DNA from: Embleya scabrispora | GTDB lineage: Bacteria > Actinomycetota > Actinomycetes > Streptomycetales > Streptomycetaceae | Assembly: GCF_002024165.1 (NCBI RefSeq) | Contig: NZ_MWQN01000001.1 | Coordinates: 3,265,365 to 3,329,364 of the forward strand | DNA: 64,000 bases | Reading direction: 5' to 3' | Shown: piece after piece, positions 1 through 64,000 of the stretch | How positions within the stretch are numbered: position 1 is the first letter of the stretch | Layout: each line of letters opens with the position of its first letter | Notes under the pieces: generated by a model | The model's database searches: none | Seen by the model: only the letters and a program-made list of their open reading frames with translations | Told to the model about the DNA's origin: nothing | Program-made: the position numbers and the translations under genes

Positions 1-1628
1 TGGCCGGAGCTGGGCCTGCTGGCCGGCGTGGTCGCGGCCCGCTCGGCGATCTCCTGGCTCACCGAGGTGGTCGCGCACCGGACCTCGGCGGCGGTGAAGT
101 CGCAGTTGCGCGAACGCCTGCTCGCGCACGTGGTCCGGCTCGGCCCGGCCTGGCTGAACCGGGAGCGGTCGGGTGAGCTGACCACGCTCGCCACCCGGGG
201 CGTGGACGCGCTCGACGGCTACTTCGCGCGTTATCTGCCGCAGCTGGTCCTGTCCGTCACGGTGCCGGTGGCGGTGCTCGCGCGGGTGGTGTTCGGCGAC
301 TGGATCTCGGCCGCCACGATCGTGGTCACCCTCCCGCTGATCCCGCTGTTCATGGCGTTGATCGGGATGGCCACGCAGAAGTACATGGACCGGCAGTGGA
401 GCGTGCTGAACCGGCTGGCCGGACACTTCCTGGACGTGGTCGCCGGGCTGCCGACGCTGAAGGTGTTCGGGCGGGCCAAAGCCCAGGCCGCGTCGATCCG
501 GACGATCACCGACGACTACCGCCGGGCCACCCTCAAGACCCTGCGCATCGCGTTCCTGTCCTCGTTCGCCCTGGAACTGCTCGCCACCATCTCGGTCGCG
601 CTCGTCGCGGTCGGCGTGGGCCTGCGCCTCGTGGACGGGGACCTGGGCCTGGAGACCGCGCTCGTGGTGCTGATCCTGGCTCCCGAGGCGTATCTGCCGC
701 TGCGTCAGGTCGGCGCCGAGTATCACGCGAGCGTCGAGGGGGTCAGCGCCGCGGAACGGGTGTTCGAGGTGCTGGAGACCGCGCCGGACGCTCCGGCCGG
801 GACCGCGCCGGTGCCGGATCCGCGCTCGGCCGACGTGGTGCTGCACGGGGTGACGGTGCGCTACGAGGGACGCGCGGACGCCGCGCCGGCGGACGTCGAC
901 CTGACCGTGCGGCCCGGCGAGACGGTGGCGCTGACCGGTCCGAGCGGGTGCGGGAAGTCGACCCTGCTCGCGGTGCTGCTCGGCTTCGTGCGGCCGACGT
1001 CGGGTCGGGTCACGGTGGGCGGGGTGGAGCTGGCCGACCTCGATCCGCGGGCGTGGCGGGCACACATCGCGTGGGTGCCACAGCGGCCCTACCTGTTCGC
1101 GGGCACGATCGGGGCGAACGTACGGCTGGCCCGGCCGGACGCGAGCGACGCCGAGGTGGACCGGGCGCTGGCCGACGCGGGGGCGGCCGACTTCGTGGCG
1201 CGCGCGGGGGGCTCGCCGCGCCGCTGGGCGAGGACGGGGCGGGCCTGTCCGCCGGACAGCGGCAACGCCTCGCGCTGGCCCGGGCGTTCCTGGCCGACCG
1301 CCCGATCCTGCTGCTCGACGAGCCGACCTCGAACCTGGACGGGGACAGCGAGGCGGCCGTCGTCGACGCGGTCGGCCGGTTGGCGGCGGGACGCACGGTG
1401 ATTCTGGTGGCACATCGACCCGCGTTGTTGCCGTTGGCGGATCGGGTGGTGGGCGTGGCGGGCCCGTCGGCGGGTGCCCCGGTCGCCGGGGGTCTCCGGT
1501 CGGGGCGCACGCGGCGGTCGGGGCTCGGGCCCGGGCGGACACGATGCGCGCGGCGGAGGCGGCGGGTGATGTCGCGGCGGTGTCGGCGGGGCCGGCTGCG
1601 GAAGCGGTGGGCTCGGCCGGATCGGTGA
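1..1628 (+). CDS. cydD: Thiol reductant ABC exporter subunit CydD, 5'-partial and frameshifted
   Basis: CydD is half of the CydDC membrane ABC exporter, which exports cysteine/glutathione-type reductants and is needed to assemble cytochrome bd oxidase. The start lies left of the window. The membrane domain runs to about base 770 and the nucleotide-binding domain follows. Walker A GPSGCGKSTLL lies near 937-969, signature LSAGQRQRLALARAFL near 1243-1290, and Walker B ILLLDEPTSNLD near 1305-1340. The membrane domain and Walker A are in frame 1 (codons starting at 1, 4, 7), but signature and Walker B are in frame 3. The switch falls at the G6 run 1206-1211, where one extra G would restore the reading. 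In the present sequence frame 3 runs to a stop at 1628, ending in an Arg-rich tail that looks out of frame; one more G in the run 1488-1492 would join it to cydC. Identity is sure; the intact structure is not. Confidence 0.85.
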
Positions 1629-3445
1629 CCGCGTCGGGGGCCTCGGGCTCGGACGGTTCGTCCGCCGTAGCGCCCGACGCACCGGCTCCCGCCGCGGCCG
1701 GTCCCGGGCGGCGGCTGCTCGCGCTGGCCCGGCCGTTGCGGGGGCGGCTCGCGCTGGCGGTGGTGTGCGGGGCGCTCGCGCTCGGTAGTTCGGTGGGGCT
1801 CATGGCCACCTCGGCGTGGTTGATCTCACGGGCGTCCGAACATCCGCCGGTGCTGACGCTGATGGTCGCGGTGACCGGGGTTCGGGCCTTCGGCGTCTCG
1901 CGCGCGGTGTTCCGGTATGCCGAGCGGCTGATCGGGCACGACGCGGCGTTTCGGATCCTGGCCCGGTTGCGGGTTCGGGTGTACGAGCGGCTGGAGCGGT
2001 TGGCGCCGACGGGGCTGCCCGCCTTCCGTCGCGGGGATCTGCTGTCCCGGCTGGTCGCCGACGTGGACGCGGTACAGGACTTCTTCCTGCGGGCGCTGTT
2101 GCCCGCCTGCGTGGCGGCGGTGGTCGGCGCGGGCGCGGTACTCACCGTCGCCCTGGTGCTCCCGGAGGCCGGCGCGGTGCTGCTCGTGGGTCTGCTCGCC
2201 GCCGGCGTGCTGGTGCCGTGGCTGGCCGCCCGGGTCGCCCGGCGGGCCGAGCGCCGGGTCGCGGCCGTCCGGGGCGAGCTGTCCGCCGCCGTGGTCGACC
2301 TGCTGCGCGGCACCCCCGAATTGATCGCCGCCGGCCGCGCCCCCGCCCGACTCGCCGAGGTGGCCGAGGTGGGCGCCCGGCTGCGGGCGACCGAGGCGGG
2401 CCAGGCCCGGGGCGCGGGCGTCGGCGCGGGTCTGGCCGCGCTGGTGGCCGGCGCGACGGTCTGGGCCTCGGTCCTGGTCGGCGTCGCCGCGGTGCACGCC
2501 GACCGGCTGGGCGGCGTGCTGCTCGCGCTGGTGGTGCTCACCCCCCTGGCCGCGTTCGAGGCCACCGTCGTGCTGCCCGCCGCGGGCCGGCACCTGGAGG
2601 CGTCGCGGCGGGCCGCGGCACGGGTGTTCGAGGTGCTGGACACCCCGGAGCCGGTGCGCGAACCGGTCGCGCCCGTCGCGCTGCCCGCCGCGCCGCGGCC
2701 GTTGCGGGTGCGCGATGTGTCCGCCCGCTGGACCCCCGACGGCCCGCCGGCCCTGATCGGGGTCGACCTCGACCTGACGCCCGGCAAGCGGCTCGCGGTG
2801 GTCGGGCCGAGCGGGTCGGGCAAGACCACGTTGGCCCATGTGCTGCTGCGCTTCCTGGAGCCGGCGGCGGGCACGGTGACGTTGGGCGGTGTACCGCTCG
2901 GCGAGGCGGCCGGGGACGACGTACGCCGGGTGATCGGGCTGTGCGCGCAGGACGCGCACGTCTTCGACAGTTCGCTGCGGGAGAACCTGCGGCTGGCCCG
3001 GCCGGACTGCGACGAGGAGGCGATGCGGGCGGCGCTGGCCCGGGCCCGGCTCCTCGACTGGGTCGACGGCCTGCCCGAGGGGTTGGACACGATGGTCGGC
3101 GAACACGGCGCCCGCCTCTCCGGCGGCCAGCGGCAACGGCTCGCGCTCGCCCGCGCGCTGCTCGCCGACTTCGAGATCCTGCTCCTGGACGAGCCGGCCG
3201 AACACCTCGACCTGCCCACGGCCGACGCGCTGACCGCCGACCTGCTCGACGCCACCCGGGGCCGGACCACCCTCCTGGTGACCCACCGGCTCACCGGCCT
3301 GGACGCGGTGGACGAGATCGTGGTCCTGGCCGAGGGCCGGGTTCGCCAACGCGGCACGTGGGCGGAACTGAGCACCGCGCCCGGGGAGTTCCGCACGCTC
3401 CTGGAACGCGAGCGCGCCGCGGCGCCGGTCGCGGCGGGCGCCTGA
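1544..3445 (+). CDS. cydC: Thiol reductant ABC exporter subunit CydC
   Basis: This is the second half-transporter of the CydDC exporter. The first 60 residues are a low-complexity Ala/Ser/Gly linker. A six-helix ABC membrane domain follows (about residues 65-360), then the nucleotide-binding domain with Walker A GPSGSGKTTL, signature LSGGQRQRLALARALL and Walker B EILLLDEPAEHLD, and the switch His in LLVTHRL. The ATG at 1544 is the first Met in this frame, but the frame stays open upstream with good coding bias. As a restored single-base loss near 1490 would fuse it to cydD, the true gene may be a CydDC fusion as in several streptomycetes. The Ala-rich start would then be the inter-domain linker and not an N-terminus. 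Confidence 0.9.
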   Translation: MRAAEAAGDVAAVSAGPAAEAVGSAGSVTASGASGSDGSSAVAPDAPAPAAAGPGRRLLALARPLRGRLALAVVCGALALGSSVGLMATSAWLISRASEHPPVLTLMVAVTGVRAFGVSRAVFRYAERLIGHDAAFRILARLRVRVYERLERLAPTGLPAFRRGDLLSRLVADVDAVQDFFLRALLPACVAAVVGAGAVLTVALVLPEAGAVLLVGLLAAGVLVPWLAARVARRAERRVAAVRGELSAAVVDLLRGTPELIAAGRAPARLAEVAEVGARLRATEAGQARGAGVGAGLAALVAGATVWASVLVGVAAVHADRLGGVLLALVVLTPLAAFEATVVLPAAGRHLEASRRAAARVFEVLDTPEPVREPVAPVALPAAPRPLRVRDVSARWTPDGPPALIGVDLDLTPGKRLAVVGPSGSGKTTLAHVLLRFLEPAAGTVTLGGVPLGEAAGDDVRRVIGLCAQDAHVFDSSLRENLRLARPDCDEEAMRAALARARLLDWVDGLPEGLDTMVGEHGARLSGGQRQRLALARALLADFEILLLDEPAEHLDLPTADALTADLLDATRGRTTLLVTHRLTGLDAVDEIVVLAEGRVRQRGTWAELSTAPGEFRTLLERERAAAPVAAGA

Positions 3446-5338
<1,893 letters not shown>

Positions 5339-5360
5339 CCGACGGGTTTCGCGGGGAACC

Positions 5361-5401
5361 TTGACGGACTACGGGTATGCACTTAAGTTAGATGCTATAA
5401 C
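5361..5401 (+). promoter_or_regulatory. Sigma-70-type promoter with an overlapping palindromic operator
   Basis: TTGACG (5361-5366) and TAAGTT (5384-5389) are separated by exactly 17 bases, a good vegetative promoter. An inverted repeat, GTTA-N7-TAAC at 5387-5401, covers the end of the -10 and the expected start point, where a repressor would block initiation. A second -10-like TATAAC lies at 5396-5401. The stretch is AT-rich against its surroundings. No regulator gene is next to it. Confidence 0.5.
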
Positions 5402-5436
5402 GAAGGTGATTGCGAGTCACTAATCAGGGAGATGCC

Positions 5437-6531
5437 ATGACCATCAGTGCGATCGAGACCACGACCCCGTCCGCGTCCACCCCCCAGGGCCGGCCCTCCA
5501 CCGAGACCGCGACCGAGATCGTGCTCCCGGGCATCGTCGACCCCTCGGGTCTGCAGGTGCGCGAGCGCCCGGTGGCCGAGCCCGGCCCCGGGGAGGTGCT
5601 GCTCGCGGTCGAGGCGTCGGGGGTGTCCTTCGCCGAGCAGCAGATGCGCCGGGGCAAGTACTACGACCAGCCGCCCTTCCCGTTCGTGCCCGGCTACGAC
5701 CTCGTCGGCACGGTGTTGCGGGTGGGCCCCCGGGTGAACGCCTCCCTCGTCGGCCGCCGCTTCGCCGCGCTGACCAAGGTCGGCGGCTGGTCGAGCCGGA
5801 TCGTGCTCCCGGTCGCCGACCTGGTCGAGGTGCCCGAGGAGGTCGACCCGGCCGAGGCGGAGACGGTGGTGGTCAACGGGATCACCGCGTGGCAGATGTT
5901 GCACCGCGTGGCGAGGGTGCGTCGGGGACAGACGATCCTGGTACACGGCGCCAATGGCGGCGTGGGCTCGACCCTGGTCCAGCTGGCCACGCACGCGGGC
6001 ATCCGGGTGATCGGCACCGCGTCCCCGCGCCACCACGACGCGGTACGCGCGCTCGGCGCCGTCCCGCTCGACTACCGCGCGCCCGATCTGGCGTCCCTGG
6101 TGCGCGAGTCGGCCCCCGACGGCGTGGACGCGGTGTTCGACCACGTGGGCGGGGACGGCATCGTCGATTCGTTCCGACTGATCGCCCGGGGCGGCACGCT
6201 GGTCTCCTACGGAACGGCGGCCACGAAGGACCGGCCCGGCTCGTCCCGGCTCCCGGTGCTCCGGCTGATCGCCCGTCTGCTGTGGTGGAACCTGCTGCCC
6301 AACGGCCGGCGCACCCACTTCTACAACATCTGGGCGGGCAAGCGCCGCCGGGCCGCCTTCCAAGCCCGCCTGCGCGCCGACCTGACCGAGGTCCTCGCCC
6401 TGCTCGCCGAGGGCACCATCACCCCCCAGGTGGCCGCCCGCATCCCGCTGACCCGGGCCGCGGAGGCGATGACACTGGCCGAGTCGGGCACGATCACCGG
6501 CAAGGTCGTCCTGATCCCCGACCCGCGCTGA
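5437..6531 (+). CDS. Zinc-free NADPH:quinone oxidoreductase-like MDR family protein
   Basis: A medium-chain dehydrogenase/reductase of 364 residues. An N-terminal GroES-like domain (about 25-140) is followed by a Rossmann domain with the NADPH-binding loop HGANGGVGSTLVQLA near 172-186. The catalytic zinc Cys/His set of alcohol dehydrogenases is absent, which places it with quinone oxidoreductase/VAT-1-like enzymes that reduce quinones or enones in the cytosol; the substrate is unknown. The ATG at 5437 has an AGGGAG ribosome-binding site at 5426-5431, and an upstream in-frame GTG-type start would lie inside the leader. The promoter just upstream carries an operator-like palindrome, so expression is probably inducible. 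Confidence 0.85.
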   Translation: MTISAIETTTPSASTPQGRPSTETATEIVLPGIVDPSGLQVRERPVAEPGPGEVLLAVEASGVSFAEQQMRRGKYYDQPPFPFVPGYDLVGTVLRVGPRVNASLVGRRFAALTKVGGWSSRIVLPVADLVEVPEEVDPAEAETVVVNGITAWQMLHRVARVRRGQTILVHGANGGVGSTLVQLATHAGIRVIGTASPRHHDAVRALGAVPLDYRAPDLASLVRESAPDGVDAVFDHVGGDGIVDSFRLIARGGTLVSYGTAATKDRPGSSRLPVLRLIARLLWWNLLPNGRRTHFYNIWAGKRRRAAFQARLRADLTEVLALLAEGTITPQVAARIPLTRAAEAMTLAESGTITGKVVLIPDPR

Positions 6532-6623
6532 CCGCGACGCCCCCGACACTCCTCCGCAAGTGGCAAGTCGGGTTCGGCCCTTCGACCGAAGACCGGGAGA
6601 TCGGCGGCGTCGATGCCTTCGGC

Positions 6624-6996
6624 ATGACTTCGACGCCCCCACACCCCCCGGCGACAGCGGTCCACGAACTGACCAAACGCTACGGCCGTACCACCGTGGT
6701 CGACCATCTCTCCTTCACCGTGCGAGCGGGGGTGGTGACCGGATTCCTCGGCCCGAACGGGGCGGGCAAGACGACCGTGTTGAAGACGATCGTCGGACCG
6801 GCCCGGCCCACCGCCGGGCACGTGACCTTCCAAGGCGGTCCGGTGCCTCGCGACGCCCGCGCGCCGGGCGTGCACATCGAGCCGTGCGGCGCCCATCCCG
6901 GCCGCACCGGACGGGCCCACCTGCGGGCGTCGGCGCTGCCGGCCGGCCTGCCGGCCACCCGGGTCGACGAGGATCCCGGGCCGTCGCCGTCGCGCC
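6624..6996 (+). pseudogene. Remnant of an ABC transporter ATP-binding protein
   Basis: From ATG 6624 the reading frame begins as a normal ABC-2-type ATPase: HELTKRYG, then VVDHLSFTVRAG and a complete Walker A, LGPNGAGKTTVLKTIVG. It continues to a recognisable Q-loop region (GVHIEPCGAHPGRTGRAHL) and then loses similarity. The family would have a signature LSGGQ, Walker B and about 180 more residues here, and none is present. The frame runs into the convergent FMN reductase gene. No permease gene follows. It is best read as a truncated relic; the surviving P-loop is intact, so decay or deletion is probably recent. Confidence 0.6.
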
Positions 6997-7590
6997 TCAT
7001 GCCGGGTACGGAGTCGTCTCCCGCGCCGACCGGAGCGCGTGCGCCCACCACGACAGCTGGTCGAGCAGGACCTTGGCGTAGCCCGCGGCCTCGGGGTCGG
7101 TCGGGTGGTCGTCCTGCCACGTGAGGAAGTAGTTCGGGAAGGCCAGGCCGTCGCGGATGGTCACCGCGTGCAGTTCCGTCAGCACGTTCTCCAGGTGCAG
7201 CACCGCGTGCCGGCCACCCGCCGCGCCGCCGTAGCTGACGAAGGCCACGGGCTTGGCCGTCCACTGGGTGAAGTGCCAGTCGATGGCGGCCTTCAACGAC
7301 GCGGGATAACTGTGGTTGTACTCCGGCGTGACCAGCACGATCGCGTCGGCACTCGCGAGGGCCGACGTCAACGGCGCCATCCCGGCCGGACGCGGGTACT
7401 CGTCGGCGGGGGCCTTGGGTGATGCCGCGGGCAGCGCCAACGGGATGTCGATGTCGGCCAGGTCGACGACATCCACCTCGAATCCGCCGTGGGCACCGAC
7501 CTGTTCGGTGAACCACGAGGTCACGACCGGGCCGAATCGGCCTTCGCGAACACTTCCGACGATGATCAGCAGCTTGGGCTTGTTCTCCAT
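6997..7590 (-). CDS. NADPH-dependent FMN reductase family protein
   Basis: A flavodoxin-fold reductase of 197 residues that would pass electrons from NAD(P)H to FMN or a quinone in the cytoplasm. It shows the phosphate-binding start KLLIIVGSVREGRFGP and the family motif TPEYNHSYPASLKAAIDW at about residues 84-101. The chosen ATG at 7590 starts MENKPKLLII directly before the first beta strand; the frame stays open to an ATG at 7623, giving 11 more residues. The gene is divergent from the XRE regulator at 7703, with about 110 bases between them that may hold both promoters, so that regulator is a plausible controller. Confidence 0.85.
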   Translation of the reverse strand: MENKPKLLIIVGSVREGRFGPVVTSWFTEQVGAHGGFEVDVVDLADIDIPLALPAASPKAPADEYPRPAGMAPLTSALASADAIVLVTPEYNHSYPASLKAAIDWHFTQWTAKPVAFVSYGGAAGGRHAVLHLENVLTELHAVTIRDGLAFPNYFLTWQDDHPTDPEAAGYAKVLLDQLSWWAHALRSARETTPYPA

Positions 7591-7702
7591 GCCCACCACG
7601 ATCCGGCCGCGCCGCGGGGGCAACCAGACCGCGCTCAGGCCGGCCCCCGGGGAGCCACGCTGAGCCCTCCACCGGCGGTGATCGGCGGCCTATGCTCGCG
7701 GC

Positions 7703-8545
7703 ATGAGTACGCCGTTGGGGGACTTCATCCGCGCCAAACGCGACAGCGTGCAACCGGAGTCACTGGGCCTGCCCGACCGCGGCCGACGCAGGTCGCCGGG
7801 ACTGCGGCGCCTGGATCTCGCCGCGCGGGCCGGCATCAGCGTCGAATACCTGACCCGCATCGAACAGGGCCGGGACCGCAACCCCTCGGTGTCGATCGTG
7901 AACGCGCTCGCCGACGCGCTCAGCCTCGACCCGGCGGAACGTGTGCACCTGCGCTACCTCGCGAAGATCACCGGCGGCGAATGCACCGCCCATCCCCGGC
8001 CCGCGCCCACGCCGGTGACCCGGGAGGTGCGCCCGACCATCCGGGAGACCCTTCGCCTCCTCGAACCGGGCATCGCCGCGGTGAGCAACCGGCTGGGGTT
8101 CGTGCTCGCCCACACCGCCGGCTACGCGTCGGTCATGGGCGCGAGCGGTTTGCTCGACGCCGACGCCCCGAACCTCACCCGCTACGTGTTCACCGACCCC
8201 GCCGCCCGGACCTTCTTCGTCGACTGGGACGTCGTCGCGGACGAGCAGGCCTTCGACCTGTGGCTCGCCCCCTCGGCCGAGGGCTCCCAGTGGATCACCG
8301 ACGAACTCGGACCCCTCGCCGGACCCGAGTTCACCCGACGCCTGAACCGACACGTGGTGCCCGCACGCGGCGTACTTCGCCTCGACCACCCCTCGGGCCA
8401 CCGACTCGAGCTCAACCGGGAGACGCTCGAACTGGCCGGCGACGACCAGCAGTTGGTCATCTTCCTGCCGGCGAACGAGGCGACGGCGACGAGTCTGGAG
8501 CAACTGCGCCGGCCGGACACCGGCCGTCTCCGGGCGATCTCCTAG
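7703..8545 (+). CDS. XRE-family transcriptional regulator with MmyB-like ligand domain
   Basis: A 280-residue DNA-binding protein. The helix-turn-helix is near the N-terminus (about 28-80: GLRRLDLAARAGISVEYLTRIEQGRDRNPS). The C-terminal half (about 105-275) is an MmyB-like ligand-binding domain of the PAS-like type common in actinomycete XRE regulators, with the landmark stretch NRLGFVLAHTAGYASVMG. It is divergently transcribed from the FMN reductase, a pairing seen often between such regulators and oxidoreductases. The ligand cannot be told from the sequence. Confidence 0.88.
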   Translation: MSTPLGDFIRAKRDSVQPESLGLPDRGRRRSPGLRRLDLAARAGISVEYLTRIEQGRDRNPSVSIVNALADALSLDPAERVHLRYLAKITGGECTAHPRPAPTPVTREVRPTIRETLRLLEPGIAAVSNRLGFVLAHTAGYASVMGASGLLDADAPNLTRYVFTDPAARTFFVDWDVVADEQAFDLWLAPSAEGSQWITDELGPLAGPEFTRRLNRHVVPARGVLRLDHPSGHRLELNRETLELAGDDQQLVIFLPANEATATSLEQLRRPDTGRLRAIS

Positions 8546-8624
8546 GGCGGCTCGACCACCATCCGGCGGGGGACCGCGGATTCCCCGAAACCGAGAACCG
8601 GGATCCGCGGCCCCTCGCCGCGAC

Positions 8625-10480
<1,856 letters not shown>

Positions 10481-10539
10481 ATCTCCGTGTGGTGCGCCCC
10501 CACCCTGGCACACCGCAGACCGCACGACCAGCGCCGGGT

Positions 10540-10740
10540 TCACTCCAGCGGATCGCGCGGTCCCCGACCGGTCACCGCCGTACGGGCGAGCACGACCATG
10601 CCGATCACCACGAACAACCCCACGACACCCTTGACGAGGACCATCAGGAAGGCCGAGAACAGCCAGATCAGCAACCAGCACAGCAGCACCAGCGCCAGCA
10701 CCGGAACGCCGATGCGCGCCCACCGCGGCCATGTCTCCAT
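10540..10740 (-). CDS. Small two-helix membrane protein, unknown function
   Basis: A 66-residue protein, MET-initiated at 10740. It has an amphipathic start (METWPRWARIG), two hydrophobic segments (about residues 11-33 and 37-53) and a short charged tail ending GRGPRDPLE. The composition is typical of a real small membrane protein and unlike a chance frame in GC-rich DNA. It lies between tenA and the thiC riboswitch on the same strand. I do not recognise the family, and a thiamine link rests on position alone. Confidence 0.6.
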   Translation of the reverse strand: METWPRWARIGVPVLALVLLCWLLIWLFSAFLMVLVKGVVGLFVVIGMVVLARTAVTGRGPRDPLE

Positions 10741-10892
10741 CGTCCAACCCCCAAGTCACGCGAACCCACGCGAGACGTGCACACCAGGGGAGCACATTCC
10801 CCGGGAGGACACGCCCTACCCGGGAAGCCCGGTTCCGCTCCGCGCGACGGCGGCCCGACGTGCGCCGGGCCGCGCGACGCCGTACCCCGTGC

Positions 10893-11558
10893 TCAGACCG
10901 GCCAGCGCTCGCCTCGCCACGCGGCGTCCCAGAACATCCACTCGTAGCGCGCGGTGGTCGCGAAGTGTTCCAGCATCCGGGCCCTCTCGCCCGCCGACAG
11001 GTCCTCGCCGATCCGGTCCACCAGGTCCAGGACCGCGCGCACCGTCTCCTGGAACTCCTCGGCGCCGTACGTGGCTATCCACCGCCCGTACAGCTCGTCG
11101 GGCGAACCCTTGGCGAGCAGCGCGTCACCCACCCGGGCGTAGATCCAGTAGCAGGGCAGCACCGCCGCCACACCCTCGGCGAACGAGCCGTTGTGCACGG
11201 TGGCCATCAGGTAGCTGACGTAGGCGCGGGTGCTGGGCAACACCGGCTCGGTCGCCGTCGCGTCGGCCACCGAACTGCCGAAGTCGACCATGAAGCCCTC
11301 GTGCAGCGACCGCTCCGCCGCGATCGCCCCGGCCGCGTCCTGCGCGAACTGCACGGTCGTCGCCTCGTCCGGCGCCTTGGCCGCGCACACCGCGAGCGCC
11401 CTGGCGTAGTCGCGCAGGTAGTGCGAGTCCTGCACGACGTAGTGCCGGAACGCCTCGCGCGGCAGCGTGCCGTCGGTGAGCCCGTGGATGAAGGGGTGGT
11501 CGAGGATCGCCGCGTAGACGTCCTCGATCGACGCCCAGAGTTCGTCGCGCAGTGCCAT
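10893..11558 (-). CDS. tenA: TenA family thiaminase II / aminopyrimidine aminohydrolase
   Basis: TenA-class enzymes hydrolyse the damaged pyrimidine of thiamine (aminomethyl-HMP) for salvage. This protein has 221 residues, the normal single-domain all-helical size. The catalytic Cys is visible in VLPCYWIYARVG (about residues 133-144), so it belongs to the Cys-containing TenA_C subgroup. The acidic/tyrosine active-site residues in FRHYVVQDSHYLRDYARAL and the C-terminal YEWMFWDAAW are conserved. ATG 11558 begins MALRDELW, the family start; the open frame extends further upstream with no homology. It lies downstream of a cupin gene with a gap of about 107 bases and points toward thiC. Confidence 0.92.
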   Translation of the reverse strand: MALRDELWASIEDVYAAILDHPFIHGLTDGTLPREAFRHYVVQDSHYLRDYARALAVCAAKAPDEATTVQFAQDAAGAIAAERSLHEGFMVDFGSSVADATATEPVLPSTRAYVSYLMATVHNGSFAEGVAAVLPCYWIYARVGDALLAKGSPDELYGRWIATYGAEEFQETVRAVLDLVDRIGEDLSAGERARMLEHFATTARYEWMFWDAAWRGERWPV

Positions 11559-11665
11559 CGGATGTACTTCCCGTCGTCGGATCCCGAGATGCGATTGTCG
11601 TACACGGCCGGCCGGCGGGCGGAACCACCGACGGCCGGGCGGGCCCGGCGCGGCCGGTCGCCCGC

Positions 11666-11983
11666 TCACGCCTCCGGCGGCGAGAAGAACACCAGCACGC
11701 GCAGCGGTTCGGTGATCCGGTGGAAGTGGTGCGGCACCTTGGCCGGCACGTACACCACGCTGCCGCGCGCGACGGCGGTCGACTCGTCGCCCACGGTGAG
11801 CGTGGCCCGACCGCTGATCACCACGTACGCCTCGTCCTGCCCGTGCGGCTTCTGGGTGTCGGTCTCGCCCGGCTCCAGGGCGTACAGGCCCATCGAGAAG
11901 TTCCGCTCACGCAGGAAACTCAGGTAGGCGCCCTGTTCGAAGGCGCGTTCCGCGTCCAGGTCGTCGAGGCGGAAGACCTTCAT
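11666..11983 (-). CDS. Single-domain cupin protein
   Basis: A 105-residue beta-barrel protein. It shows the first cupin motif in KPHGQDEAYVVISGRATL, with the metal-ligand His and Glu, and the second in VPAKVPHHFHRI. Small cupins of this kind bind a metal and act as sensors, isomerases or dioxygenases; the substrate here is not evident. It is on the same strand as tenA and immediately upstream of it, so the two may be co-transcribed, but the roughly 107-base gap leaves room for a separate promoter. Confidence 0.85.
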   Translation of the reverse strand: MKVFRLDDLDAERAFEQGAYLSFLRERNFSMGLYALEPGETDTQKPHGQDEAYVVISGRATLTVGDESTAVARGSVVYVPAKVPHHFHRITEPLRVLVFFSPPEA

Positions 11984-12064
11984 GTGACCAACTCCTTACC
12001 GACACGAGCAGACTTATCCTCCAGGCACGAGCGGGAGAGGCCCGCCGGGTGCCAGCATCAAGAT

Positions 12065-12442
12065 ATGAAAAGCCTGTTCATCAAACTTGTCGCCAACGCA
12101 CTGGCCATCTGGTTCGCCGGCTGGTTCGTGTCCGGAATCGATCTCGCCGACGGTGCCTCGGCCGGCACCAGGGCCAAGACGATAATTTTCGTCGCGCTCA
12201 TCTTCGGGATCGTCAACGCGATAATCAAACCGATCGTGAAGCTGCTCTCCCTACCGCTGTTCGTACTCACCCTCGGCCTGATCACCTTCGTGATCAACGC
12301 GCTGATGTTGTGGCTGACCGAGGCGATCTCCAACAAGCTCGATCTCGACTTCCACATCGACGGCTTCGGGGCGGCGCTGCTCGGCGCCCTGGTGATCGGC
12401 CTGGTCAGCTGGTTCCTGAGTCTGGTCCTGGACCGCGACTGA
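12065..12442 (+). CDS. Phage holin family membrane protein (YvlD-like)
   Basis: A 125-residue integral membrane protein with four predicted helices (about residues 5-21, 38-58, 65-88 and 97-121). The motif FGIVNAIIKPIVKLLSLPLFVLTLG is typical of the PhageHol_4_2/YvlD family. Despite the name these are common chromosomal proteins with a suspected envelope-stress role, and nothing phage-like surrounds it. ATG 12065 starts MKSLFIKLVANALAIW, immediately before the first helix. A parS site follows in the short gap to the next gene. Confidence 0.85.
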   Translation: MKSLFIKLVANALAIWFAGWFVSGIDLADGASAGTRAKTIIFVALIFGIVNAIIKPIVKLLSLPLFVLTLGLITFVINALMLWLTEAISNKLDLDFHIDGFGAALLGALVIGLVSWFLSLVLDRD

Positions 12443-12472
12443 CAACCGCCCGCCACGATGGATCGGCACGAG

Positions 12473-12486
12473 GTTTCACGTGAAAC
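12473..12486. other. parS centromere site (ParB binding)
   Basis: A perfect 14-base palindrome GTTTCACGTGAAAC, identical to the streptomycete parS consensus. It sits in the 63-base gap between the holin-like gene and the PLP-enzyme gene, about 49 kb from parAB, so it is an outlying member of the origin-region parS set. Confidence 0.95.
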
Positions 12487-12505
12487 AGGCAGCGAGGGAG
12501 TCGTG

Positions 12506-13627
12506 ATGGCCGACGAATGGAGCGACGGGACGCGCGCGGTCCGGGTGGGCAGCCCCGGCCACGCCCCGGGCGACCCCTTCCTGCCCGGGCCGGTGTTCGC
12601 CGGCACCTACCACCTGCCCGGCGAGCCGACCGGGCCCTACCAGTACGGGCGCTACGCCAACCCCACCTGGGCCGGCCTGGAGACCGCGATCGGCGCGTTG
12701 GAGGGCGCAGCCGACACGGTGACGTTCGCGTCCGGGATGGCCGCGGTCTCGGCCGTCCTGCTCGGCCTCACCGGGCCGGGCGACGTGGTCGTGCTGCCCT
12801 CTGACGGCTACCCCGCCACCCGCACGGTCGGCGCGCACCTGGCCGAGCGCGGGGTCGAGGTGCGCACCGTGCCGACCGCCGGGGACGACCTGGAACGGGC
12901 CCTGCCCGGCGCCCGACTGGTGTGGCTGGAGACCCCGAGCAACCCGGGCCTGGATGTATGCGACATCCGCCGCGTCGTGGAACTCGCGCACGCCGGCGGC
13001 GCCCTGGTGGCGGTGGACAACACGCTGGCCACGCCGCTGGGCCAACTCCCGCTCGCGCTGGGCGCGGACATCTCGGCGGCGAGCGGCACCAAGGCGCTGA
13101 CCGGGCACAGCGACGTGCTGCTCGGCTACGTCGCCTGCGCGAGCGCCGAACTCGCCGAGCGGGTCCGGTCCTGGCGCTCGCTCACCGGTGCGGTGCCCGG
13201 ACCGATGGAGGCGTGGTTGGCGCATCGCTCGTTGTCCACCCTCCAGTTGCGGGTGGAACGGCAGGGCGCCAACGCGCTGGCCGTGGCCGAGGCGCTGCTC
13301 GCCCGCCCCGAGGTCACCGACGTCCGGCACCCCGCGCTCAAGGGCGATCCGTCCTACGATGTGGCCACCCGTGTGATGCGGCGGTTCGGCTGCGTGGTGA
13401 GCTTCACGCTCGCCGACGCGGACACCGCTCGTCGCTTCCTGGGCGCCCTCGAACTGGTCGCCGACGCCACCAGTTTCGGCGGCGTGCACAGCACGGCCGA
13501 GCGACGTGCGCGCTGGGCCGGGAACGATGTCGCGGAGGGGTTCGTCAGATTCTCGGCGGGCTGCGAGGACACCGCGGATCTCGTCGCCGACGTGCTGCGC
13601 GCCCTGGACGCCGCCTCCCCGGGCTGA
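12506..13627 (+). CDS. Cystathionine gamma-lyase/synthase-type PLP enzyme
   Basis: A cytosolic Cys/Met-metabolism PLP enzyme (fold type I) of 373 residues. The Lys that binds the cofactor is in SAASGTKALTGHSDVLLGY (about residue 201). Other family landmarks are YQYGRYANPTW near the N-terminus, FASGMAAVSAV (cofactor phosphate), WLETPSNPGLDV and VDNTLATP. The choice among gamma-lyase, beta-lyase and gamma-synthase cannot be made from sequence alone. ATG 12506 follows a GAGGGA site at 12494-12499; a GTG at 12503 is equally possible. Frames starting further upstream would translate through parS and are unlikely. Confidence 0.88.
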   Translation: MADEWSDGTRAVRVGSPGHAPGDPFLPGPVFAGTYHLPGEPTGPYQYGRYANPTWAGLETAIGALEGAADTVTFASGMAAVSAVLLGLTGPGDVVVLPSDGYPATRTVGAHLAERGVEVRTVPTAGDDLERALPGARLVWLETPSNPGLDVCDIRRVVELAHAGGALVAVDNTLATPLGQLPLALGADISAASGTKALTGHSDVLLGYVACASAELAERVRSWRSLTGAVPGPMEAWLAHRSLSTLQLRVERQGANALAVAEALLARPEVTDVRHPALKGDPSYDVATRVMRRFGCVVSFTLADADTARRFLGALELVADATSFGGVHSTAERRARWAGNDVAEGFVRFSAGCEDTADLVADVLRALDAASPG

Positions 13628-13701
13628 CCTGCGACTTCGGGCAAGATCACGTGATGTCCCCGGCTCTCGGGAGTGGTCGGGGGACACGAGACGGGGGACC
13701 C

Positions 13702-14601
13702 GTGGACCTGACGCTGTTGCGCACTTTCCTGGCCGTGCACCGCGCGGGCTCCTTCACCCGGGCCTCCGCGTCGCTCGGACTGTCGCAACCGGCGATAACC
13801 GCGCAGATCCGCACCCTGGAAAAGCAGGTGGGCAAGCAGCTGTTCGAACGGCTGCCGCGCGGGGTGGCGCCCACCGGCCCCGCCGACGACCTGGCCCGCC
13901 GACTCGCCCCGCACCTGGACGCGATCGAGGAGATCGCCGCCCGCGAGCTGCGCGGCACCGACCCGATGCGGCGCACGGTGCACCTGGGCGGTCCCACCGA
14001 ACTGACCGCGCTGCGCGTGTTGCCGTCGCTGGCCGACCTGGTCCGGCGCGGCCTGCGGTTACGGGTGACCCTGGGTCCCGGCGACACGCTGTTGGCCGGG
14101 CTCGCCGCGGCCCGGCACGATCTGGTCATCTCCGACGTGCGCCCGCGCGCCCGCGGGATCGTCGGCACGCCGGTCACCGACGAGGAGTACGTCCTGGTCG
14201 GCGCGCCGAACTGGGCCTCGCGGCTGCCGCAGAGCCGGATCCGGGCACAGGGCCCGGCCGCCCTGGAGGGGGTGCCGCTGGTCGGAGAGGCCGAGGAGCA
14301 GCCGCTGATCCGGCGCTACTGGTCCACCGTGTTCGATGCCAAGCCCACCGCGCCCGCCGCGGTGACGGTGCCCGACCTGCGCGCCGTCCTGGAGTGTGTG
14401 CGTGCCGGGCACGGCATCGCGGTGCTGCCGCGCTACCTGTGCGCCGAGGCGCTGGACCGGCGCGCGGTGGTGGCCCTTTTGGAGCCCGAACTGCCGCCGT
14501 TGCACACGGTGTTCCTCGCGGTGCGCGAGGGCACGCTGAGCCAACCGCACATCGCGCATCTGCACGGCGAGCTGATCGCGCGCGCCGCGCGCTGGGCATG
14601 A
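13702..14601 (+). CDS. LysR-family transcriptional regulator
   Basis: A 299-residue regulator with the winged helix-turn-helix at the N-terminus (LLRTFLAVHRAGSFTRASASLGLSQPAIT, about residues 4-32) and a type-2 periplasmic-binding-like effector domain from about residue 90. GTG 13702 gives VDLTLLRTFL, the normal LysR start, with a GGGGGA site upstream; an in-frame ATG at 13654 would add 16 residues of no homology. It follows the PLP enzyme gene by 74 bases on the same strand, an unusual arrangement, as LysR genes are mostly divergent from their targets. The target is unknown. Confidence 0.87.
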   Translation: MDLTLLRTFLAVHRAGSFTRASASLGLSQPAITAQIRTLEKQVGKQLFERLPRGVAPTGPADDLARRLAPHLDAIEEIAARELRGTDPMRRTVHLGGPTELTALRVLPSLADLVRRGLRLRVTLGPGDTLLAGLAAARHDLVISDVRPRARGIVGTPVTDEEYVLVGAPNWASRLPQSRIRAQGPAALEGVPLVGEAEEQPLIRRYWSTVFDAKPTAPAAVTVPDLRAVLECVRAGHGIAVLPRYLCAEALDRRAVVALLEPELPPLHTVFLAVREGTLSQPHIAHLHGELIARAARWA

Positions 14602-14700
14602 TCCCTTCGCGTGGGGTGAGACAGGCATAAACCGGCCGCTCCGTCGGAAAGCAAGTCTCAGACGGGGGGCCACGCCTGGCGAGAAAGCAGAGGCACGACG

Positions 14701-15162
14701 ATGCGTTCAGTGGTGAAGCGGACGGCACGCGCGATCCTCCTCGACGAGGAGGATCGGATGGTGCTGATCAAACGCACGAAGCCGGGCAGCCCCCCGTACT
14801 GGATCACCCCCGGCGGCGGCGTCGAGCCCGAGGACACCACGGTCGTCGAGGCGCTGCGGCGCGAGGTGTTCGAGGAGTTGGGCGGCAAGATCGGCCGACC
14901 GGTGCCCGCGTTCGTGGACACCGTGCCCGAGCCCGGCGGGGTCAAGATCCAGCACTTCTTCGCCTGCCGGCTCGAATCGATGGACCCCGCGCTGCGGCAC
15001 GGGCCCGAGGTGGACGAGCCGAACGGCGAGTACGACATCGTGCGCGTACCGTTCACGCCGTCCGGACTGGCCTCGGTCGGGCTGGTGCCGGCCGGCCTCG
15101 CGGCCTATCTGCGGGCCAACGTCGAGGGCATCCACACCCTGCTCGCGGGCGATCTGGGCTGA
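14701..15162 (+). CDS. NUDIX hydrolase
   Basis: A 153-residue hydrolase of nucleoside-diphosphate-linked compounds. The NUDIX box GX5EX7REUXEE is complete at about residues 38-60 (GGGVEPEDTTVVEALRREVFEELGG), giving the Mg-binding Glu residues. The N-terminal VVKRTARAILLDEEDRMVLIKR is a typical first strand. Substrate is not predictable. It stands alone, convergent with the two-component genes at 15184. Confidence 0.9.
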   Translation: MRSVVKRTARAILLDEEDRMVLIKRTKPGSPPYWITPGGGVEPEDTTVVEALRREVFEELGGKIGRPVPAFVDTVPEPGGVKIQHFFACRLESMDPALRHGPEVDEPNGEYDIVRVPFTPSGLASVGLVPAGLAAYLRANVEGIHTLLAGDLG

Positions 15163-15183
15163 CGCGCGCCGGGACGCGGGAGG

Positions 15184-15852
15184 TCAGCCGCGTCCCGGTC
15201 GAACCATCCCCGACTCGTAGGCGATCACCACGAGTTGCGCGCGATCACGCGCGCCGAGCTTGACCATCGCCCGACTGACATGGGTCTTGGCGGTCAGCGG
15301 TGAGACGAACAGGTGCTCGGCGATCTCGTCGTTGCTCATCCCGGCCGCGACCAGCGACAACACCTCACGCTCGCGGTCGGTCAGCGCCTCCAGCCGGTCC
15401 GGGGCGGCCACCTTGGGTTCGGGCTGGGACAGGAAGCGGGCCACCAGGGCGCGGGTGGCGCCCGGCGAGAGCAGCGCGTCTCCCGACGCGACGGTCTTGA
15501 TCGCCTTGAGCAGGTCCTCTGGGTCGGTGTCCTTGACCAGGAACCCGCTGGCCCCGGCCCGCAGCGCCTCGAACACGTACTCGTCGACCTCGAACGTGGT
15601 CAGCACCAGCACCCGCACTCCGGCGAGATCGTCGTCGCGCACGATCCGCCGGGTCGCCTCCAGACCGTCCATGCCGGGCATCCGGATGTCCATCAGCACC
15701 ACGTCCGGGGTGGTCTCCCGGGCCAGCGCCAGTGCCTCGGTGCCGTTCGCCGCCTCGCCGACCACCACCAGCTCCGGGTCGCTGCCGACCAGCACCTTGA
15801 AACCCGAGCGCACCAGCAGTTGGTCGTCCGCGATCAGCACGCGCACCGTCAT
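15184..15852 (-). CDS. NarL/FixJ-family response regulator
   Basis: A 222-residue regulator with an N-terminal receiver domain (phospho-acceptor Asp in PDVVLMDIRMPGMDG, about residue 54; Lys in GFLVKDTDPEDLL) and a C-terminal LuxR-type helix-turn-helix (LTDREREVLSLVAAGMSNDEIAEHL). It is paired with the kinase upstream: the kinase stop and this start share ATGA (15849-15852). It is the last gene of the MMPL-kinase-regulator operon. Its likely target is the palindrome region upstream of the MMPL gene. Confidence 0.95.
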   Translation of the reverse strand: MTVRVLIADDQLLVRSGFKVLVGSDPELVVVGEAANGTEALALARETTPDVVLMDIRMPGMDGLEATRRIVRDDDLAGVRVLVLTTFEVDEYVFEALRAGASGFLVKDTDPEDLLKAIKTVASGDALLSPGATRALVARFLSQPEPKVAAPDRLEALTDREREVLSLVAAGMSNDEIAEHLFVSPLTAKTHVSRAMVKLGARDRAQLVVIAYESGMVRPGRG

Positions 15853-17177
15853 GAGGACTCTCCTTCGCGGCGCGCCGGCGGCGCGCCCTTGTGGTGCGGC
15901 AGCACCGCGTGTACCGAAAACCCGCCGTTGGGGCCGGGGCCCACCGCGAGCGAGCCGCCCACGGCGACCGCCCGTTCCCGCATGCCGAGCAGGCCGTGGC
16001 CGGTGCCGTCGGCGCCGCCCGTATGCCCCGGCTCGGGGGTGCCGCGGCCGTCGTCGAGCACGTCGACCTCGACCGCGTACTCCCCGTAGACCACCCGCAC
16101 GATCGCGGTGGCCCCGTCGCCGGCGTGTTTCATCGCGTTGGTCAGCGACTCCTGGACGATCCGGTACAGGGCCAGGCCGACCGGTGCGGACGGGGTCCGG
16201 TCCCGGCCGGACTCCTCGAGCAGCACCGGCAACCCCGCGTTGCGGTAGGACGCCACCAGCGATTCCACGTCGTCCACCCCGGGGGTCGGCTCGGTGGGCA
16301 GGTCGTTGTCGCCGTCCTGGCGCAGCACGCCCAGCGTGGTGCGCAGTTCGGCCAGCGCGTCGCGGCTGGCCACCTTGATGTGTACCAGCGCCTCCTTGGC
16401 CTGCGGCACGTCGCGATCGATGACGTGCGCGGCCACGCCCGCCTGGATGTTGATCATCGCGATGCTGTGCGCGACCACGTCGTGCAGCTCGCGGGCGATC
16501 CGCATACGTTCGGCGGTGACCCGGCGCCGGGCCTCGTCCTCGCGCTCCTGCTCGGCGCGGGCGAGGCGGGCCTGTACCTCCGCCCAGTAGGCCCGCTTCG
16601 CGCGGACCGCCTCGCCGATCGCGACCGGCAGATACATCCAGATCCCGGACAGGTACTTCTCCGGGGACAGGAACCCGTCGGGGGTCAGCCCTATCCGCAT
16701 GCCGGTGTGCAGCAGGGCCACGGCCGAGGCGATCAGCACCGAGCGGCGCAGCTGGCCGCGCGCGGCCACGGTGTACAGCGCCACCATGGTCGGGATCAGG
16801 ATCGGCCCGTCGAGGCCGTCGGCGGCCAGGTAGAAGATCTGGCCCGCCTCGGTGAGCGCCAGCACGGTCAGCGGCCAGCGCAGCCGGCCGAGCAGCACCA
16901 GGCAGGTGAGCGCGGCGATGGCCAGGTTGAACGCGTCCGGGCTGCCGGTGGTGTCCTGCCGCCTGGTCGACCCGATCGCGCCGCCGATCACGCACAGCAG
17001 CACCGTGGCGACCAGCAGCAGCTCGCCCAGCCACGGCCGACAGCTCAGCCGCCGGGCGAAGGGCCTGGGCAGCGGCAACAGCGAGGGCTCGACCGACTCC
17101 CCGGTCCGGGTGCCGTTCCCGGCGCCGGACGCGGGAAGACCCCGCACGGCAACTCGCGCGGGGCCTTCCGCGGCCAT
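15849..17177 (-). CDS. DesK/NarX-type sensor histidine kinase
   Basis: A 442-residue membrane kinase. About five to six hydrophobic segments lie between residues 48 and 175, with no large extracellular domain. HisKA_3 follows with the phospho-His in RIARELHDVVAHSIAMI (about residue 228) and a HATPase_c domain with QESLTNAMKHAG and DDGRGT. ATG 17177 has the strong GAGGAGA site. It begins 23 bases after the MMPL transporter stop, so the kinase probably monitors the envelope or the lipid cargo of that transporter. Confidence 0.93.
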   Translation of the reverse strand: MAAEGPARVAVRGLPASGAGNGTRTGESVEPSLLPLPRPFARRLSCRPWLGELLLVATVLLCVIGGAIGSTRRQDTTGSPDAFNLAIAALTCLVLLGRLRWPLTVLALTEAGQIFYLAADGLDGPILIPTMVALYTVAARGQLRRSVLIASAVALLHTGMRIGLTPDGFLSPEKYLSGIWMYLPVAIGEAVRAKRAYWAEVQARLARAEQEREDEARRRVTAERMRIARELHDVVAHSIAMINIQAGVAAHVIDRDVPQAKEALVHIKVASRDALAELRTTLGVLRQDGDNDLPTEPTPGVDDVESLVASYRNAGLPVLLEESGRDRTPSAPVGLALYRIVQESLTNAMKHAGDGATAIVRVVYGEYAVEVDVLDDGRGTPEPGHTGGADGTGHGLLGMRERAVAVGGSLAVGPGPNGGFSVHAVLPHHKGAPPARREGESS

Positions 17178-17200
17178 CTGCTCTCCTCGGTCCTACCGGG

Positions 17201-19369
17201 TCATCGGTCCCCGGCGAACACCGGCTTCCTGTCCTCGTCGCCCCGGCCGACCGGCCCCGTCGCCCGGTCGCCGTGTCCCGGCCACCACGCGGCGTGCCCG
17301 ATCAGGGCGGTCACCGAGGGCACCAGGAACATCGACATCACGAACGCCGAGATGCAGATCCCGACCGAGACCGCGAAGCCCATCTGGGTCATCATGTCGA
17401 TGCCCGCCATCATGAGCGACGCGAACGTTCCTGCCAGGATGACACCCGCGGCGGCGATCGAGGGACCCGCGTGCTCGACGGCCAGCGCGGCGGCCTGCCT
17501 CGGCTCGTGTCCCTCCTTGGCCTCCTCGCGCAATCGGGCGACCATCAGGATGTTGTAGTCGGTGCCGATGGCGACCACGAACATGTAGATCATCACCGGC
17601 AGCATGAACATCACGCCCGAGTTGCCCGCCAGCGTCTGGAAGACGAGGACCGTCGCGCCGATCGTCGAGATGAAGCCCAGGACCACCGCCAGCATCAGGT
17701 ACCACGGGGCCACCACGCTGCGCAGCAGCAGGCCCAGCACCAGCGCGATCAGCAGACCGGCGACCGGGAAGATCACCGACAGGTCGCGGTTGGTGGCCTT
17801 GCGGATGTCGGTGAAGGCCGCGGTCTGGCCGCCCACCATCGCCTTGGTGCCCTCCGGCCGGTGGGCGTGCGCGAAGTCGCGCAGCGGGTCGATGGTGTCC
17901 AGCGCCTTGTTCGCGAACGGGCTCTCCTTGAGCACGATGGCGATCTCGGCGGACTTCCCGTCGCCGCTGACCTTGACGTGCGAACCCTTCGCGTCCTCGC
18001 CGGCCTCGTTCAGGTCGCCGACGCCCTTGACGTCCTTGAACGACAGGGCGAAGCGCTCCGCCGCGCCCTTGTCGATCGGCTTGCCGTCGGTGCTCTCGAG
18101 GTAGATCTGCGTCGGGTTGAGCGTGCCCGCCGCGAAGTCGAGCTGCATGTCCTTCATCGACTTGGCCGACTCGGTGTCCCCGGGCAGCTGACCGAGTTGG
18201 TCGTAGTCGGCCTTGAAGTTCAGCGCGCCGGCGGCGAAGGCCACCATGACCACGCCGGCAACCAGGGCCACCGCGACCGGCTTGCGCCCGACCAGGCCGC
18301 CGATGCGGTGGAAGGCGGTGCCCTTGGGCTGGTGCTGCCAGGTCTTGGACGGCCAGAACACCTTCGGGCCGATCAGCGACACCACGGCGGGTACCAGGGT
18401 CAGCGCGGCGATCGCCATCACGATCACCGCGATGGCCAGACCCGGGCCCATCGACTTGAACGAGCCGAACGTGGCGAGCAACATCGCGCCGAAGGCGATC
18501 ACCACGGCGCCGGCGGCCGAGGCGATGGCCTCGCCCACCCGCTCGACGGAGACGATCATCGCCTCCTTCTTGTCGTCACCCGCGCGCAGTCGTTCCCGGT
18601 AGCGGAAGAGCAGGAAGAGGATGTAGTCGGTGCCGATGCCGAACAACACCACGATCAGGATCGTGTTCAGCGACTGGTCCACCTGCAGTCCGGTGGCCTT
18701 GCCGACGATGGCGATCACGGGCGAGGCGACCATCGACACCAGCGCGACCATGATCACCGGCAGCAGGGCCGCGATCGGACTGCGGTAGATCGCCAGGAGC
18801 AGCACGATGATCAGCACGATCGTGACGATGCCGACGATCGCCTCGGCCTTCTTGAAGGCGTCCTCGTTGTCGACGTTGATCGCCACGCTGCCGGTGAAGC
18901 CGAGCTTGAGGTCGGTCTTGTCGAGCATCGGCTTCGCCTTGTCGCGGAGCTTCTTCAGCGCCTCGTTGACGAACTTGTCCTGCTGTTCGCCCTTGATGTA
19001 GGCGGTGCCCAGGGCGATCCGGTCCTTGGCGGCGCCCGCCTCGACCTTGCTGACGTGCTCGACGCCGGCCGCGCCCAGGTTGCCGGTGATCTCCTTGACC
19101 CTGGTCTTGTCGGCCTCGGTCAGGTTCTTGCCGTCGGCACGCTTGAAGACCAGCAGCGCGGTCTGCTCGGTGGACTGCGGGAAGGCCTTCTCGGCGAGGT
19201 CTTGGGCCTGTACGGACTCGTACTTGCCGGGCAGGAAGCTCGACTGGTCCTGGTTGGTCAGATCGCTCAGCTTCGGCGCGAACATGACGAGGGCGATCGC
19301 GGCTATCAGCCAGGCCGCGATCACCTTCCAGGGGTTGTGGACGACGAGCCTGCCGAGTCGTCCGAACAT
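17201..19369 (-). CDS. MMPL family (RND-type) transporter
   Basis: A 722-residue membrane protein with the duplicated MMPL layout. Helix 1 (about 13-31) is followed by an external loop (residues 32-175) and five helices; the pattern repeats from about 370, giving 12 helices in all. Such proteins use the proton gradient to export lipids or drugs. The DY pairs used for proton relay are visible in GIGTDYILFLLFRYRE and GTDYNILMVARLREE. ATG 19369 has GAGGAGAG seven bases upstream. It heads an operon with the kinase and regulator genes. Two palindromes lie upstream (19422-19449, 19606-19623). Confidence 0.92.
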   Translation of the reverse strand: MFGRLGRLVVHNPWKVIAAWLIAAIALVMFAPKLSDLTNQDQSSFLPGKYESVQAQDLAEKAFPQSTEQTALLVFKRADGKNLTEADKTRVKEITGNLGAAGVEHVSKVEAGAAKDRIALGTAYIKGEQQDKFVNEALKKLRDKAKPMLDKTDLKLGFTGSVAINVDNEDAFKKAEAIVGIVTIVLIIVLLLAIYRSPIAALLPVIMVALVSMVASPVIAIVGKATGLQVDQSLNTILIVVLFGIGTDYILFLLFRYRERLRAGDDKKEAMIVSVERVGEAIASAAGAVVIAFGAMLLATFGSFKSMGPGLAIAVIVMAIAALTLVPAVVSLIGPKVFWPSKTWQHQPKGTAFHRIGGLVGRKPVAVALVAGVVMVAFAAGALNFKADYDQLGQLPGDTESAKSMKDMQLDFAAGTLNPTQIYLESTDGKPIDKGAAERFALSFKDVKGVGDLNEAGEDAKGSHVKVSGDGKSAEIAIVLKESPFANKALDTIDPLRDFAHAHRPEGTKAMVGGQTAAFTDIRKATNRDLSVIFPVAGLLIALVLGLLLRSVVAPWYLMLAVVLGFISTIGATVLVFQTLAGNSGVMFMLPVMIYMFVVAIGTDYNILMVARLREEAKEGHEPRQAAALAVEHAGPSIAAAGVILAGTFASLMMAGIDMMTQMGFAVSVGICISAFVMSMFLVPSVTALIGHAAWWPGHGDRATGPVGRGDEDRKPVFAGDR

Positions 19370-19421
19370 TGATCTCTCCTCGGTCGCGTGCGCGATCCCG
19401 CGGTGTGACCGGCCCCCGAGG

Positions 19422-19449
19422 ACGCCTTGTGATCCGATTCACAAGGCGT
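19422..19449 (-). promoter_or_regulatory. 28-base perfect palindrome upstream of the MMPL operon
   Basis: Eleven-base arms ACGCCTTGTGA and TCACAAGGCGT flank the six bases TCCGAT with no mismatch, 53 bases upstream of the MMPL ATG. The core TTGTGA-N6-TCACAA has the spacing of a dimeric-repressor or Crp-type operator. It lies downstream of the candidate promoter at 19496-19525, where bound protein would block elongation. An RNA hairpin in the leader is the alternative. Confidence 0.6.
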
Positions 19450-19495
19450 GCCGATCGCCGCACGAACCGAGAGAACGCTGGTGGTGTCAGCTTCG

Positions 19496-19525
19496 ACGGT
19501 AGGCAGGCGGCGCCGGCCACTTCAA
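19496..19525 (-). promoter_or_regulatory. Candidate promoter of the MMPL-kinase-regulator operon
   Basis: On the minus strand TTGAAG (bases 19525-19520) and TACCGT (19501-19496) are separated by 18 bases. It is a weak but plausible vegetative promoter that would give a leader of about 120 bases containing the 28-base palindrome. Confidence 0.3.
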
Positions 19526-19605
19526 ACGAAATCGGGCCCCGGAGCACAAGTTCCGCCCCGGGGACTACAGGGACGCACCACGCTCGCAGACGCCCCCACG
19601 ACCAC

Positions 19606-19623
19606 CTACTCCAGCGGGAGTAG
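19606..19623. promoter_or_regulatory. Palindrome CTACTCC-N4-GGAGTAG, candidate response-regulator site
   Basis: Perfect 7-base arms with a four-base spacer, about 80 bases upstream of the candidate MMPL promoter. Size and symmetry fit a NarL/LuxR-type regulator dimer, such as the one encoded by this operon. The rest of 19450-19955 (about 500 bases between the MMPL promoter region and the sensor gene) holds no gene that I can support. Confidence 0.4.
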
Positions 19624-19955
19624 ACACATCTCGTGCCCGCGGATGAACGTCTGTGCGGACGGGTGGGCACGAAGACCCGACACGAAGACCCAGCACGAAC
19701 CCACCGCACGCCAAGCGCGACCGGACACGATCGGACCCATGCGGCGGGCCCCGAACAGACCCCGTGCCCCGGGACCCGCCGTAGGGGAAGCGAGCGGTCC
19801 GCGGCCTTCCGGGGGAGGGAGCCCGTGGACCGCCGCCGCCTCCCCGCCACACCCGCCGCCCGTCGGGAACCCGGCCACGCACGCCGCCGCACGCCGGGGC
19901 GGAGGGCGTCCCGGCGGGCGGCGGCTGTCGAAGGGGCGGGGTTCGCGGTCGGCGG

Positions 19956-20612
19956 CTACGCGGCAGCGGGGTAGGCGACCGGCATGACGCTCCGCTCCGG
20001 CGCGGACACCGGGCCCAGCAGGCTCCGGGTCCACCGCGCGTGCGCCCGCAGCAGTGCCGGCCCGGACAGGAATCCGACGACCAGCGCCGCCGCGCCCAGC
20101 GGCACCGCGTACAGCGCGTCGGTCGCGTCCCGGACGTGGATGAAGCCGTACCAGAGCGAGCCGCCGGCGTCGTCGATCGGCTCCCGGATGAACGGCATCA
20201 CCAGGCCCTCGACGCCGAACACGAGCAGCGCGAGCGGCAGTATCGCGAGCAGCGTGCCGACCACCGGGTTCAACAGCGTCCACAGCAGGTCCCGCCAGGT
20301 GGCCGGGTCGGCCAACAGCGCCGCATTGCGCCGCCACAGCCCGGCGATCCCCCGCGCGGGCGGCACGGCGCGGTACGGCTGCTCGATCTCGACACCCGAC
20401 CAGCGCGCGGCCTGCCCGCGGGCCTGCCGGGCGAGCAGCCGGGTGGCGTAGACCACCGGCGGCAGCACAAGCAGGCCCACCCCGGTGGGAACCACCCCGA
20501 TCGCGGTCGCGGTCACCGTGAACAGCGCGACCTGCGGCACCGCCTGCGACACCATCGCCAACCCGCGCAGCGGTGCCGCGACCCTCGCACCCGGCGTCCC
20601 CGTGCCGTCCAT
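19956..20612 (-). CDS. Stand-alone sensor-domain membrane protein
   Basis: A 218-residue protein with four hydrophobic segments (about 18-45, 42-60, 110-135 and 165-190) and the pattern of the actinomycete putative sensor domain: paired helices, an LLWTLLNPVVGTLLAILPLALL stretch, then a short external loop with WYGF. In most relatives this domain is fused to, or directly upstream of, a DesK-type kinase. Here no kinase follows. ATG 20612 starts MDGTGTPGARVAAPLRG; the frame stays open upstream to 20786. Function is unknown. Confidence 0.7.
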   Translation of the reverse strand: MDGTGTPGARVAAPLRGLAMVSQAVPQVALFTVTATAIGVVPTGVGLLVLPPVVYATRLLARQARGQAARWSGVEIEQPYRAVPPARGIAGLWRRNAALLADPATWRDLLWTLLNPVVGTLLAILPLALLVFGVEGLVMPFIREPIDDAGGSLWYGFIHVRDATDALYAVPLGAAALVVGFLSGPALLRAHARWTRSLLGPVSAPERSVMPVAYPAAA

Positions 20613-20856
20613 GATCGCGATGTCCTCTCGCCGTCCGTCCCCGCGCGGCCCCTCCGGCCCCGCATCCACGAGTCTGGTTCCGCGCGACCCGAGAAGCACT
20701 GCGCCGACCCCCCGACCCGGGGTGGGCCCAGCCCCACCTCCGGCGCCGGACTGCTCCACACCGGCGACGCCTGGGCGATGCGTCACCTGTACGTGGAGAA
20801 CATCCGGGGATCCGAGGGCCGTGATCGGCGCCTGACCCGGGCCGAACGGGGCGGCC

Positions 20857-22386
20857 TCAGTTCGCCGCCGGCGCCGCGAGCGGGGTGGCCTCCCGGGGGG
20901 TGGCCCGCGGCTTCGGGCCGGGCCGCATCAGGATCGTGACGAGCACCGCGGCCACCACGCCGACCAGGCCCGCCACGAGGTAGGTCGCCTGGACGCCGGC
21001 CACCGCCGCCGAATGCGCGGCGCCGTCCACCAGCGTTCGGTGCTCCGGCGCGGCGGCGTGCACGAGGGCGTCCGTCCGTCCGCCGGCGATCGTATGCGCG
21101 GCGCCCGCCGGATCGGCCAGGCCGCGCCCGGACAGGTCGGCCCGCGCCCGGGCGGTGAACACGCTGCCCAAAACCGCGATACCGAACGCGAAGCCCAACT
21201 GCCGGGTGGTGTTGACCGCGCCGGCGGCCATCCCGCCCCGCGTCGCCGGCACCGACGACATCGACACCGAGCCCAGGATCGGCGTGGCCATCCCCACCCC
21301 CACGCCGACCAGCGCGAAGCCCGGCACCAGCGCCGGCCACCCCGCCGAGCCGTGCAGGAGCGCGGCGGTCAGCAGCCCACCGGCGCCGACCGCGAGCAAC
21401 CCACCGCCGATCACCAGGTCGGGACGCCGACCGTGCAGCACCCGGCCGAACACCGCGGAGACCACGAACGCGACGATCGACATCGGCAACCCGGTCAGCC
21501 CCGCGCCGATCGGACTCATCCCGCGCACGGTCTGGAGCCAGATCGAGGTGTAGGAGAAGCCGGCGAAGGCCGCGAAGGTGAGCAGGAAGCCGGCGAGCAG
21601 CACCCCGACGAACGTGCGGTTGCGCAGCAGTGCGAGGTCGAACAGGGGTTGCCCAAAGCGCACTTCGATCACCGTGAAGCCGGCGAGCGCGACGACCGAG
21701 ACGACGAGCAGCCACCGGACTCCGGCGTCCGACCAGCCGTCCTCGTTCGCCCGGATCAGCGCGTACGTGGCGGCGGCCGCCGCGACGGTGAAGCCGACCA
21801 TGCCGGCGAAGTCGAGCCGACCCGCGACCGTCGGCCGCACAGGCGCCAGGACCCGCAGGCACAACACGATGGCCACCGCGCTGACCGGCAGGTTGACGAA
21901 GAAGATCCAGCGCCACGACACCCCCTGGGTGAGCAGCCCGCCCAGGATCGGGCCGACCGCTGCCGAGGCGCCCGCGACCGCTCCCCAGACGCCGTACGCG
22001 CTGCCCCGATCGCGCCCGGCGTAGGCGCTGTTGAGCAGGGCGAAGGTGGTGGCGAACATCGCCGCCGCGCCGCCACCCTGTACGGCCCGCGCACCGATCA
22101 ACACCCCCGTGCCGGGGGCGAGCCCGCACGCCAGGGACGACAGTGCGAAGAGCGCGAGTCCGCCGACGTAGATCCGCCGGTGGCCGAAGCGGTCGGCGAT
22201 CGAACCGGCGCCGAGCACGAGCGCGGCCAGGGCCAGGGCGTAGGCGTCGACGACCCATTGCAGCGCCCCGAAGGACGCGTCCAGGTCGCCGACCATGTCC
22301 GGGAGCGCGACATTCACGATCGTGACGTCGATGAGCAGCATGAACGTGCCCAGGCACACCGTGATCAGGGGCAGCCACTTGCGCAT
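20857..22386 (-). CDS. DHA2-family MFS drug efflux transporter (EmrB/QacA-like)
   Basis: A 14-helix proton-driven exporter of about 509 residues. Motif A appears as GSIADRFGHRRIYVGG and motif C as AGASAAVGPILGGLL. Motif D1 is LDVTIVNVALP-like (LLIDVTIVNVALPDM), typical of DHA2 pumps. ATG 22386 gives MRKWLPLITVCLG; a GTG at 22449 would add 21 Pro/Gly-rich residues and is also possible. It is divergent from a LysR gene at 22516, which probably regulates it. The substrate is not predictable. Confidence 0.9.
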   Translation of the reverse strand: MRKWLPLITVCLGTFMLLIDVTIVNVALPDMVGDLDASFGALQWVVDAYALALAALVLGAGSIADRFGHRRIYVGGLALFALSSLACGLAPGTGVLIGARAVQGGGAAAMFATTFALLNSAYAGRDRGSAYGVWGAVAGASAAVGPILGGLLTQGVSWRWIFFVNLPVSAVAIVLCLRVLAPVRPTVAGRLDFAGMVGFTVAAAAATYALIRANEDGWSDAGVRWLLVVSVVALAGFTVIEVRFGQPLFDLALLRNRTFVGVLLAGFLLTFAAFAGFSYTSIWLQTVRGMSPIGAGLTGLPMSIVAFVVSAVFGRVLHGRRPDLVIGGGLLAVGAGGLLTAALLHGSAGWPALVPGFALVGVGVGMATPILGSVSMSSVPATRGGMAAGAVNTTRQLGFAFGIAVLGSVFTARARADLSGRGLADPAGAAHTIAGGRTDALVHAAAPEHRTLVDGAAHSAAVAGVQATYLVAGLVGVVAAVLVTILMRPGPKPRATPREATPLAAPAAN

Positions 22387-22515
22387 GTCGATACCTGTTT
22401 CCGGCGAGGGCGGCGGGGCGGGGGCAGGCCCGGTGCGGCTCCCCGACACCCAGTCTGGAGAGCGCCCTACCAGAAATCCAACAGATTGAAATTATGAAAG
22501 CTAGAATCCACAGTC

Positions 22516-23400
22516 ATGGAACTGAGGCAGCTCGAATACTTCGTCGCGGTCGCCGAGGAGCGCAACTTCACCCGGGCGGCGGAGCGGGTGCACATCAGCC
22601 AGTCGGGGGTCAGCGCGCAGATCCGACAGCTGGAACGCGAGCTGGGCGCCGAGCTGTTCGAGCGCTCGGCGCGCGGCGTCACGCTCAGCGTGGCGGGAAA
22701 GGCCGCGCTCGAATACGCCCGCGCCGCACTGGCCGCCGCCGGGTCGGTGGGCCAGGCGGTCGGCGAGGTGACCGACCTGATCCGCGGCCGAGTCATCATC
22801 GGCATGGTCGTCGGCTGCACCATCACCCCGCTGTTCGACGCCCTGGCCGCCTTCCACCGGGCGCATCCCGGGGTGGAGATCGCGCTCCGGGAGAACAACT
22901 CCGACGCCCTCACCCACGACGTCCGTACCGGGGCCACCGACCTGGCCCTGATCGGAGTCGCCGAAACCACGCCCGAGGACCTGGAGGCGATGACGATCAT
23001 CGACGAACGCCTCGTCGCGATCTTCCCGCCCGACCACCCGCTGGCGGCCCGCTCCCGGATCACCCTGTCCGACGTGACCGCCCACCCGATCACCTGCATG
23101 CCCCCGGGCACCGGCCTGCGCACCGTCCTCGACCGGGCCTGCGCGGCCCGCGACCTGCACCCCAGGATCACGCTGGAGGCCGGCGCGGCCGACGCGATCG
23201 CCGACCTCACCGCTCGCGGCCTGGCGGTCGGCGTCCTCAGCCAATCCATGGCCTCCCGCTACGCCGACCGCCTGCTCGCCCGCACCATCGCCGACGTCAA
23301 AACCCCGGCCCTGCTGGCCCTGGTCTGGAAACACACCCACAACCCGGCCGTCCGAGAACTCCTCACCCACACCCGCAGGGCCTTCGCCCCGACCCCGTGA
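22516..23400 (+). CDS. LysR-family transcriptional regulator
   Basis: A 294-residue regulator with the N-terminal helix-turn-helix (LEYFVAVAEERNFTRAAERVHISQSGVS, about residues 6-33) and a periplasmic-binding-like effector domain (about 90-290). It is divergent from the DHA2 efflux gene across a short AT-rich stretch (about 22475-22510) that stands out in this GC-rich DNA and would hold both promoters and the LysR sites. TAGAAT at 22502-22507 is a possible -10 that would give an almost leaderless mRNA. The classical arrangement suggests control of the pump. Confidence 0.9.
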   Translation: MELRQLEYFVAVAEERNFTRAAERVHISQSGVSAQIRQLERELGAELFERSARGVTLSVAGKAALEYARAALAAAGSVGQAVGEVTDLIRGRVIIGMVVGCTITPLFDALAAFHRAHPGVEIALRENNSDALTHDVRTGATDLALIGVAETTPEDLEAMTIIDERLVAIFPPDHPLAARSRITLSDVTAHPITCMPPGTGLRTVLDRACAARDLHPRITLEAGAADAIADLTARGLAVGVLSQSMASRYADRLLARTIADVKTPALLALVWKHTHNPAVRELLTHTRRAFAPTP

Positions 23401-23412
23401 CCGACCCGGGTC

Positions 23413-24786
23413 TCAGCTCTGGGCCATGTCCACGAAGCGCGAGTAGTGCCCCTGGAACGCCACGGTGATCGTGGCCGTCGGGCCGTTGCGGTGCTTGGCC
23501 ACGATCAGGTCCGCCTCCCCGGCCCGGGGCGATTCCTTCTCGTACGCATCCTCGCGGTGCAGCAGGATGACCATGTCTGCGTCCTGCTCGATCGAACCAC
23601 TCTCGCGAAGGTCGGAAACCATCGGCTTCTTGTCGGTGCGCTGTTCGGGGCCACGGTTGAGCTGGGACATCGCGACCACCGGGACCTCGAGTTCCTTGGC
23701 CAGGAGCTTCAGGTTTCGCGACATCTCGGAGACCTCCTGCTGCCGGTTCTCGGCCCGGCGCGAGCCGCCTGACTGCATCAGCTGGAGGTAGTCGATGATC
23801 ACCAGGCGCAGGTCGTGCTTCTGCTTGAGCCGGCGGCACTTGGCCCGGATCTCCATCATCGACAGGTTCGGCGAGTCGTCGATGTACATCGGCGCGGCGG
23901 TGACCTCGCCCATCTTGCGCGACAGGCGGGTCCAGTCGTCGTCGGTCATGCTCCCGGACCGCATGTGATGCAGCGCGACCCGCGCCTCCGCCGACAACAG
24001 GCGCATCATGATCTCGTTGCGCCCCATCTCCAGCGAGAAGATCACACTGGCAAGACCATTCCTGATCGAACAAGCGCGCGCAATGTCCAATCCGAGCGTT
24101 GATTTGCCCATGGCGGGGCGGGCGGCGATGACGATCATCTGGCCGGCGTGGAGGCCGTTGGTGAGGGAGTCCAGGTCGGTGAAGCCGGTGGGGATGCCGG
24201 ACATCTGGCCGCCGCGGGAGCCGATCGCCTCGATCTCGTCGAGGGCGCCCTCCATGATGTCGGCCAGCGGGGCGTAGTCCTCGGTGGTGCGCTGCTCGGT
24301 GACCTTGTAGACCTCGGCCTGGGCGTTGTTGACGATGTCGTCGACCTCGCCGTCGGCCGCGTATCCCATCTGCACGATCCGGGTGCCCGCCTCGACCAGG
24401 CGGCGCAGCACCGCCTGTTCGCGCACGATCCGCGCGTAGTACTCGGCGTTGGCCGCGGTCGGCACGGACGAGATCAGGGTGTGCAGGTACGGGGCGCCGC
24501 CCACCCGGCCGATCTCGGTGCGCTTGGTCAACTCGGCGGCGACGGTGACCGCGTCGGCCGGTTCGCCCCGGGCGTACAGGTCCAGGATCGCGTTGTAGAC
24601 GAGTTCGTGGGCGGGCCGGTAGAAGTCGACCGGCTTGAGGTTCTCCACGACGTCGGCGATCGCGTCCTTGGACAACATCATGCCGCCGAGGACCGACTGT
24701 TCGGCCGCGATGTCCTGCGGCGGGGTCCGCTCGAATCCTTCGCGGGCCGGTTCGGGCCGGGCCTCTTCGAACTCGGAGACGCTCAT
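23413..24786 (-). CDS. dnaB: Replicative DNA helicase DnaB
   Basis: The hexameric 5'-3' helicase that unwinds DNA at the replication fork. It has 457 residues: an N-terminal primase-interaction domain (about 20-125), a linker, and a RecA-like ATPase domain (about 185-450) with Walker A ARPAMGKSTLGLD, Walker B LRLVIIDYLQLM and the arginine finger region SGSIEQDADMVILLHR. No intein interrupts it, unlike several mycobacterial DnaB proteins. ATG 24786 follows GGAG; an in-frame start further upstream lacks homology. The upstream gap contains several DnaA boxes. Confidence 0.97.
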   Translation of the reverse strand: MSVSEFEEARPEPAREGFERTPPQDIAAEQSVLGGMMLSKDAIADVVENLKPVDFYRPAHELVYNAILDLYARGEPADAVTVAAELTKRTEIGRVGGAPYLHTLISSVPTAANAEYYARIVREQAVLRRLVEAGTRIVQMGYAADGEVDDIVNNAQAEVYKVTEQRTTEDYAPLADIMEGALDEIEAIGSRGGQMSGIPTGFTDLDSLTNGLHAGQMIVIAARPAMGKSTLGLDIARACSIRNGLASVIFSLEMGRNEIMMRLLSAEARVALHHMRSGSMTDDDWTRLSRKMGEVTAAPMYIDDSPNLSMMEIRAKCRRLKQKHDLRLVIIDYLQLMQSGGSRRAENRQQEVSEMSRNLKLLAKELEVPVVAMSQLNRGPEQRTDKKPMVSDLRESGSIEQDADMVILLHREDAYEKESPRAGEADLIVAKHRNGPTATITVAFQGHYSRFVDMAQS

Positions 24787-24945
24787 GCCCGGGGTCTCCT
24801 TTCGACAAGGCTCGCGCGAGATCGCACCGCAATTCCCGTGTCCTTCATACGCCACACGGCCGACAGAATCGCCGCACGACGCGGCATGCGGCCCTTCACC
24901 GTACGGGTGGACCCCGAGCCGGCCAAGGCGGTCATACACAGGGCC

Positions 24946-25195
24946 TGTGGATAACTGTGGACAACCTGTGGAGAGAGACGGGTCCAGCTGTGCACAAGCT
25001 GTGCGCAGTCGACCGTCCACGCTTCGCAATCATGTCCACAAACCGCCTCTGACCTGCGACTTCTCTATCCACCGGCTGTGTATGTGAAAAACTGTTGGGC
25101 GAATCATGCGGCTATCGCCCCACGTGTGCACCCGCGTACGCCCCGCGCTCGCCGGTAATGACCAGAACGGCATTGTGCCCCTTACCTGTGGATGA
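24946..25195. other. Cluster of DnaA boxes between dnaB and the MATE gene
   Basis: Four 9-mers match the streptomycete box YYVTCCACA exactly, all reading on the minus strand: TTATCCACA (24946-24954), TTGTCCACA (24956-24964), CTCTCCACA (24967-24975) and TCATCCACA (25187-25195). The first three are spaced 10 and 11 bases apart, one helical turn. Weaker ones are TTGTGCACA (24989-24997, minus), ATGTCCACA (25032-25040, plus) and CTATCCACC (25065-25073, plus). The gap 24787-25208 contains no gene that I can support. Confidence 0.7.
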
Positions 25196-25208
25196 CTACC
25201 GTGGACGG

Positions 25209-26624
25209 GTGCCGTCCACCCCCTCCTCGCCGACGAACCCTCCGGCGACCGATCCACAGCCGCTCGATGCACAGCCGCTCGATCCACCGCCGGCCACCGC
25301 GCCCGCGCCCACCCCCCGGCCCCGGGCGCACGACCGCGACATCCTGCGGCTGGCCGTCCCCGCGTTCTTCGCCCTCGTCGCCGAGCCGCTGTTCGTGCTC
25401 GTCGACTCGGCGATCGTCGGCCGCCTCGGCACCCCGCAACTGGCCGGACTCGGCGTCGCGGGCGCGATGCTGACCACCCTGGTCAACCTGTGCGTGTTCC
25501 TCGCCTACGCGACCACCGCCGCCGTCGCCCGGCTGCTCGGCGCCGGCGACCCGCGCGCCGCGATCCGCCAGGGCCTGGACGGCGTCTGGCTCGCCGCGCT
25601 GCTCGGCCTCGCGCTGACGGTGGTCGGCCTGGTCACCGCCCCGTGGATCGTCGCCGCCTTCGGCGCCTCCGACAGCGCCGGCCCGTACGCGGTCACCTAC
25701 CTGCGGATCGGCTCGCTCGGCGTACCGGCGATGCTGATCGTGCTGGCCGCCACCGGCGTGCTGCGCGGCCTCCAGGACACCCGCACCCCGCTCCTGGTCG
25801 CGGTCCTCGGCTTCTCCGCCAACCTGCTGCTCAATCTCGGCTTCGTGTACGGCCTGCACTGGGGGATCGCCGGATCCGCGTGGGGCACGGTGATCGCCCA
25901 GACCGGCATGGCCGCGGTCTACCTCGTCACCGTCGTGCGCGGCGCCCGTCGGCACGGCGCATCGCTGCGCCCCGACCTCGCCGGCATCCGCGCCTCCGCC
26001 GGCGCCGGCGCACCGCTGTTCGTGCGCACCGTCAGCCTGCGCGCGATCCTGATCGGCGCCACCGTGGCGGCGACCCGCATGGGCGACACCTCGATCGCCA
26101 CCCACCAGGTCGCCTGGCAGGTGTGGACCTTCCTCGCCTTCGCCCTCGATGCCCTCGCGATCGCCGCCCAAGCCATCGTCGGCCGGGCCCTGGGCGCGGG
26201 CGACGCGACCGGTGCCCGCGCCGCCACGCGCCGGATGCTGGTGTGGGGGGTGTGGACGGGGGCGCTGTTCGCGATCGTGGTGGTCGCCGCGCGCCCGCTG
26301 TACATCCCGCTGTTCACGGCCGACCCGGCGGTGCGCCACCTGCTGGCCGGCACGCTGCTCGCGGTCGCCGTGCTCCAGCCGGTGGCCGCCGCGGTGTTCG
26401 TCCTGGACGGGGTGCTGATCGGCGCGGGCGACGGGCGCTACCTCGCACTGACCATGCCGCTCGTGCTGGCCGCGTTCGGTGCGGCCCTGGGCACGGTGCT
26501 CGCCCTCGGCGGCGGCCTGATCGCGATGTGGTGGTGGGCGATCGGCACCTTCATGCTCGCCCGCGTGATCCTGCTCGGCCATCGGGTCCGCGCCGACGCG
26601 TGGTTGGTGACCGGCCGCCGCTGA
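25209..26624 (+). CDS. MATE-family efflux transporter
   Basis: A 12-helix cation-coupled multidrug/metabolite exporter of about 471 residues. The first 45 residues are Pro-rich with the small repeat PQPLDAQPLDPP. The MATE core begins RDILRLAVPAFFALVAEPLFVLVDSAIVGRLGTPQLAG, and the second half repeats the fold from about residue 270 (MGDTSIATHQVAWQVWTF). GTG 25209 follows a weak GGACGG site; the frame is open upstream to 25095 but without similarity. Its place next to dnaB is conserved in streptomycetes. Confidence 0.88.
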   Translation: MPSTPSSPTNPPATDPQPLDAQPLDPPPATAPAPTPRPRAHDRDILRLAVPAFFALVAEPLFVLVDSAIVGRLGTPQLAGLGVAGAMLTTLVNLCVFLAYATTAAVARLLGAGDPRAAIRQGLDGVWLAALLGLALTVVGLVTAPWIVAAFGASDSAGPYAVTYLRIGSLGVPAMLIVLAATGVLRGLQDTRTPLLVAVLGFSANLLLNLGFVYGLHWGIAGSAWGTVIAQTGMAAVYLVTVVRGARRHGASLRPDLAGIRASAGAGAPLFVRTVSLRAILIGATVAATRMGDTSIATHQVAWQVWTFLAFALDALAIAAQAIVGRALGAGDATGARAATRRMLVWGVWTGALFAIVVVAARPLYIPLFTADPAVRHLLAGTLLAVAVLQPVAAAVFVLDGVLIGAGDGRYLALTMPLVLAAFGAALGTVLALGGGLIAMWWWAIGTFMLARVILLGHRVRADAWLVTGRR

Positions 26625-26687
26625 GCGCGCCCACTCCCGAGGGCGAACCCGCCGTCCCGCCGGTGCGACCGACGGGACGGCCTCGCC

Positions 26688-26897
26688 TCACGCTCCGACG
26701 ACCTCGTAGCCCGCCTCGACGACCGCCGCACGCACCGCGTCGGGGTCCACCGGCTGCGCCGACGTCACGGTGACCAGACCCGAGGCCAGTTCGACCGCGA
26801 CATCGGTCACGCCCGCCACCTCGGAGACCTCCTCGGTGACGGAGGACACGCAGTGACCGCAGGTCATTCCACTGACGGTGAAGGTGGCGGTGCTCAT
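26688..26897 (-). CDS. copZ: Heavy-metal-associated (CopZ-like) copper chaperone
   Basis: A 69-residue ferredoxin-like single HMA domain. The metal-binding motif GMTCGHC is at residues 10-16, and the protein ends AVVEAGYEVVGA as usual. Such chaperones carry Cu(I) in the cytoplasm to an efflux ATPase or repressor. No copA or csoR gene is in the window. ATG 26897 has an AAAGGA site. A CsoR-like palindrome lies about 57 bases upstream, so copper induction is likely. Confidence 0.92.
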   Translation of the reverse strand: MSTATFTVSGMTCGHCVSSVTEEVSEVAGVTDVAVELASGLVTVTSAQPVDPDAVRAAVVEAGYEVVGA

Positions 26898-26953
26898 GAC
26901 GGTGATCCTTTCCTCGACGCGGAGACCATCGTCGGCTCCACGATCGCGAACCT

Positions 26954-26970
26954 ATACCCCTAGGGGGTAT
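26954..26970 (-). promoter_or_regulatory. CsoR-like operator of the copper chaperone gene
   Basis: Perfect arms ATACCCC and GGGGTAT around TAG. The G-tract/C-tract palindrome with flanking AT resembles the operators of copper-sensing CsoR repressors of actinobacteria. It lies just upstream of the copper chaperone ATG. Confidence 0.65.
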
Positions 26971-27041
26971 GAAGGCAAGCCGATCCGACCACTCTTTCGA
27001 GCGATGCCACAACCCGCCCGAACCGGTCCGCCCCCGCCCGC

Positions 27042-28004
27042 TCAGTCCGTCAACCGCGCCGACCGCACCGGCTCGCCCACCGGCCGCCCCACCCGGAACA
27101 CCGCCAACGGCACCGCCCCCACCCGACCCGCCACCTCCTCCGCCGTCCGCGCGCAGTCGATCAGCTGGCTGAGCGGATGCGTCGCGTAGCCGTGCCGGGC
27201 CAACGTCAACCAACACCGGAACAACCCCCGCCCCGGCTCCAGCAGTTCGGCCGCGTCCCCGGGCGCGGCCGGCGCGGTCGCCACCAGCACACTCCCGTCG
27301 TAGCGCAACACCCCCCGCGAGGAAGCCGCCAGCACCCGTGCCAGCCCGACCGGACGCAACACCCGATACACCCCCGGCCGCAACACCGCGTGCAGCGCCC
27401 GCGCCTCCACCCCGGACAACGCCAACGCCCGCCCGGTCAACCCGTCCCGCGCCGACTCCCGCTCCGCCCGCAACCGCAACCACCGGCGCAACTCGCCGAC
27501 CAGCGCCGGATCCCCGAACATCCACCGATCCGCCTCGTCGAGCAGCGGCGCCAGTTCCCGCGTCCCACCCCGCCACAGACCCGCCGACCCGGCGAACGCG
27601 TCTCCCGCCTCCGCGAACACCGCGTCCGGCAACGCCCCCGGCTCGTACGCCCCCCGCGCACTGCGCCGCCCGGTCAAGTCCGCCGCCGTGAACGGCGTGC
27701 GATAACACTCGTCCGCCCGGACGAACCGGGCCACCATTCCCCGCCCACGCTCCGCCGCCCCCGCGTACTCCACCCGCAACGGCACCCCCAGCGCCGCCGA
27801 GGCGATCGAGAACGCCTCCACGAACGCCCCCAGCCCCAGGAACAGGTCCCGCCGCCCGGGATCACCGACCGGCAACGCCCGCGCCGGATCCCAGGACAAC
27901 GCGTAGCCCAGAGCGCCACTCGGCGCCAGCGTCCACGGCTGGGTGTTGTGCGCACTCGGCGCCCGCCCGGCCAGCCGGAGCAGATCCGCGAGTTCGGTGC
28001 TCAT
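27042..28004 (-). CDS. Nitroreductase-family (Acg-type) flavoprotein
   Basis: A 320-residue protein of the two-module nitroreductase type related to mycobacterial Acg. The FMN-binding start LLRLAGRAPSAHNTQPWTL is at residues 8-26, and a second half-module includes YATHPLSQLIDCARTAEEV near residue 285. Acg-type proteins bind FMN but often lack classical reductase activity, so catalysis is not assured. It is the last gene of the four-gene operon; its ATG overlaps the stop of the gene before it (ATGA, 28001-28004), showing translational coupling. Confidence 0.85.
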   Translation of the reverse strand: MSTELADLLRLAGRAPSAHNTQPWTLAPSGALGYALSWDPARALPVGDPGRRDLFLGLGAFVEAFSIASAALGVPLRVEYAGAAERGRGMVARFVRADECYRTPFTAADLTGRRSARGAYEPGALPDAVFAEAGDAFAGSAGLWRGGTRELAPLLDEADRWMFGDPALVGELRRWLRLRAERESARDGLTGRALALSGVEARALHAVLRPGVYRVLRPVGLARVLAASSRGVLRYDGSVLVATAPAAPGDAAELLEPGRGLFRCWLTLARHGYATHPLSQLIDCARTAEEVAGRVGAVPLAVFRVGRPVGEPVRSARLTD

Positions 28005-29113
28005 CGGGCACTCCCGACCGGCTTCGTGTAGAAGGTGTGCCCGTGCAACTCCCGCCCGCCGATCCGGCGGTACTGCGCCGCCGACGCCTTGTTGTCGTCC
28101 TCGACCCATGTGCTGCGCAACGTGTCGTAGCCGCCCGCCCGCAGCGCCCGATACTGCTCCCGTGCGAGCAGGGTGAGATAGCCGCGCCCCTGGGCCCCGG
28201 GCACCGTGCCCTTGATGATCAACACCGCCTCCCGGCGATAGCGCCCCCGCGTCGCCAGCAGCCGCACCTGGTTGCCCACGTGCAGATCGCCGCGGATCCG
28301 GATCAAGAACTCCGAGATGTCCGGCACCGCGAGGGTGAACGCGACCGGCTCGCCGGCCCGCTCCAGCCACAACAGCAGCGACTCGTCCAGCAGATACGCC
28401 AAGCCCTCGGTCTGCGCCCGCAGTTCGTCCAGCGCGATCGGCGTGTAGTAGCCCAACTGCGCGAAACTCGCGTTCAACATCGTGTGCAGGATCGGCAGTT
28501 GCTCGGCCAACCGACGCCGAGAACCGCGCCGGATCACCAGGTGCTCGGCGGCGATCCGCGCGTCGTCAAAGACATAGGTCGCCGCCGGATCGTCCACCCG
28601 CTGGGCCAACCCCGGACAGATCCACGTCGACGCCGAGAACCGCCGAGCGAACCCGGCCCGTTCGTAGGTCTCCGGATACCGCGCCGGATTCCACGCCGAG
28701 TCCACGAAGCCGCGCTCGGTGAACCCCGACGTGATCACCCCGCCGGTCTGGTTCGGCAACAGCGCCACCGGCCCGAACAGGCTCTTTGCCCCCGCCCGCA
28801 CGGCCCGCTCCTCGATCAGCTCCACCAGCCGGGCGAACACCGCCGGGTCCTCGGCGAACTCGGTGAGCCCGAACAGCTGATGCCGCCCGCCCACCTTGGC
28901 GTCGAACCGCGCCTCGGTGTGCGTACAGGTGCGCCCCACCGCCCGCCCGGCCCGATCGCGCACCAGATACAGCTCGATCCCCGCCCGCGCCCACCGCCGC
29001 ACCTGATCGCGCAGCACCGGCACATAGCGATCCCTCGGGTGCAGCCGCAGCGGCAACGCGCAGAAGTCGCGCAGCGCGCGCCGGGACCCCACCCGCTCCA
29101 CGGTGAGCGTCAC
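28001..29113 (-). CDS. GNAT-like acyltransferase-fold protein (YghO-type), unknown substrate
   Basis: A 370-residue protein. The C-terminal half looks like a GNAT fold, with the acetyl-CoA-loop-like GTVPGAQGRGYLTLLAREQYRAL and the closing YRRIGGRELHGHTFYTKPV. The N-terminal half has the stretch LLPNQTGGVITSGF seen in YghO-type proteins. The start is GTG 29113, whose GTGA overlaps the preceding stop. The upstream partner is an adenylate-forming enzyme and the downstream one a flavoprotein, so it may transfer an activated acyl group. The family is only distantly recognised. Confidence 0.65.
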   Translation of the reverse strand: MTLTVERVGSRRALRDFCALPLRLHPRDRYVPVLRDQVRRWARAGIELYLVRDRAGRAVGRTCTHTEARFDAKVGGRHQLFGLTEFAEDPAVFARLVELIEERAVRAGAKSLFGPVALLPNQTGGVITSGFTERGFVDSAWNPARYPETYERAGFARRFSASTWICPGLAQRVDDPAATYVFDDARIAAEHLVIRRGSRRRLAEQLPILHTMLNASFAQLGYYTPIALDELRAQTEGLAYLLDESLLLWLERAGEPVAFTLAVPDISEFLIRIRGDLHVGNQVRLLATRGRYRREAVLIIKGTVPGAQGRGYLTLLAREQYRALRAGGYDTLRSTWVEDDNKASAAQYRRIGGRELHGHTFYTKPVGSAR

Positions 29114-29568
29114 GACCTCTTCGCCTTCCGGTGCACCGGCGGGCCGCTCTCCTCGCGGCCGATCGGGGTGAACTCCTCGATGTGCGCCATCTCGCGCCCC
29201 TCGGCCCGCCACTCGCCGTTGCTGTACCCGCCGGGCTGCGCGTCGAAGATCCGGATGAACCCCGCCGTGCCGTTGCGATCGCCCCGGTCGGTCATCCAGC
29301 ACATCAGATCGCGGTGCGCGCTCGTACGGGCGAACCGCATCAGCGCCTCACGGTCGGCGAACACCGCGATGGTGCCCAGCGTGAACGGCCCCTGCAGGTA
29401 GACCTTGTGCCAGCGGTAGCCGTCCATGCGCTTCATCGTGCGCACCATCCGCAACCACGGCCGGGCCAGCGAGAGCAGCGAACGCGGACCGCTGTAGTGC
29501 GTGGCGCCGATGAACATCGCCTCGCCCCGCGCCTGCGGCGGCGCCGCCGAGAAATCGGTGGTCCTCAT
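29110..29568 (-). CDS. Small conserved-looking protein of unknown function in the ANL operon
   Basis: A 152-residue protein with no signal or membrane segment. Tryptophans and basic residues are spread along it (PWLRMVRTMKRMDGYRWHKVY), followed by GPFTLGTIAVFADREALMRFARTSAHRDLMCW. The layout strand, long helix, strand, helix resembles the dimeric alpha/beta-barrel proteins (DUF3291 or spheroidene-monooxygenase-like), but I cannot assign it. ATG 29568 overlaps the ligase stop (ATGA) and its own stop overlaps the next start (GTGA), so it is made together with its neighbours. Confidence 0.6.
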   Translation of the reverse strand: MRTTDFSAAPPQARGEAMFIGATHYSGPRSLLSLARPWLRMVRTMKRMDGYRWHKVYLQGPFTLGTIAVFADREALMRFARTSAHRDLMCWMTDRGDRNGTAGFIRIFDAQPGGYSNGEWRAEGREMAHIEEFTPIGREESGPPVHRKAKRS

Positions 29569-31163
29569 CGCTGCTCCCCTTCCACGGATCCCACGGATCC
29601 CACGGATCCCACGGGTCCCGCCGATTCCGCGGGCTTGACGAGATAGACGTTCTTGATCCGGGTGGTGCCGCGCAGGAACGGCCCGGTCCGGAAGTCGTGC
29701 ACCAGCACCCGTACATCGGCCGCCGTCGGGTCCTCCGCGAGCGACTGCGCGAAGTCCCGGCTGACCCGGGCCAGATGCCGCACCACACCCTCCCGGCAGA
29801 CCAGGGCGAGCTTGTCCCGATCCGCCTCGTCCAGCGAGGTCCCGTCGCGCAGCTGCAGGTTGACCACCGGACGGCTCTCCAGGTCGGCGTACTCGTCGAC
29901 GGTCAGGCAGAACCCCTCCAGGTGCGCCGCCATCGGGTTGTCCCGGTAGAGCCCGTACTCGACGTCCTGCGGATAGATGTTCGCGCCCATGTAGGAGATC
30001 GTGCTGTCCTTGCGGCCGAACAGCAGCAGCAGCGGCAGCCGCATGCCCTCCACCCGCGCCGCGCGCTCCCAGTCGGCCCACGCCTCGCGGTCCGGCCGGA
30101 TCATCTCCTCGACCTCCGGGAAGGTCAGCAGCCGACCCTCGTCGCCGATGTTGTAGCGCACCTTCGGACTCATCACCGCGGTCGAGTTGATCGTGCAGAT
30201 CACCTCGTCCTCGGCGTTGGTCTCCAGGTAGGTCTCCAGCGGGTTGTACTGGAACACCATCGGCACCCGGCCCTCGTCCGGCCCCAGCATCCGGGTGCGC
30301 AGCCGCTCGTCGGTCAGCAGCCGCTTGCGCAGCCACACCGTCGCGTCGCTCTCGCCGGCCATCCCTATCGTCAGGTCGGAGGCGCCGTAGCCGGAGCGCA
30401 CCTTGACGAAGCGCTCCTCCAGGTAGTCGCGCAGCGCCTCGGTCATGCCCTCGCCGCCGACGAAGCCGTACATCCGGTGCCGGGTCCAGTCGAAGCCGTC
30501 CGCGTCCAGCCGGTCGCGCAGGTGCTTGAGGAACGGCGGGTACGCGGTGACCAGGTAGGTGAAGCGCGGCCCGAAGTGGCGCAGCGTGTCCACGATCTTG
30601 TCGATGTCGGGGCCGGTGTTCTTCACCATCGCCACGCGCGCCATCGCGATACCGGTGTTGGTGCCGGTCGCCCACGCGCCCATCGAGTAGGCGTTGATCA
30701 CGAACAGCTTGCGCCGGGGGAAGACCATCGACGTGTAGCCGGCCACGTTGCGGTGCACCGACTTGAGTTCGCGGCGCGAGCGCAGCCAGTTGTGCGGCGT
30801 GCCGGAGGAGCCGGACGACTCGTCCACCACGGTCCCGGCCACCTCCAGGGCGCCCAGCCAACAGCGGCTGTCCTCGGGATACGCCTTGACGTAGTTCTCC
30901 TTGGACGTCTCCGGGTACGACGCGAGGTCGAACCAGCGGAAGCGCCACCGGTGCCGGCGCAGGAAGTCGCGGTAGGCGGGCACATCGAGCGCGGCGAACT
31001 GGCAGGTCATCCACGCGTGTCGACGGGCGAACCGCTGCATCCACGGCCGATAGTGGGTGGCCGTCCAGCGCCACACCACGGGATGGACCCGGTAGAGCTG
31101 ATACAGCCCGGTCAGCGCGAAGCTGACCACGCGCAGCAACCACTGTCGGATGAATCTGGCCAT
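29565..31163 (-). CDS. ANL-superfamily adenylate-forming enzyme (PaaK/CapK-like)
   Basis: A 532-residue protein of the phenylacetate-CoA-ligase/coenzyme-F390-synthetase branch. The ATP-phosphate loop is DESSGSSGTPHNWLRS (about residues 113-128). The aromatic adenylation motif is SGYGASDLTIG, the hinge-region YNIGDEGRLLTFPE follows, and the C-terminal domain has GRKDSTISYMGANIYPQDVE. It would activate a carboxylate with ATP; the acceptor (CoA, amine or carrier) is unknown. It is the first gene of a four-gene operon. The C-terminus ends in GSVGSVGSVEGEQR, encoded by a 9-base tandem repeat. A palindromic operator lies 75-101 bases upstream. Confidence 0.85.
   Translation of the reverse strand: MARFIRQWLLRVVSFALTGLYQLYRVHPVVWRWTATHYRPWMQRFARRHAWMTCQFAALDVPAYRDFLRRHRWRFRWFDLASYPETSKENYVKAYPEDSRCWLGALEVAGTVVDESSGSSGTPHNWLRSRRELKSVHRNVAGYTSMVFPRRKLFVINAYSMGAWATGTNTGIAMARVAMVKNTGPDIDKIVDTLRHFGPRFTYLVTAYPPFLKHLRDRLDADGFDWTRHRMYGFVGGEGMTEALRDYLEERFVKVRSGYGASDLTIGMAGESDATVWLRKRLLTDERLRTRMLGPDEGRVPMVFQYNPLETYLETNAEDEVICTINSTAVMSPKVRYNIGDEGRLLTFPEVEEMIRPDREAWADWERAARVEGMRLPLLLLFGRKDSTISYMGANIYPQDVEYGLYRDNPMAAHLEGFCLTVDEYADLESRPVVNLQLRDGTSLDEADRDKLALVCREGVVRHLARVSRDFAQSLAEDPTAADVRVLVHDFRTGPFLRGTTRIKNVYLVKPAESAGPVGSVGSVGSVEGEQR
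29582..29617 (-). repeat. 9-base tandem repeat at the end of the ANL gene
   Basis: Three copies of CCACGGATC and a fourth, CCACGGGTC, lie end to end. They encode the GSV repeats near the C-terminus, so copy number can change without shifting the frame. Confidence 0.9.
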
Positions 31164-31237
31164 GACCGCCCGCCCCTTTGCCCCGCCGGCCCACCCGGCG
31201 CGTACGTCCAGACTGGGCCTCGGGAGGTGGGCGCGAC

Positions 31238-31264
31238 ATGAGTACCACTACTCATTCGGTACTC
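31238..31264 (-). promoter_or_regulatory. Operator-like nested palindromes upstream of the ANL operon
   Basis: ATGAGTA-CCAC-TACTCAT (31238-31255) is a perfect palindrome. A second, GAGTACC-N11-GGTACTC (31240-31264), shares its left arm, so there are three GAGTA-type half-sites in 27 bases. The block lies between the rplI terminator and the first gene of the operon. TGAGTA/TACTCA half-sites are common in TetR- and GntR-type operators. Confidence 0.55.
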
Positions 31265-31272
31265 GGAAAACG

Positions 31273-31311
31273 CCGAACGGCCCGACCCCGCAAGGGGGTC
31301 GGGCCGTTCGG
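31273..31311 (-). terminator. Terminator of the rpsF-ssb-rpsR-rplI operon
   Basis: A GC-rich hairpin with the 17-base perfect arm CCGAACGGCCCGACCCC starts 10 bases after the rplI stop. On the minus strand it is followed by CGTTTTC. Confidence 0.9.
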
Positions 31312-31321
31312 ATGGTTCGGG

Positions 31322-31768
31322 TCAGGCGGGCACGACGTCGAGGTCGAGCGCGGCCGACACCTCCTGGTGGAGGCGAACCGTGATGCGGTGCGACCCGACG
31401 GTCTTGATCGGAGTACCGATCTCGACGCGCCGCTTGTCGATGTCCGGACCGCCGGCGGCCTTGATGGCCGCCACGACGTCCGCGACGGTGACCGAGCCGA
31501 ACAGGCGGCCCGTGTCGCCGGCGCGCGTCTGGAGCGTCACCTTGAGGCCCGCGAGCCGACCCTTGACCTCGGTGGCCTGGTCGAGCGTGCGGATCTCGCG
31601 AACCTTGCGGGCGCGACGGATGGCCGCCACGTCCTTCTCCCCGCCGCGGCTCCAGCGGATCGCGTAGCCGCGCGGGATGAGGTAGTTGCGGCCGTAGCCG
31701 TCCTTGACCTCGATGATGTCGCCGGGCTCACCGAGACCGGTCACCTCGTGGGTGAGGATGAGCTTCAT
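31322..31768 (-). CDS. rplI: 50S ribosomal protein L9
   Basis: L9 binds 23S rRNA near the L1 arm and limits ribosome slippage. The protein has 148 residues, the family norm. The N-terminal domain starts [34 protein letters not shown], the family signature. A central helix (about 40-75) and the C-terminal domain ([18 protein letters not shown]) follow. It begins 17 bases after the rpsR stop and is the last gene of the operon. Confidence 0.97.
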
Positions 31769-31785
31769 GACAAGATCACCCTTTC

Positions 31786-32022
31786 TCAGCGAGCAGTGCT
31801 GGTGTACGGCAGCAGCGCCATCTCGCGGCTGTTCTTGACGGCCACGGCGACGTCACGCTGGTGCTGCGTGCAGTTACCGGTCACGCGACGAGCGCGGATC
31901 TTGCCACGGTCGGAAATGAACTTCCGCAGCAGGTTGGTGTCCTTGTAGTCCACATAGGAGATCTTCTCCTTGCAGAACACGCAGACCTTCTTCTTAGGCT
32001 TGCGCGCAGGCGCCTTCGCCAT
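31786..32022 (-). CDS. rpsR: 30S ribosomal protein S18 (zinc-binding form)
   Basis: S18 binds 16S rRNA with S6. The protein has 78 residues. The Cys-rich C+ form is seen: VCVFCKEK near residues 13-20 and TGNCTQHQ near 48-55 supply zinc ligands. Streptomycetes often carry a second, Cys-free S18 paralog induced on zinc limitation elsewhere. It lies between ssb and rplI on the same strand. Confidence 0.97.
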
Positions 32023-32091
32023 TGTGCTCTCCAGATCGTTTCAGAAGTCTTCAGCTCGGGTCGCGACCCGCCCCTTGTGCCGTTCTCCGGC

Positions 32092-32694
32092 CTAGAAGGG
32101 GGGTTCGTCCGAGTAGCCGCCCGGCGGGGGACCCCAGCCCCCCGCGCCGCCGCCGCCCTGCTGCTGGCCGCCCCCTGCGGGGGTTGCCCACGGGTCGTCG
32201 GCGGGTGCGCCACCGCCCTGCTGGGGACGACCGCCGTAGCCGCCGCCTCCCTGCTGACCGCCGCCCTGCTGACCGCCGTAGCCGCCACCCTGCTGACCGC
32301 CGCCGTAACCACCCTGGCCGCCGCCACCGCGGCTCGCCTTGGTGACCTTGGCGGTCGCCCACTTCAGGGTCGGGCCGATCTCGTCGACCTCGAGCTCCAC
32401 GACGGTGCGCTTCTCGCCCTCTTTGGTCTCGTAGGACCGCTGCTTCAGCCGGCCCTGGACGATGACGCCCGTGCCGCGCTGGAGGGATTCCGCCACGTTC
32501 TCGGCCAGCTGCTTCCAGGCCGAACAGCGGAGGAACAGCGCTTCGCCGTCCTTCCACTCGTTCGTCTGACGGTCGAACGTGCGCGGCGTGGACGCCACGG
32601 TGAAGTTCGCGACGGCGGCACCGCTGGGCGTGAAGCGCAGTTCCGGGTCGGCAGTCAGGTTCCCGACAACAGTGATGATGGTCTCGCCTGCCAT
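32092..32694 (-). CDS. ssb: Single-stranded DNA-binding protein
   Basis: SSB coats single-stranded DNA in replication and repair. It has 200 residues. The OB fold (about 1-112) starts [25 protein letters not shown], with the tryptophan in [18 protein letters not shown] Gly/Gln-rich disordered tail (about 115-195) holds many GGQQGG repeats, and the protein ends in the acidic partner-binding tip SDEPPF. ATG 32694 is the family start; the longer frame upstream is not homologous. It sits between rpsF and rpsR as in most bacteria. Confidence 0.97.
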
Positions 32695-32768
32695 GCTGAC
32701 CCCTTCGCTGATTTCAGCGCAGTGCTGCGTTTCGTCGTGCGGTGCGATTGGTGGTGCGCGAGCTCGGA

Positions 32769-33059
32769 CTAGCGCTGGTCGGGACGCAGGACCTTGGTCC
32801 GCAGCACCGACTCGTTGAGGTTCATCTGACGGTCGAGTTCCTTGACGGTCGCGGGCTCCGCGGCCAGGTCCACGACGGCGTAGATGCCCTCGGACTTCTT
32901 CTTGATCTCGTACGAGAGCCGACGACGGCCCCACGTGTCGATCTTCTCGACCTTGCCACCGTCGTTGCGGATGACATTGAGGAACTGCTCGAGCAGCGGC
33001 GTGACCGCGCGCTCTTCGAGGTCCGCGTCGAGGATGACCATGAGTTCGTAGCTACGCAT
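32769..33059 (-). CDS. rpsF: 30S ribosomal protein S6
   Basis: S6 forms a heterodimer with S18 on the 16S platform. It has 96 residues: [19 protein letters not shown] at the start, and the S18-contact end [20 protein letters not shown] 33059 has a near-perfect AGGAGGTG site. It is the first gene of rpsF-ssb-rpsR-rplI. The leader can pair with the Shine-Dalgarno, so autogenous control by S6:S18 is plausible. Confidence 0.97.
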
Positions 33060-33070
33060 GTGAACACCCA

Positions 33071-33114
33071 CCTCCTGTGGACTGGATCGGCCACGGGATC
33101 TCCGTGGCAGGAGG
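33071..33114 (-). promoter_or_regulatory. rpsF leader with an anti-Shine-Dalgarno stem
   Basis: On the minus strand CCTCCTG (bases 33114-33108) is complementary to the rpsF Shine-Dalgarno CAGGAGG (33077-33071). Between them a hairpin forms from GCCACGG (33108-33102) and CCGTGGC (33096-33090), sharing one base with the outer stem. The whole would hide the ribosome-binding site. A possible upstream -10, TACGCT, lies at 33200-33195 on the minus strand. Confidence 0.45.
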
Positions 33115-33307
33115 GCTTGCGTAAATCGCCGCCACGCCAAGGCGGCCCCTTGGGCGAAACGCTCAGGGGGTGCCGAGAGTGCAGCGGACGGTACAGCGTA
33201 CCCGGACCGGCAGACAGTCTCGAAATCCGAGCATGACGCCGGTCACGCCAGGGGATGGATATATGGACAAATTGGTCCGTCCCGCAGTCACTCACCGGAG
33301 GTGTGTG

Positions 33308-33637
33308 ATGGCACATCCGATCCGCCGTACAGCGCCGGCCGCGCCCGCCGCCGGGGCGCACCGGCCCCGGCTGACCCTCAACTCCGACGGCCGTGCCCAT
33401 CCCCGCGAGAACGCGCTGGTCGCCGCCGTCGTGCTGTTCGCGCTGGTGGCCGGCATCTGCGCGTTCTTCAAGGGCATGCACATCCTGGGCGCGTGGACCG
33501 CGCTGGCCGGCGTGGGAACCGGCCTGGTCAGCCAGATGTTCTCGGCGACCACGGAGGAGCGGGTGGTCACCGTGCTCGCGCTCGGCGTCTCGGCCGTCGC
33601 ACTGTTCATGAACATGTTCCACGGCGGCCTGTACTGA
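33308..33637 (+). CDS. Small three-helix membrane protein, unknown function
   Basis: A 109-residue protein. The first 34 residues are basic and Pro/Ala-rich; three hydrophobic segments follow (about 36-54, 58-75 and 85-104), and it ends FMNMFHGGLY. ATG 33308 has a GGAGGTG site. It is divergent from rpsF; TATATG at 33260-33265 followed by a GGAC-N5-GGTCC-like repeat may be its promoter. I do not recognise the family. Confidence 0.65.
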   Translation: MAHPIRRTAPAAPAAGAHRPRLTLNSDGRAHPRENALVAAVVLFALVAGICAFFKGMHILGAWTALAGVGTGLVSQMFSATTEERVVTVLALGVSAVALFMNMFHGGLY

Positions 33638-33658
33638 CCCGCCGCACCGCCCGCCCGA

Positions 33659-33692
33659 AGCGGCCCGCCGGACCGGCATCCGGCGGGCCGCT
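33659..33692 (+). terminator. Terminator after the small membrane protein gene
   Basis: A perfect 14-base stem AGCGGCCCGCCGGA / TCCGGCGGGCCGCT with a six-base loop begins 22 bases after the stop. Confidence 0.8.
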
Positions 33693-33857
33693 CGCGGTCC
33701 GCGACCCCGCCGCGCGCCGCCGATCCGGGCGCCCGCTTCGCCGGTGAAGGTCCGCATCGCCCCCGTACCGTCCCGCCTGCGACGCCCGACACGATCCATG
33801 GCGCCCGCAGGCGCAGTAACCTCTGTCACGGCCGAACCGATATCGAGGAGCTCTTAC

Positions 33858-34976
33858 ATGTCTTTGCGCCTGAGGACGCTCACCGCCGAGGAGCACCTGG
33901 CCTTCATCAAGGGCAGGCCCTCCGTGAGCTTTCTTCAGTGCCCCTCCTGGGGTGCGGTGAAGAGTGAGTGGCGATCCGAGAGCATCGGTTGGATCGACGA
34001 GTCGGGCGCCGTCGTGGGCGCGGCACTCGTGTTGTACCGGCAGCTGCCGAAGATAAAGCGCTACCTCGCCTACATGCCCGAGGGCCCGGTCATCGACTGG
34101 TTCGACGGCGACCTGCGGCGATGGCTCGACCCGATGCTCGCGCACCTGAAGAGTCGGGGCTCGTTCTCGGTCAAGATGGGTCCGCCCGTGGTGATCGCCC
34201 GCTGGGAGGCGGAGACGATCAAGAAGGCGATAGCGGCCAAGTCGGCCAACCGGCTGCGTGACCTGACCCCCGACTGGACCGACGAGCGCGGCTCCGAGCT
34301 GGAGCGGCAACTGCGCGGCCTGGGCTGGCAGCAGGACGCCTCGGGCGGGGCCGGGTTCGGCGACGTGCAGCCGCGCTACGTCTTCCAGGTGCCGCTGGTG
34401 CGGCGCAGCCTCGACGACGTGCACGCGGGCTTCAACCAGCTGTGGCGGCGCAACATCAAGAAGGCCACGAAGGCCGGTGTCGACGTGGTCCAGGGCGGCT
34501 ACGACGACCTGCCGGTGTTCCACGAGGTCTACAAGGTCACCGCCGTGCGCGACCACTTCACCCCGCGCCCGCTGGCCTACTTCCAGGGCATGTGGAAGGC
34601 GCTCAACGCCGAGGACCCCGAGCGCATGCGGCTGTACCTGGCCAAGCACGAGGGAGAGGTGCTCGCCTCCACCACGATGGTCACCGTGGGCGACCACGTC
34701 TGGTACTCGTACGGCGCGTCCGCCAACCACAAGCGCGAGGTCCGGCCCTCGAACGCGATCCAGTGGCGGATGTTGCGGGACGCGTACGCGCTCGGCGCCT
34801 CGGCCTACGACCTGCGCGGCATCAGTGACACCCTGGACGAGAACGACCACCTCTTCGGGCTGATCCAGTTCAAGCTCGGCACCGGCGGCCAGGCCGTCGA
34901 ATACCTCGGCGAGTGGGACTTCCCGCTCAACAAGATGCTGCACAAGGCACTCGACATGTACATGTCGCGCCGCTGA
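33858..34976 (+). CDS. femX: FemX-family peptidoglycan bridge aminoacyltransferase
   Basis: Fem proteins use aminoacyl-tRNA to add the bridge residue to lipid II at the membrane's inner face; in Streptomyces FemX adds glycine. The protein has 372 residues with tandem GNAT-like domains: FLQCPSWGAVKSEW near residue 26, LWRRNIKKATKAGVDV near 198, and WYSYGASANHKREVRPSNAIQWRMLRDA near 282. The final YDLRGISDTLDENDHLFGLIQFKLGTGG is typical. ATG 33858 has GAGGAG at 33845-33850. It is followed by a racemase-like gene, and both fit cell-wall precursor work. Confidence 0.88.
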   Translation: MSLRLRTLTAEEHLAFIKGRPSVSFLQCPSWGAVKSEWRSESIGWIDESGAVVGAALVLYRQLPKIKRYLAYMPEGPVIDWFDGDLRRWLDPMLAHLKSRGSFSVKMGPPVVIARWEAETIKKAIAAKSANRLRDLTPDWTDERGSELERQLRGLGWQQDASGGAGFGDVQPRYVFQVPLVRRSLDDVHAGFNQLWRRNIKKATKAGVDVVQGGYDDLPVFHEVYKVTAVRDHFTPRPLAYFQGMWKALNAEDPERMRLYLAKHEGEVLASTTMVTVGDHVWYSYGASANHKREVRPSNAIQWRMLRDAYALGASAYDLRGISDTLDENDHLFGLIQFKLGTGGQAVEYLGEWDFPLNKMLHKALDMYMSRR

Positions 34977-35104
34977 CCGCTCGGCCGGCGGCACCCCGAG
35001 TCGCCGGCCGCACGTGGTCACCGCGACGCAGCCCACGTCGCGTGCTCCGCCTTCGCCCCGCGTCCCCAAGGCACGCCCCACACCCGGAAGGCCCCGAAAC
35101 GCCC

Positions 35105-36136
35105 ATGTCGCTCACGCTCTACGTCGATGCCGCCCGGTGGCGCAAGCACCAGGACGAGGTCCGCGACACGTTCCCCGGCCTGGTGCCGGTGATGAAGGGC
35201 AACGGCTACGGGTTCACCAATCCGAGGCTGGCCGAGGAGGCCACCCGGATGTGCGTGGACACCGTGGCCGTGGGGACCACCTACGAGGCCGCGCTGGTCA
35301 AGGACTACTTCGACGGCAAGGTCCTGGTGCTCACGCCGTATCTGCGCGGCGAGGAGGCGGTGCCGCTGCCGGATCGCACCATCCGCACGGTCTCCTCCGT
35401 GCAGGCGGCGCGGGACCTGGTGGGCTGCCGGATCGTGGTCGCGTGCATGACGACGATGAAGCGCGACGGGGTCACCGAGGAGGAGTTGGTCAAGCTCCGC
35501 ACCGGGATGGACGACGTCCGGTTGGAGGGCTTCTCGCTGCACCTGCCGCTGGATCATCCGGACGGCTACGACCCGGTCGTCGAGGTGACGGGCTGGGTGG
35601 AGCGGCTGCGTGCGGCACGCCTGCCGGTGCGGACGATGTACGTCAGCCACCTGACCGCGGCCGAGTTGGGGGTGCTGCGCGAGCGGTACCCGGACACCGA
35701 GTTCCGGCCTCGGATCGGTACCGACCTGTGGCTGGGCGACCACGACGCGCTGGCCAGCCGGGGCACGGTGCTCGACGTGGTGCGGATCGCGCGCGGCGAG
35801 CGGTTCGGCTACCGCCAGCGCAAGGCGCCGAGCGACGGGCACCTGGTCGTGGTCAGCGGCGGCACCGCGCAGGGGGTCGGCCTGGAGGCGCCCAAGACGG
35901 TGCGCGGGGTGATGCCGAGGGCCAAGGGCGTCGCGCGCGCCGGGCTGGCCACCGTCAACCGTTCGTTGTCCCCGTTCACCTGGGCGGGCAAGCAGCGCTG
36001 GTTCGCCGAGCCGCCGCACATGCAGGTCAGCCTGCTGTTCCTGGCCAACGACGTGGCCCCGCCCAAGCCCGGCGACGAGTTGGAGGCGGCGCTGCGGCAC
36101 ACCACGACGCACTTCGACCGGATCGCGATCCGCTGA
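35105..36136 (+). CDS. Alanine racemase-like PLP enzyme
   Basis: A fold-type III PLP enzyme of 343 residues. The cofactor Lys is in LVPVMKGNGYGFTNPRLAEEA (about residue 31). The barrel continues with VDTVAVGTTYEAALVKDYF and RPRIGTDLWLG. The C-terminal beta domain, which in true alanine racemases gives the second catalytic Tyr, is shorter than normal and the usual motif is not clear. It may act on another amino acid. ATG 35105 follows a Pro/Arg-rich 128-base gap after femX. It is probably co-transcribed with femX. Confidence 0.75.
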   Translation: MSLTLYVDAARWRKHQDEVRDTFPGLVPVMKGNGYGFTNPRLAEEATRMCVDTVAVGTTYEAALVKDYFDGKVLVLTPYLRGEEAVPLPDRTIRTVSSVQAARDLVGCRIVVACMTTMKRDGVTEEELVKLRTGMDDVRLEGFSLHLPLDHPDGYDPVVEVTGWVERLRAARLPVRTMYVSHLTAAELGVLRERYPDTEFRPRIGTDLWLGDHDALASRGTVLDVVRIARGERFGYRQRKAPSDGHLVVVSGGTAQGVGLEAPKTVRGVMPRAKGVARAGLATVNRSLSPFTWAGKQRWFAEPPHMQVSLLFLANDVAPPKPGDELEAALRHTTTHFDRIAIR

Positions 36137-36162
36137 TCCGGGCGCGCGTCCGCCGAACCGGC

Positions 36163-36189
36163 AGGACCCGAAGGACCCGAAGGACCCGA
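36163..36189 (+). repeat. 9-base tandem repeat between convergent genes
   Basis: Three exact copies of AGGACCCGA lie end to end, just before the shared terminator. Confidence 0.9.
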
Positions 36190-36198
36190 CGACACAGC

Positions 36199-36245
36199 CG
36201 AACGGCCTCGGGGCGGCGATCCCACCGCAGCCCCGAGGCCGTTCG
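36199..36245. terminator. Bidirectional terminator between racemase-like and GT87 genes
   Basis: Sixteen-base arms CGAACGGCCTCGGGGC and its exact complement flank a 15-base loop. It lies between two convergent genes, so it can serve both. Confidence 0.85.
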
Positions 36246-36268
36246 TCGTCGCGCCGTCGCGCCGTCGC

Positions 36269-37708
36269 TCAGAAGCCGGCCCGCACCGGGATCGTGCCGG
36301 GCACGAACACGTCGGGCGCCCGGTCCAGCACACCGCCCGAGGGGTCGTCGCTGCCGTCCGCGCGCACCGGGTCCCGCTCCGGGCGCAGGATGTCGCGCAC
36401 CACCACCAGGCAGATGTACGCGGTGCCGAGCAGGTGCAGCAGGATCACCACGTGGTACGCGTTCTGCGACAGGCCCTTGCCGGAGAACGAGGCGATGTAC
36501 ATCCACACGCCCAGGAAGTACGTCACCTCGCACGCCTGCCAGATCAGGAAGTCCCGCCAGCGCGGTCGGGCCAGTACCACCAGCGGGATCAGCCACAACA
36601 CGTACTGCGGCGAGTAGACCTTGTTGGTCAGGATGAACGCGGCCACGATCAGGAACGCCACCTGGGCGAAGCGCGGCCGGCGCGGCGCGAACATCACCAG
36701 CGCGGCGATCGCGAGGCAGCACAGCACCAGGCTGAGCGTGACGTAGGTGTTCAGACCCTCCAGGGTCTTGCCGTCGCGCTGCTGGATGATCAACCAGATC
36801 GATCCGTAGTCGGCGGGTCGGTCCTGGCTGAACGTGTAGAACAGCTTCCAGCCCTCGCGGATGTGCAACCCGCCGTCGAAGTCGAGCATCACCGGCAGGT
36901 TGACCACCAGCCAGGACACCAGCGCGGCGGCGGCCGTCTTGGCGAAGGCGACCAGCCGTCCCGAGCGCAGACACAGCAGGAACAGCGGCGCGAGCAGCAG
37001 CACGGGGTACAGCTTCGCCGCGGTCGCCAGGCCGATCAGCACGCCGGCGACCACGACGTTGCGCCGCGCCCACGACCACATGGCCACCGCGGTCAGCGCG
37101 ACCGCGACCAGGTCCCAGTTGATCAACCCGTTGAGCGCCAGCGCCGGCGCGCACGCCACCATCGCCGCGTCCCAGGGTCGGCGCCCCGACGTGCCCTTGA
37201 CCGCGATCACGGTGACCACCGCGCAGGCCATCATGATCAACGCGTTGATCATCACGAACCACAGCTGTTCGTCCCGGAGATCGCCGTCGGTGAGGTCCCC
37301 GGCGGCCCGGGCCAGGGTGCCCGCGAAGGCCATCACCCCGCCGGTGATCACCGGATACTCCAGGAACTTCATGTCCTTGTCGCCGGTCTCCTGGAAGTAC
37401 GGGATCTTCCCGTCCGCGAGACCGCGATTGACGTACAGGTGCGGCATGTCGCTGTAGCAGGCGTGCGAGTACTGCGTGCTGCCGGCGAACCAACCGCCGT
37501 CGTAGCAGGGCTTCTTCTGCACGATCCCGAGCGCGAAGCAGGCCACCGCGAGCAGGACGAGCACCCGCACGGGGCTCCACCAGCGGTTGCCCACGAATCG
37601 GATCCGGCGCCCGGCCGGCCCGCCGACGACCTCGCTGCCCGCCCGGACCACCGGGTCGTCGAGGCTCGGCAGGACGGGTTCGGTCGATGTCGGCGTCATG
37701 GCGCCCAT
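36269..37708 (-). CDS. Glycosyltransferase family 87 membrane protein
   Basis: A 479-residue integral membrane protein with about 11-13 helices. GT87 proteins are polyprenyl-phosphate-sugar-dependent mannosyltransferases, known best from mycobacterial PIM/LAM synthesis. The first luminal loop contains acidic and aromatic residues (KPCYDGGWFAGSTQYSHACYSD), and the GLATAAKLYPVLLL stretch near residue 230 is family-typical. ATG 37708 follows GGAG; ATG 37699 or GTG 37723 are possible. It lies downstream of the PBP gene but is separated from it by a terminator. Confidence 0.82.
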   Translation of the reverse strand: MGAMTPTSTEPVLPSLDDPVVRAGSEVVGGPAGRRIRFVGNRWWSPVRVLVLLAVACFALGIVQKKPCYDGGWFAGSTQYSHACYSDMPHLYVNRGLADGKIPYFQETGDKDMKFLEYPVITGGVMAFAGTLARAAGDLTDGDLRDEQLWFVMINALIMMACAVVTVIAVKGTSGRRPWDAAMVACAPALALNGLINWDLVAVALTAVAMWSWARRNVVVAGVLIGLATAAKLYPVLLLAPLFLLCLRSGRLVAFAKTAAAALVSWLVVNLPVMLDFDGGLHIREGWKLFYTFSQDRPADYGSIWLIIQQRDGKTLEGLNTYVTLSLVLCCLAIAALVMFAPRRPRFAQVAFLIVAAFILTNKVYSPQYVLWLIPLVVLARPRWRDFLIWQACEVTYFLGVWMYIASFSGKGLSQNAYHVVILLHLLGTAYICLVVVRDILRPERDPVRADGSDDPSGGVLDRAPDVFVPGTIPVRAGF

Positions 37709-37756
37709 CCTCTCGCGCTCCACGAGGAGGCTGCCCTCGCCGGCCGGTATACGACA

Positions 37757-37792
37757 ACGCGTGCCCCACCGCGGCGGCGGTGGGGCACGCGT
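37757..37792 (-). terminator. Terminator of the class A PBP gene
   Basis: Fifteen-base arms ACGCGTGCCCCACCG and complement; on the minus strand the hairpin is followed by TTGTCGTAT. Confidence 0.85.
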
Positions 37793-37857
37793 AAGGCTAG
37801 GCCCTGTCCGGAGGGGTTCGCCGATTTCCCGGCGTCCGGTACGGCGCCCGGGCGGGT

Positions 37858-40413
37858 CTAGCCGCCGCTGGATCGGCCGCCGATGATGAAGCCGTTGGCA
37901 CCGCCTCGGCTGCCGGGCCCCCCGGGCCCGCCAGGGCCGCCGCTTTCGGTGTTCGTCGGCTTGCCGGTGTTCGTCGGCTTGCCGGTGTTCCCGCCCCCTC
38001 CGGGGTCACCGCTGCTGCCGTGCGAACCGCCACCGGGCGCGGTCGTCGTCGCCGGCGGCGTGGTCGGCGGCGCGCTGGACGTCGGCGGCGGGGTGCTGGG
38101 CGCCCGCGTGGTCGGCGGCGCGGTGGTCGGCGGCGGCGACGTCGCCCTGTCCTTGTTGTCGAATTTCTCGCCGGGCAGGCTGAAGTCCGTGGACGGCATT
38201 CCTTGGAGGGCGCTCTTCATGTACGCGGTCCAGAGCTTCGTGGGGATGCCACCACCGTGCACGGATTCGTCCCCACCGCCCAAGCCCTTGAGGGAAAGGT
38301 GGCGGTGGGTGTTCGGGTCCTCGCGGAACAGCGCCACCGAGGTGGCCAGGTTGGGCGTGTAGCCCACGAACCACGCGGAGAGGTTGCTGTCCGTGGTACC
38401 GGTCTTGCCGGCCACCGGTCGGTTCAACGCCTTCGCCTCTCGGCCGGTGCCGTCGTTCAGCGGCGGGTTGTCGACGACCCGCCGCATGACCTGGTTGACC
38501 GTGTCCGCGACGTTCTTGTCGAAGATTTGCTCGGTCTTGTGCTTGGGCAGATCGACCTTCGAACCGTCGTGCGTGATGTCCTTGACGAAGTACGGTTCCG
38601 CGTGAAGCCCGCGCGCCGCGAAGGTCGCGTACGCCTCGGCCATGTCCATCGCGCTCGGCTGGGTGACGCCGAGGGTCACCAGCGGGGTCGTCACGAAGTC
38701 GTCGAGGGTGGGCGGTAGGCCGGCGTCGATCGCGGCCTTCTTGACGTTCTCGGGTCCCACGTCGGCGGCGAGTTGGAGGAAGACGGTGTTCGCCGACTTC
38801 TCCATGGCTCTGGTGATCGAGATGTTGCCGTACATCGTGTCACCCTCGTTGGGGGTGAGGACGTCCTTGCCCGTTTGTGGGTCCTTGTAGTTCTGCCCGT
38901 TTCGCATCTTGATCGGGATCTTGCTGTCGCCGTTGTACATGCTGTCCGGGCCGATGGGTTTGCCGTCCGCGCCGCCGGTGCGCAGCGCCGTCGCGAGGGT
39001 GAACAGCTTGAACGTCGAACCGGCCTGGACGTCGCGTCTGACCGCGTCGTTGAACTCCTGCTGGACGAAGTCGGCACCGCCGTACAGCGCGACCACCGCG
39101 CCGTCGCCGGGCACCATCGAGGCCAGGCCGGTACGGACGTAGCGGTCCGACTCGCGTTCCGGTTTCAGATCCGCCCTCAACTCGTCGTTGACCGCCGCGA
39201 CCGCCGCGTCCTGCTTGGCCTTGTCGAACGTGGTGACGATCTTGAACCCGCCGCGGGCGAGTTCCGCGTCGGGTATCACGTTGTTGGCCTTGAGGTACTG
39301 GTCGGTCACCTTCATCAGGTAACCGGCCTGACCGGCCTTGTTCGCGGCCGGCTTGGGCTTGATCGGCATCGGGAACTGGAGCGTGTCGCGCTCCGCCTTG
39401 GTCAGCCAGCCCTCCTTGACCATGCCGTCCAGCGCGTACGCCCAGCGGCCCTTGACCTTCTCCAACTGGCCCGGGAACTCGATCACGTCGTAGATGCCCG
39501 GCGCGTTGAGCAGGGTGGCCAGGTAGGCGCCCTCGGCCACGTTCAGGTCGCCGACGTTCTTGCCGTAGTAGGCCTGCGCGGCGGCCTGGATGCCGTACGC
39601 GTTGCGGCCGTAGAAGGCGGTGTTGAGGTAGCCGACGAGGATGTCGTCCTTGCGCATCTGCCGGTCGACCTTCAGCGCGATGAAGATCTCGCTGAACTTG
39701 CGCTTGAAGGTGCGCTCCTGGGTCAGGTACGTGTTCTTGACGTACTGCTGGGTGATGGTCGAACCACCCTGCGTGTCACCGCCCTTGACCATGGTGACCC
39801 CGGCCCGCAGCAGGCCCTTCGGCGAGACGCCGGAGTCGCTGTAGAAGGAGCGGTTCTCCGCGGCGATCACGGCCTTCTGCACGTGCTTGGGAATCTGGTC
39901 CACCGTCACGTTCTGCCGGTTGACCTGCCCGGTGCGTCCGATCTCGGTGACGCCGTCGGAGTAGTAGTAGATGTTCGACTGATAGGTCGTGTTCGCGTTC
40001 GGGTCGGGCACCTTGACCATCGCGTACGCCAGGGCCGCGAGCCCCATCAGCGACGCGAGGAAGAACAGGATCATCGCCAGGATCTGCTTGATGGACGGCA
40101 GCCAGCGACGAATGCCGGTCTTGCCGTACCTCGGGTAGTCGATGAACCGCTTCCTCCGGGGCGGACCGGCCTCGGAGCGGGATCGGCCGCCGGCCGCCCC
40201 GCCGTTGGCGGCCCGCCGGCCCCCGGCGCGGGCGGCCGCTCGGGCCTCCACGCGCGAAAGCGGGCGTTCCTCGTCGCCCCCTCCGGGCCCGTCGGGCAAC
40301 GACGAGCCGCCGGGTGGCGTTCCGCCGCCTCCGGGCCCTCCCGCGCCCCCCGAATGCGAGCCACCGCGCCCCTCGGGGCGCGGCTGCGGTGATCTACGGC
40401 GATGTTCACTCAT
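37858..40413 (-). CDS. Class A penicillin-binding protein (transglycosylase/transpeptidase)
   Basis: A bifunctional cell-wall synthase of 851 residues. The cytoplasmic N-terminus is Gly/Pro/Arg-rich (1-110), then one helix (about 115-137). The GT51 domain (about 165-340) has the catalytic Glu in AAENRSFYSDSG and GGSTITQQYVKN. The transpeptidase domain (about 430-740) has the SXXK motif STFK, the SXN motif SAN and KTG in GKTGTTD. The tail is Pro/Thr-rich and contains GKPTNT repeats from an 18-base DNA repeat near 37945-37980. ATG 40413 has a GAGGAG site. It is divergent from the padR-ino1 pair. Confidence 0.95.
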   Translation of the reverse strand: MSEHRRRSPQPRPEGRGGSHSGGAGGPGGGGTPPGGSSLPDGPGGGDEERPLSRVEARAAARAGGRRAANGGAAGGRSRSEAGPPRRKRFIDYPRYGKTGIRRWLPSIKQILAMILFFLASLMGLAALAYAMVKVPDPNANTTYQSNIYYYSDGVTEIGRTGQVNRQNVTVDQIPKHVQKAVIAAENRSFYSDSGVSPKGLLRAGVTMVKGGDTQGGSTITQQYVKNTYLTQERTFKRKFSEIFIALKVDRQMRKDDILVGYLNTAFYGRNAYGIQAAAQAYYGKNVGDLNVAEGAYLATLLNAPGIYDVIEFPGQLEKVKGRWAYALDGMVKEGWLTKAERDTLQFPMPIKPKPAANKAGQAGYLMKVTDQYLKANNVIPDAELARGGFKIVTTFDKAKQDAAVAAVNDELRADLKPERESDRYVRTGLASMVPGDGAVVALYGGADFVQQEFNDAVRRDVQAGSTFKLFTLATALRTGGADGKPIGPDSMYNGDSKIPIKMRNGQNYKDPQTGKDVLTPNEGDTMYGNISITRAMEKSANTVFLQLAADVGPENVKKAAIDAGLPPTLDDFVTTPLVTLGVTQPSAMDMAEAYATFAARGLHAEPYFVKDITHDGSKVDLPKHKTEQIFDKNVADTVNQVMRRVVDNPPLNDGTGREAKALNRPVAGKTGTTDSNLSAWFVGYTPNLATSVALFREDPNTHRHLSLKGLGGGDESVHGGGIPTKLWTAYMKSALQGMPSTDFSLPGEKFDNKDRATSPPPTTAPPTTRAPSTPPPTSSAPPTTPPATTTAPGGGSHGSSGDPGGGGNTGKPTNTGKPTNTESGGPGGPGGPGSRGGANGFIIGGRSSGG

Positions 40414-40643
40414 GCGTTCGCTACTCCTCGGCCGTACGACGCGGAGGTCGGACGCACGGGTCGTGGCTCTCCGTTCCCCAGGACGCAAGCGCATGGGAAG
40501 CGGTTCCGCAGAAAGCGGGGCTTGAGGTACCACACGGCGGAACAGACTACGCGGATCCGCTTTCGCGACCTCACTGTGACCTGCCTGTGACCCGAGTCAC
40601 CGGCGGCCGCCTTGCCACCACACGGCAAGGAGACCTATCGTCT

Positions 40644-40666
40644 CGATGTATCGGTTCGATACATCG
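40644..40666. promoter_or_regulatory. PadR-type operator upstream of the padR-ino1 genes
   Basis: Arms CGATGTATCG and CGATACATCG are perfect and separated by GTT. The core ATGT-N11-ACAT fits the form of PadR operators. Another half-site TACATCGA follows at 40673-40680. It lies between the divergent PBP and padR genes (40414-40786, a 373-base gap with no other gene seen). Confidence 0.65.
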
Positions 40667-40786
40667 GGCCGGTACATCGAGCCGGGGGCGCAGGAGCCCC
40701 GGCCGGACGAAGGTCGGCTGTGACCGTATCCCACGGTCGCGCCCGTGCCCATGTCCGGCTCGGTCCGCAGTGGATGGAGGAAGGCG

Positions 40787-41446
40787 ATGAGCAGGCGCGG
40801 TGGCGTCCTCGAATTCGCGATCCTCGGTCTGCTGCACGACTCCCCCATGCACGGCTACGAGTTGCGCAAGCGGCTCAACACCGTGCTCGGTTCGTTCCGT
40901 GCCATCGCCTACGGCACCCTCTATCCGTGCCTGAAGTCCCTGCTGGAACGGGGTCTGCTCGCGGAGGAGGTTCCGGAGGTGACGGCACTCGCCGGCAGCA
41001 AGCGGTCCCGGATCGTCTACCAGCTGACGGCACAGGGCAAGGAGCACTTCCAAGAACTGCTGTCCGAGTCCGGGCCCTCGGCCTGGGAGGACGAGAACTT
41101 CGGCGTGCACTTCGCCTTCTTCGGTCGAACCGACCACGAGGTGCGCATGCGTATCCTCGAGGGTCGGCGCAGCCGGCTCGAGGAGCGTCTCGACCGGGTG
41201 CGCGGGTCGCTGACCCGGACACGGGAGAAGCTCGACGGCTACACCCTCGAGTTGCAGCGACACGGCTTGGAGTCGGTCGAGCGCGAAGTGCGCTGGCTGA
41301 ACGAGCTCATCACCGCCGAGCGGCACGCCGGAGCGACTCCGGACCCCGCCGGCCCCGAAACCCCGGTCGACACGTCGAAGGACGCCGACCGGCTTCGGAC
41401 CCCCACCCAGGACGTGGCCTCGGACCCGTCCGCATCCAACAACTGA
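40787..41446 (+). CDS. PadR-family transcriptional regulator
   Basis: A 219-residue regulator. The winged helix (about 8-85) reads LEFAILGLLHDSPMHGYELRKRLN and RAIAYGTLYPCLKSLLERGLL, the classic PadR pattern. A C-terminal coiled coil (about 118-185) gives dimerisation. A Ser/Pro tail of about 30 residues is unstructured. ATG 40787 has a strong GGAGGAAGG site. It is 48 bases upstream of ino1, a pairing conserved in actinomycetes, so it likely controls inositol synthesis and itself through the palindrome at 40644-40666. Confidence 0.92.
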   Translation: MSRRGGVLEFAILGLLHDSPMHGYELRKRLNTVLGSFRAIAYGTLYPCLKSLLERGLLAEEVPEVTALAGSKRSRIVYQLTAQGKEHFQELLSESGPSAWEDENFGVHFAFFGRTDHEVRMRILEGRRSRLEERLDRVRGSLTRTREKLDGYTLELQRHGLESVEREVRWLNELITAERHAGATPDPAGPETPVDTSKDADRLRTPTQDVASDPSASNN

Positions 41447-41494
41447 GGTCGCCGGTTCGTGGCGGCTTCGTCGAGATCACAGGGAGCAACCGGA

Positions 41495-42574
41495 ATGGGT
41501 TCGGTTCGCGTAGCCATCGTCGGCGTGGGCAACTGCGCCGCTTCGCTGGTGCAGGGCGTCGAGTACTACAAGGACGCCGACCCGAACAGCCGCGTCCCCG
41601 GCCTGATGCACGTGCAGTTCGGCGAGTATCACGTGCGTGACGTCGAGTTCGTGGCCGCTTTCGATGTGGACGCCAAGAAGGTCGGCTTCGACCTCTCCGA
41701 CGCCATCGGTGCCAGCGAGAACAACACGATCAAGATCTGCGACGTGCCGCCGTCGGGCGTCACCGTGCAGCGTGGGCACACCCTGGACGGTCTCGGCAAG
41801 TACTACCGCGAGACCATCGAGGAGTCGACCGACGCCCCCGTCGACGTGGTCAAGGTCCTCAAGGACCAGGCCGTCGACGTCCTCGTCTGCTACCTCCCGG
41901 TGGGCTCCGAGGACGCGGCGAAGTTCTACGCCCAGTGCGCCATCGACGCCAAGGTCGCGTTCGTCAACGCCCTCCCGGTCTTCATCGCCGGCACCAAGGA
42001 GTGGGCGGACAAGTTCACCGAGGCGGGCGTGCCGATCGTCGGCGACGACATCAAGTCGCAGGTGGGCGCCACGATCACGCACCGCGTGATGGCGAAGCTC
42101 TTCGAGGACCGCGGTGTCCTGCTCGAGCGCACCATGCAGCTGAACGTCGGCGGCAACATGGACTTCAAGAACATGTTGGAGCGCGAGCGCCTGGAGTCGA
42201 AGAAGATCTCCAAGACGCAGTCGGTCACCTCGCAGGTCGACCGCGACCTCGGCTCGGACAACGTGCACATCGGCCCGTCGGACTACGTCGCGTGGCTCGA
42301 CGACCGCAAGTGGGCGTACGTGCGCCTCGAGGGTCGCGCCTTCGGCGACGTGCCGCTGAACCTGGAGTACAAGCTCGAGGTCTGGGACTCGCCGAACTCG
42401 GCCGGTGTCATCATCGACGCCGTGCGCGCGGCGAAGATCGCCAAGGACCGCGGCATCGGTGGCCCGATCCTGTCGGCGTCCTCCTACTTCATGAAGTCGC
42501 CGCCGGTGCAGTACTTCGACGACGAGGCCCGCAACGCCGTCGAGTCCTTCATCAAGGGCGACATCGAGCGCTGA
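41495..42574 (+). CDS. ino1: Inositol-3-phosphate synthase
   Basis: Converts glucose 6-phosphate to inositol 3-phosphate with NAD, the first step to mycothiol and phosphatidylinositol lipids. It has 359 residues, the actinobacterial short form. The Rossmann start [18 protein letters not shown] is at residues 4-21. Active-site stretches [16 protein letters not shown] and [13 protein letters not shown] are present. ATG 41495 has an AGGGA site. It follows padR in the same direction and ends at a strong terminator. Confidence 0.96.
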
Positions 42575-42616
42575 CCCGCTCCGCTCGACCCGCACCTCCG
42601 CGGTGCGTTCGAGTGA

Positions 42617-42654
42617 CCGAAGGCCCGACTCCCCTCCAGGAGTCGGGCCTTCGG
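42617..42654 (+). terminator. Terminator of padR-ino1
   Basis: Sixteen-base perfect arms CCGAAGGCCCGACTCC / GGAGTCGGGCCTTCGG with a six-base loop, 42 bases after the ino1 stop. Confidence 0.88.
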
Positions 42655-42713
42655 CGTACCCGCGGCGGTGCCCGTTTCGGGTGCGGCGTCCGCCGCCGGC
42701 TACGGTGGGCGCC

Positions 42714-44033
42714 GTGGCCCTCATCCGTGATCTGCGCTCGCTGCTGAAGCTGCGCGACTTCCGTCGGCTCTTCGCCACCCGGCTGACCTCGCAGCTGTCC
42801 GACGGTGCCTTCCAGGTGGCCATCGCGGGCCAGGCGTTCTTCTCGCCGGAGAAACAGACCTCGGCGGCGGACATCGCCGCCGCGTTCGCGGTGCTGCTGC
42901 TGCCCTATTCCCTGGTCGGGCCGTTCACCGGGGTCCTGCTCGACCGGTGGCGGCGGCGGCAGGTGCTGGTGCTGTGCAACCTGCTGCGGGCGGTGCTGGT
43001 CGCGCTGACCGCGGGTCTGGTGCTGCTCGGGGTGCCCGATCCGGTCTTCTACGCGGCGGCCCTGGTGGTGCTGTCGGTGAATCGGTTCGTGCTCGCCGGG
43101 TTGTCCGCGTCGCTGCCGCGCGTGGTGCCGGCCGAGCGGCTGGTGACGGCGAACTCGGTGTCGCCCACGGCAGGCACGGTGGCGGCGGCGGTCGGCGGCG
43201 GGGCCGCGGTGCTCGTGCACACGTTCCTGGCCGAGGGTTCGGGGGCCACCGCGCTGGTGATCGTGGTGTCCGGCCTGCTGTACCTGGGCTCGGCGGCGGT
43301 CGCCGCGACGATGCCGAGCGATCTGCTCGGGCCCGATCCCGACCGGGTGTTGCCGGATGTGCGCCGGGCGCTGCGCTCGGTGGCCCGGGGGCTGCGCGAG
43401 GGGGCGGTGCATGTGTGGCGGCGCCGGGCGCCCGCGCACGCGTTGGCCGCGATCACCGCGATGCGGTTCTGCTACGGCGTGCTGACCGTGATGACGGTGC
43501 TGCTGTGCCGCAACACGTTCAACGATCCGGGCGACACCGACGGCGGTCTCGCGACCTTCGGGATCACGGTGAGCGTGTCCGCGCTCGGCTTCTTCGTGGC
43601 GGCCGTGATCACGCCGGGGGTCACCGCGCGAATCGGCGTCCCGGCCTGGATCGGCGCGTGCGCGCTGGCCGGGGCGGTGTGCCAGGCGGCGCTCGGGCTG
43701 CCGTTCCTGTTCGCGCCGATGGTGGCGGGCGCCTTCCTGCTCGGGGTGACCTCGCAGGGCGCCAAGATCGGGGTGGACACGATCGTGCAGACCACCGTCG
43801 ACGACGCGTACCGGGGTCGGGTGTTCTCCGTCTACGACGTGCTCTTCAACGTCGCGTTCGTCGGCGCGGCCGCGGTCGCCGCGCTCGGACTGCCCGACGA
43901 CGGTCGGTCCCCGGCGGTGCTGCTGGGGGTCGCCGGGGTGTACGCGCTGACCGGAGTCCTGTACGGCCTGGCGTCGCGCCGCCACCCTCCGGTGATCATC
44001 GAGGGCTCACCGACGGGAAACGGCCGGCCGTAA
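42714..44033 (+). CDS. MFS transporter
   Basis: A 12-helix major-facilitator protein of 439 residues, of the MFS_3/enterobactin-exporter-like type. It begins LRDFRRLFATRLTSQLSDGAFQVAIAG, and motif A is in FTGVLLDRWRRRQVLVL. A central loop (about 205-240) is Arg-rich. The substrate is unknown. GTG 42714 has no Shine-Dalgarno; TACGGT at 42701-42706 is placed for a leaderless transcript. It is preceded by the ino1 terminator and conserved at this place in streptomycetes. Confidence 0.85.
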   Translation: MALIRDLRSLLKLRDFRRLFATRLTSQLSDGAFQVAIAGQAFFSPEKQTSAADIAAAFAVLLLPYSLVGPFTGVLLDRWRRRQVLVLCNLLRAVLVALTAGLVLLGVPDPVFYAAALVVLSVNRFVLAGLSASLPRVVPAERLVTANSVSPTAGTVAAAVGGGAAVLVHTFLAEGSGATALVIVVSGLLYLGSAAVAATMPSDLLGPDPDRVLPDVRRALRSVARGLREGAVHVWRRRAPAHALAAITAMRFCYGVLTVMTVLLCRNTFNDPGDTDGGLATFGITVSVSALGFFVAAVITPGVTARIGVPAWIGACALAGAVCQAALGLPFLFAPMVAGAFLLGVTSQGAKIGVDTIVQTTVDDAYRGRVFSVYDVLFNVAFVGAAAVAALGLPDDGRSPAVLLGVAGVYALTGVLYGLASRRHPPVIIEGSPTGNGRP

Positions 44034-44166
44034 TATCCCTTTCATAACCGGGCGAGGCATTTGATCCGCCGTACATCCCCAAGAAATTACCCGTGGGTAG
44101 TGCAATGACGAGGCCGAGGTTCTAATCTGCACATCCAGCGATTTTCGGCACCTCTGGAGATACTCC

Positions 44167-44667
44167 ATGTCCAACGACGCCGGTCCGGGTGAAAACAATC
44201 CTTTGCCGTACAGACCGGCATGGACCGAGAACACTCCGCCGCACGGGCACGAGCTCGCCGCCCGCGAGCCGGCGGCCCCGCACGCCCCGGTGGCCGGTCG
44301 CCCGCGGGTCGACGGGCGCGCGAGCCGGCGGGCGGCCGAACGCCCGCGGCGCGGCCGCGCGGCGCTGATCGCGACCGTGGCCGTGCTGCTGATCGGCGGC
44401 GGAACCGCCGCCGGCGGCTGGTGGTACGTGCACAAGGACGACGGCGACGGGGTCCGCGTCCACGAGGGCGACTGCCTGCGGGACAAGACGAGCATCGACG
44501 CCGACCCGGTCCCGTGCGAGGACCCGCAGGCCCGCTTCATCGTGGTCGAACGGGTCCGGGACACGACGGACACCGACGTCTGCGACTCGCTGCCGGGCGA
44601 CCCGATCGCGCTGGCCTCGGATCCGGCGCAGGACCGCTTCGTACTGTGTCTCGCGGCACGAAAGTAA
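44167..44667 (+). CDS. LppU-like single-helix membrane protein
   Basis: A 166-residue protein. The N-terminal 65 residues are Pro/Arg-rich and cytoplasmic, one helix spans about 66-85, and an external domain of about 80 residues follows with four Cys (GDCLRDK, PVPCEDP, VCDSL, LCLAARK), probably two disulfides. The same Cys spacing is found in the next gene, so the two are paralogs. Function is unknown; LppU-type domains are widespread in actinobacterial envelopes. Confidence 0.7.
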   Translation: MSNDAGPGENNPLPYRPAWTENTPPHGHELAAREPAAPHAPVAGRPRVDGRASRRAAERPRRGRAALIATVAVLLIGGGTAAGGWWYVHKDDGDGVRVHEGDCLRDKTSIDADPVPCEDPQARFIVVERVRDTTDTDVCDSLPGDPIALASDPAQDRFVLCLAARK

Positions 44668-44811
44668 TTCGCGTCACCTGTGAATAGCGCCTTATGCCCG
44701 TTATTCCGCTCACATTCGACCGGTGTAAGGGGAATCCCCGCTGCGCGTGTCCGGCCGGACCCCTAGTGTTCCGGACTGTCTCACCAGTCCCCTGCAACGG
44801 AGATCGCCCCC

Positions 44812-45474
44812 ATGTCCAATCCCTTCCCGCCCGGCCCCAACGGCCCGCAGCAGCCGAACCAGGGCTGGAACCAGCAGCCCGGTCAGCAGCCGCCGCAGGG
44901 CGGGTGGCAGCAGCAGCCGGGCCAGCCGCAGCAGGACTGGGGGCAGCAGCCCGGTCAGCCGGGCGGGTTCCCGCCCGCCGGCCAGCCGGGCTTCTACGGC
45001 GGCCCGCCGCCGCCCCCGCCGCGCAAGAGCAAGCTGAAGAAGATCCTGATCCCGATCGGTGTGCTCGTCGTGCTGGGCATCGTCGCCGCGATCGCGCTGA
45101 ACGCGTTCAAGAAGGACGACGCCACCACGGCCAAGGCGGGCGACTGCCTCGAACGCATCGAGGGCGGCATCGGCAAGTCCAAGATGCCGAAGATCGCCAA
45201 GTGCGACTCGCCCGACGCCAGGTGGAAGATCCTCAAGAAGGTCGACGGCAGCTCGGACAAGAGCAAGTGCGAGGGTCTCCCCGACAACTCGGGCTACTTC
45301 GCGACCTTCTACTGGACCGGTTCCAAGAAGGGCGTGGTCTGCATGGCCTTCACCTCCAAGACGACGCTGTCCGACCTCAAGGCGCTGGACCCGATCTCGA
45401 CGATGAGCGCCACCGAGGCGGACTTCCAGGCGGCCAAGAAGGAACTCGAGGAAAAGGGCGCCAAGTTCGAGTAG
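44812..45474 (+). CDS. LppU-like membrane protein with Pro/Gln-rich N-terminus
   Basis: A 220-residue protein. Residues 1-70 are a Pro/Gln/Gly repeat region (QQPGQ units), then a helix at about 76-97 and an external domain with four Cys (GDCLERI, AKCDSPD, KCEGLPDN, VVCMAFTS). It is a paralog of the gene before it, with the external domain longer. It probably is anchored in the membrane with the domain outside. The function is unknown. A terminator follows. Confidence 0.75.
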   Translation: MSNPFPPGPNGPQQPNQGWNQQPGQQPPQGGWQQQPGQPQQDWGQQPGQPGGFPPAGQPGFYGGPPPPPPRKSKLKKILIPIGVLVVLGIVAAIALNAFKKDDATTAKAGDCLERIEGGIGKSKMPKIAKCDSPDARWKILKKVDGSSDKSKCEGLPDNSGYFATFYWTGSKKGVVCMAFTSKTTLSDLKALDPISTMSATEADFQAAKKELEEKGAKFE

Positions 45475-45496
45475 GCGCCCCGAACCCGCACGACGC

Positions 45497-45530
45497 CGAA
45501 GCCCGCCGGTAGTCCCACCGGCGGGCTTCG
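45497..45530. terminator. Terminator between the LppU-like gene and cca
   Basis: Fourteen-base arms CGAAGCCCGCCGGT / ACCGGCGGGCTTCG with a six-base loop, between convergent genes. Confidence 0.85.
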
Positions 45531-45537
45531 TGCGTGC

Positions 45538-47025
45538 TCAGGCCGGGGCGTTCGCCGTCCACCACTCGCGCAGCGCGGCGACGGCCGTCTCGTGGTCCAT
45601 CGGGCCGTGTTCCAGGCGCAGCTCCAGCATGTGCCGGTAGGCCTTGCCGACCAGCGGGCCCGGCGGCACCTCCAGGAGCTTCATGATCTCGTTGCCGTCC
45701 AGGTCCGGCCGGATCGAGTCCAGCTCCTCCTGCTCGGCGAGCTGCGCGATCCGCTCCTCCAGCGAGTCGTAGGCCCGGGCCAGCGTGGCCGCCTTGCGCT
45801 TGTTGCGGGTGGTGCAGTCCGAGCGGGTCAGCTTGTGCAGCCGATCGAGCAGCGGCCCCGCGTCGCGCACGTAGCGGCGCACCGCAGAGTCGGTCCACTC
45901 GCCCGTGCCGTAGCCGTGGAAGCGCAGGTGCAGCTCGACCAGGCGGGTGATGTCGTCGGTGACGTCCTTCGGATACTTCAATGCCTTGAGCCGCTTGCGG
46001 GACATGTGCGCGCCGACCATCTCGTGATGGTGGAACGAGACCCGGCCGTCCGCCTCGAAGCGCCGGGTACGCGGCTTGCCGATGTCGTGCAGGAGCGCGG
46101 CCAGGCGCAGCACCAGGTCCGGCTCGCCCGGCTGCTCCAGCGCCATCGCCTGTTCGAGCACGATCAGCGTGTGCTCGTACACGTCCTTGTGCCGGTGGTG
46201 CTCGTCCACCTCCAGGCGCAACGTCGGAAGCTCGGGCAGCACGTGCTCGGCCAGGCCGGTGGTGACCAGCAACTCCAGGCCCTTGCGCGGGTGATCGGAC
46301 ACGATCAGCTTGTTCAGCTCGTCGCGGACCCGCTCGGCGGAGACGATCTCGATCCGCTCGGCCATGTCCGTCATCGCCGCCACCACCTCGGGCGCGACCT
46401 CGAAGTCGAGCTGCGCGGCGAAGCGCGCGGCCCGCATCATCCGCAGCGGATCGTCGCCGAAGGACGCCTCGGGCGTGCCCGGGGTGCGCAACACGCGCGC
46501 GGCCAGGTCGGCCAGCCCGCCGTGCGGGTCCACGAACGTGATCCCCGGCAGCGCCACCGCCATCGCGTTGACCGTGAAGTCGCGCCGGACCAGGTCGTCC
46601 TCGATCGAGTCGCCGTAGGAGACCTCCGGCTTGCGCGAGGTGCGGTCGTACGCCTCGGAGCGGTAGGTGGTGATCTCGATCTGGTAGTCCGGCGAACCGG
46701 CGAGCCGCTTGCGGCAGCCGACCGTGCCGAACGCGATGCCCACGTCCCACACCGCGTCCGCCCAGGGGCGCACGATCGCCAACACCTGTTCGGGGCGCGC
46801 GTCGGTGGTGAAGTCGAGGTCGTTGCCCAACCGGCCGAGCAGGGCGTCCCGCACCGAGCCGCCGACCAGCGCGAGCGTGTACCCGGCCGCTTCGAAGCGG
46901 CGGGCGAGGTCGTCGGCGACGGGGGCGACGCGCAACAGTTCGGTGACGGCGCGGCGCTGGACGGCGCTCAGCTCGCCGCCGGCCGGCGGGTCGTCCGGGA
47001 GGGGTGTGTTCTTGGCGTTCGGCAC
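45538..47025 (-). CDS. cca: CCA tRNA nucleotidyltransferase
   Basis: Adds or repairs the 3' CCA of tRNAs. The class II nucleotidyltransferase head has LVGGSVRDALLGRLGNDLDFTTDA (about residues 53-76), with the catalytic DLD, and RRDFTVNAMAV. The RNA-binding domains follow, then an HD domain LLHDIGKPRTRR near 305. It has 495 residues, the normal actinobacterial form. GTG 47025 was chosen; TTG 47034 would add three residues. No Shine-Dalgarno is seen, and TAACCT a few bases upstream may give a leaderless mRNA. It is divergent from the NUDIX gene. Confidence 0.95.
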   Translation of the reverse strand: MPNAKNTPLPDDPPAGGELSAVQRRAVTELLRVAPVADDLARRFEAAGYTLALVGGSVRDALLGRLGNDLDFTTDARPEQVLAIVRPWADAVWDVGIAFGTVGCRKRLAGSPDYQIEITTYRSEAYDRTSRKPEVSYGDSIEDDLVRRDFTVNAMAVALPGITFVDPHGGLADLAARVLRTPGTPEASFGDDPLRMMRAARFAAQLDFEVAPEVVAAMTDMAERIEIVSAERVRDELNKLIVSDHPRKGLELLVTTGLAEHVLPELPTLRLEVDEHHRHKDVYEHTLIVLEQAMALEQPGEPDLVLRLAALLHDIGKPRTRRFEADGRVSFHHHEMVGAHMSRKRLKALKYPKDVTDDITRLVELHLRFHGYGTGEWTDSAVRRYVRDAGPLLDRLHKLTRSDCTTRNKRKAATLARAYDSLEERIAQLAEQEELDSIRPDLDGNEIMKLLEVPPGPLVGKAYRHMLELRLEHGPMDHETAVAALREWWTANAPA

Positions 47026-47154
47026 GGGAGACAAGGTTACGGGTCGAGGCCGCGGCTCTCGCGCGCATTATGCCGAGGCGCCCCTCGCGCGCGGTCGGCG
47101 TGCCGACGTGATCATGGCGTGATGGCGTGGCGCATGTCGCACTAAGCTTGGCGG

Positions 47155-47616
47155 ATGCCTTCCGAGACCACGCCGCCGCGCCGTCGGCTGCAGGTGGTCG
47201 AGGAGACCTCGGCGGGCGGTCTGGTGATCGATCGGCTCACGTTGCGCGCGGCGTTGATCGCCCGCCGGGACCGACGCGGCCGGCTGCTGTGGTCGCTGCC
47301 CAAGGGGCACATCGAGGACGGCGAGAGCGTGGTGGACGCCGCGCTGCGCGAGGTCGAGGAGGAGACCGGCATCGTGGGTCGGGTGCTGGCTCCGCTCGGC
47401 GTGATCGACTATTGGTTCACCGCGCCGGACCGGCGGGTGCACAAGACCGTCCACCACTACCTCATGGAGGCGGCGGGCGGGGATCTGTCGGACGACGACA
47501 TCGAGGTCGAAGCGGTGGCTTGGGTTCCGCTCGGCGCGCTCTCCGCGCGCCTCGCCTACCCCGACGAACGGCGGTTGGCGACACTCGCCCCGGAGCTGTT
47601 GGCGGACAGCGCGTGA
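47155..47616 (+). CDS. NUDIX hydrolase
   Basis: A 153-residue NUDIX protein with the complete box in [22 protein letters not shown] (about 61-82), preceded by LWSLPKG. The basic start and this place beside cca and murJ are conserved in actinobacteria. The substrate is unknown. ATG 47155 has no Shine-Dalgarno; TAAGCT at 47143-47148 with a six-base gap suggests a leaderless mRNA. Its stop overlaps the next start (GTGA). Confidence 0.92.
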
Positions 47617-50033
47617 GCGATCGCCGGATCCGTTCCGAGGCCGGGATGCCGCCGCGACGCGGCCGAGTGGCCGGTGTACTGCTGCTGGCCCTGCTGCTCG
47701 CCGTCGCACTGCTCGGGGCGCTGCCACCGACCGTCGTACGCGCCGCCGACGGCGACGGGATCCGAGTCCTGATCACCAGGATGACCCCGATCGCCAAGCC
47801 CGGCGGCACCATCACCATCGAGGGCCAGGTACTGAACAGCGGCTCCAAGCCGCTCGACGCGGTGGAGCTGGCGGTGCGGATGCGCACCTCGGAACCGCTC
47901 TTTCGCAGCGGCATCTCCTCGCCCGAGGAGGGCCAGTCGAACGGCTCCCTGGTGCGCGACGTCAAGCCGGTGACCGTACGCGTGCCGGCCTCCGGGCCGG
48001 GCCAGCCGTGGTCGTTCGCCGTGCGCGCCGACGCGCTCAATCTGGGCGAGGCCGGCGCGTACCCGCTCGCGATCGAGGCGCGGGTCGGCGGGCGCGTCGT
48101 CGGCTCCACCCGCACCTTCCTGCCGTGGATCGGCAAGAACGGCCTGAAGAACGTACCGAAACTGCGGGTCGGCATGATCTGGCCGCTGGTCGACCGACCG
48201 CACCGCGACGGCACCACGCTCGGCGACGAGGGTCAGACGCCGGTGTTCCGCGACGACGACCTGGCCGCGCTGTTCGCCCCGGGCGGGCGGTTGTACGAAC
48301 TGGCGGCCATCGGCGGTGGAATGAAGGTCGACTGGGCGATCGACCCCGAACTGCTCGACTCCGCCGCCGAGATGGCGGGCGGATACCGGGTCGCGCCGCC
48401 CGGGAGCCTGGAGCCGGGCAAGCCGAAGAAGACCAAGGACGGCAAGCCGCCGCCCGAGGAGGACACGGCCAAGGCGACGCCGAACCAGATCTCGAACACC
48501 CTGGCGGGCGGCGGCGGTCAGACCGCCGCCGGGTGGCTGGACCGGCTCAAGGGCGCCATCGGCTCCCAGCCCGTGATCGGCCTCCCGTACGGCGACCCCG
48601 ACATCGCCGCCGTGGCGCACGCGCTCGACGCCGGCAAAACGGACCTGCGTCCGCAGTTGACCGAGGCCCAGCTCGAATCCGCCGCCGTCTTCCAGCGCGT
48701 CCTGGGCAGGCCCGCGCGCGCCGACGTGGCCTGGCCCGCCTCCGGCGCGCTGGACCCGTCGATCGTCTCCCTGGCCGGCAACAGCGGCGCCGGCACGGTG
48801 ATCACCGCCGGTGCGAGCCTGCCGCCGACCAAGGACCTCAACGTCACACCGCTGGCCACCGCGTCGCTGCCGGGCAGCGACAAGGGCACCGCGCTGGTCA
48901 CCGACCCGGACATCGACACGCTGCTGGCCGCGGACACCAGGGCGCCGGGCCAGGCGGTGCTGACCACGCAGCAGTTGCTCGCCGAGTTGCTGACCATCGT
49001 GCTGCAGGAGCCCACGCTCAAGCCCACCCGCAGTGTGCTGATCGCCCCGCCGCGGCTGATGGACACCGCGCTGGCGGGCGTGCTGCGCGACGTGATGGCG
49101 GCGTCGGCCGAGTGGGCGCAACCCACCAGCCTGACCGAGTTGGCCGCCGAGCCCGCCCCGCTGCCCGCCCGCAAGTCGGTCGCCTACCCCAAGAACGTCC
49201 GCGCCTTCGAGCCGAGCGCGCAATACCTGGCGGAGACCGACAACCTGGCCGGGTCGATGCAGACCTTCGCCTCGATCCTGACCCGGCCCGAGCGGGTGAC
49301 CGGCCCGTTCGACCCCGCGCTCCTGCGCATGTTGTCCACCTCGTGGCGCGGCGACGCGCAGGGCGCGGATCGCTACCGACTGGGCGTGACCCGGGGACTG
49401 CGCGAGCTGGAATCGCTCGTCTACATCATCCGCAGAACCGGGGTGACCCTGTCCGGCGACGAGGGCAACATACCGGTCACCGTGGTGAACAACCTCCAGC
49501 AGCCGATCAACGTGCGGGTGGTGGTCACCTCGCACCAGCCCAACCGGCTCAAGCTGGGCGATCCGGCCACCGTGACGGTGCCCGACGGTCGCCGACTCGA
49601 AGTGCCGATCTCGGCGAAATCGGCCGCGAACGGCAAGGTCATGGTCGACGTGGCGCTGCTCACCCCGGACGGGCGGGCGGTGAATCCGGCGCAGTCGTTC
49701 TTCGTGAACACCACCACGATCGACGCGCTGACCCGATGGATCATCGGCGGCCTCGCGTTCCTGCTCGCGGTGTTCTCGCTCCGCGCGTTCCTGCGCAAGC
49801 GCCGGGAGGCGGCCCTTGCCGGGGACACGCGCGGCGAGGATGGTGAGGACGACCTCGATCCGCCGGCGGAATCCGATCCCCCGGACGACGCGGCCGGGGA
49901 CCGGATCCGGCCGAAACCGGAGTGGTCGCCGCCGCCTCCGGTACACCCGTACGCCGGCGGGAACCGACCGCCCGATCCGGCCGACCCGCACGGACACACA
50001 CCGTTGGGATCCACGACCGACCGCCCCGAATGA
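47613..50033 (+). CDS. DUF6049-like secreted, membrane-anchored protein
   Basis: An 806-residue protein. A signal peptide spans about 1-45 ([26 protein letters not shown]), followed by a large external region and a C-terminal helix at about 703-722 with a basic, Pro-rich cytoplasmic tail. The first external part has a beta-sandwich look ([29 protein letters not shown]). GTG 47613 shares GTGA with the NUDIX stop, so they are coupled. Its neighbour murJ suggests a role in wall assembly; the function is unknown. Confidence 0.82.
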
Positions 50034-50085
50034 GAAAGTGGGCACCGGACACTCAACCTGACCGAGAAGACGAGGGCCCGCCCGC

Positions 50086-52716
50086 ATGAGCGACCGGAGC
50101 GACGAACGTCAGCCGTACACCGGCGGCTCCGCCGAGCCGGACGACGGCGCGCACGACGATCCCTACCGGGGTCGGCCGCCCGCCGACCCCTACCTGCAGC
50201 AGTACGTCGATCCGTACGGGCAGCCGGCCGATCCCTACGCCGCGCAACCGCCGGATCCGTACGCGCGCCCCGGGGAGCAGGGCTATCCCGACCCCAACGC
50301 GCACCCGGGTTACGGCGAGCCCGAGTACCCGCAGCAGGGCTATCCGAGCCAGGGCGGCTACGGCGCGGGCCCCGAACCGGTCTACGGGGATTCCTACGGC
50401 GCGCAGTCGGGCGGCGGCTACGACCCGTACGGACAGCAGCAACAACGACAGCCGCCCGCGCAGGACGGCGGGGCGTGGTTCCGGGACGAGTTGAGCGACC
50501 CGCCCGGCAACGACCCGTACGTGGGCGTGGACGAGATCTTCACCCCCGAGCCGGCGCCGTACGACCCCTCTCGGCAGTACGACCCCGCCCAGCACTACGA
50601 CCCCTCCGGCGCGCCGCAGCAGTACGGCGACAACGGCGGCTACGGCTCCGGCGACCCGTACGGCCAGCAGCCACAGGCGCAGAACTACGCGCAGCAACCG
50701 CAGCAGCAGCCGCAGCACCAGCAGCAGGCGTACCAACAGCAGTCGTACGTTCCACAGCAGCCGAGCCCCCAGCAGGGCCAGGGCGGCTGGGGCGACTACG
50801 ACCGCCCGGGCGGCTGGCTGATGGACCAGACGCTGACCGGCATCAACCTCGGCCTCGCCGGCGACATCGCGGGCATGCCCTCGTACACCGAGGCCTACCA
50901 GCGCTACGAGACCCAGCACCGGGCCGAGGCGGCCGCCGCGTCGATGTCGGCGAGCGCCGTCCTCGACGCCCCGCCGGTCCCGGTGAACCCGTCCACCTCG
51001 CCCGTCTATCGGATGCCCGGCTCGGGCGCCGAGGAGCGCATGGCCGGCATCCCGGTCGGCGGCGGTGGCAGGAAGGGCAGCAAGCTCGGCGGGATAATGC
51101 GGTCCTCCGCCGTGATGGCGGCGGGCACGATCGTGTCCCGGATGACCGGCTTCGTCCGCAACCTGGTCGCCGCGGCGGCGCTGGGCACCGCGATCCTGGC
51201 GAACACCTACAACGTCGCCAACACGATGCCGACGCTGTTGTACATCCTGGTCGGCGGCGGCGCGCTGAACGCGGTGTTCGTACCGCAGCTGGTGCGGGCC
51301 ATGCGCCAGGACGACGACGGCGGCGAGGCGTACGCGAACCGCCTGCTCACGCTGGTGATGACGGTGCTGGCGGGGTTGGTGATGCTGGCCTGGTTCGGCG
51401 CGCCGCTGCTGATCCGGGCGTTCGCGAACTCGCTGGCCAAACACCATCAGGACTACGAACTAGCGATCACCTTCGCGCGCTACTGCCTGCCGATCATCTT
51501 CTTCATGGGCCTGCACGTGCTGTTCGGGCAGATCCTCAACGCGCGCGAGCGCTACGGCCCGATGATGTGGACCCCGGTCCTGAACAACATCGTCATCATC
51601 GCGACGTTCGGCCTGTACATCTGGGTGGCCGGCACCCAGAAGAACACCGGGCAGAACTCGGACACCATCACCCCGGACGAGATCCGGCTGCTGGGTCTGG
51701 GCACGCTGCTCGGCATGGTCGTGCAGTCGATGGCGATGATCCCGTATCTCAAGTCGGCCCGGTTCCGCTTCCGGCCGCGCTTCGACTGGCGCGGCTCGGG
51801 GATGGGCAAGGCGCTCGGTCTGGCCAAGTGGACGTTCCTGTTCGTGCTGGCCAACCAGGCCGGCTACCTGGTGGTGACCCAGCTCGCCACCGCGATCGAC
51901 GTCGACGCGAGAGACCAGAACATCCAGTTCGGCGTCGGCTTCACCGCCTACAGCAGCGCGCTGCTGATCTGGCAGCTGCCCCAGGCGGTGATCACCGTGT
52001 CGGTGATGACCGCGATGTTGCCCAGGATGAGTCGCGCCGCCGCCGACGGCGACGAGGCCAGCGTGCGCGGTGACATCTCCTCCGGCCTGCGCCTGTCGGC
52101 GGTGGCGATGATCCCGTGCGCGGTGATCTTCGTGGCCCTCGGCCGAGACATCGGCGGCTTCATCTTCGCGCCCACCGGCGAGCAGAGCGCGCACTGGATC
52201 GGCTACATGCTGATGGCGCTCGGCCTGGGCCTGATCCCGTACTCGGCGCAGTACGTGCTGCTGCGCGGGTTCTACGTGTACGAGGACACCAGGACACCCT
52301 TCCTGAACACCGTGTGGATCGCCGGCGCCCAGGCGGCCTTCGCGGGCCTGGCCTATGTCGCGCTGCCCACCAAGTGGGCCGGTGTCGGCATCGCGGGCGG
52401 CTACAGCCTCGCCTACCTCGTCGGCGTGCTGCTGGCCGCGCAACGGCTGAAGAAGCGGCTCGGCGACCTGGACGGCCGCCGGGTGACCCGGACCTACACC
52501 CGGCTGCTGATCGCCGCCGGGGTCGGCGGCGCCGCGGCGTTCTTCGTGGCCCGGGTGTGCACCGGACACTTCGGCTCGGCCATGGGCGGCTCGGCGATCG
52601 CGGTGGGCGCCGGGATCGTGACCATGTTCGTGGTGTTCTTCATCGCGGCGAACCGTATGCGCGTCGAGGAGATGAGCGCGATGACCGGGATGATCAAGGG
52701 CCGGCTCGGCCGCTGA
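50086..52716 (+). CDS. murJ: Lipid II flippase MurJ with a long disordered N-terminus
   Basis: Flips lipid II across the membrane for peptidoglycan synthesis. It has 876 residues against about 500 for the core. Residues 1-330 are Tyr/Gln/Pro/Gly-rich and disordered (DPYRGRPPADPYLQQY, many QQ runs). The 14-helix MurJ core begins MRSSAVMAAGTIVSRMTGFVRN at about 342, with the cavity Arg residues. ATG 50086 is the first Met. It is followed by a pseudokinase gene; the two are fused in mycobacterial MviN. Confidence 0.93.
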   Translation: MSDRSDERQPYTGGSAEPDDGAHDDPYRGRPPADPYLQQYVDPYGQPADPYAAQPPDPYARPGEQGYPDPNAHPGYGEPEYPQQGYPSQGGYGAGPEPVYGDSYGAQSGGGYDPYGQQQQRQPPAQDGGAWFRDELSDPPGNDPYVGVDEIFTPEPAPYDPSRQYDPAQHYDPSGAPQQYGDNGGYGSGDPYGQQPQAQNYAQQPQQQPQHQQQAYQQQSYVPQQPSPQQGQGGWGDYDRPGGWLMDQTLTGINLGLAGDIAGMPSYTEAYQRYETQHRAEAAAASMSASAVLDAPPVPVNPSTSPVYRMPGSGAEERMAGIPVGGGGRKGSKLGGIMRSSAVMAAGTIVSRMTGFVRNLVAAAALGTAILANTYNVANTMPTLLYILVGGGALNAVFVPQLVRAMRQDDDGGEAYANRLLTLVMTVLAGLVMLAWFGAPLLIRAFANSLAKHHQDYELAITFARYCLPIIFFMGLHVLFGQILNARERYGPMMWTPVLNNIVIIATFGLYIWVAGTQKNTGQNSDTITPDEIRLLGLGTLLGMVVQSMAMIPYLKSARFRFRPRFDWRGSGMGKALGLAKWTFLFVLANQAGYLVVTQLATAIDVDARDQNIQFGVGFTAYSSALLIWQLPQAVITVSVMTAMLPRMSRAAADGDEASVRGDISSGLRLSAVAMIPCAVIFVALGRDIGGFIFAPTGEQSAHWIGYMLMALGLGLIPYSAQYVLLRGFYVYEDTRTPFLNTVWIAGAQAAFAGLAYVALPTKWAGVGIAGGYSLAYLVGVLLAAQRLKKRLGDLDGRRVTRTYTRLLIAAGVGGAAAFFVARVCTGHFGSAMGGSAIAVGAGIVTMFVVFFIAANRMRVEEMSAMTGMIKGRLGR

Positions 52717-53003
52717 CCGCGTCGCGCGGGCGACCGTACGACCCCGCCCGCCGGATTCCCACCGGGAATTCGGCGGGCGCAACGGTGTGGGATGCACCAC
52801 CATGGGGCGAGTGAGGGTGTGGCTCCCGGTGAAACGGGGGTAATGCTCCCGATACGCCGGTCTCGGTTTCCTTTCGGATCTTGCGAGGAGGCAACCCGAG
52901 ACGGGGTCCGGGAGTCTCAAGGTATGTAGAGGGCGTCCCTGACCAACGGCCCGAGAAGCCTCACCTCTACGATGAGTGTGCCGACGAGGAGGATGAGGCC
53001 GAG

Positions 53004-54944
53004 GTGACGGACCGAACCGCAGGATCCGTCGACCTAGCGACGGGTGAGGCAAACCCCGTACCGACAAAGGCTTCTGACACATCGTCGGACAAACGTGTCG
53101 GTTCGGACGAGAAGACCTCCGGAACCACCACGGTTTTGCCCATCGGTTCCGAGCCCGAATCGCCTTCCGGTTCTCCGTCCGACGCAGAGGCGGCGACCGA
53201 GACTGCGGGAAATGCCGACGCAGCGGCCGAACCGGTCGTGCGCGAGCCGACGGCCGACGGTGACAGCGGCGCCGGCACCGGCGGTGCGGGCGACACGAAC
53301 GCCGACGCACCGGCCGCGCCCGCACCGGCACCGGAGCCCCCGGCCCCCCGGGTCAGCCGAGGCACCCGACTCGCCGAGCGCTACCGACTCGAACACCGCC
53401 TGTCCCAGAACGGCCGCAGCGAGACCTGGCGCGCCGTGGACGAGAAGCTGCGCCGCGCGGTGGGCGTACACATCGTCCCCGCCGGCGGTGAACACGGTCG
53501 GGCGGTGATCGCCGCCGCCCGCGCCGCCGCGCTGATGGGCGATCCCCGTTTCGTCCAGGTCCTCGACTGCGCCGAACAAGACGGCCTGATCTATGTGGTG
53601 AAGGAGTGGCTGCCCGACGCGGACAACCTCACCAAGGTCTTCGAGAGCGCCCCGCTGCCGCCGCACGAGGTCTACGAACTCACCCGCGCCCTCGCCCAGG
53701 CGATGTCCGTCGCACACCGCGCCGGCCTGTCGCACCTGCGGCTCACGCCGGAGAACGTGCTGCGCATGCACACCGGCCAGTACAAGATCGTCGGCCTGGC
53801 GGTCGAGGCGGCGCTGTACGGGCACGACACCGACGACGCGGCCCGCGACGACACGCACGCGGTCGGCCGGCTGATGTACGCCGCGCTGACCCGACGCTGG
53901 GTCGAGGGCACCGAGTACGGTTTGCAGGCCGCGCCGTTCACCGGCGGCAGGCTGTGCGCGCCCGGCCAGATCCGGGCCGGCGTGGACGACACGCTCTCCG
54001 CCCTGGCGATGCGCGCGCTCGGCCACGAGGTCAAGCACGAACCGGCGTTCGGGACACCGGCCGAGTTGTCCGCGGCGATCACCGCCATCCCGGAGATGCA
54101 CCCGCCGGAGCAGAACACCATCGTCGGCGGCCCGGAGCCGGACGAGTACCCGATCTACAACCCGACGCCGAACCGCACGGTCTACGCCTCGGCGGGCTAC
54201 TCCGGCGGCGGAGGCGGCCCGCTCGGCCCGGCCCGACCGCCGGTCACCCCGCCGCCGCCGCTGGGCGGCCGCTTCGGCGCCGCGGTCAAGGGCGCGGTCG
54301 CGGTCCTGGTGGTGCTCGCCATCGTGCTGGTGACGTGGCAGGTGGCCAGCCATGTGGGCGACGGCGAGAAGAAGGAGCCACCGCTGAAGACGCAGGGCGG
54401 TGGCACGTCGAGCCCGCCGACCCAGGCACCGGTGGCTCCGACACCCACGCGGCAGGCCCTCCCGACGCGCGGCACGGAGATCTCGATCGGCGGCTCGCCC
54501 GTCGACCAGGACGACGTGGCCAAGACCTACGACGGAAACCGCGAGACGTACTGGCAGACCAACATGATGAAGGACGGACCGACGGTCGACTTCAACGGCC
54601 GCAAGGGGTACGGGATCATCTACGACCTGGGTCAACCGATGGACGTCCGCGGCCTCGACCTCGCGCTCGGCACCGGCGGAACCTCCACCACGATCACGCT
54701 CAAGGCCGCGCCCGGGGCCGGATCGATGCCGTCGAGCCAGGACGCCTTCACCACCTCCGTGGGCAGCAAGTCGACCGATGGGGCCGAGGTGAGCATCCGC
54801 TCCGACAAGGCGGTCAAGACCCAGTACGTACTGGTGCTGATGACCGCGATGCCCGAGGTTCTCCACGACGTCAGCGGCTACCACATCTACACCCCGGGGC
54901 ATCAGAACGCCTGGCGCGAGATCACCTTCACGGTCAACAGCTGA
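53004..54944 (+). CDS. Pseudokinase with one helix and discoidin-like external domain
   Basis: A 646-residue protein. Residues 1-120 are acidic and disordered; the kinase-like domain (about 122-370) keeps the start YRLEHRLSQNGRSETWRAVDEKLRRAV but has LRLTPENVL where active kinases have HRDLKPXN, so it should not phosphorylate. A helix at about 430-452 leads to an external beta domain (NRETYWQTN and GYGIIYDLGQPMDVRGLDL). This is the layout of the MviN C-terminus of Mycobacterium. GTG 53004 begins VTDRTAGSVDLA. It probably regulates MurJ. Confidence 0.85.
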   Translation: MTDRTAGSVDLATGEANPVPTKASDTSSDKRVGSDEKTSGTTTVLPIGSEPESPSGSPSDAEAATETAGNADAAAEPVVREPTADGDSGAGTGGAGDTNADAPAAPAPAPEPPAPRVSRGTRLAERYRLEHRLSQNGRSETWRAVDEKLRRAVGVHIVPAGGEHGRAVIAAARAAALMGDPRFVQVLDCAEQDGLIYVVKEWLPDADNLTKVFESAPLPPHEVYELTRALAQAMSVAHRAGLSHLRLTPENVLRMHTGQYKIVGLAVEAALYGHDTDDAARDDTHAVGRLMYAALTRRWVEGTEYGLQAAPFTGGRLCAPGQIRAGVDDTLSALAMRALGHEVKHEPAFGTPAELSAAITAIPEMHPPEQNTIVGGPEPDEYPIYNPTPNRTVYASAGYSGGGGGPLGPARPPVTPPPPLGGRFGAAVKGAVAVLVVLAIVLVTWQVASHVGDGEKKEPPLKTQGGGTSSPPTQAPVAPTPTRQALPTRGTEISIGGSPVDQDDVAKTYDGNRETYWQTNMMKDGPTVDFNGRKGYGIIYDLGQPMDVRGLDLALGTGGTSTTITLKAAPGAGSMPSSQDAFTTSVGSKSTDGAEVSIRSDKAVKTQYVLVLMTAMPEVLHDVSGYHIYTPGHQNAWREITFTVNS

Positions 54945-55029
54945 CCTTGTCCGAACGATCGAGCCGGACCTCCCGCACGCCTGCCCGCATCGCATGCCAG
55001 GATGACCCCGGGCCCAGGGGAGGTAGGCG

Positions 55030-55743
55030 GTGAGCACCGAGCGCAACGGATCGGCGTACGCGGACGTCACCGACGCCGATCTGCTCACCCGGCACACCCA
55101 CGGCGACCCCGACGCGTTCGGCGAACTCGTGCGCCGGCACCGTGATCGGCTGTGGGCGGTGGCCCTGCGCACCCTGGGGGACCGCGAGGAAGCCGCTGAC
55201 GCCCTCCAGGACGCCCTGGTTTCCGCCTACCGTGCCGCGGGAAGGTTCGAGGGCCGCGCGGCCGTCACGACGTGGCTGCACCGGATCGTGGTCAACGCCT
55301 GCCTGGACCGGGCCCGCCGCCGCGCCGCCCGGCCGGCCGTACCGCTGCCCGAGGATCTGGACCAGCGGCTGCCCGCGCCCGCGCAGGAGGATCCGGCGGT
55401 CCGGGGCGAGACCCGCGAGGCGCTGCTCGCCGCGCTGGCCACCCTCCCCGCCGAACAGCGCGCCGCGCTCGTCCTGGTGGACATGGAGGGTTATCCCGTC
55501 GACGAGGCGGCCAGGATCCTCGACGTCGCGTCCGGCACCATCAAGAGTCGCTGCGCCCGCGGTCGGGCCAAGCTCCTGCCCCTGGTGCGGCACCTGCGCG
55601 AGAGCGGGCCACCGGGCCCGGCCGGGTCCCCGGGGAACCCCGCGGCCGGACAATCCGTCCCATCGACGGACGACCGCCCACGAGCCGGCGGTCCGACCCC
55701 GGACCCGGGCGGCGCGAGCATGGAGGGAGGTGGCACACGATGA
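55030..55743 (+). CDS. sigM: ECF RNA polymerase sigma factor SigM
   Basis: A 237-residue ECF sigma factor. Region 2 (about 30-95) has FGELVRRHRDRLWAVALRTLGDREEAADALQDAL, and region 4 (about 138-185) has EGYPVDEAARILDVASGTIKSRCARGRAKL. The C-terminal 45 residues are Gly/Pro-rich. GTG 55030 has GGGGAGGTAGG upstream. Its stop shares ATGA with the anti-sigma gene (55740-55743). In streptomycetes this pair precedes trxBA and responds to envelope or redox stress. Confidence 0.93.
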   Translation: MSTERNGSAYADVTDADLLTRHTHGDPDAFGELVRRHRDRLWAVALRTLGDREEAADALQDALVSAYRAAGRFEGRAAVTTWLHRIVVNACLDRARRRAARPAVPLPEDLDQRLPAPAQEDPAVRGETREALLAALATLPAEQRAALVLVDMEGYPVDEAARILDVASGTIKSRCARGRAKLLPLVRHLRESGPPGPAGSPGNPAAGQSVPSTDDRPRAGGPTPDPGGASMEGGGTR

Positions 55744-56693
55744 GCGCACACATCGACGTCGAGGTGCTGTCCGACCTCGTCGAAGGACTGCTCACCGCGG
55801 CCGAGGCGGCCGCGCTCGACGCGCACCTCGCCGAGTGCGCCGAGTGCCGCGACACCCGCGACGCGCTCGCGGAGGTGCGGGAGCTGCTCGGCGGACAACC
55901 GGCCGAGCCGATGCCCGCCGACGTGATCGCCCGGATCGACGACGCGCTGGCCCTGGCCGCGCTGCCGCCGCCGCGCCCCGCCGAGCCGCCGAAGCCGCTG
56001 CCGGTGCCCGTGCCGGTGTCGGTGCCGGTGTCGGTCGTGACTCCGCCGCGCGCACCGAGCACACCGCCGACCGAGCACGTCGTGGTCCCGCTCGACCGGG
56101 CCCGCCGGCGGCGGCGCGGTCCGCTGCTCCTGGTCGCCGCCGCCGCGGCCGCGGTGGCCCTGGGCGTCACGCTCGTGGTCGACACCGGCGACAACGGCGA
56201 CTCGAACCACCGGGGGTCGACCGCCGTCAAGGGCAACGCCGACGCGTCCGCGCCCAAGGCCGCCGCCAACCCGACCGGCAAGTCGGGTGAGCGTCCCGGC
56301 GCGGGCGCGGACGAGCGCACGCCGCAGACCCCGCTGACGGCGTCCACCGCCCCGCCGACGGTGTACACCGCCGCCGGACTGACCGACCAGGTCTCGCTGC
56401 TGCTGCACCGCGCCGACCGCGCGCCGCGCGAGCTGCCCGCGTGCGTGGCCGCCGCCGTGGGTCCCGACGCGCCGCGGGCGTTGGCCGCCGATCCCGGCAG
56501 CTATACCGGCAAGCCCGCGTGGGTGGTGGTCCTGCCCGGCCCGAACACCGACCGGGTCCGGGTGTACATCGTGGACGCGTCGTGCGTCCCGCGCGCCGGC
56601 GCCGACGGCTCGGCGAGCCCCCCGGCCGCCGTACCCCCCTCGACCGGGTTCGCCGGCTCGCTTCTGCTGAGCACCGAGGTACCGAGAAGGTGA
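55740..56693 (+). CDS. SigM anti-sigma factor (zinc-finger HC2 type)
   Basis: A 317-residue membrane anti-sigma factor. The zinc-binding HLAECAEC (H-X3-C-X2-C) is at about residues 30-37. A Pro/Val repeat (PVPVPVSVPVSV) precedes a helix at about 122-141, and the external part has two Cys that may form a disulfide. It would hold SigM at the membrane until stress releases it. ATG 55740 follows GGAGGGAGG and overlaps the sigM stop. Confidence 0.88.
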   Translation: MSAHIDVEVLSDLVEGLLTAAEAAALDAHLAECAECRDTRDALAEVRELLGGQPAEPMPADVIARIDDALALAALPPPRPAEPPKPLPVPVPVSVPVSVVTPPRAPSTPPTEHVVVPLDRARRRRRGPLLLVAAAAAAVALGVTLVVDTGDNGDSNHRGSTAVKGNADASAPKAAANPTGKSGERPGAGADERTPQTPLTASTAPPTVYTAAGLTDQVSLLLHRADRAPRELPACVAAAVGPDAPRALAADPGSYTGKPAWVVVLPGPNTDRVRVYIVDASCVPRAGADGSASPPAAVPPSTGFAGSLLLSTEVPRR

Positions 56694-56727
56694 TCCCCGG
56701 CACGCCGCACCCGCGGCGTTGTGACCC

Positions 56728-56754
56728 GGGAATGGTGCGCGCCTAGGATCCGTT
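56728..56754 (+). promoter_or_regulatory. Sigma-R promoter of trxBA
   Basis: GGGAAT (56728-56733) and GTT (56752-56754) are separated by 18 bases, the exact consensus for the thiol-stress sigma factor SigR. It is about 105 bases upstream of the trxB start. SigR control of trxBA is well established in Streptomyces. Confidence 0.8.
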
Positions 56755-56858
56755 GTCGAACGAGACACCGCATCTCTCGGGGCGCGGGTTTCGCAGACCC
56801 GCACAGCCGACGCCGACCACCGGCACGAGGCTCGACAAGGAACCAGGGAAGGCTCAGC

Positions 56859-57806
56859 GTGAGCGACGTCCGCAACGTGATCATCATCGGATCCGGTCCG
56901 ACCGGGTACACGGCCGCCGTCTACGCAGCGCGCGCGGACCTGAAGCCGTTGGTCTTCGAAGGCGCCGTCACCGCGGGCGGGGCGCTGATGAACACCACCG
57001 AGGTCGAGAACTTCCCCGGCTGGCCGGACGGCATCATGGGTCCGGACCTGATGGACAACATGCGCAAGCAGGCCGAGCGTTTCGGCGCCGAGCTGGTGCC
57101 GGACGACATCGTCGCCGTCGACCTCGCGGGCGACGTCAAGACGGTCACCGACAGCGCGGGCACGGTACACAGGGCGCGCGCGGTGATCCTGGCGACCGGG
57201 TCGGCCTACCGCAAGCTCTCCCTCCCCAACGAGGACGCGCTGTCCGGTCGCGGGGTGTCCTGGTGCGCCACCTGCGACGGCTTCTTCTTCCGCGACCAGG
57301 ACATCGCGGTGGTCGGCGGCGGCGACTCGGCGATCGAGGAGGCCACGTTCCTGTCCCGCTTCGCCCGCTCGGTGACGGTGATCCACCGCCGCGACGAGCT
57401 GCGCGCGAGCAAGGCGATGCAGCATCGGGCGTTCGCGAACGAGAAGATCTCGTTCGCGTGGAACAGCGAGGTCGCCGAGATCCGGGGCGACGGCAAGCTC
57501 AGCGGCGTGCAGCTGCGCGACACCGTCACCGGCGAGCTGCGCGACCTGGCGGTCACCGGCCTGTTCATCGCGGTCGGCCACGACCCGCGCACCGAGCTGG
57601 TGCGCGGCCAGATCGACCTCGACGACGAGGGCTACATCAAGGTCGACGCGCCGACCACGCGGACCAACCTCACCGGCGTCTTCGCGGCGGGCGACGTCGT
57701 GGACCACACCTACCGCCAGGCGATCACCGCGGCCGGCACCGGCTGCGCGGCCGCCCTCGACGCGGAGCACTACCTCGCCTCGCTCGCCGACGGCGCGAGC
57801 GCCTGA
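56859..57806 (+). CDS. trxB: Thioredoxin-disulfide reductase
   Basis: Reduces thioredoxin with NADPH through FAD. It has 315 residues. The FAD-binding [16 protein letters not shown] is at 11-26, the redox CATC in [11 protein letters not shown] is at about 133-143, and the NADPH-binding [10 protein letters not shown] is near 155. The final [24 protein letters not shown] is canonical. GTG 56859 follows AGGGAAGG. It is co-transcribed with trxA (52-base gap) from a SigR promoter. Confidence 0.97.
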
Positions 57807-57858
57807 CCCGCAGCCCGTCCTTCGTCCGTCCCACCCCCAGCACACCGAGGAGCAACCC

Positions 57859-58185
57859 ATGGCCGGGGCCACCCACACCGTCACCGACAAGACCTTCGAC
57901 ACCGACGTCCTGATGAGCGACAAGCCCGTGCTCGTCGACTTCTGGGCCGAATGGTGCGGCCCCTGCCGCCAGATCGCCCCGGCGCTCGAGCAGATCGCGG
58001 CGGAGAACGGCGACAAGCTCGCCGTGGCGAAGCTGAACATCGACGAGAACCCGGAGATCACCACCCGCTACGGCGTGCTGTCGATCCCCACCCTGCACGT
58101 GTTCCAGGGCGGCGAGATCGTCAAGACGATCGTCGGCGCCAAGCCGAAGGCGGCCCTGCTGCGGGAGCTCGACGGGCTCATCTGA
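57859..58185 (+). CDS. trxA: Thioredoxin
   Basis: A 108-residue cytoplasmic disulfide reductase. The active site WCGPCRQ is at residues 32-38, with the cis-Pro in SIPTLHVF near 75. It is reduced by the upstream trxB product. ATG 57859 follows GAGGAG. A strong terminator follows. Confidence 0.97.
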   Translation: MAGATHTVTDKTFDTDVLMSDKPVLVDFWAEWCGPCRQIAPALEQIAAENGDKLAVAKLNIDENPEITTRYGVLSIPTLHVFQGGEIVKTIVGAKPKAALLRELDGLI

Positions 58186-58206
58186 GCCGATCCGCATCGG
58201 CCGTGT

Positions 58207-58244
58207 GCGAAGGGCGCTTCCCGGAACCGGGAAGCGCCCTTCGC
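58207..58244 (+). terminator. Terminator of trxBA
   Basis: An 18-base perfect stem GCGAAGGGCGCTTCCCGG and its complement with a two-base loop AA, 22 bases after the trxA stop. Confidence 0.88.
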
Positions 58245-58433
58245 GCGTGTCAGGGCGTACCGGCCGGCGACGAGGACCGGGCCGCGCGCCACACGCACCG
58301 CGGGAGCGCGTGCCCGACCCGCCCCCGGCGCGCGATGGGAATCGAGGCCCCCGGACCCCCGCTCCGGTACGGGAGGGACCGGATGCGCGCGTACGATCGA
58401 GTGTTGCGTCAAAACTCGGGAGGACTTCTTTCC

Positions 58434-59612
58434 ATGACCATGCAGCGGCGGTACCGACGCGGTGACACCGGCCCCGCAGTGGCCGAGATCAGGTCCAAAC
58501 TGGTGCTGCTCGGCCTCCTGCCCGCCGGTGCCCCCAGGCCGACCGACACCGGCGATCCGGACGGCCTCGGCGGCTACGCGGACGCGGTGTTCGACGACTC
58601 CGTGGACCTCGCCGTCCGGCACTTCCAGCAGCAGCGCGCGATGACCGTGGACGGCGTCGTCGGCCCGGAGACCTACCGTCACCTCGACGAGGCACGGTGG
58701 CGACTCGGCGACCGCATGTTGTCCTACTCGGCCGGCCACCTCACCGTCGGGGACGATGTGGCCACCCTCCAGCAGCGGTTGCTCGACATGGGCTTCGACT
58801 GCGGCCGGGTGGACGGCATCCTGGGCCCGGCCACCGAGCGCGCCCTGCGCGAATTCCAACGCAACTACGGACTCGGCGCGGACGGTACGTGCGGACCGGC
58901 CACGTTCCGAGCCCTCGACCGGCTCGCGCGCACGGTCGTCGGCGGCCAACCGCACGCGATGCGCGAGTCCGAACTGCTGCACCGCTCCGGCCCGTCGCTG
59001 GCCGGCAAGACCGTGGTGATCGACCCGGGCCACGGCGGCGCGGATGCCGGCGTGGTCGCACACGGCCTGACCGAGGCCGAGGTGATGTGGGACCTGGCCC
59101 GACGCCTGGAGGGCCGCCTGTCCGCCCTGGGCGTGCGCGCCTACCTCACCCGGGGGCCGGCCGAGGACGGCATCGGCGAGGAGGAGCGGGCGGCCTTCGC
59201 CAACGCCACCGACGCCGACCTCGTGATATCCCTGCACGCGGACCGCAACGACAGCCCGCGGGCCGCCGGCGTCGCGTGCTACTACTACGGCAGCGGCAGC
59301 GACCGGTACGGGCGACGCTCGCCCACCGGGGAGCACTTCGCCAGCCTGGTCCAGCGCGAACTCGTGGCGCGTACCGGCATGGTGGACGGTCGCACCCACG
59401 GCAAGGCGTGGACACTGCTCCGGCGCACCCGGATGCCCGCCGTGCGCATCGAGATGGGCTACCTCACCAACGTGGACGACGCGGCCCGGCTGGCCTCGTC
59501 GGAATTCCGCGACCACGCCGCCGAATCGGTCGTGGTGGCCCTCCAGCGGCTCTACCTGCCGCCGGACGAGGACGTGCCCACGGGGATGCTGCGACTGCCC
59601 GTCTTCACCTGA
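58434..59612 (+). CDS. N-acetylmuramoyl-L-alanine amidase with two peptidoglycan-binding domains
   Basis: A 392-residue cell-wall hydrolase. Two PG_binding_1 domains (about 5-75 and 90-155: VGDDVATLQQRLLDMGFDCGRVDGILGP) are followed by an Amidase_3 domain (about 185-370). Zinc ligands are visible in IDPGHGGAD and SLHADR, and the catalytic Glu in RIEMGYLTN. No signal peptide is seen, so export is unclear. ATG 58434 has GGGAGGA at 58418-58424. It lies between trxA and parB as in many streptomycetes. Confidence 0.9.
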   Translation: MTMQRRYRRGDTGPAVAEIRSKLVLLGLLPAGAPRPTDTGDPDGLGGYADAVFDDSVDLAVRHFQQQRAMTVDGVVGPETYRHLDEARWRLGDRMLSYSAGHLTVGDDVATLQQRLLDMGFDCGRVDGILGPATERALREFQRNYGLGADGTCGPATFRALDRLARTVVGGQPHAMRESELLHRSGPSLAGKTVVIDPGHGGADAGVVAHGLTEAEVMWDLARRLEGRLSALGVRAYLTRGPAEDGIGEEERAAFANATDADLVISLHADRNDSPRAAGVACYYYGSGSDRYGRRSPTGEHFASLVQRELVARTGMVDGRTHGKAWTLLRRTRMPAVRIEMGYLTNVDDAARLASSEFRDHAAESVVVALQRLYLPPDEDVPTGMLRLPVFT

Positions 59613-59922
59613 CCGTCCGCGCCGGAGCGGACGGCGGACGATCACCACACACCGGATCGATCCCTCCCGAGCCCGCTCCGCGCCCCACCGACAGCGGCCA
59701 ACCGCCCGGCCGCGCCCGGGCGGTCCGATCCGTCGGGCCGCCCCGATCCACCGGCCATCGTGAGCCCTGCGGCAGCGCATGGACCGGGATCGCGGGGCCC
59801 GCAGGCGTCCACGGCGGCGGACCCGGTACCCGCGGGCGCGGCGAGCCACCGAGCAGGCCGCCGACGAACCCGCCGACGGCGCCCACGCCCAGACCCGCCA
59901 GGATCCAGCGCTTCGACCTCAT
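59605..59922 (-). CDS. Small glycine-rich hypothetical protein
   Basis: A 105-residue frame with a credible start: ATG 59922 follows a perfect GGAGGGA site, and MRSKRWILAGLGVGAVGGFVGGLLGG looks like a signal or Gly-zipper helix. The rest is Pro/Arg-rich and its reality is uncertain. It overlaps the end of the convergent amidase gene by 8 bases. I do not recognise it. Confidence 0.45.
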   Translation of the reverse strand: MRSKRWILAGLGVGAVGGFVGGLLGGSPRPRVPGPPPWTPAGPAIPVHALPQGSRWPVDRGGPTDRTARARPGGWPLSVGRGAGSGGIDPVCGDRPPSAPARTVR

Positions 59923-59942
59923 CGTCCCTCCAGGGGCGCGGA

Positions 59943-59963
59943 CAGGTTTCAGGTTTCAGGTTT
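59943..59963. repeat. 7-base tandem repeat leading into parS
   Basis: Three exact copies of CAGGTTT, the last of which overlaps the left end of the parS at 59960. Confidence 0.9.
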
Positions 59964-59973
59964 CACGTGAAAC
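59960..59973. other. parS site
   Basis: Perfect GTTTCACGTGAAAC palindrome between the small gene and parB, 31 bases from another copy. Confidence 0.95.
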
Positions 59974-60003
59974 ATCGGCACGCCGCGATCTCCGCGGCGG
60001 CAC

Positions 60004-60017
60004 GTTTCACGTGAAAC
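60004..60017. other. parS site
   Basis: Perfect GTTTCACGTGAAAC palindrome, immediately beyond the parB terminator. Confidence 0.95.
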
Positions 60018-60025
60018 ACAAACAA

Positions 60026-60062
60026 GGAAGGGGCCCGCGGTCAACGACCGCGGGCCCCTTCC
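60026..60062 (-). terminator. Terminator of parAB
   Basis: A 17-base perfect stem GGAAGGGGCCCGCGGTC and complement with a three-base loop; on the minus strand TTGTTTGTG follows. Confidence 0.88.
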
Positions 60063-60105
60063 CATGTTCCTTTACCGACCCGCTACGGGCCCTTGGCAAT
60101 ACCGC

Positions 60106-61272
60106 CTACGGGACGAGCACCGAAGTCTCCGCGTCGTCCGTGTCGTTCGCGGCGGCCGACGTCGCATCGGCTCCCGTCCCCTCCACCGGTGCCGGAACAC
60201 CGGCCGGCGCCGCGTCGCGAGGCCGCCCGGCCTGGCCCGGCACCTCCCGCTCGGCGAGCTGCCTGGCGAACTGATCACCCTCGCCCGGCGCCATCGAGGC
60301 GAGAATGCGCTCCAAGTCCTCGACCGAGGCGAACTCGACGACGATCTTGCCCTTCTTCGGACCGAGCACCACCTTCACCTCGGTCTCGAACCGGTCCTTG
60401 AGCCGATCCGCGAGATGGTTCAGCGCGGGTGCCACGATCGCGCCCGGACGCGGCTTCTGCGGCTTCGGCGTCGCCGCCGGCTCCTCGTTGTTGATCGTGC
60501 GCGCGATCTCTTCGACCGTACGCACCGTCATGCCCTCGGCGATGATCCGCTTCGACAGCTTGATCAGCTCGTCGGGCCGATCCAGCAGGGCGAGCAACGC
60601 ACGCGCGTGCCCGGCGAGCAACGTGCCCGCCGCCACCTTGGTGCGCACCTCCATCGGCAGCCGCAGCAACCGCATCGTGTTGCTCAGATGCGAACGCGAA
60701 CGACCGATACGATCCGCGAGCTCCTCCTGCTTGCACCGGAACTCCTCCAGCAACTGCTGGTAGGCCAAAGCCTCTTCGAGCGGGTTCAGCTCGGCGCGGT
60801 GCAGGTTCTCCAGGAGCGCGTCGAGCAGCATCTTGTCGTCGTTGGTCACCCGTACGATCGCCGGGATACGGGTCAGCCCGGCGATGCGGGAGGCGCGCAA
60901 CCGGCGCTCGCCCATCACCAGTTCGTAGCTGCCCTCGTTGGTCGAGCGCACCACGACCGGCTGGAGGACGCCCACCTCCCGGATCGACTGCACCAGTTCG
61001 GCCAGCGCGTCCTCGTCGAACACCTCGCGCGGTTGCCGCGGGTTCGGCTCGATCAGATCGACGAGCAGTTCGGCGTACAGCGCGGCCGGCGGAGCCGGTT
61101 CGGTCTTCGGCGCATCCTGCAGCGGCACCGAGGTCGGCGACAGGGCCGACTCGTCCGTCGCTATTTCCGCCATCTTCCGCAGGGTCGCCGCGGCGGAGGA
61201 GGACGGCTTCAACGGTCGGGCCGGGATGAGCGATTCGAGCCCCTTGCCCAATCCCCTGCGTTGTCCGCTCAT
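60106..61272 (-). CDS. parB: Chromosome partitioning protein ParB
   Basis: Binds parS and spreads as a CTP-dependent clamp to segregate the origin region. It has 388 residues. The N-terminal CTPase domain has PNPRQPREVFDEDALAEL and the CTP motif GERRLRAS near 118. The helix-turn-helix domain (about 165-215: RCKQEELADRIGRSRSHLSNTMRLL) binds parS, and the C-terminal end dimerises. ATG 61272 overlaps the parA stop (ATGA). Five perfect sites and one near-match are in this window. Confidence 0.97.
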   Translation of the reverse strand: MSGQRRGLGKGLESLIPARPLKPSSSAAATLRKMAEIATDESALSPTSVPLQDAPKTEPAPPAALYAELLVDLIEPNPRQPREVFDEDALAELVQSIREVGVLQPVVVRSTNEGSYELVMGERRLRASRIAGLTRIPAIVRVTNDDKMLLDALLENLHRAELNPLEEALAYQQLLEEFRCKQEELADRIGRSRSHLSNTMRLLRLPMEVRTKVAAGTLLAGHARALLALLDRPDELIKLSKRIIAEGMTVRTVEEIARTINNEEPAATPKPQKPRPGAIVAPALNHLADRLKDRFETEVKVVLGPKKGKIVVEFASVEDLERILASMAPGEGDQFARQLAEREVPGQAGRPRDAAPAGVPAPVEGTGADATSAAANDTDDAETSVLVP

Positions 61273-62291
61273 ACTTCCTCCTTCGCCTTCGCCACACCGC
61301 GCAGCGCCATCTCCCGAGCCGCTTCAAGATACGACAACGCCCCGGTGGATCCCGGATCGTAGGTCATCACGGTCTGCCCGTAGCTGGGCGCCTCGGAGAT
61401 GCGGACCGAACGCGGGATCGCGGTGGGCAACACCTCGTCCGGGAAGTGATCGCGCACCTCCTGGGCCACCTGCGAGGCCAACCGGGTCCGGGCGTCGTAC
61501 ATCGTCAGCAAAATCGTCGAGACGCCGAGGCTCGGGTTCAGGTGTGCGCGGACCAGTTCCACGTTGCGCAACAACTGGCCCAGCCCCTCCAGCGCGTAGT
61601 ACTCGCACTGGATCGGGATGACCACCTCGGCGCCCGCGACGAGCGCGTTCACCGTCAGCAGACCGAGCGAGGGCGGACAGTCGATCAGGATGTAGTCCAG
61701 CGGCTGCTCGTAGGCGGCGATCGCGCGTTGCAGCCGGCTCTCCCGGGCGACCAGCGAGACGAGTTCGATCTCGGCCCCGGCGAGGTCGATCGTGGCCGGG
61801 GCACAGAACAGGCCCTCGACGTCGCGCACGGGCTGCACGACCTCGGCCAGGTCGCGGCCTTCGACCAGCACCTCGTAGATCGACGGCGTGCCGGCGTGAT
61901 GGTCCACCCCGAGCGCGGTGGAGGCGTTGCCCTGGGGGTCGAGGTCTATCACCAGCACGCGCGCGCCGTGCATCGCCAGCGCGGCCGCGAGGTTCACGGT
62001 CGACGTGGTCTTGCCGACGCCGCCCTTCTGGTTCGCGACCACCATGACGCGGGTGCGCTCGGGGCGGGGCAATCCCTCCGAAGCGCGCCCCATCGTCTCC
62101 ACGGCCTGTCTGGCCGCTCGGGCGATCGGGGTGTCTTCGATACCGGGCGCCTCTGTTTCACGTGAAACGTCGACGGCGGCACCCACACGGGGTGCCGGCA
62201 TCGAGGCTGTCGGATACTCGGACGGCAACGGTCCACTCTCCTCTCCTGCCGCGGCGACATGGGAACTCGGGCCGACGGAATGACCACGCAC
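61269..62291 (-). CDS. parA: Chromosome partitioning ATPase ParA
   Basis: A deviant-Walker ATPase that drives ParB-origin movement. About 340 residues from GTG 62291. The P-loop is KGGVGKTTSTVNLA, the second motif is VLVIDLDPQGNAST, and LDYILIDCPPSLGLLTVNAL follows. The N-terminal 70 residues are disordered. The start is unsure: GTG 62420 gives 383 residues and ATG 62201 gives 310. A parS site lies inside the coding region and encodes VSRET, and with the 62420 start another would too (FHVKR). The gene is coupled to parB by ATGA. Confidence 0.93.
   Translation of the reverse strand: MRGHSVGPSSHVAAAGEESGPLPSEYPTASMPAPRVGAAVDVSRETEAPGIEDTPIARAARQAVETMGRASEGLPRPERTRVMVVANQKGGVGKTTSTVNLAAALAMHGARVLVIDLDPQGNASTALGVDHHAGTPSIYEVLVEGRDLAEVVQPVRDVEGLFCAPATIDLAGAEIELVSLVARESRLQRAIAAYEQPLDYILIDCPPSLGLLTVNALVAGAEVVIPIQCEYYALEGLGQLLRNVELVRAHLNPSLGVSTILLTMYDARTRLASQVAQEVRDHFPDEVLPTAIPRSVRISEAPSYGQTVMTYDPGSTGALSYLEAAREMALRGVAKAKEEV
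62155..62168. other. parS site inside the 5' end of parA
   Basis: Perfect GTTTCACGTGAAAC palindrome, translated as VSRET in ParA. Confidence 0.95.
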
Positions 62292-62365
62292 TGCGGCGGC
62301 ACCCTCAGAGGGTGTCACGTTCCGGCGCGCCTCATCAGGTGAGTAGAAGCGTTTCCACGGAAGGC

Positions 62366-62379
62366 GTTTCACGTGAAAC
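62366..62379. other. parS site upstream of parA
   Basis: Perfect GTTTCACGTGAAAC palindrome between parA and rsmG, or within parA if the far upstream start is used. Confidence 0.95.
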
Positions 62380-62478
62380 ACGATCCCGGGTGTGGTCGGG
62401 GGACGGCGTTCGCGACACACCCCGAGCGGGCAGGAACGGCGTTTCAGCCGTCCGGCCCAACCCCTGGGGCGAGTTCGC

Positions 62479-63234
62479 CTACTTGACCGGGCGGCGTCGG
62501 GCGGGCTTGGCGGTTCGGCGCGCCTTGGCCGCCTTCGACTCCCTGGGTGCCACGGTGCCGATCCGTACCCGGACGACGGTGGTCAGCGGATCCACGATCC
62601 CGGCACCCGCGTGCGCGACCGCCCACGACACCGCGCCGAGCTTGCGCAGGTCCGCCTCCGACTCCAGCAGTTCGTCGGCGGCCGAGTCGCCCTTGAGCGC
62701 CAACATCTCGCCGCCGGAGGCGAGCAGCGGCAGCCCCCATCCGGCGAGCTTGGCCAGCGGCGCCACCGCCCGCGCGGTGACCACGTCGGCCCAGGTACGC
62801 CCGCGCACCTCCTCGGCACGGCCCCGCAACACCCGTACGTTGTCCAGGCCCAGCTCGTCCACCACCTCGTCGAGGAACGTGGTGCGCCGCAGCAGCGGCT
62901 CGACGAGGGTGATCCGCAGGTCCGGACGGACCAGGGCGAGCGGAATGCCGGGCAGGCCACCGCCCGAACCGACGTCGTGCACGATCGCGTTCTCCGCGAT
63001 CAATTCGGCGACCACCCCGCAGTTGAGCAGGTGCCGCTCCCAGAGCCGGCCGACCTCGCGCGGGCCGACCATGCCGCGGCGCACGCCGGGGCCGGCCAGC
63101 ATGTCGGCATAGCGGATCGCGCGGTCGAGGTTGGCCCCGAAGAGCCGCCCTGCCGCTTCCGGAGCCTCGGGCGCGCGTTCGTCCGCCGGCGGGTCGGGGG
63201 TCGTGTCGTCCTGACGTTTCACGTGGAACATCAT
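62479..63234 (-). CDS. rsmG: 16S rRNA (guanine527-N7)-methyltransferase RsmG
   Basis: Methylates G527 of 16S rRNA; loss gives low-level streptomycin resistance. It has 251 residues. The SAM-binding [17 protein letters not shown] is at about 85-101, and [15 protein letters not shown] near 160 contains the family motif. The C-terminal tail is basic. ATG 63234 gives [10 protein letters not shown], with the near-parS forming codons 3-7. It lies between jag and parA, as is usual. Confidence 0.95.
63216..63229. other. Near-perfect parS site at the rsmG start
   Basis: GTTTCACGTGGAAC, one change from the consensus, in the first codons of rsmG. Confidence 0.75.
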
Positions 63235-63245
63235 CCCAAGAACGG

Positions 63246-63280
63246 CGCCGGCCCCACCTGTGGTGCAGGTGGGGCCGGCG
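63246..63280 (-). terminator. Terminator after jag
   Basis: Fifteen-base arms CGCCGGCCCCACCTG and complement, five-base loop, 33 bases after the jag stop and just upstream of rsmG. Confidence 0.85.
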
Positions 63281-63313
63281 CGACGGTTGGCGGAAACGGA
63301 TCCGGGGATCCGA

Positions 63314-63865
63314 TCAGGCGGGCAGGACGACAACGCAGCGATTGGGCTCCTCGCCCTCCGACTCGCTGCGCAGTCCGGCCTCCGCGACGGTGTCGTGCAC
63401 GACCTTGCGCTCGAACGGGGTCATCGGCTCGAGCTTGAGGGAGGTACCCGCGGCCTTGACCCGTTCCACCGCTTCGCCGGCGATCCGCGCCAGGTTCGCC
63501 CGCTTGGCGGCGCGGAACCCGTCCACGTCGAGCATCAGCCGGCTGCGCTCGCCGGTCTCCCGGTGCACCGCGAGTCGGGTCAGCTCCTGAAGGGCCTCCA
63601 GGACCTCACCGTCACGACCGACGAGGCGCTTGAGGTCGGCGCCGGAGGATTCGCTTTCCTCGCCCGCGATCACCGAGACCGACGCGCGCCCGCCCTCGAC
63701 GTCCATGTCGATGTCGCCGTCGAGGTCGGCGATGTCGAGCAGGGCCTCCAGGTAGTCCGCGGCGATCTCACCCTCCTGTTCCAGACGGCTGATCTCCTCC
63801 GCGGTGAGCGTGATCCGACGCGACGCGGCGGGGAGGTCGACGGCGGGGGTCGTGCCTTCCGTCAC
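63314..63865 (-). CDS. khpB: RNA-binding protein Jag/KhpB (KH and R3H domains)
   Basis: A 183-residue RNA-binding protein linked to cell division and envelope control. The KH domain (about 60-118) has [30 protein letters not shown], and the R3H domain (about 120-180) has [36 protein letters not shown] 63865 follows AAAGGAG; GTG 63937 would overlap the yidC stop, but the RBS and the family start VTEGTT favour 63865. It is next to yidC, as is conserved. Confidence 0.93.
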
Positions 63866-63933
63866 AGGGGAACTCCTTTGTGGACGAGTGAGCGAGTCGT
63901 GGGGGTGGGCGGCGGCCGGCCCGTCGAGGGCGG

Positions 63934-64000
63934 TCACTTCTTCCTCGGGTGCTTCCGGCCCTGTGGCTGCCGGCGCGGACCGGCGTTGCGCGCACCGGAG
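63934..64000 (-). CDS. yidC: C-terminal end of membrane insertase YidC (partial)
   Basis: The minus-strand frame ending at 63934 reads SGARNAGPRRQPQGRKHPRKK and stop. This basic tail and the place just before jag identify the C-terminus of YidC/OxaA, the Sec-linked membrane insertase. The rest of the gene lies beyond the right edge. Only 21 residues are seen, so the call rests mainly on gene order. Confidence 0.6.
   Translation of the reverse strand, partial: SGARNAGPRRQPQGRKHPRKK

Follow-up and report, generated by a model that had tools for sequence, protein, structure and literature searches.

A conserved four-gene actinobacterial cassette that may direct the synthesis of an acylated amide lipid

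Among the flavoproteins of the nitroreductase superfamily, TyzC and TrzS are desaturases of N-acyl amino acids, encoded next to an N-acyltransferase and an adenylating ThiF protein (PMC10404671, PMC12856293). TyzC desaturates an N-acyl-tyrosine (PMC10404671), and the R540A variant of TrzS is deficient in desaturation (PMC10404671, PMC12856293). Grigg et al. defined two groups, FDO-A, to which both desaturases belong, and FDO-B, which includes Acg/Rv3131 and whose function they left open (PMC10404671). The role played by nitroreductase-superfamily flavoproteins beyond the oxazolone clusters, including that of Acg in tuberculosis bacteria, is an open question. Oxazolone lipids are themselves made in tuberculosis bacteria, and the pathway of the cassette described here is probably a variant.

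The window, a stretch of 64,000 nucleotides from Embleya scabrispora (GCF_002024165.1 NZ_MWQN01000001.1:3265365-3329364), carries four ORFs on the minus strand (27042-31163), encoding in this order an ANL enzyme, an ABM-fold protein, a GNAT protein and a flavoprotein (Table 1). The three 4-base overlaps reported by the initial annotation are all present in the sequence (ATGA 29565-29568, GTGA 29110-29113 and ATGA 28001-28004). They go beyond chance, since tight junctions recur across 80 related loci: among the unfused cases, the distances at the three junctions do not exceed ±30 nt in 50/80, 65/71 and 62/68 loci, respectively. Such overlaps likely reflect translational coupling, which is less than the fixed proportion of products that had been deduced from them. 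The cassette was also placed between a MATE gene and rplI, which is correct on the rplI side, whereas a CopZ-like gene intervenes on the MATE side.

Table 1. Features of the four-gene cassette and its surroundings (positions counted from the first letter of the window)
Feature	Position	Strand	Description
CopZ-like gene	26688-26897		between the four-gene cassette and MATE
Flavoprotein gene	27042-28004	-	320 aa; FMN nitroreductase superfamily, flavin-dependent oxidase type
GNAT gene	28001-29113	-	370 aa; tandem-GNAT acyltransferase, GTG start
ABM gene	29110-29568	-	152 aa; ABM-fold protein (dimeric alpha/beta barrel), initially annotated as unknown
ANL gene	29565-31163	-	532 aa; adenylating enzyme, PaaK/phenylacetate-CoA-ligase-like
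Palindrome ATGAGTAGTGGTACTCAT	31238-31255	-	candidate operator or promoter preceding the ANL gene
rplI terminator hairpin	31273-31311	-	17-bp stem

The co-occurrence search proposed with the initial annotation reveals that this gene set is widespread. Scanning 84,980 species gave 326 stretches with an ANL relative, of which the best 80 were examined, the genes of these loci being called with a codon-model caller. All four genes are found in 78 of these 80 loci, in the same order and within 7 kb in 77 of them. The cassette occurs in at least 11 families (Streptomycetaceae, Micromonosporaceae, Microbacteriaceae, Brevibacteriaceae, Cellulomonadaceae, Ornithinimicrobiaceae, Intrasporangiaceae, Streptosporangiaceae, Micrococcaceae, Propionibacteriaceae and Sanguibacteraceae), which refutes a strain-specific accident. 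The two exceptions among the best 80 are Streptacidiphilus loci, for which the search found no GNAT gene; Nonomuraea sediminis has its ANL gene 5 kb from the other three. Furthermore, within the same 80 loci, ABM and GNAT are read in one frame in seven cases (Pseudoclavibacter, Microbacterium), and GNAT is fused to the flavoprotein in ten (Brevibacterium, Serinicoccus, Nesterenkonia, Ornithinimicrobium). The four genes are one conserved, partly fused unit.

As these 80 loci are best hits, samples drawn regardless of the cassette were also checked. At the class level, the full set accompanies all four ANL matches above 700 bits (the genome of the window, G346, G623 and G601); at the phylum level, it accompanies all three matches above 500 bits, and the three strong GNAT matches (above 440 bits, the next being at 175) come from the same three genomes. 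The distances between the proteins are correlated (r 0.51-0.85, none of 2000 permutations being as high), a result for which species ancestry alone would suffice. The flanks of the cassette vary by lineage and no fifth gene family is constant alongside it in the relatives, nor is there the constant extra gene that a carotenoid, phenazine or RiPP cluster would have. Phage or plasmid cargo was also considered and rejected: no relative was found in viral contigs, and the three plasmid records all exceed 1 Mb. More distant ANL relatives, including one from Gemmatirosa, in another phylum, are accompanied by the flavoprotein only, without GNAT and ABM, so that the ANL-flavoprotein pair is probably the older core. 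No ThiF gene is present in the operon; among the relatives, one was seen only in a distant locus (L070), where ANL, ThiF and the flavoprotein share one operon. Two adenylating enzymes, ANL and ThiF, can thus coexist in one cluster.

The ANL protein is encoded by a single-copy gene (one match in its own genome), and its nearest named locus is that of E. hyalina (97% identity). It matches the PaaK model TIGR02155 at 33.6 bits (E=1.5e-8), under the equivalog cut-off of 646, and its profile matches PDB 2y4o (E=2e-7). The P-loop SSGSSGTP, YGASD, GR.D and Lys504 are kept even in relatives at 34-39% identity, giving the adenylation motifs and C-terminal lysine that characterize the ANL superfamily. 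A second ANL family, matched at 141-181 bits in family f84, has no recognised flavoprotein alongside and is something else.

The second protein, for which no assignment had been made, is predicted to have an ABM (ferredoxin-like dimeric-barrel) fold. Its AlphaFold model (pLDDT 74, the core mostly at 85-93) matches SnoaB, LsrG and YgiN over about 95 residues, the highest Z being 13.3, and 37 of 39 orthologues match Monooxy_af470-like (best 1.3e-5); sequence searches of the PDB with this protein gave nothing useful. His85 is invariant and Trp53-His54 near-invariant. Cyclases, lyases and heme oxygenases have this fold too, besides cofactor-free monooxygenases.

According to its AlphaFold model (pLDDT 94.5), the GNAT protein is a tandem enzyme of the MshD/NMT type, with a putative acyl-amino-acid activity. 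Its structural matches are MAB_4324 (7q3a, Z 24.8), the mycothiol synthase MshD (21.9) and N-myristoyltransferases (about 16.6); a FeeM-like fold is absent among the matches listed. Both the GNAT fold and the Q/RxxGxG/A loop are found, the CoA loop being intact in the C-terminal half (Q308-G309-x-G311), where Q308, G309 and G311 are nearly invariant.

The flavoprotein had been described as Acg-type. It matches PDB 2ymv (MsAcg) at 1.4e-9 and the Acg family model NF047509 at 147 bits, under the cut-off of 199. When the cassette flavoproteins are placed in a tree with ThiF-fused (FDO-A) and Acg (FDO-B) proteins, they lie on one side of a branch whose SH-aLRT support (84-85) is inconclusive alone. 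AU tests reject a clade joining them to FDO-B (p 0.0016) as well as one joining them to FDO-A (p 0.0036). The low score, the separate clade and the former test exclude a true Acg. The phylogeny points to a third lineage, sister to both FDO-A (the desaturases TrzS/TyzC) and FDO-B (Acg/Rv3131). Arg177, invariant in 32/32 cassette flavoproteins and an Arg in 2/7 FDO-B proteins, aligns with Arg525, 537 and 540 of the three TrzS-type fusions with readable numbering; by alignment, it would thus lie at or near R540 of the M. smegmatis TrzS. Position 280, which is unreliably aligned to Gln651, the second residue tested in TrzS, mostly carries Q or E in the cassette proteins, whereas FDO-A has P there.

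Two elements separate the rplI stop codon from the start of ANL. The first is the strong terminator of the initial annotation, a hairpin 11 nt past rplI, whose 64-nt stretch has a folding energy of -41.4 kcal/mol (z -6.0). The second is a perfect palindrome (ATGAGTA-GTGG-TACTCAT) kept among Embleya. Its core, TGAGTA-N4-TACTCA, has only three occurrences in the 11-Mb genome and the reversed-pattern control has none; a relaxed form, TGAGTAN5RCNCAT, precedes ANL in the cassettes of Streptomycetaceae located at the rplI site, including a decayed one. What had been called an operator is a rare and conserved palindrome, to be taken as an operator or promoter candidate; a scan for sigma-70 promoters found none.

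It was also proposed that the cassette is an insertion, and MATE does directly adjoin rplI in 20 of the 30 Streptomycetaceae genomes inspected. However, in Embleya and several Streptomyces the space from rplI to MATE-dnaB is taken up by the cassette, and the same site has decayed copies elsewhere: in one relative (L060), a broken ANL gene alone remains with the motif upstream, and in another (L248), the flavoprotein alone is left and falls inside the cassette clade. Since intact and decayed cassettes share this site, insertion is doubtful, being no more likely than old residence followed by losses; the cassette is probably an old, often lost resident. A single origin of the cassette in Streptomycetaceae is marginally rejected (AU p 0.036), a value that neither establishes nor excludes one insertion at rplI.

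The route of activation, transfer and redox modification initially suggested for these enzymes fits the protein types and has a close precedent in the oxazolone pathways; its chemistry is what we infer here. With a likelihood that we put slightly short of even, the cassette makes a small acylated amide lipid and is related to the oxazolone and N-acyl-dehydroamino-acid pathways, but does without ThiF. ANL would activate a fatty or aryl carboxylate to an acyl-CoA, or alternatively may replace ThiF in cyclisation. GNAT would pass the acyl group to an amine, such as an amino acid, giving an amide that the flavoprotein would desaturate with O2 and the ABM protein would oxygenate or cyclise. This proposal is supported by the conservation of the unit, with its fusions and correlated distances, and by the desaturation of N-acyl amino acids by TyzC and TrzS, whose neighbours are an adenylating ThiF protein and an N-acyltransferase. 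It is also supported by the invariance of Arg177, unlike the situation in FDO-B, and by the distant operon joining ANL, ThiF and the flavoprotein. Several observations count against it: the cassette is devoid of ThiF, its GNAT matches the tandem MshD/NMT type, unlike the FeeM-like TyzA, ABM folds have other catalytic roles, and both the GNAT-less Streptacidiphilus loci and the distant pairs lack enzymes that the scheme employs.

Another reading, which we regard as unlikely though worth retaining, is that the cassette modifies a lipid already in the membrane, or an existing quinone or cofactor, ANL and GNAT acylating it and the oxidative pair altering the acyl chain or ring, with no free amide natural product formed. 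The ANL N-terminus, judged by eye to be hydrophobic or amphipathic in close relatives, is consistent with this, as are the N-myristoyltransferases among the structural matches of GNAT and the lack of a constant transporter or resistance gene beside the cassette. Furthermore, Grigg et al. suggest that lipids are the targets of FDO-B enzymes during stress (PMC10404671). However, MshD-like acceptors and the known partners of FDO enzymes favour small amines, and the neighbourhood has no fixed gene of lipid synthesis. It is improbable that the cassette encodes an oxazolone pathway proper, in which ANL would stand in for ThiF as the adenylating enzyme that cyclises an N-acyl amino acid. The same three kinds of activity are present, adenylation is the chemistry supplied by ThiF, and ANL, ThiF and the flavoprotein do occur together in L070; yet the flavoprotein lies outside FDO-A (AU p 0.004), the reported oxazolone clusters use ThiF, and the known scheme has no place for ABM. 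Since two defining features, ThiF and an FDO-A flavoprotein, were looked for and neither was found, membership of the oxazolone family is not claimed. Slightly less probable still is that the cassette degrades or inactivates a xenobiotic such as an aromatic acid or nitro compound, a role that the domain names alone (PaaK-like ligase, nitroreductase, ABM as monooxygenase, GNAT as acetyltransferase) evoke, as there is no constant gene for ring opening, a thioesterase, a transporter or a regulator, the FDO-type nitroreductases characterised to date are O2-dependent desaturases (PMC10404671, PMC12856293), and the strict gene order, together with the fusions, points to a synthetic relay.

It should be considered, on evenly balanced chances, that the cassette represents an undescribed and widespread actinobacterial pathway, with a flavoprotein of a new functional lineage and a product from a new class of acylated, oxidised small lipids or signals. 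In line with the initial annotation, the four-gene set is not a described pathway in the open literature searched by domain and family names, subscription papers being largely outside this search. Rule-based cluster finders may miss the cassette because it has no NRPS or PKS gene. Given that this sister flavoprotein has three fixed partner enzymes, the enzymes of its own operon can supply its substrate in vitro, and the cassette occurs in tractable genera (Micromonospora, Streptomyces, Brevibacterium, Microbacterium).

Comparison with known systems places the cassette beside several of them. PaaK-type ligases (PDB 2y4o) and F390 synthetase have the ANL motifs in common with the cassette enzyme, which shares about 25-28% identity with PaaK-like paralogues, far under family cut-offs, and has another gene context. 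In the same way, Acg/Rv3131 (NF047509, PDB 2ymv) shares with the cassette flavoprotein its superfamily and the FMN motif APSxHNxQPW, whereas the latter scores below the family cut-off and forms its own clade, and no operon comparable to the cassette is described for the Acg genes of M. tuberculosis (PMC10404671). The N-acyl dehydrotyrosine clusters for stieleriacine, thalassotalic acid and kyonggic acid combine, like the cassette, an acyltransferase, a nitroreductase-family desaturase and an adenylyltransferase; they differ by their N-acyl amino acid synthase and ThiF and by their occurrence in other phyla, ANL and ABM being unreported there (PMC12479983). Compared with TyzABC/TrzAS/OxzAB, the cassette has ANL and ABM and lacks ThiF, its GNAT matches the tandem type rather than a FeeM-like fold and its flavoprotein falls outside FDO-A. 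However, both cluster an N-acyltransferase, putative in the cassette, an adenylating enzyme and a nitroreductase-superfamily flavoprotein, with fusions (PMC10404671, PMC12856293), and the cassette flavoprotein appears to keep an Arg at or near the residue critical for desaturation.

Between the cassette and the MATE gene lies a gene for a CopZ-like metal-binding protein. At the same site in a sister genus, the locus inspected carries copZ with a P-type ATPase-like gene, and the cassette is absent from it.

The core of the operator candidate upstream of the ANL (PaaK-like adenylating enzyme) gene, TGAGTA-N4-TACTCA, occurs at two further sites in the same genome, one in the gap that separates lon from the gene for a small membrane protein, the other 3' of an acyl-CoA carboxylase gene and ahead of maf. 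A regulator could be common to these sites. In another Streptomycetaceae genome, an operator-like motif lies about 100 bp upstream of an ANL C-terminal fragment adjoining methylmalonyl-CoA mutase genes; this fragment is a decayed copy, at a site other than rplI-MATE.

Some lineages carry additions to the cassette. A second, diverged ABM-like stretch, ahead of the GNAT gene or fused to it, is seen in some Microbacteriaceae and Serinicoccus. In some Microbacteriaceae (L118, L123), an Abhydrolase_3 (alpha/beta hydrolase) gene overlaps the flavoprotein stop and may be a lineage-specific fifth gene.

Coordinates of features in the window and in fetched loci
Locus	Position	Feature
Window	26688-26897	CopZ-like protein
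L123	11635-12414	second ABM-like stretch
L144	11861-14470	second ABM-like stretch
L070	10035-13641	ANL, ThiF, flavoprotein operon
L071	9960-10289	ANL C-terminal fragment
L212	6601-9236	ANL-flavoprotein pair
L253	around 1501-1516	palindrome
L254	around 1501-1516	palindrome

Overlapping ANL, ThiF (cyclase of oxazolone pathways) and flavoprotein genes form a single operon in a further Streptomycetaceae genome (L070), which is a split oxazolone-like cluster plus an extra ANL. Among more distant ANL-flavoprotein pairs, that of a Gemmatirosa (Gemmatimonadota) megaplasmid encodes a flavoprotein with a twin-arginine-like signal at its N-terminal start, and in L066 the flavoprotein gene is overlapped by an acyltransferase-3 gene. 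The pairs of L064, L065 and L066 adjoin a two-component system, an arrangement reminiscent of Acg genes controlled by DosRS.

Follow-up and report, generated by a model that had tools for sequence, protein, structure and literature searches.

S6:S18 leaders of the rpsF operon have been called very widespread (PMC7247131), and the published hallmark is that a bulge separating a stem from a hairpin carries a CCG (PMC10931766). According to the parts of PMC4647458 drawn upon here, the leader of E. coli binds S6:S18 in vitro, and its H1 stem probably holds the Shine-Dalgarno (SD) sequence (Babina et al. 2015, PMC4647458). In that leader, a change of the two conserved cytosines abolished regulation, the disruption of H2 weakened it and compensation nearly restored it, and repression of about fourfold was obtained with S6 and S18 together, not singly (PMC4647458). 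Moreover, residues K60 and R63 of E. coli S18 are expected to contact these cytosines, which are the counterparts of C719 and C720 of the 16S rRNA, and the mutation of R61 had a modest effect (PMC4647458). Binding of S6:S18 in vitro was also described for the B. subtilis example (Fu et al. 2014, Matelska et al. 2013, as cited in PMC4647458), together with a weak binding of S18 alone to this RNA (PMC4647458). Furthermore, an S6:S18 leader candidate of Chlorobi shares with the leader analysed here a likely identical ligand and a similar operon, but that candidate is reported to be unlike the rRNA site (in the sections of PMC7247131 used here), whereas the leader analysed here carries the CCG.

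The locus to be compared with these systems lies in a window of Embleya scabrispora DNA, that is, the whole stretch of 64,000 nucleotides that was analysed (GC content 71%). Among plasmid records, the neighbouring FemAB-like protein matched Streptomyces in 22 of 44, including all 12 of those listed in detail (64-66% identity); for Ssb, the 12 listed in detail were all actinobacterial, among at least 5000 records in which other groups were far more frequent. The genes follow the order rpsF-ssb-rpsR-rplI on the minus strand, with Pfam agreeing for all four of them and the element placed directly before rpsF (Table 1). Similarly, the reporter-tested E. coli leader stands before rpsF in an operon with rpsR and rplI, its SD is thought to lie in H1 and its CC pair to be read by S18 (PMC4647458), the operon of E. 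coli differing in having priB where the window has ssb. In the S18 protein of the window, K and R were found aligned with K60 and R63 of E. coli, with N in place of R61. In addition, the 16S stretch GGAGGAACACCGGTGGCGAAGGCGG was present at two places in the genome of the window, and by our own count the CC within it is presumably C719-C720. Close to the N-terminus of the same S18 (31786-32022, minus strand) there is a CVFC, as in zinc-binding S18. On the other side of the leader, a small divergent open reading frame (33308-33637, plus strand), membrane-protein-like by eye, has its intergenic region in common with rpsF, and a Pfam search with the longer reading frame 33170-33637 (plus strand) returned no match at E <= 0.001.

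Table 1. Features of the rpsF operon and of its leader, in positions of the window.
Feature	Positions	Strand	Evidence or remark
P1 5' strand, anti-SD CCUCCU	33109..33114	-	pairs with 33071-33076
P2 hairpin, 5' arm GCCACGG	33102..33108	-	two-sided changes in 6 of 7 P2 pairs
P2 loop AGAUC	33097..33101	-	varies except for its first base (alignments A1, A2)
P2 hairpin, 3' arm CCGUGGC	33090..33096	-	its last C is the first C of the conserved CCG
Conserved CCG, putative S18 contact (counterpart of 16S C719-C720)	33088..33090	-	conservation
AGUCC, second invariant bulge element (AG[UAC]CC in relatives)	33079..33083	-	conservation
Shine-Dalgarno AGGAGG, also the P1 3' strand	33071..33076	-	predicted pairing
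rpsF (ribosomal protein S6), start ATG 33059-33057	32769..33059	-	PF01250, E 1.8e-31; sole match in the genome
ssb	32092..32694	-	PF00436, E 8.7e-32
rpsR (ribosomal protein S18)	31786..32022	-	PF01084, E 7e-25; sole match in the genome
rplI (ribosomal protein L9)	31322..31768	-	PF03948, E 2.4e-26; PF01281, E 1.9e-19

The pattern CCTCCTGN{15,45}CAGGAGG had a single match in the window, at exactly 33071-33114, where the preliminary description had placed the element, and a mean of 0.01 matches in 100 shuffles of the window, with a match in one of the shuffles. The leader RNA, on the minus strand, reads CCUCCUG-CCACGGAGAUCCCGUGG-CCGAUCCAGUCCA-CAGGAGG, and from 33118 to 33068 it can be divided into AAGC-CCUCCU-GCCACGG-AGAUC-CCGUGGC-CGAUCCAGUCCAC-AGGAGG-UGG. 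The fold predicted for it agreed with the one drawn in the preliminary description. The bulge between P2 and the SD comprises 13 bases, all on the 3' side, and begins with CG; the conserved CCG thus takes its first C from the end of P2 and its other two bases from the start of this bulge.

To assess the conservation of the element, the terms own family, class and phylum are used as taxonomic ranks relative to the genome of the window. The S6 protein was detected in all but two of 150 own-family genomes (148) and in 292 out of 296 genomes of the class. Among the matches listed, a total of 155 rpsF loci (L001-L155) were considered. The own family contributed 75 of them and the remaining families of the class 80, and they were picked by their S6 score or for their spread over genera and families before any leader was inspected. 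The element was present in 154 of these loci, the exception (L122) ending at a contig edge. The strict pattern CCTCCTG..CCG..AGNCC..AGGAGG was matched by 150 of the 155 loci; four of the five that failed it have one P1 base changed with U-G pairing kept, the fifth being L122, and all 154 motif sequences fitted CCG..AGNCC..RGGAGG.

The bulge was 12-13 nt long, and the sequence CGCUGAGUCCAA appeared exactly in 36 of the 75 own-family loci, as in L009 (CCUCCU-GCCACGG-AACGA-CCGUGGC-CGCUGAGUCCAA-AGGAGG), the bulge of the window being one base longer. Within it, AG[UAC]CC was as invariant as CCG. In particular, in the 90 rows of alignment A2, each position of CCG was kept in 89 (the odd row is that of L126, which had a wrong anchor and was misplaced in this alignment), and the A, G, C and C of AG[UAC]CC were kept in all 90, with a third base of T in 66, A in 17 and C in 7. 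In two loci from other families (L132:137-206 and L126:250-335), extra sequence with a small hairpin by eye lies between CCG and AGUCC, and it looks from these insertions as if the bulge tolerated them.

Upstream of the bulge and P2, the anti-SD strand reached 1.93-2.0 bits per position among 129 distinct upstream strings of the class (L126 left out), compared with 0.08-0.27 bits between -20 and -4 before it (17 positions) and 0.42, 0.9 and 1.4 bits at -3 to -1, a contrast that is partly built in because the strings were anchored on the anti-SD strand. A hexamer resembling a -10 element (TACCGT, TACGGT, TACTGT or TACGCT) was found at most 60 nt before the motif in 57 of the 75 own-family loci, and 14-22 nt before the aligned stretch in 41 of them. 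The four loci from the genus of the window had no such hexamer in that interval, and the figures are raw counts; therefore no transcription start is claimed. In the same four loci, a GC-rich stretch (33119-33203 in the window) separates a conserved block, GGGTA-GCTGTACCGTCC, from the leader.

Covariation was evaluated in A2, which was made with plain MAFFT and holds 90 out of 114 distinct sequences: the own family is represented by 14 of its 38, and the remaining 76 were all included. Two-sided changes were found in six of the seven P2 pairs (CG to UA, AU to GC, GC to CG and others). The hairpin that the preliminary description had seen between CCTCCTG and CAGGAGG is thus borne out by the predicted fold and by these covarying pairs. 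A total of 55 cells had two-sided changes, compared with 10.8 +/- 2.6 in shuffles; the covariation score was 0.198 vs. 0.101, with none of 500 shuffles as high; and standard pairs occupied 99.3% of the cells, vs. 94.8% in shuffles and 42-66% when the partners were slid by 1-3 columns, these being values that kinship among the sequences can raise above those of shuffles even in the absence of a structure. The proportion of paired cells was 98.9% for P2 and 99.8% for P1. RNAalifold on the same alignment returned the same two helices and one isolated C36-G62 pair.

For P1, none of the six pairs had a two-sided change among the 90 distinct sequences: four of them were invariant, and the two that vary presented four U-G pairs and one unpaired cell, which belongs to the misplaced L126. 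Such an absence is to be expected where the 16S rRNA fixes the SD strand, and P1 therefore rests on conservation and not on covariation. Accordingly, the covariation check proposed in the preliminary description had a positive outcome for the hairpin but not for the SD stem, about which it says little. Likewise, its exact seven-base complement between CCTCCTG and CAGGAGG held for the six pairs of P1, but not for the outermost seventh pair (G33108-C33077), which is possible in only 22 of the 90 distinct relatives. The same G33108 has C33090 as its partner in the basal pair of the hairpin, which was kept in all 90 sequences (89 GC and one GU).

A covariance model was built from 38 own-family sequences, including that of the window. 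In the genome of the window it gave one clear match (E 6.6e-12), which is a member of the model itself; the next one, with an E of 1.3, was taken as noise. With L122 left out, the model matched all 79 loci from the remaining families of the class, most weakly L132 with an E of 0.018. When 296 genomes drawn over the phylum were searched with strict filters (E <= 0.01), 60 were positive, comprising all 26 class members in the draw (nine of them of the own family) and 34 of the 270 genomes of other classes. Where the listing gave S6 coordinates (48 of the 60 matches), the leader match always preceded that of S6 by 8-20 nt, with both on the same strand. Furthermore, 24 rpsF loci of the phylum that belong to other classes were inspected for the pattern CCG..AGNCC..GGAGG, which was present in 11 and absent in 13, several of the latter showing by eye related forms, such as CCA or CCT replacing CCG.

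The leaders of Bacillus and related genera were also compared, taking the best 80 loci out of 446, several of them nearly identical. All 80 leaders contained CCG..AGNCC..GGAGG. At E <= 10, the family model yielded 61 matches, one each in 61 of the 80 loci, all directly before rpsF and on the right strand (13 below an E of 0.1, the best 0.021), and it missed the other 19 and the E. coli leader. The scores are individually weak; what is not weak is their agreement in position, as none of the matches in the 266 kb searched lies anywhere but directly before rpsF. As in the window, the leaders of the B. subtilis group stand directly before rpsF, hold the SD inside P1 and have a P2 closed by G-C. 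For instance, the leader of B. inaquosorum (L157) reads CUCCUU-GCCCA-UUA-UGGGC-CGCUUAGUCCAA-AAGGAG, and its bulge CGCUUAGUCCAA has the same length as the own-family CGCUGAGUCCAA and 11 of 12 bases identical. In contrast, its P1 is CUCCUU/AAGGAG and that of the window CCUCCU/AGGAGG, and P2 has 4-9 bp of varied sequence in the 80 Bacillus-type loci, compared with usually 7 bp of a CCACGG-like sequence in the group of the window.

The Rfam model of the rpsF leader (RF02893, RpsF_leader) scored 110 bits on the E. coli leader, with a gathering threshold of 37 bits, and had no match at E <= 10 in the window or in its whole genome. At E <= 5, it found nothing in one Bacillus, one Anoxybacillus and seven loci of the class of the window. 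Among 14 control genomes, nine, including B. subtilis and two archaea, had a match at E <= 10, and one exceeded the cut-off. Moreover, no relevant family was returned by an Rfam search of the leader region, nor by one of 121 bases under the most permissive filter settings. The element of the window is therefore outside RF02893 as modelled, yet it has the published features of S6:S18 leaders. The preliminary description had hesitated to equate it with the classic motif, a doubt that finds no support in view of the CCG found after the hairpin, in the bulge before the SD stem, and of the invariant AG[UAC]CC.

Overall, the element is very probably (with a probability of about 0.9) an S6:S18 leader of the widespread kind that precedes rpsF, in the form shared with Bacillus, in which an excess of the dimer would shut the SD and lower the translation of the operon. 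With the structure, its CCG and AGNCC, the gene order, the likeness to Bacillus and the S18 contact residues in place, we infer protein binding, repression and coupling from E. coli and B. subtilis. The mRNA would fold into a 6-bp P1 that holds the SD of rpsF, topped by P2 and with a bulge of 12-13 nt on the 3' side, which would begin with the CG of CCG and carry AGUCC towards its far end. With S6 and S18 in excess over the 16S rRNA, the S6:S18 dimer would bind the junction of bulge and P2, where S18 may read the two cytosines of CCG as it does with C719-C720 of the 16S rRNA. This binding would clamp P1 shut and keep the 30S subunit from the SD, with a decrease in rpsF translation, and the translation of ssb, rpsR and rplI would be lowered by coupling. 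The preliminary description had proposed a leader structure holding the SD before rpsF-ssb-rpsR-rplI, with translational feedback on this operon; such a structure is conserved in the loci of the class, and S6:S18 translational feedback, with the binding taken by analogy, explains it best.

By themselves, neither the fold nor the bare pair of 7-mers is remarkable, as chance complementarity in a GC-rich genome would have it: taken alone, the sequence has an ordinary folding energy (z -1.35, with 18 of 200 shuffles folding at least as well), and the complementary 7-mer pair with a gap of 20-45 occurs at four places in the 10.96-Mb genome, vs. three for the reversed control pattern. What takes the element beyond chance is its presence in 154 of 155 rpsF loci, and the chance explanation, with practically no probability left, is refuted by the compensatory changes in P2 and by the 79 of 79 other-family loci found with the model. 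A plain hairpin sequestering the SD, with low basal translation or the action of a thermosensor and no protein ligand, would agree with the free RNA of the window, in which the SD is mostly paired (predicted mean pairing probability of 0.96; 0.86 with CCUCCU). Nevertheless, it leaves unexplained the conservation of CCG and AGNCC in the 154 class and 80 Bacillus-type leaders, as well as the covarying P2, since simple occlusion needs P1 only, and it is considered improbable. Over 153 leaders, the energy model gave a median pairing of the SD hexamer of 0.79 (minimum 0.20, above 0.9 in 18% of them) and of 0.53 with the in-register CCTCCT, so that in many species part of the unbound RNA would be open according to the prediction, and a lock under the control of a protein would have something to act on.

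An action of the leader on transcription, through attenuation or Rho access and with the same S6:S18 ligand, is regarded as similarly improbable. For one and the same ribosomal protein site, the mechanism can differ between species (PMC4647458, in the parts used here), but the SD is itself half of P1, the start codon of rpsF lies 11 nt beyond it and no U-tract was seen by eye after P2, all of which speak against it. Within the S6:S18 reading, it is conceivable, though on balance doubtful, that these leaders form two structural classes. The one shared with Bacillus would be distinguished by the second invariant AG[UAC]CC (found in the 154 class leaders, the 80 Bacillus-type ones and part of those from other classes), which might act as a second contact or tertiary lock making the occlusion of the SD strictly S6:S18-dependent, unlike the E. 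coli form.

The leader kind is already known, and what is added here is its near-universal presence in the class loci examined, the AG[UAC]CC held in common with Bacillus and the blind spot of Rfam. A search by title or abstract found no publication on an actinobacterial rpsF leader, and Matelska 2013 and Fu 2014 may list Actinobacteria; rpsF is not named in the main text, as far as covered here, of three Streptomyces transcript-annotation papers that used Rfam (PMC8079986, PMC8780764, PMC6742748). A 2021 paper on mycobacterial rpsO states, in the part used here, that there is almost no information on ribosomal protein feedback for phyla such as Actinobacteria (PMC8470358). There is thus an annotation gap, the Rfam model finding the E. 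coli leader and missing the form of the window, and the leader is a conserved test case for ribosomal protein feedback in Actinobacteria, for which nature already supplies a set of hairpin variants with compensated changes.
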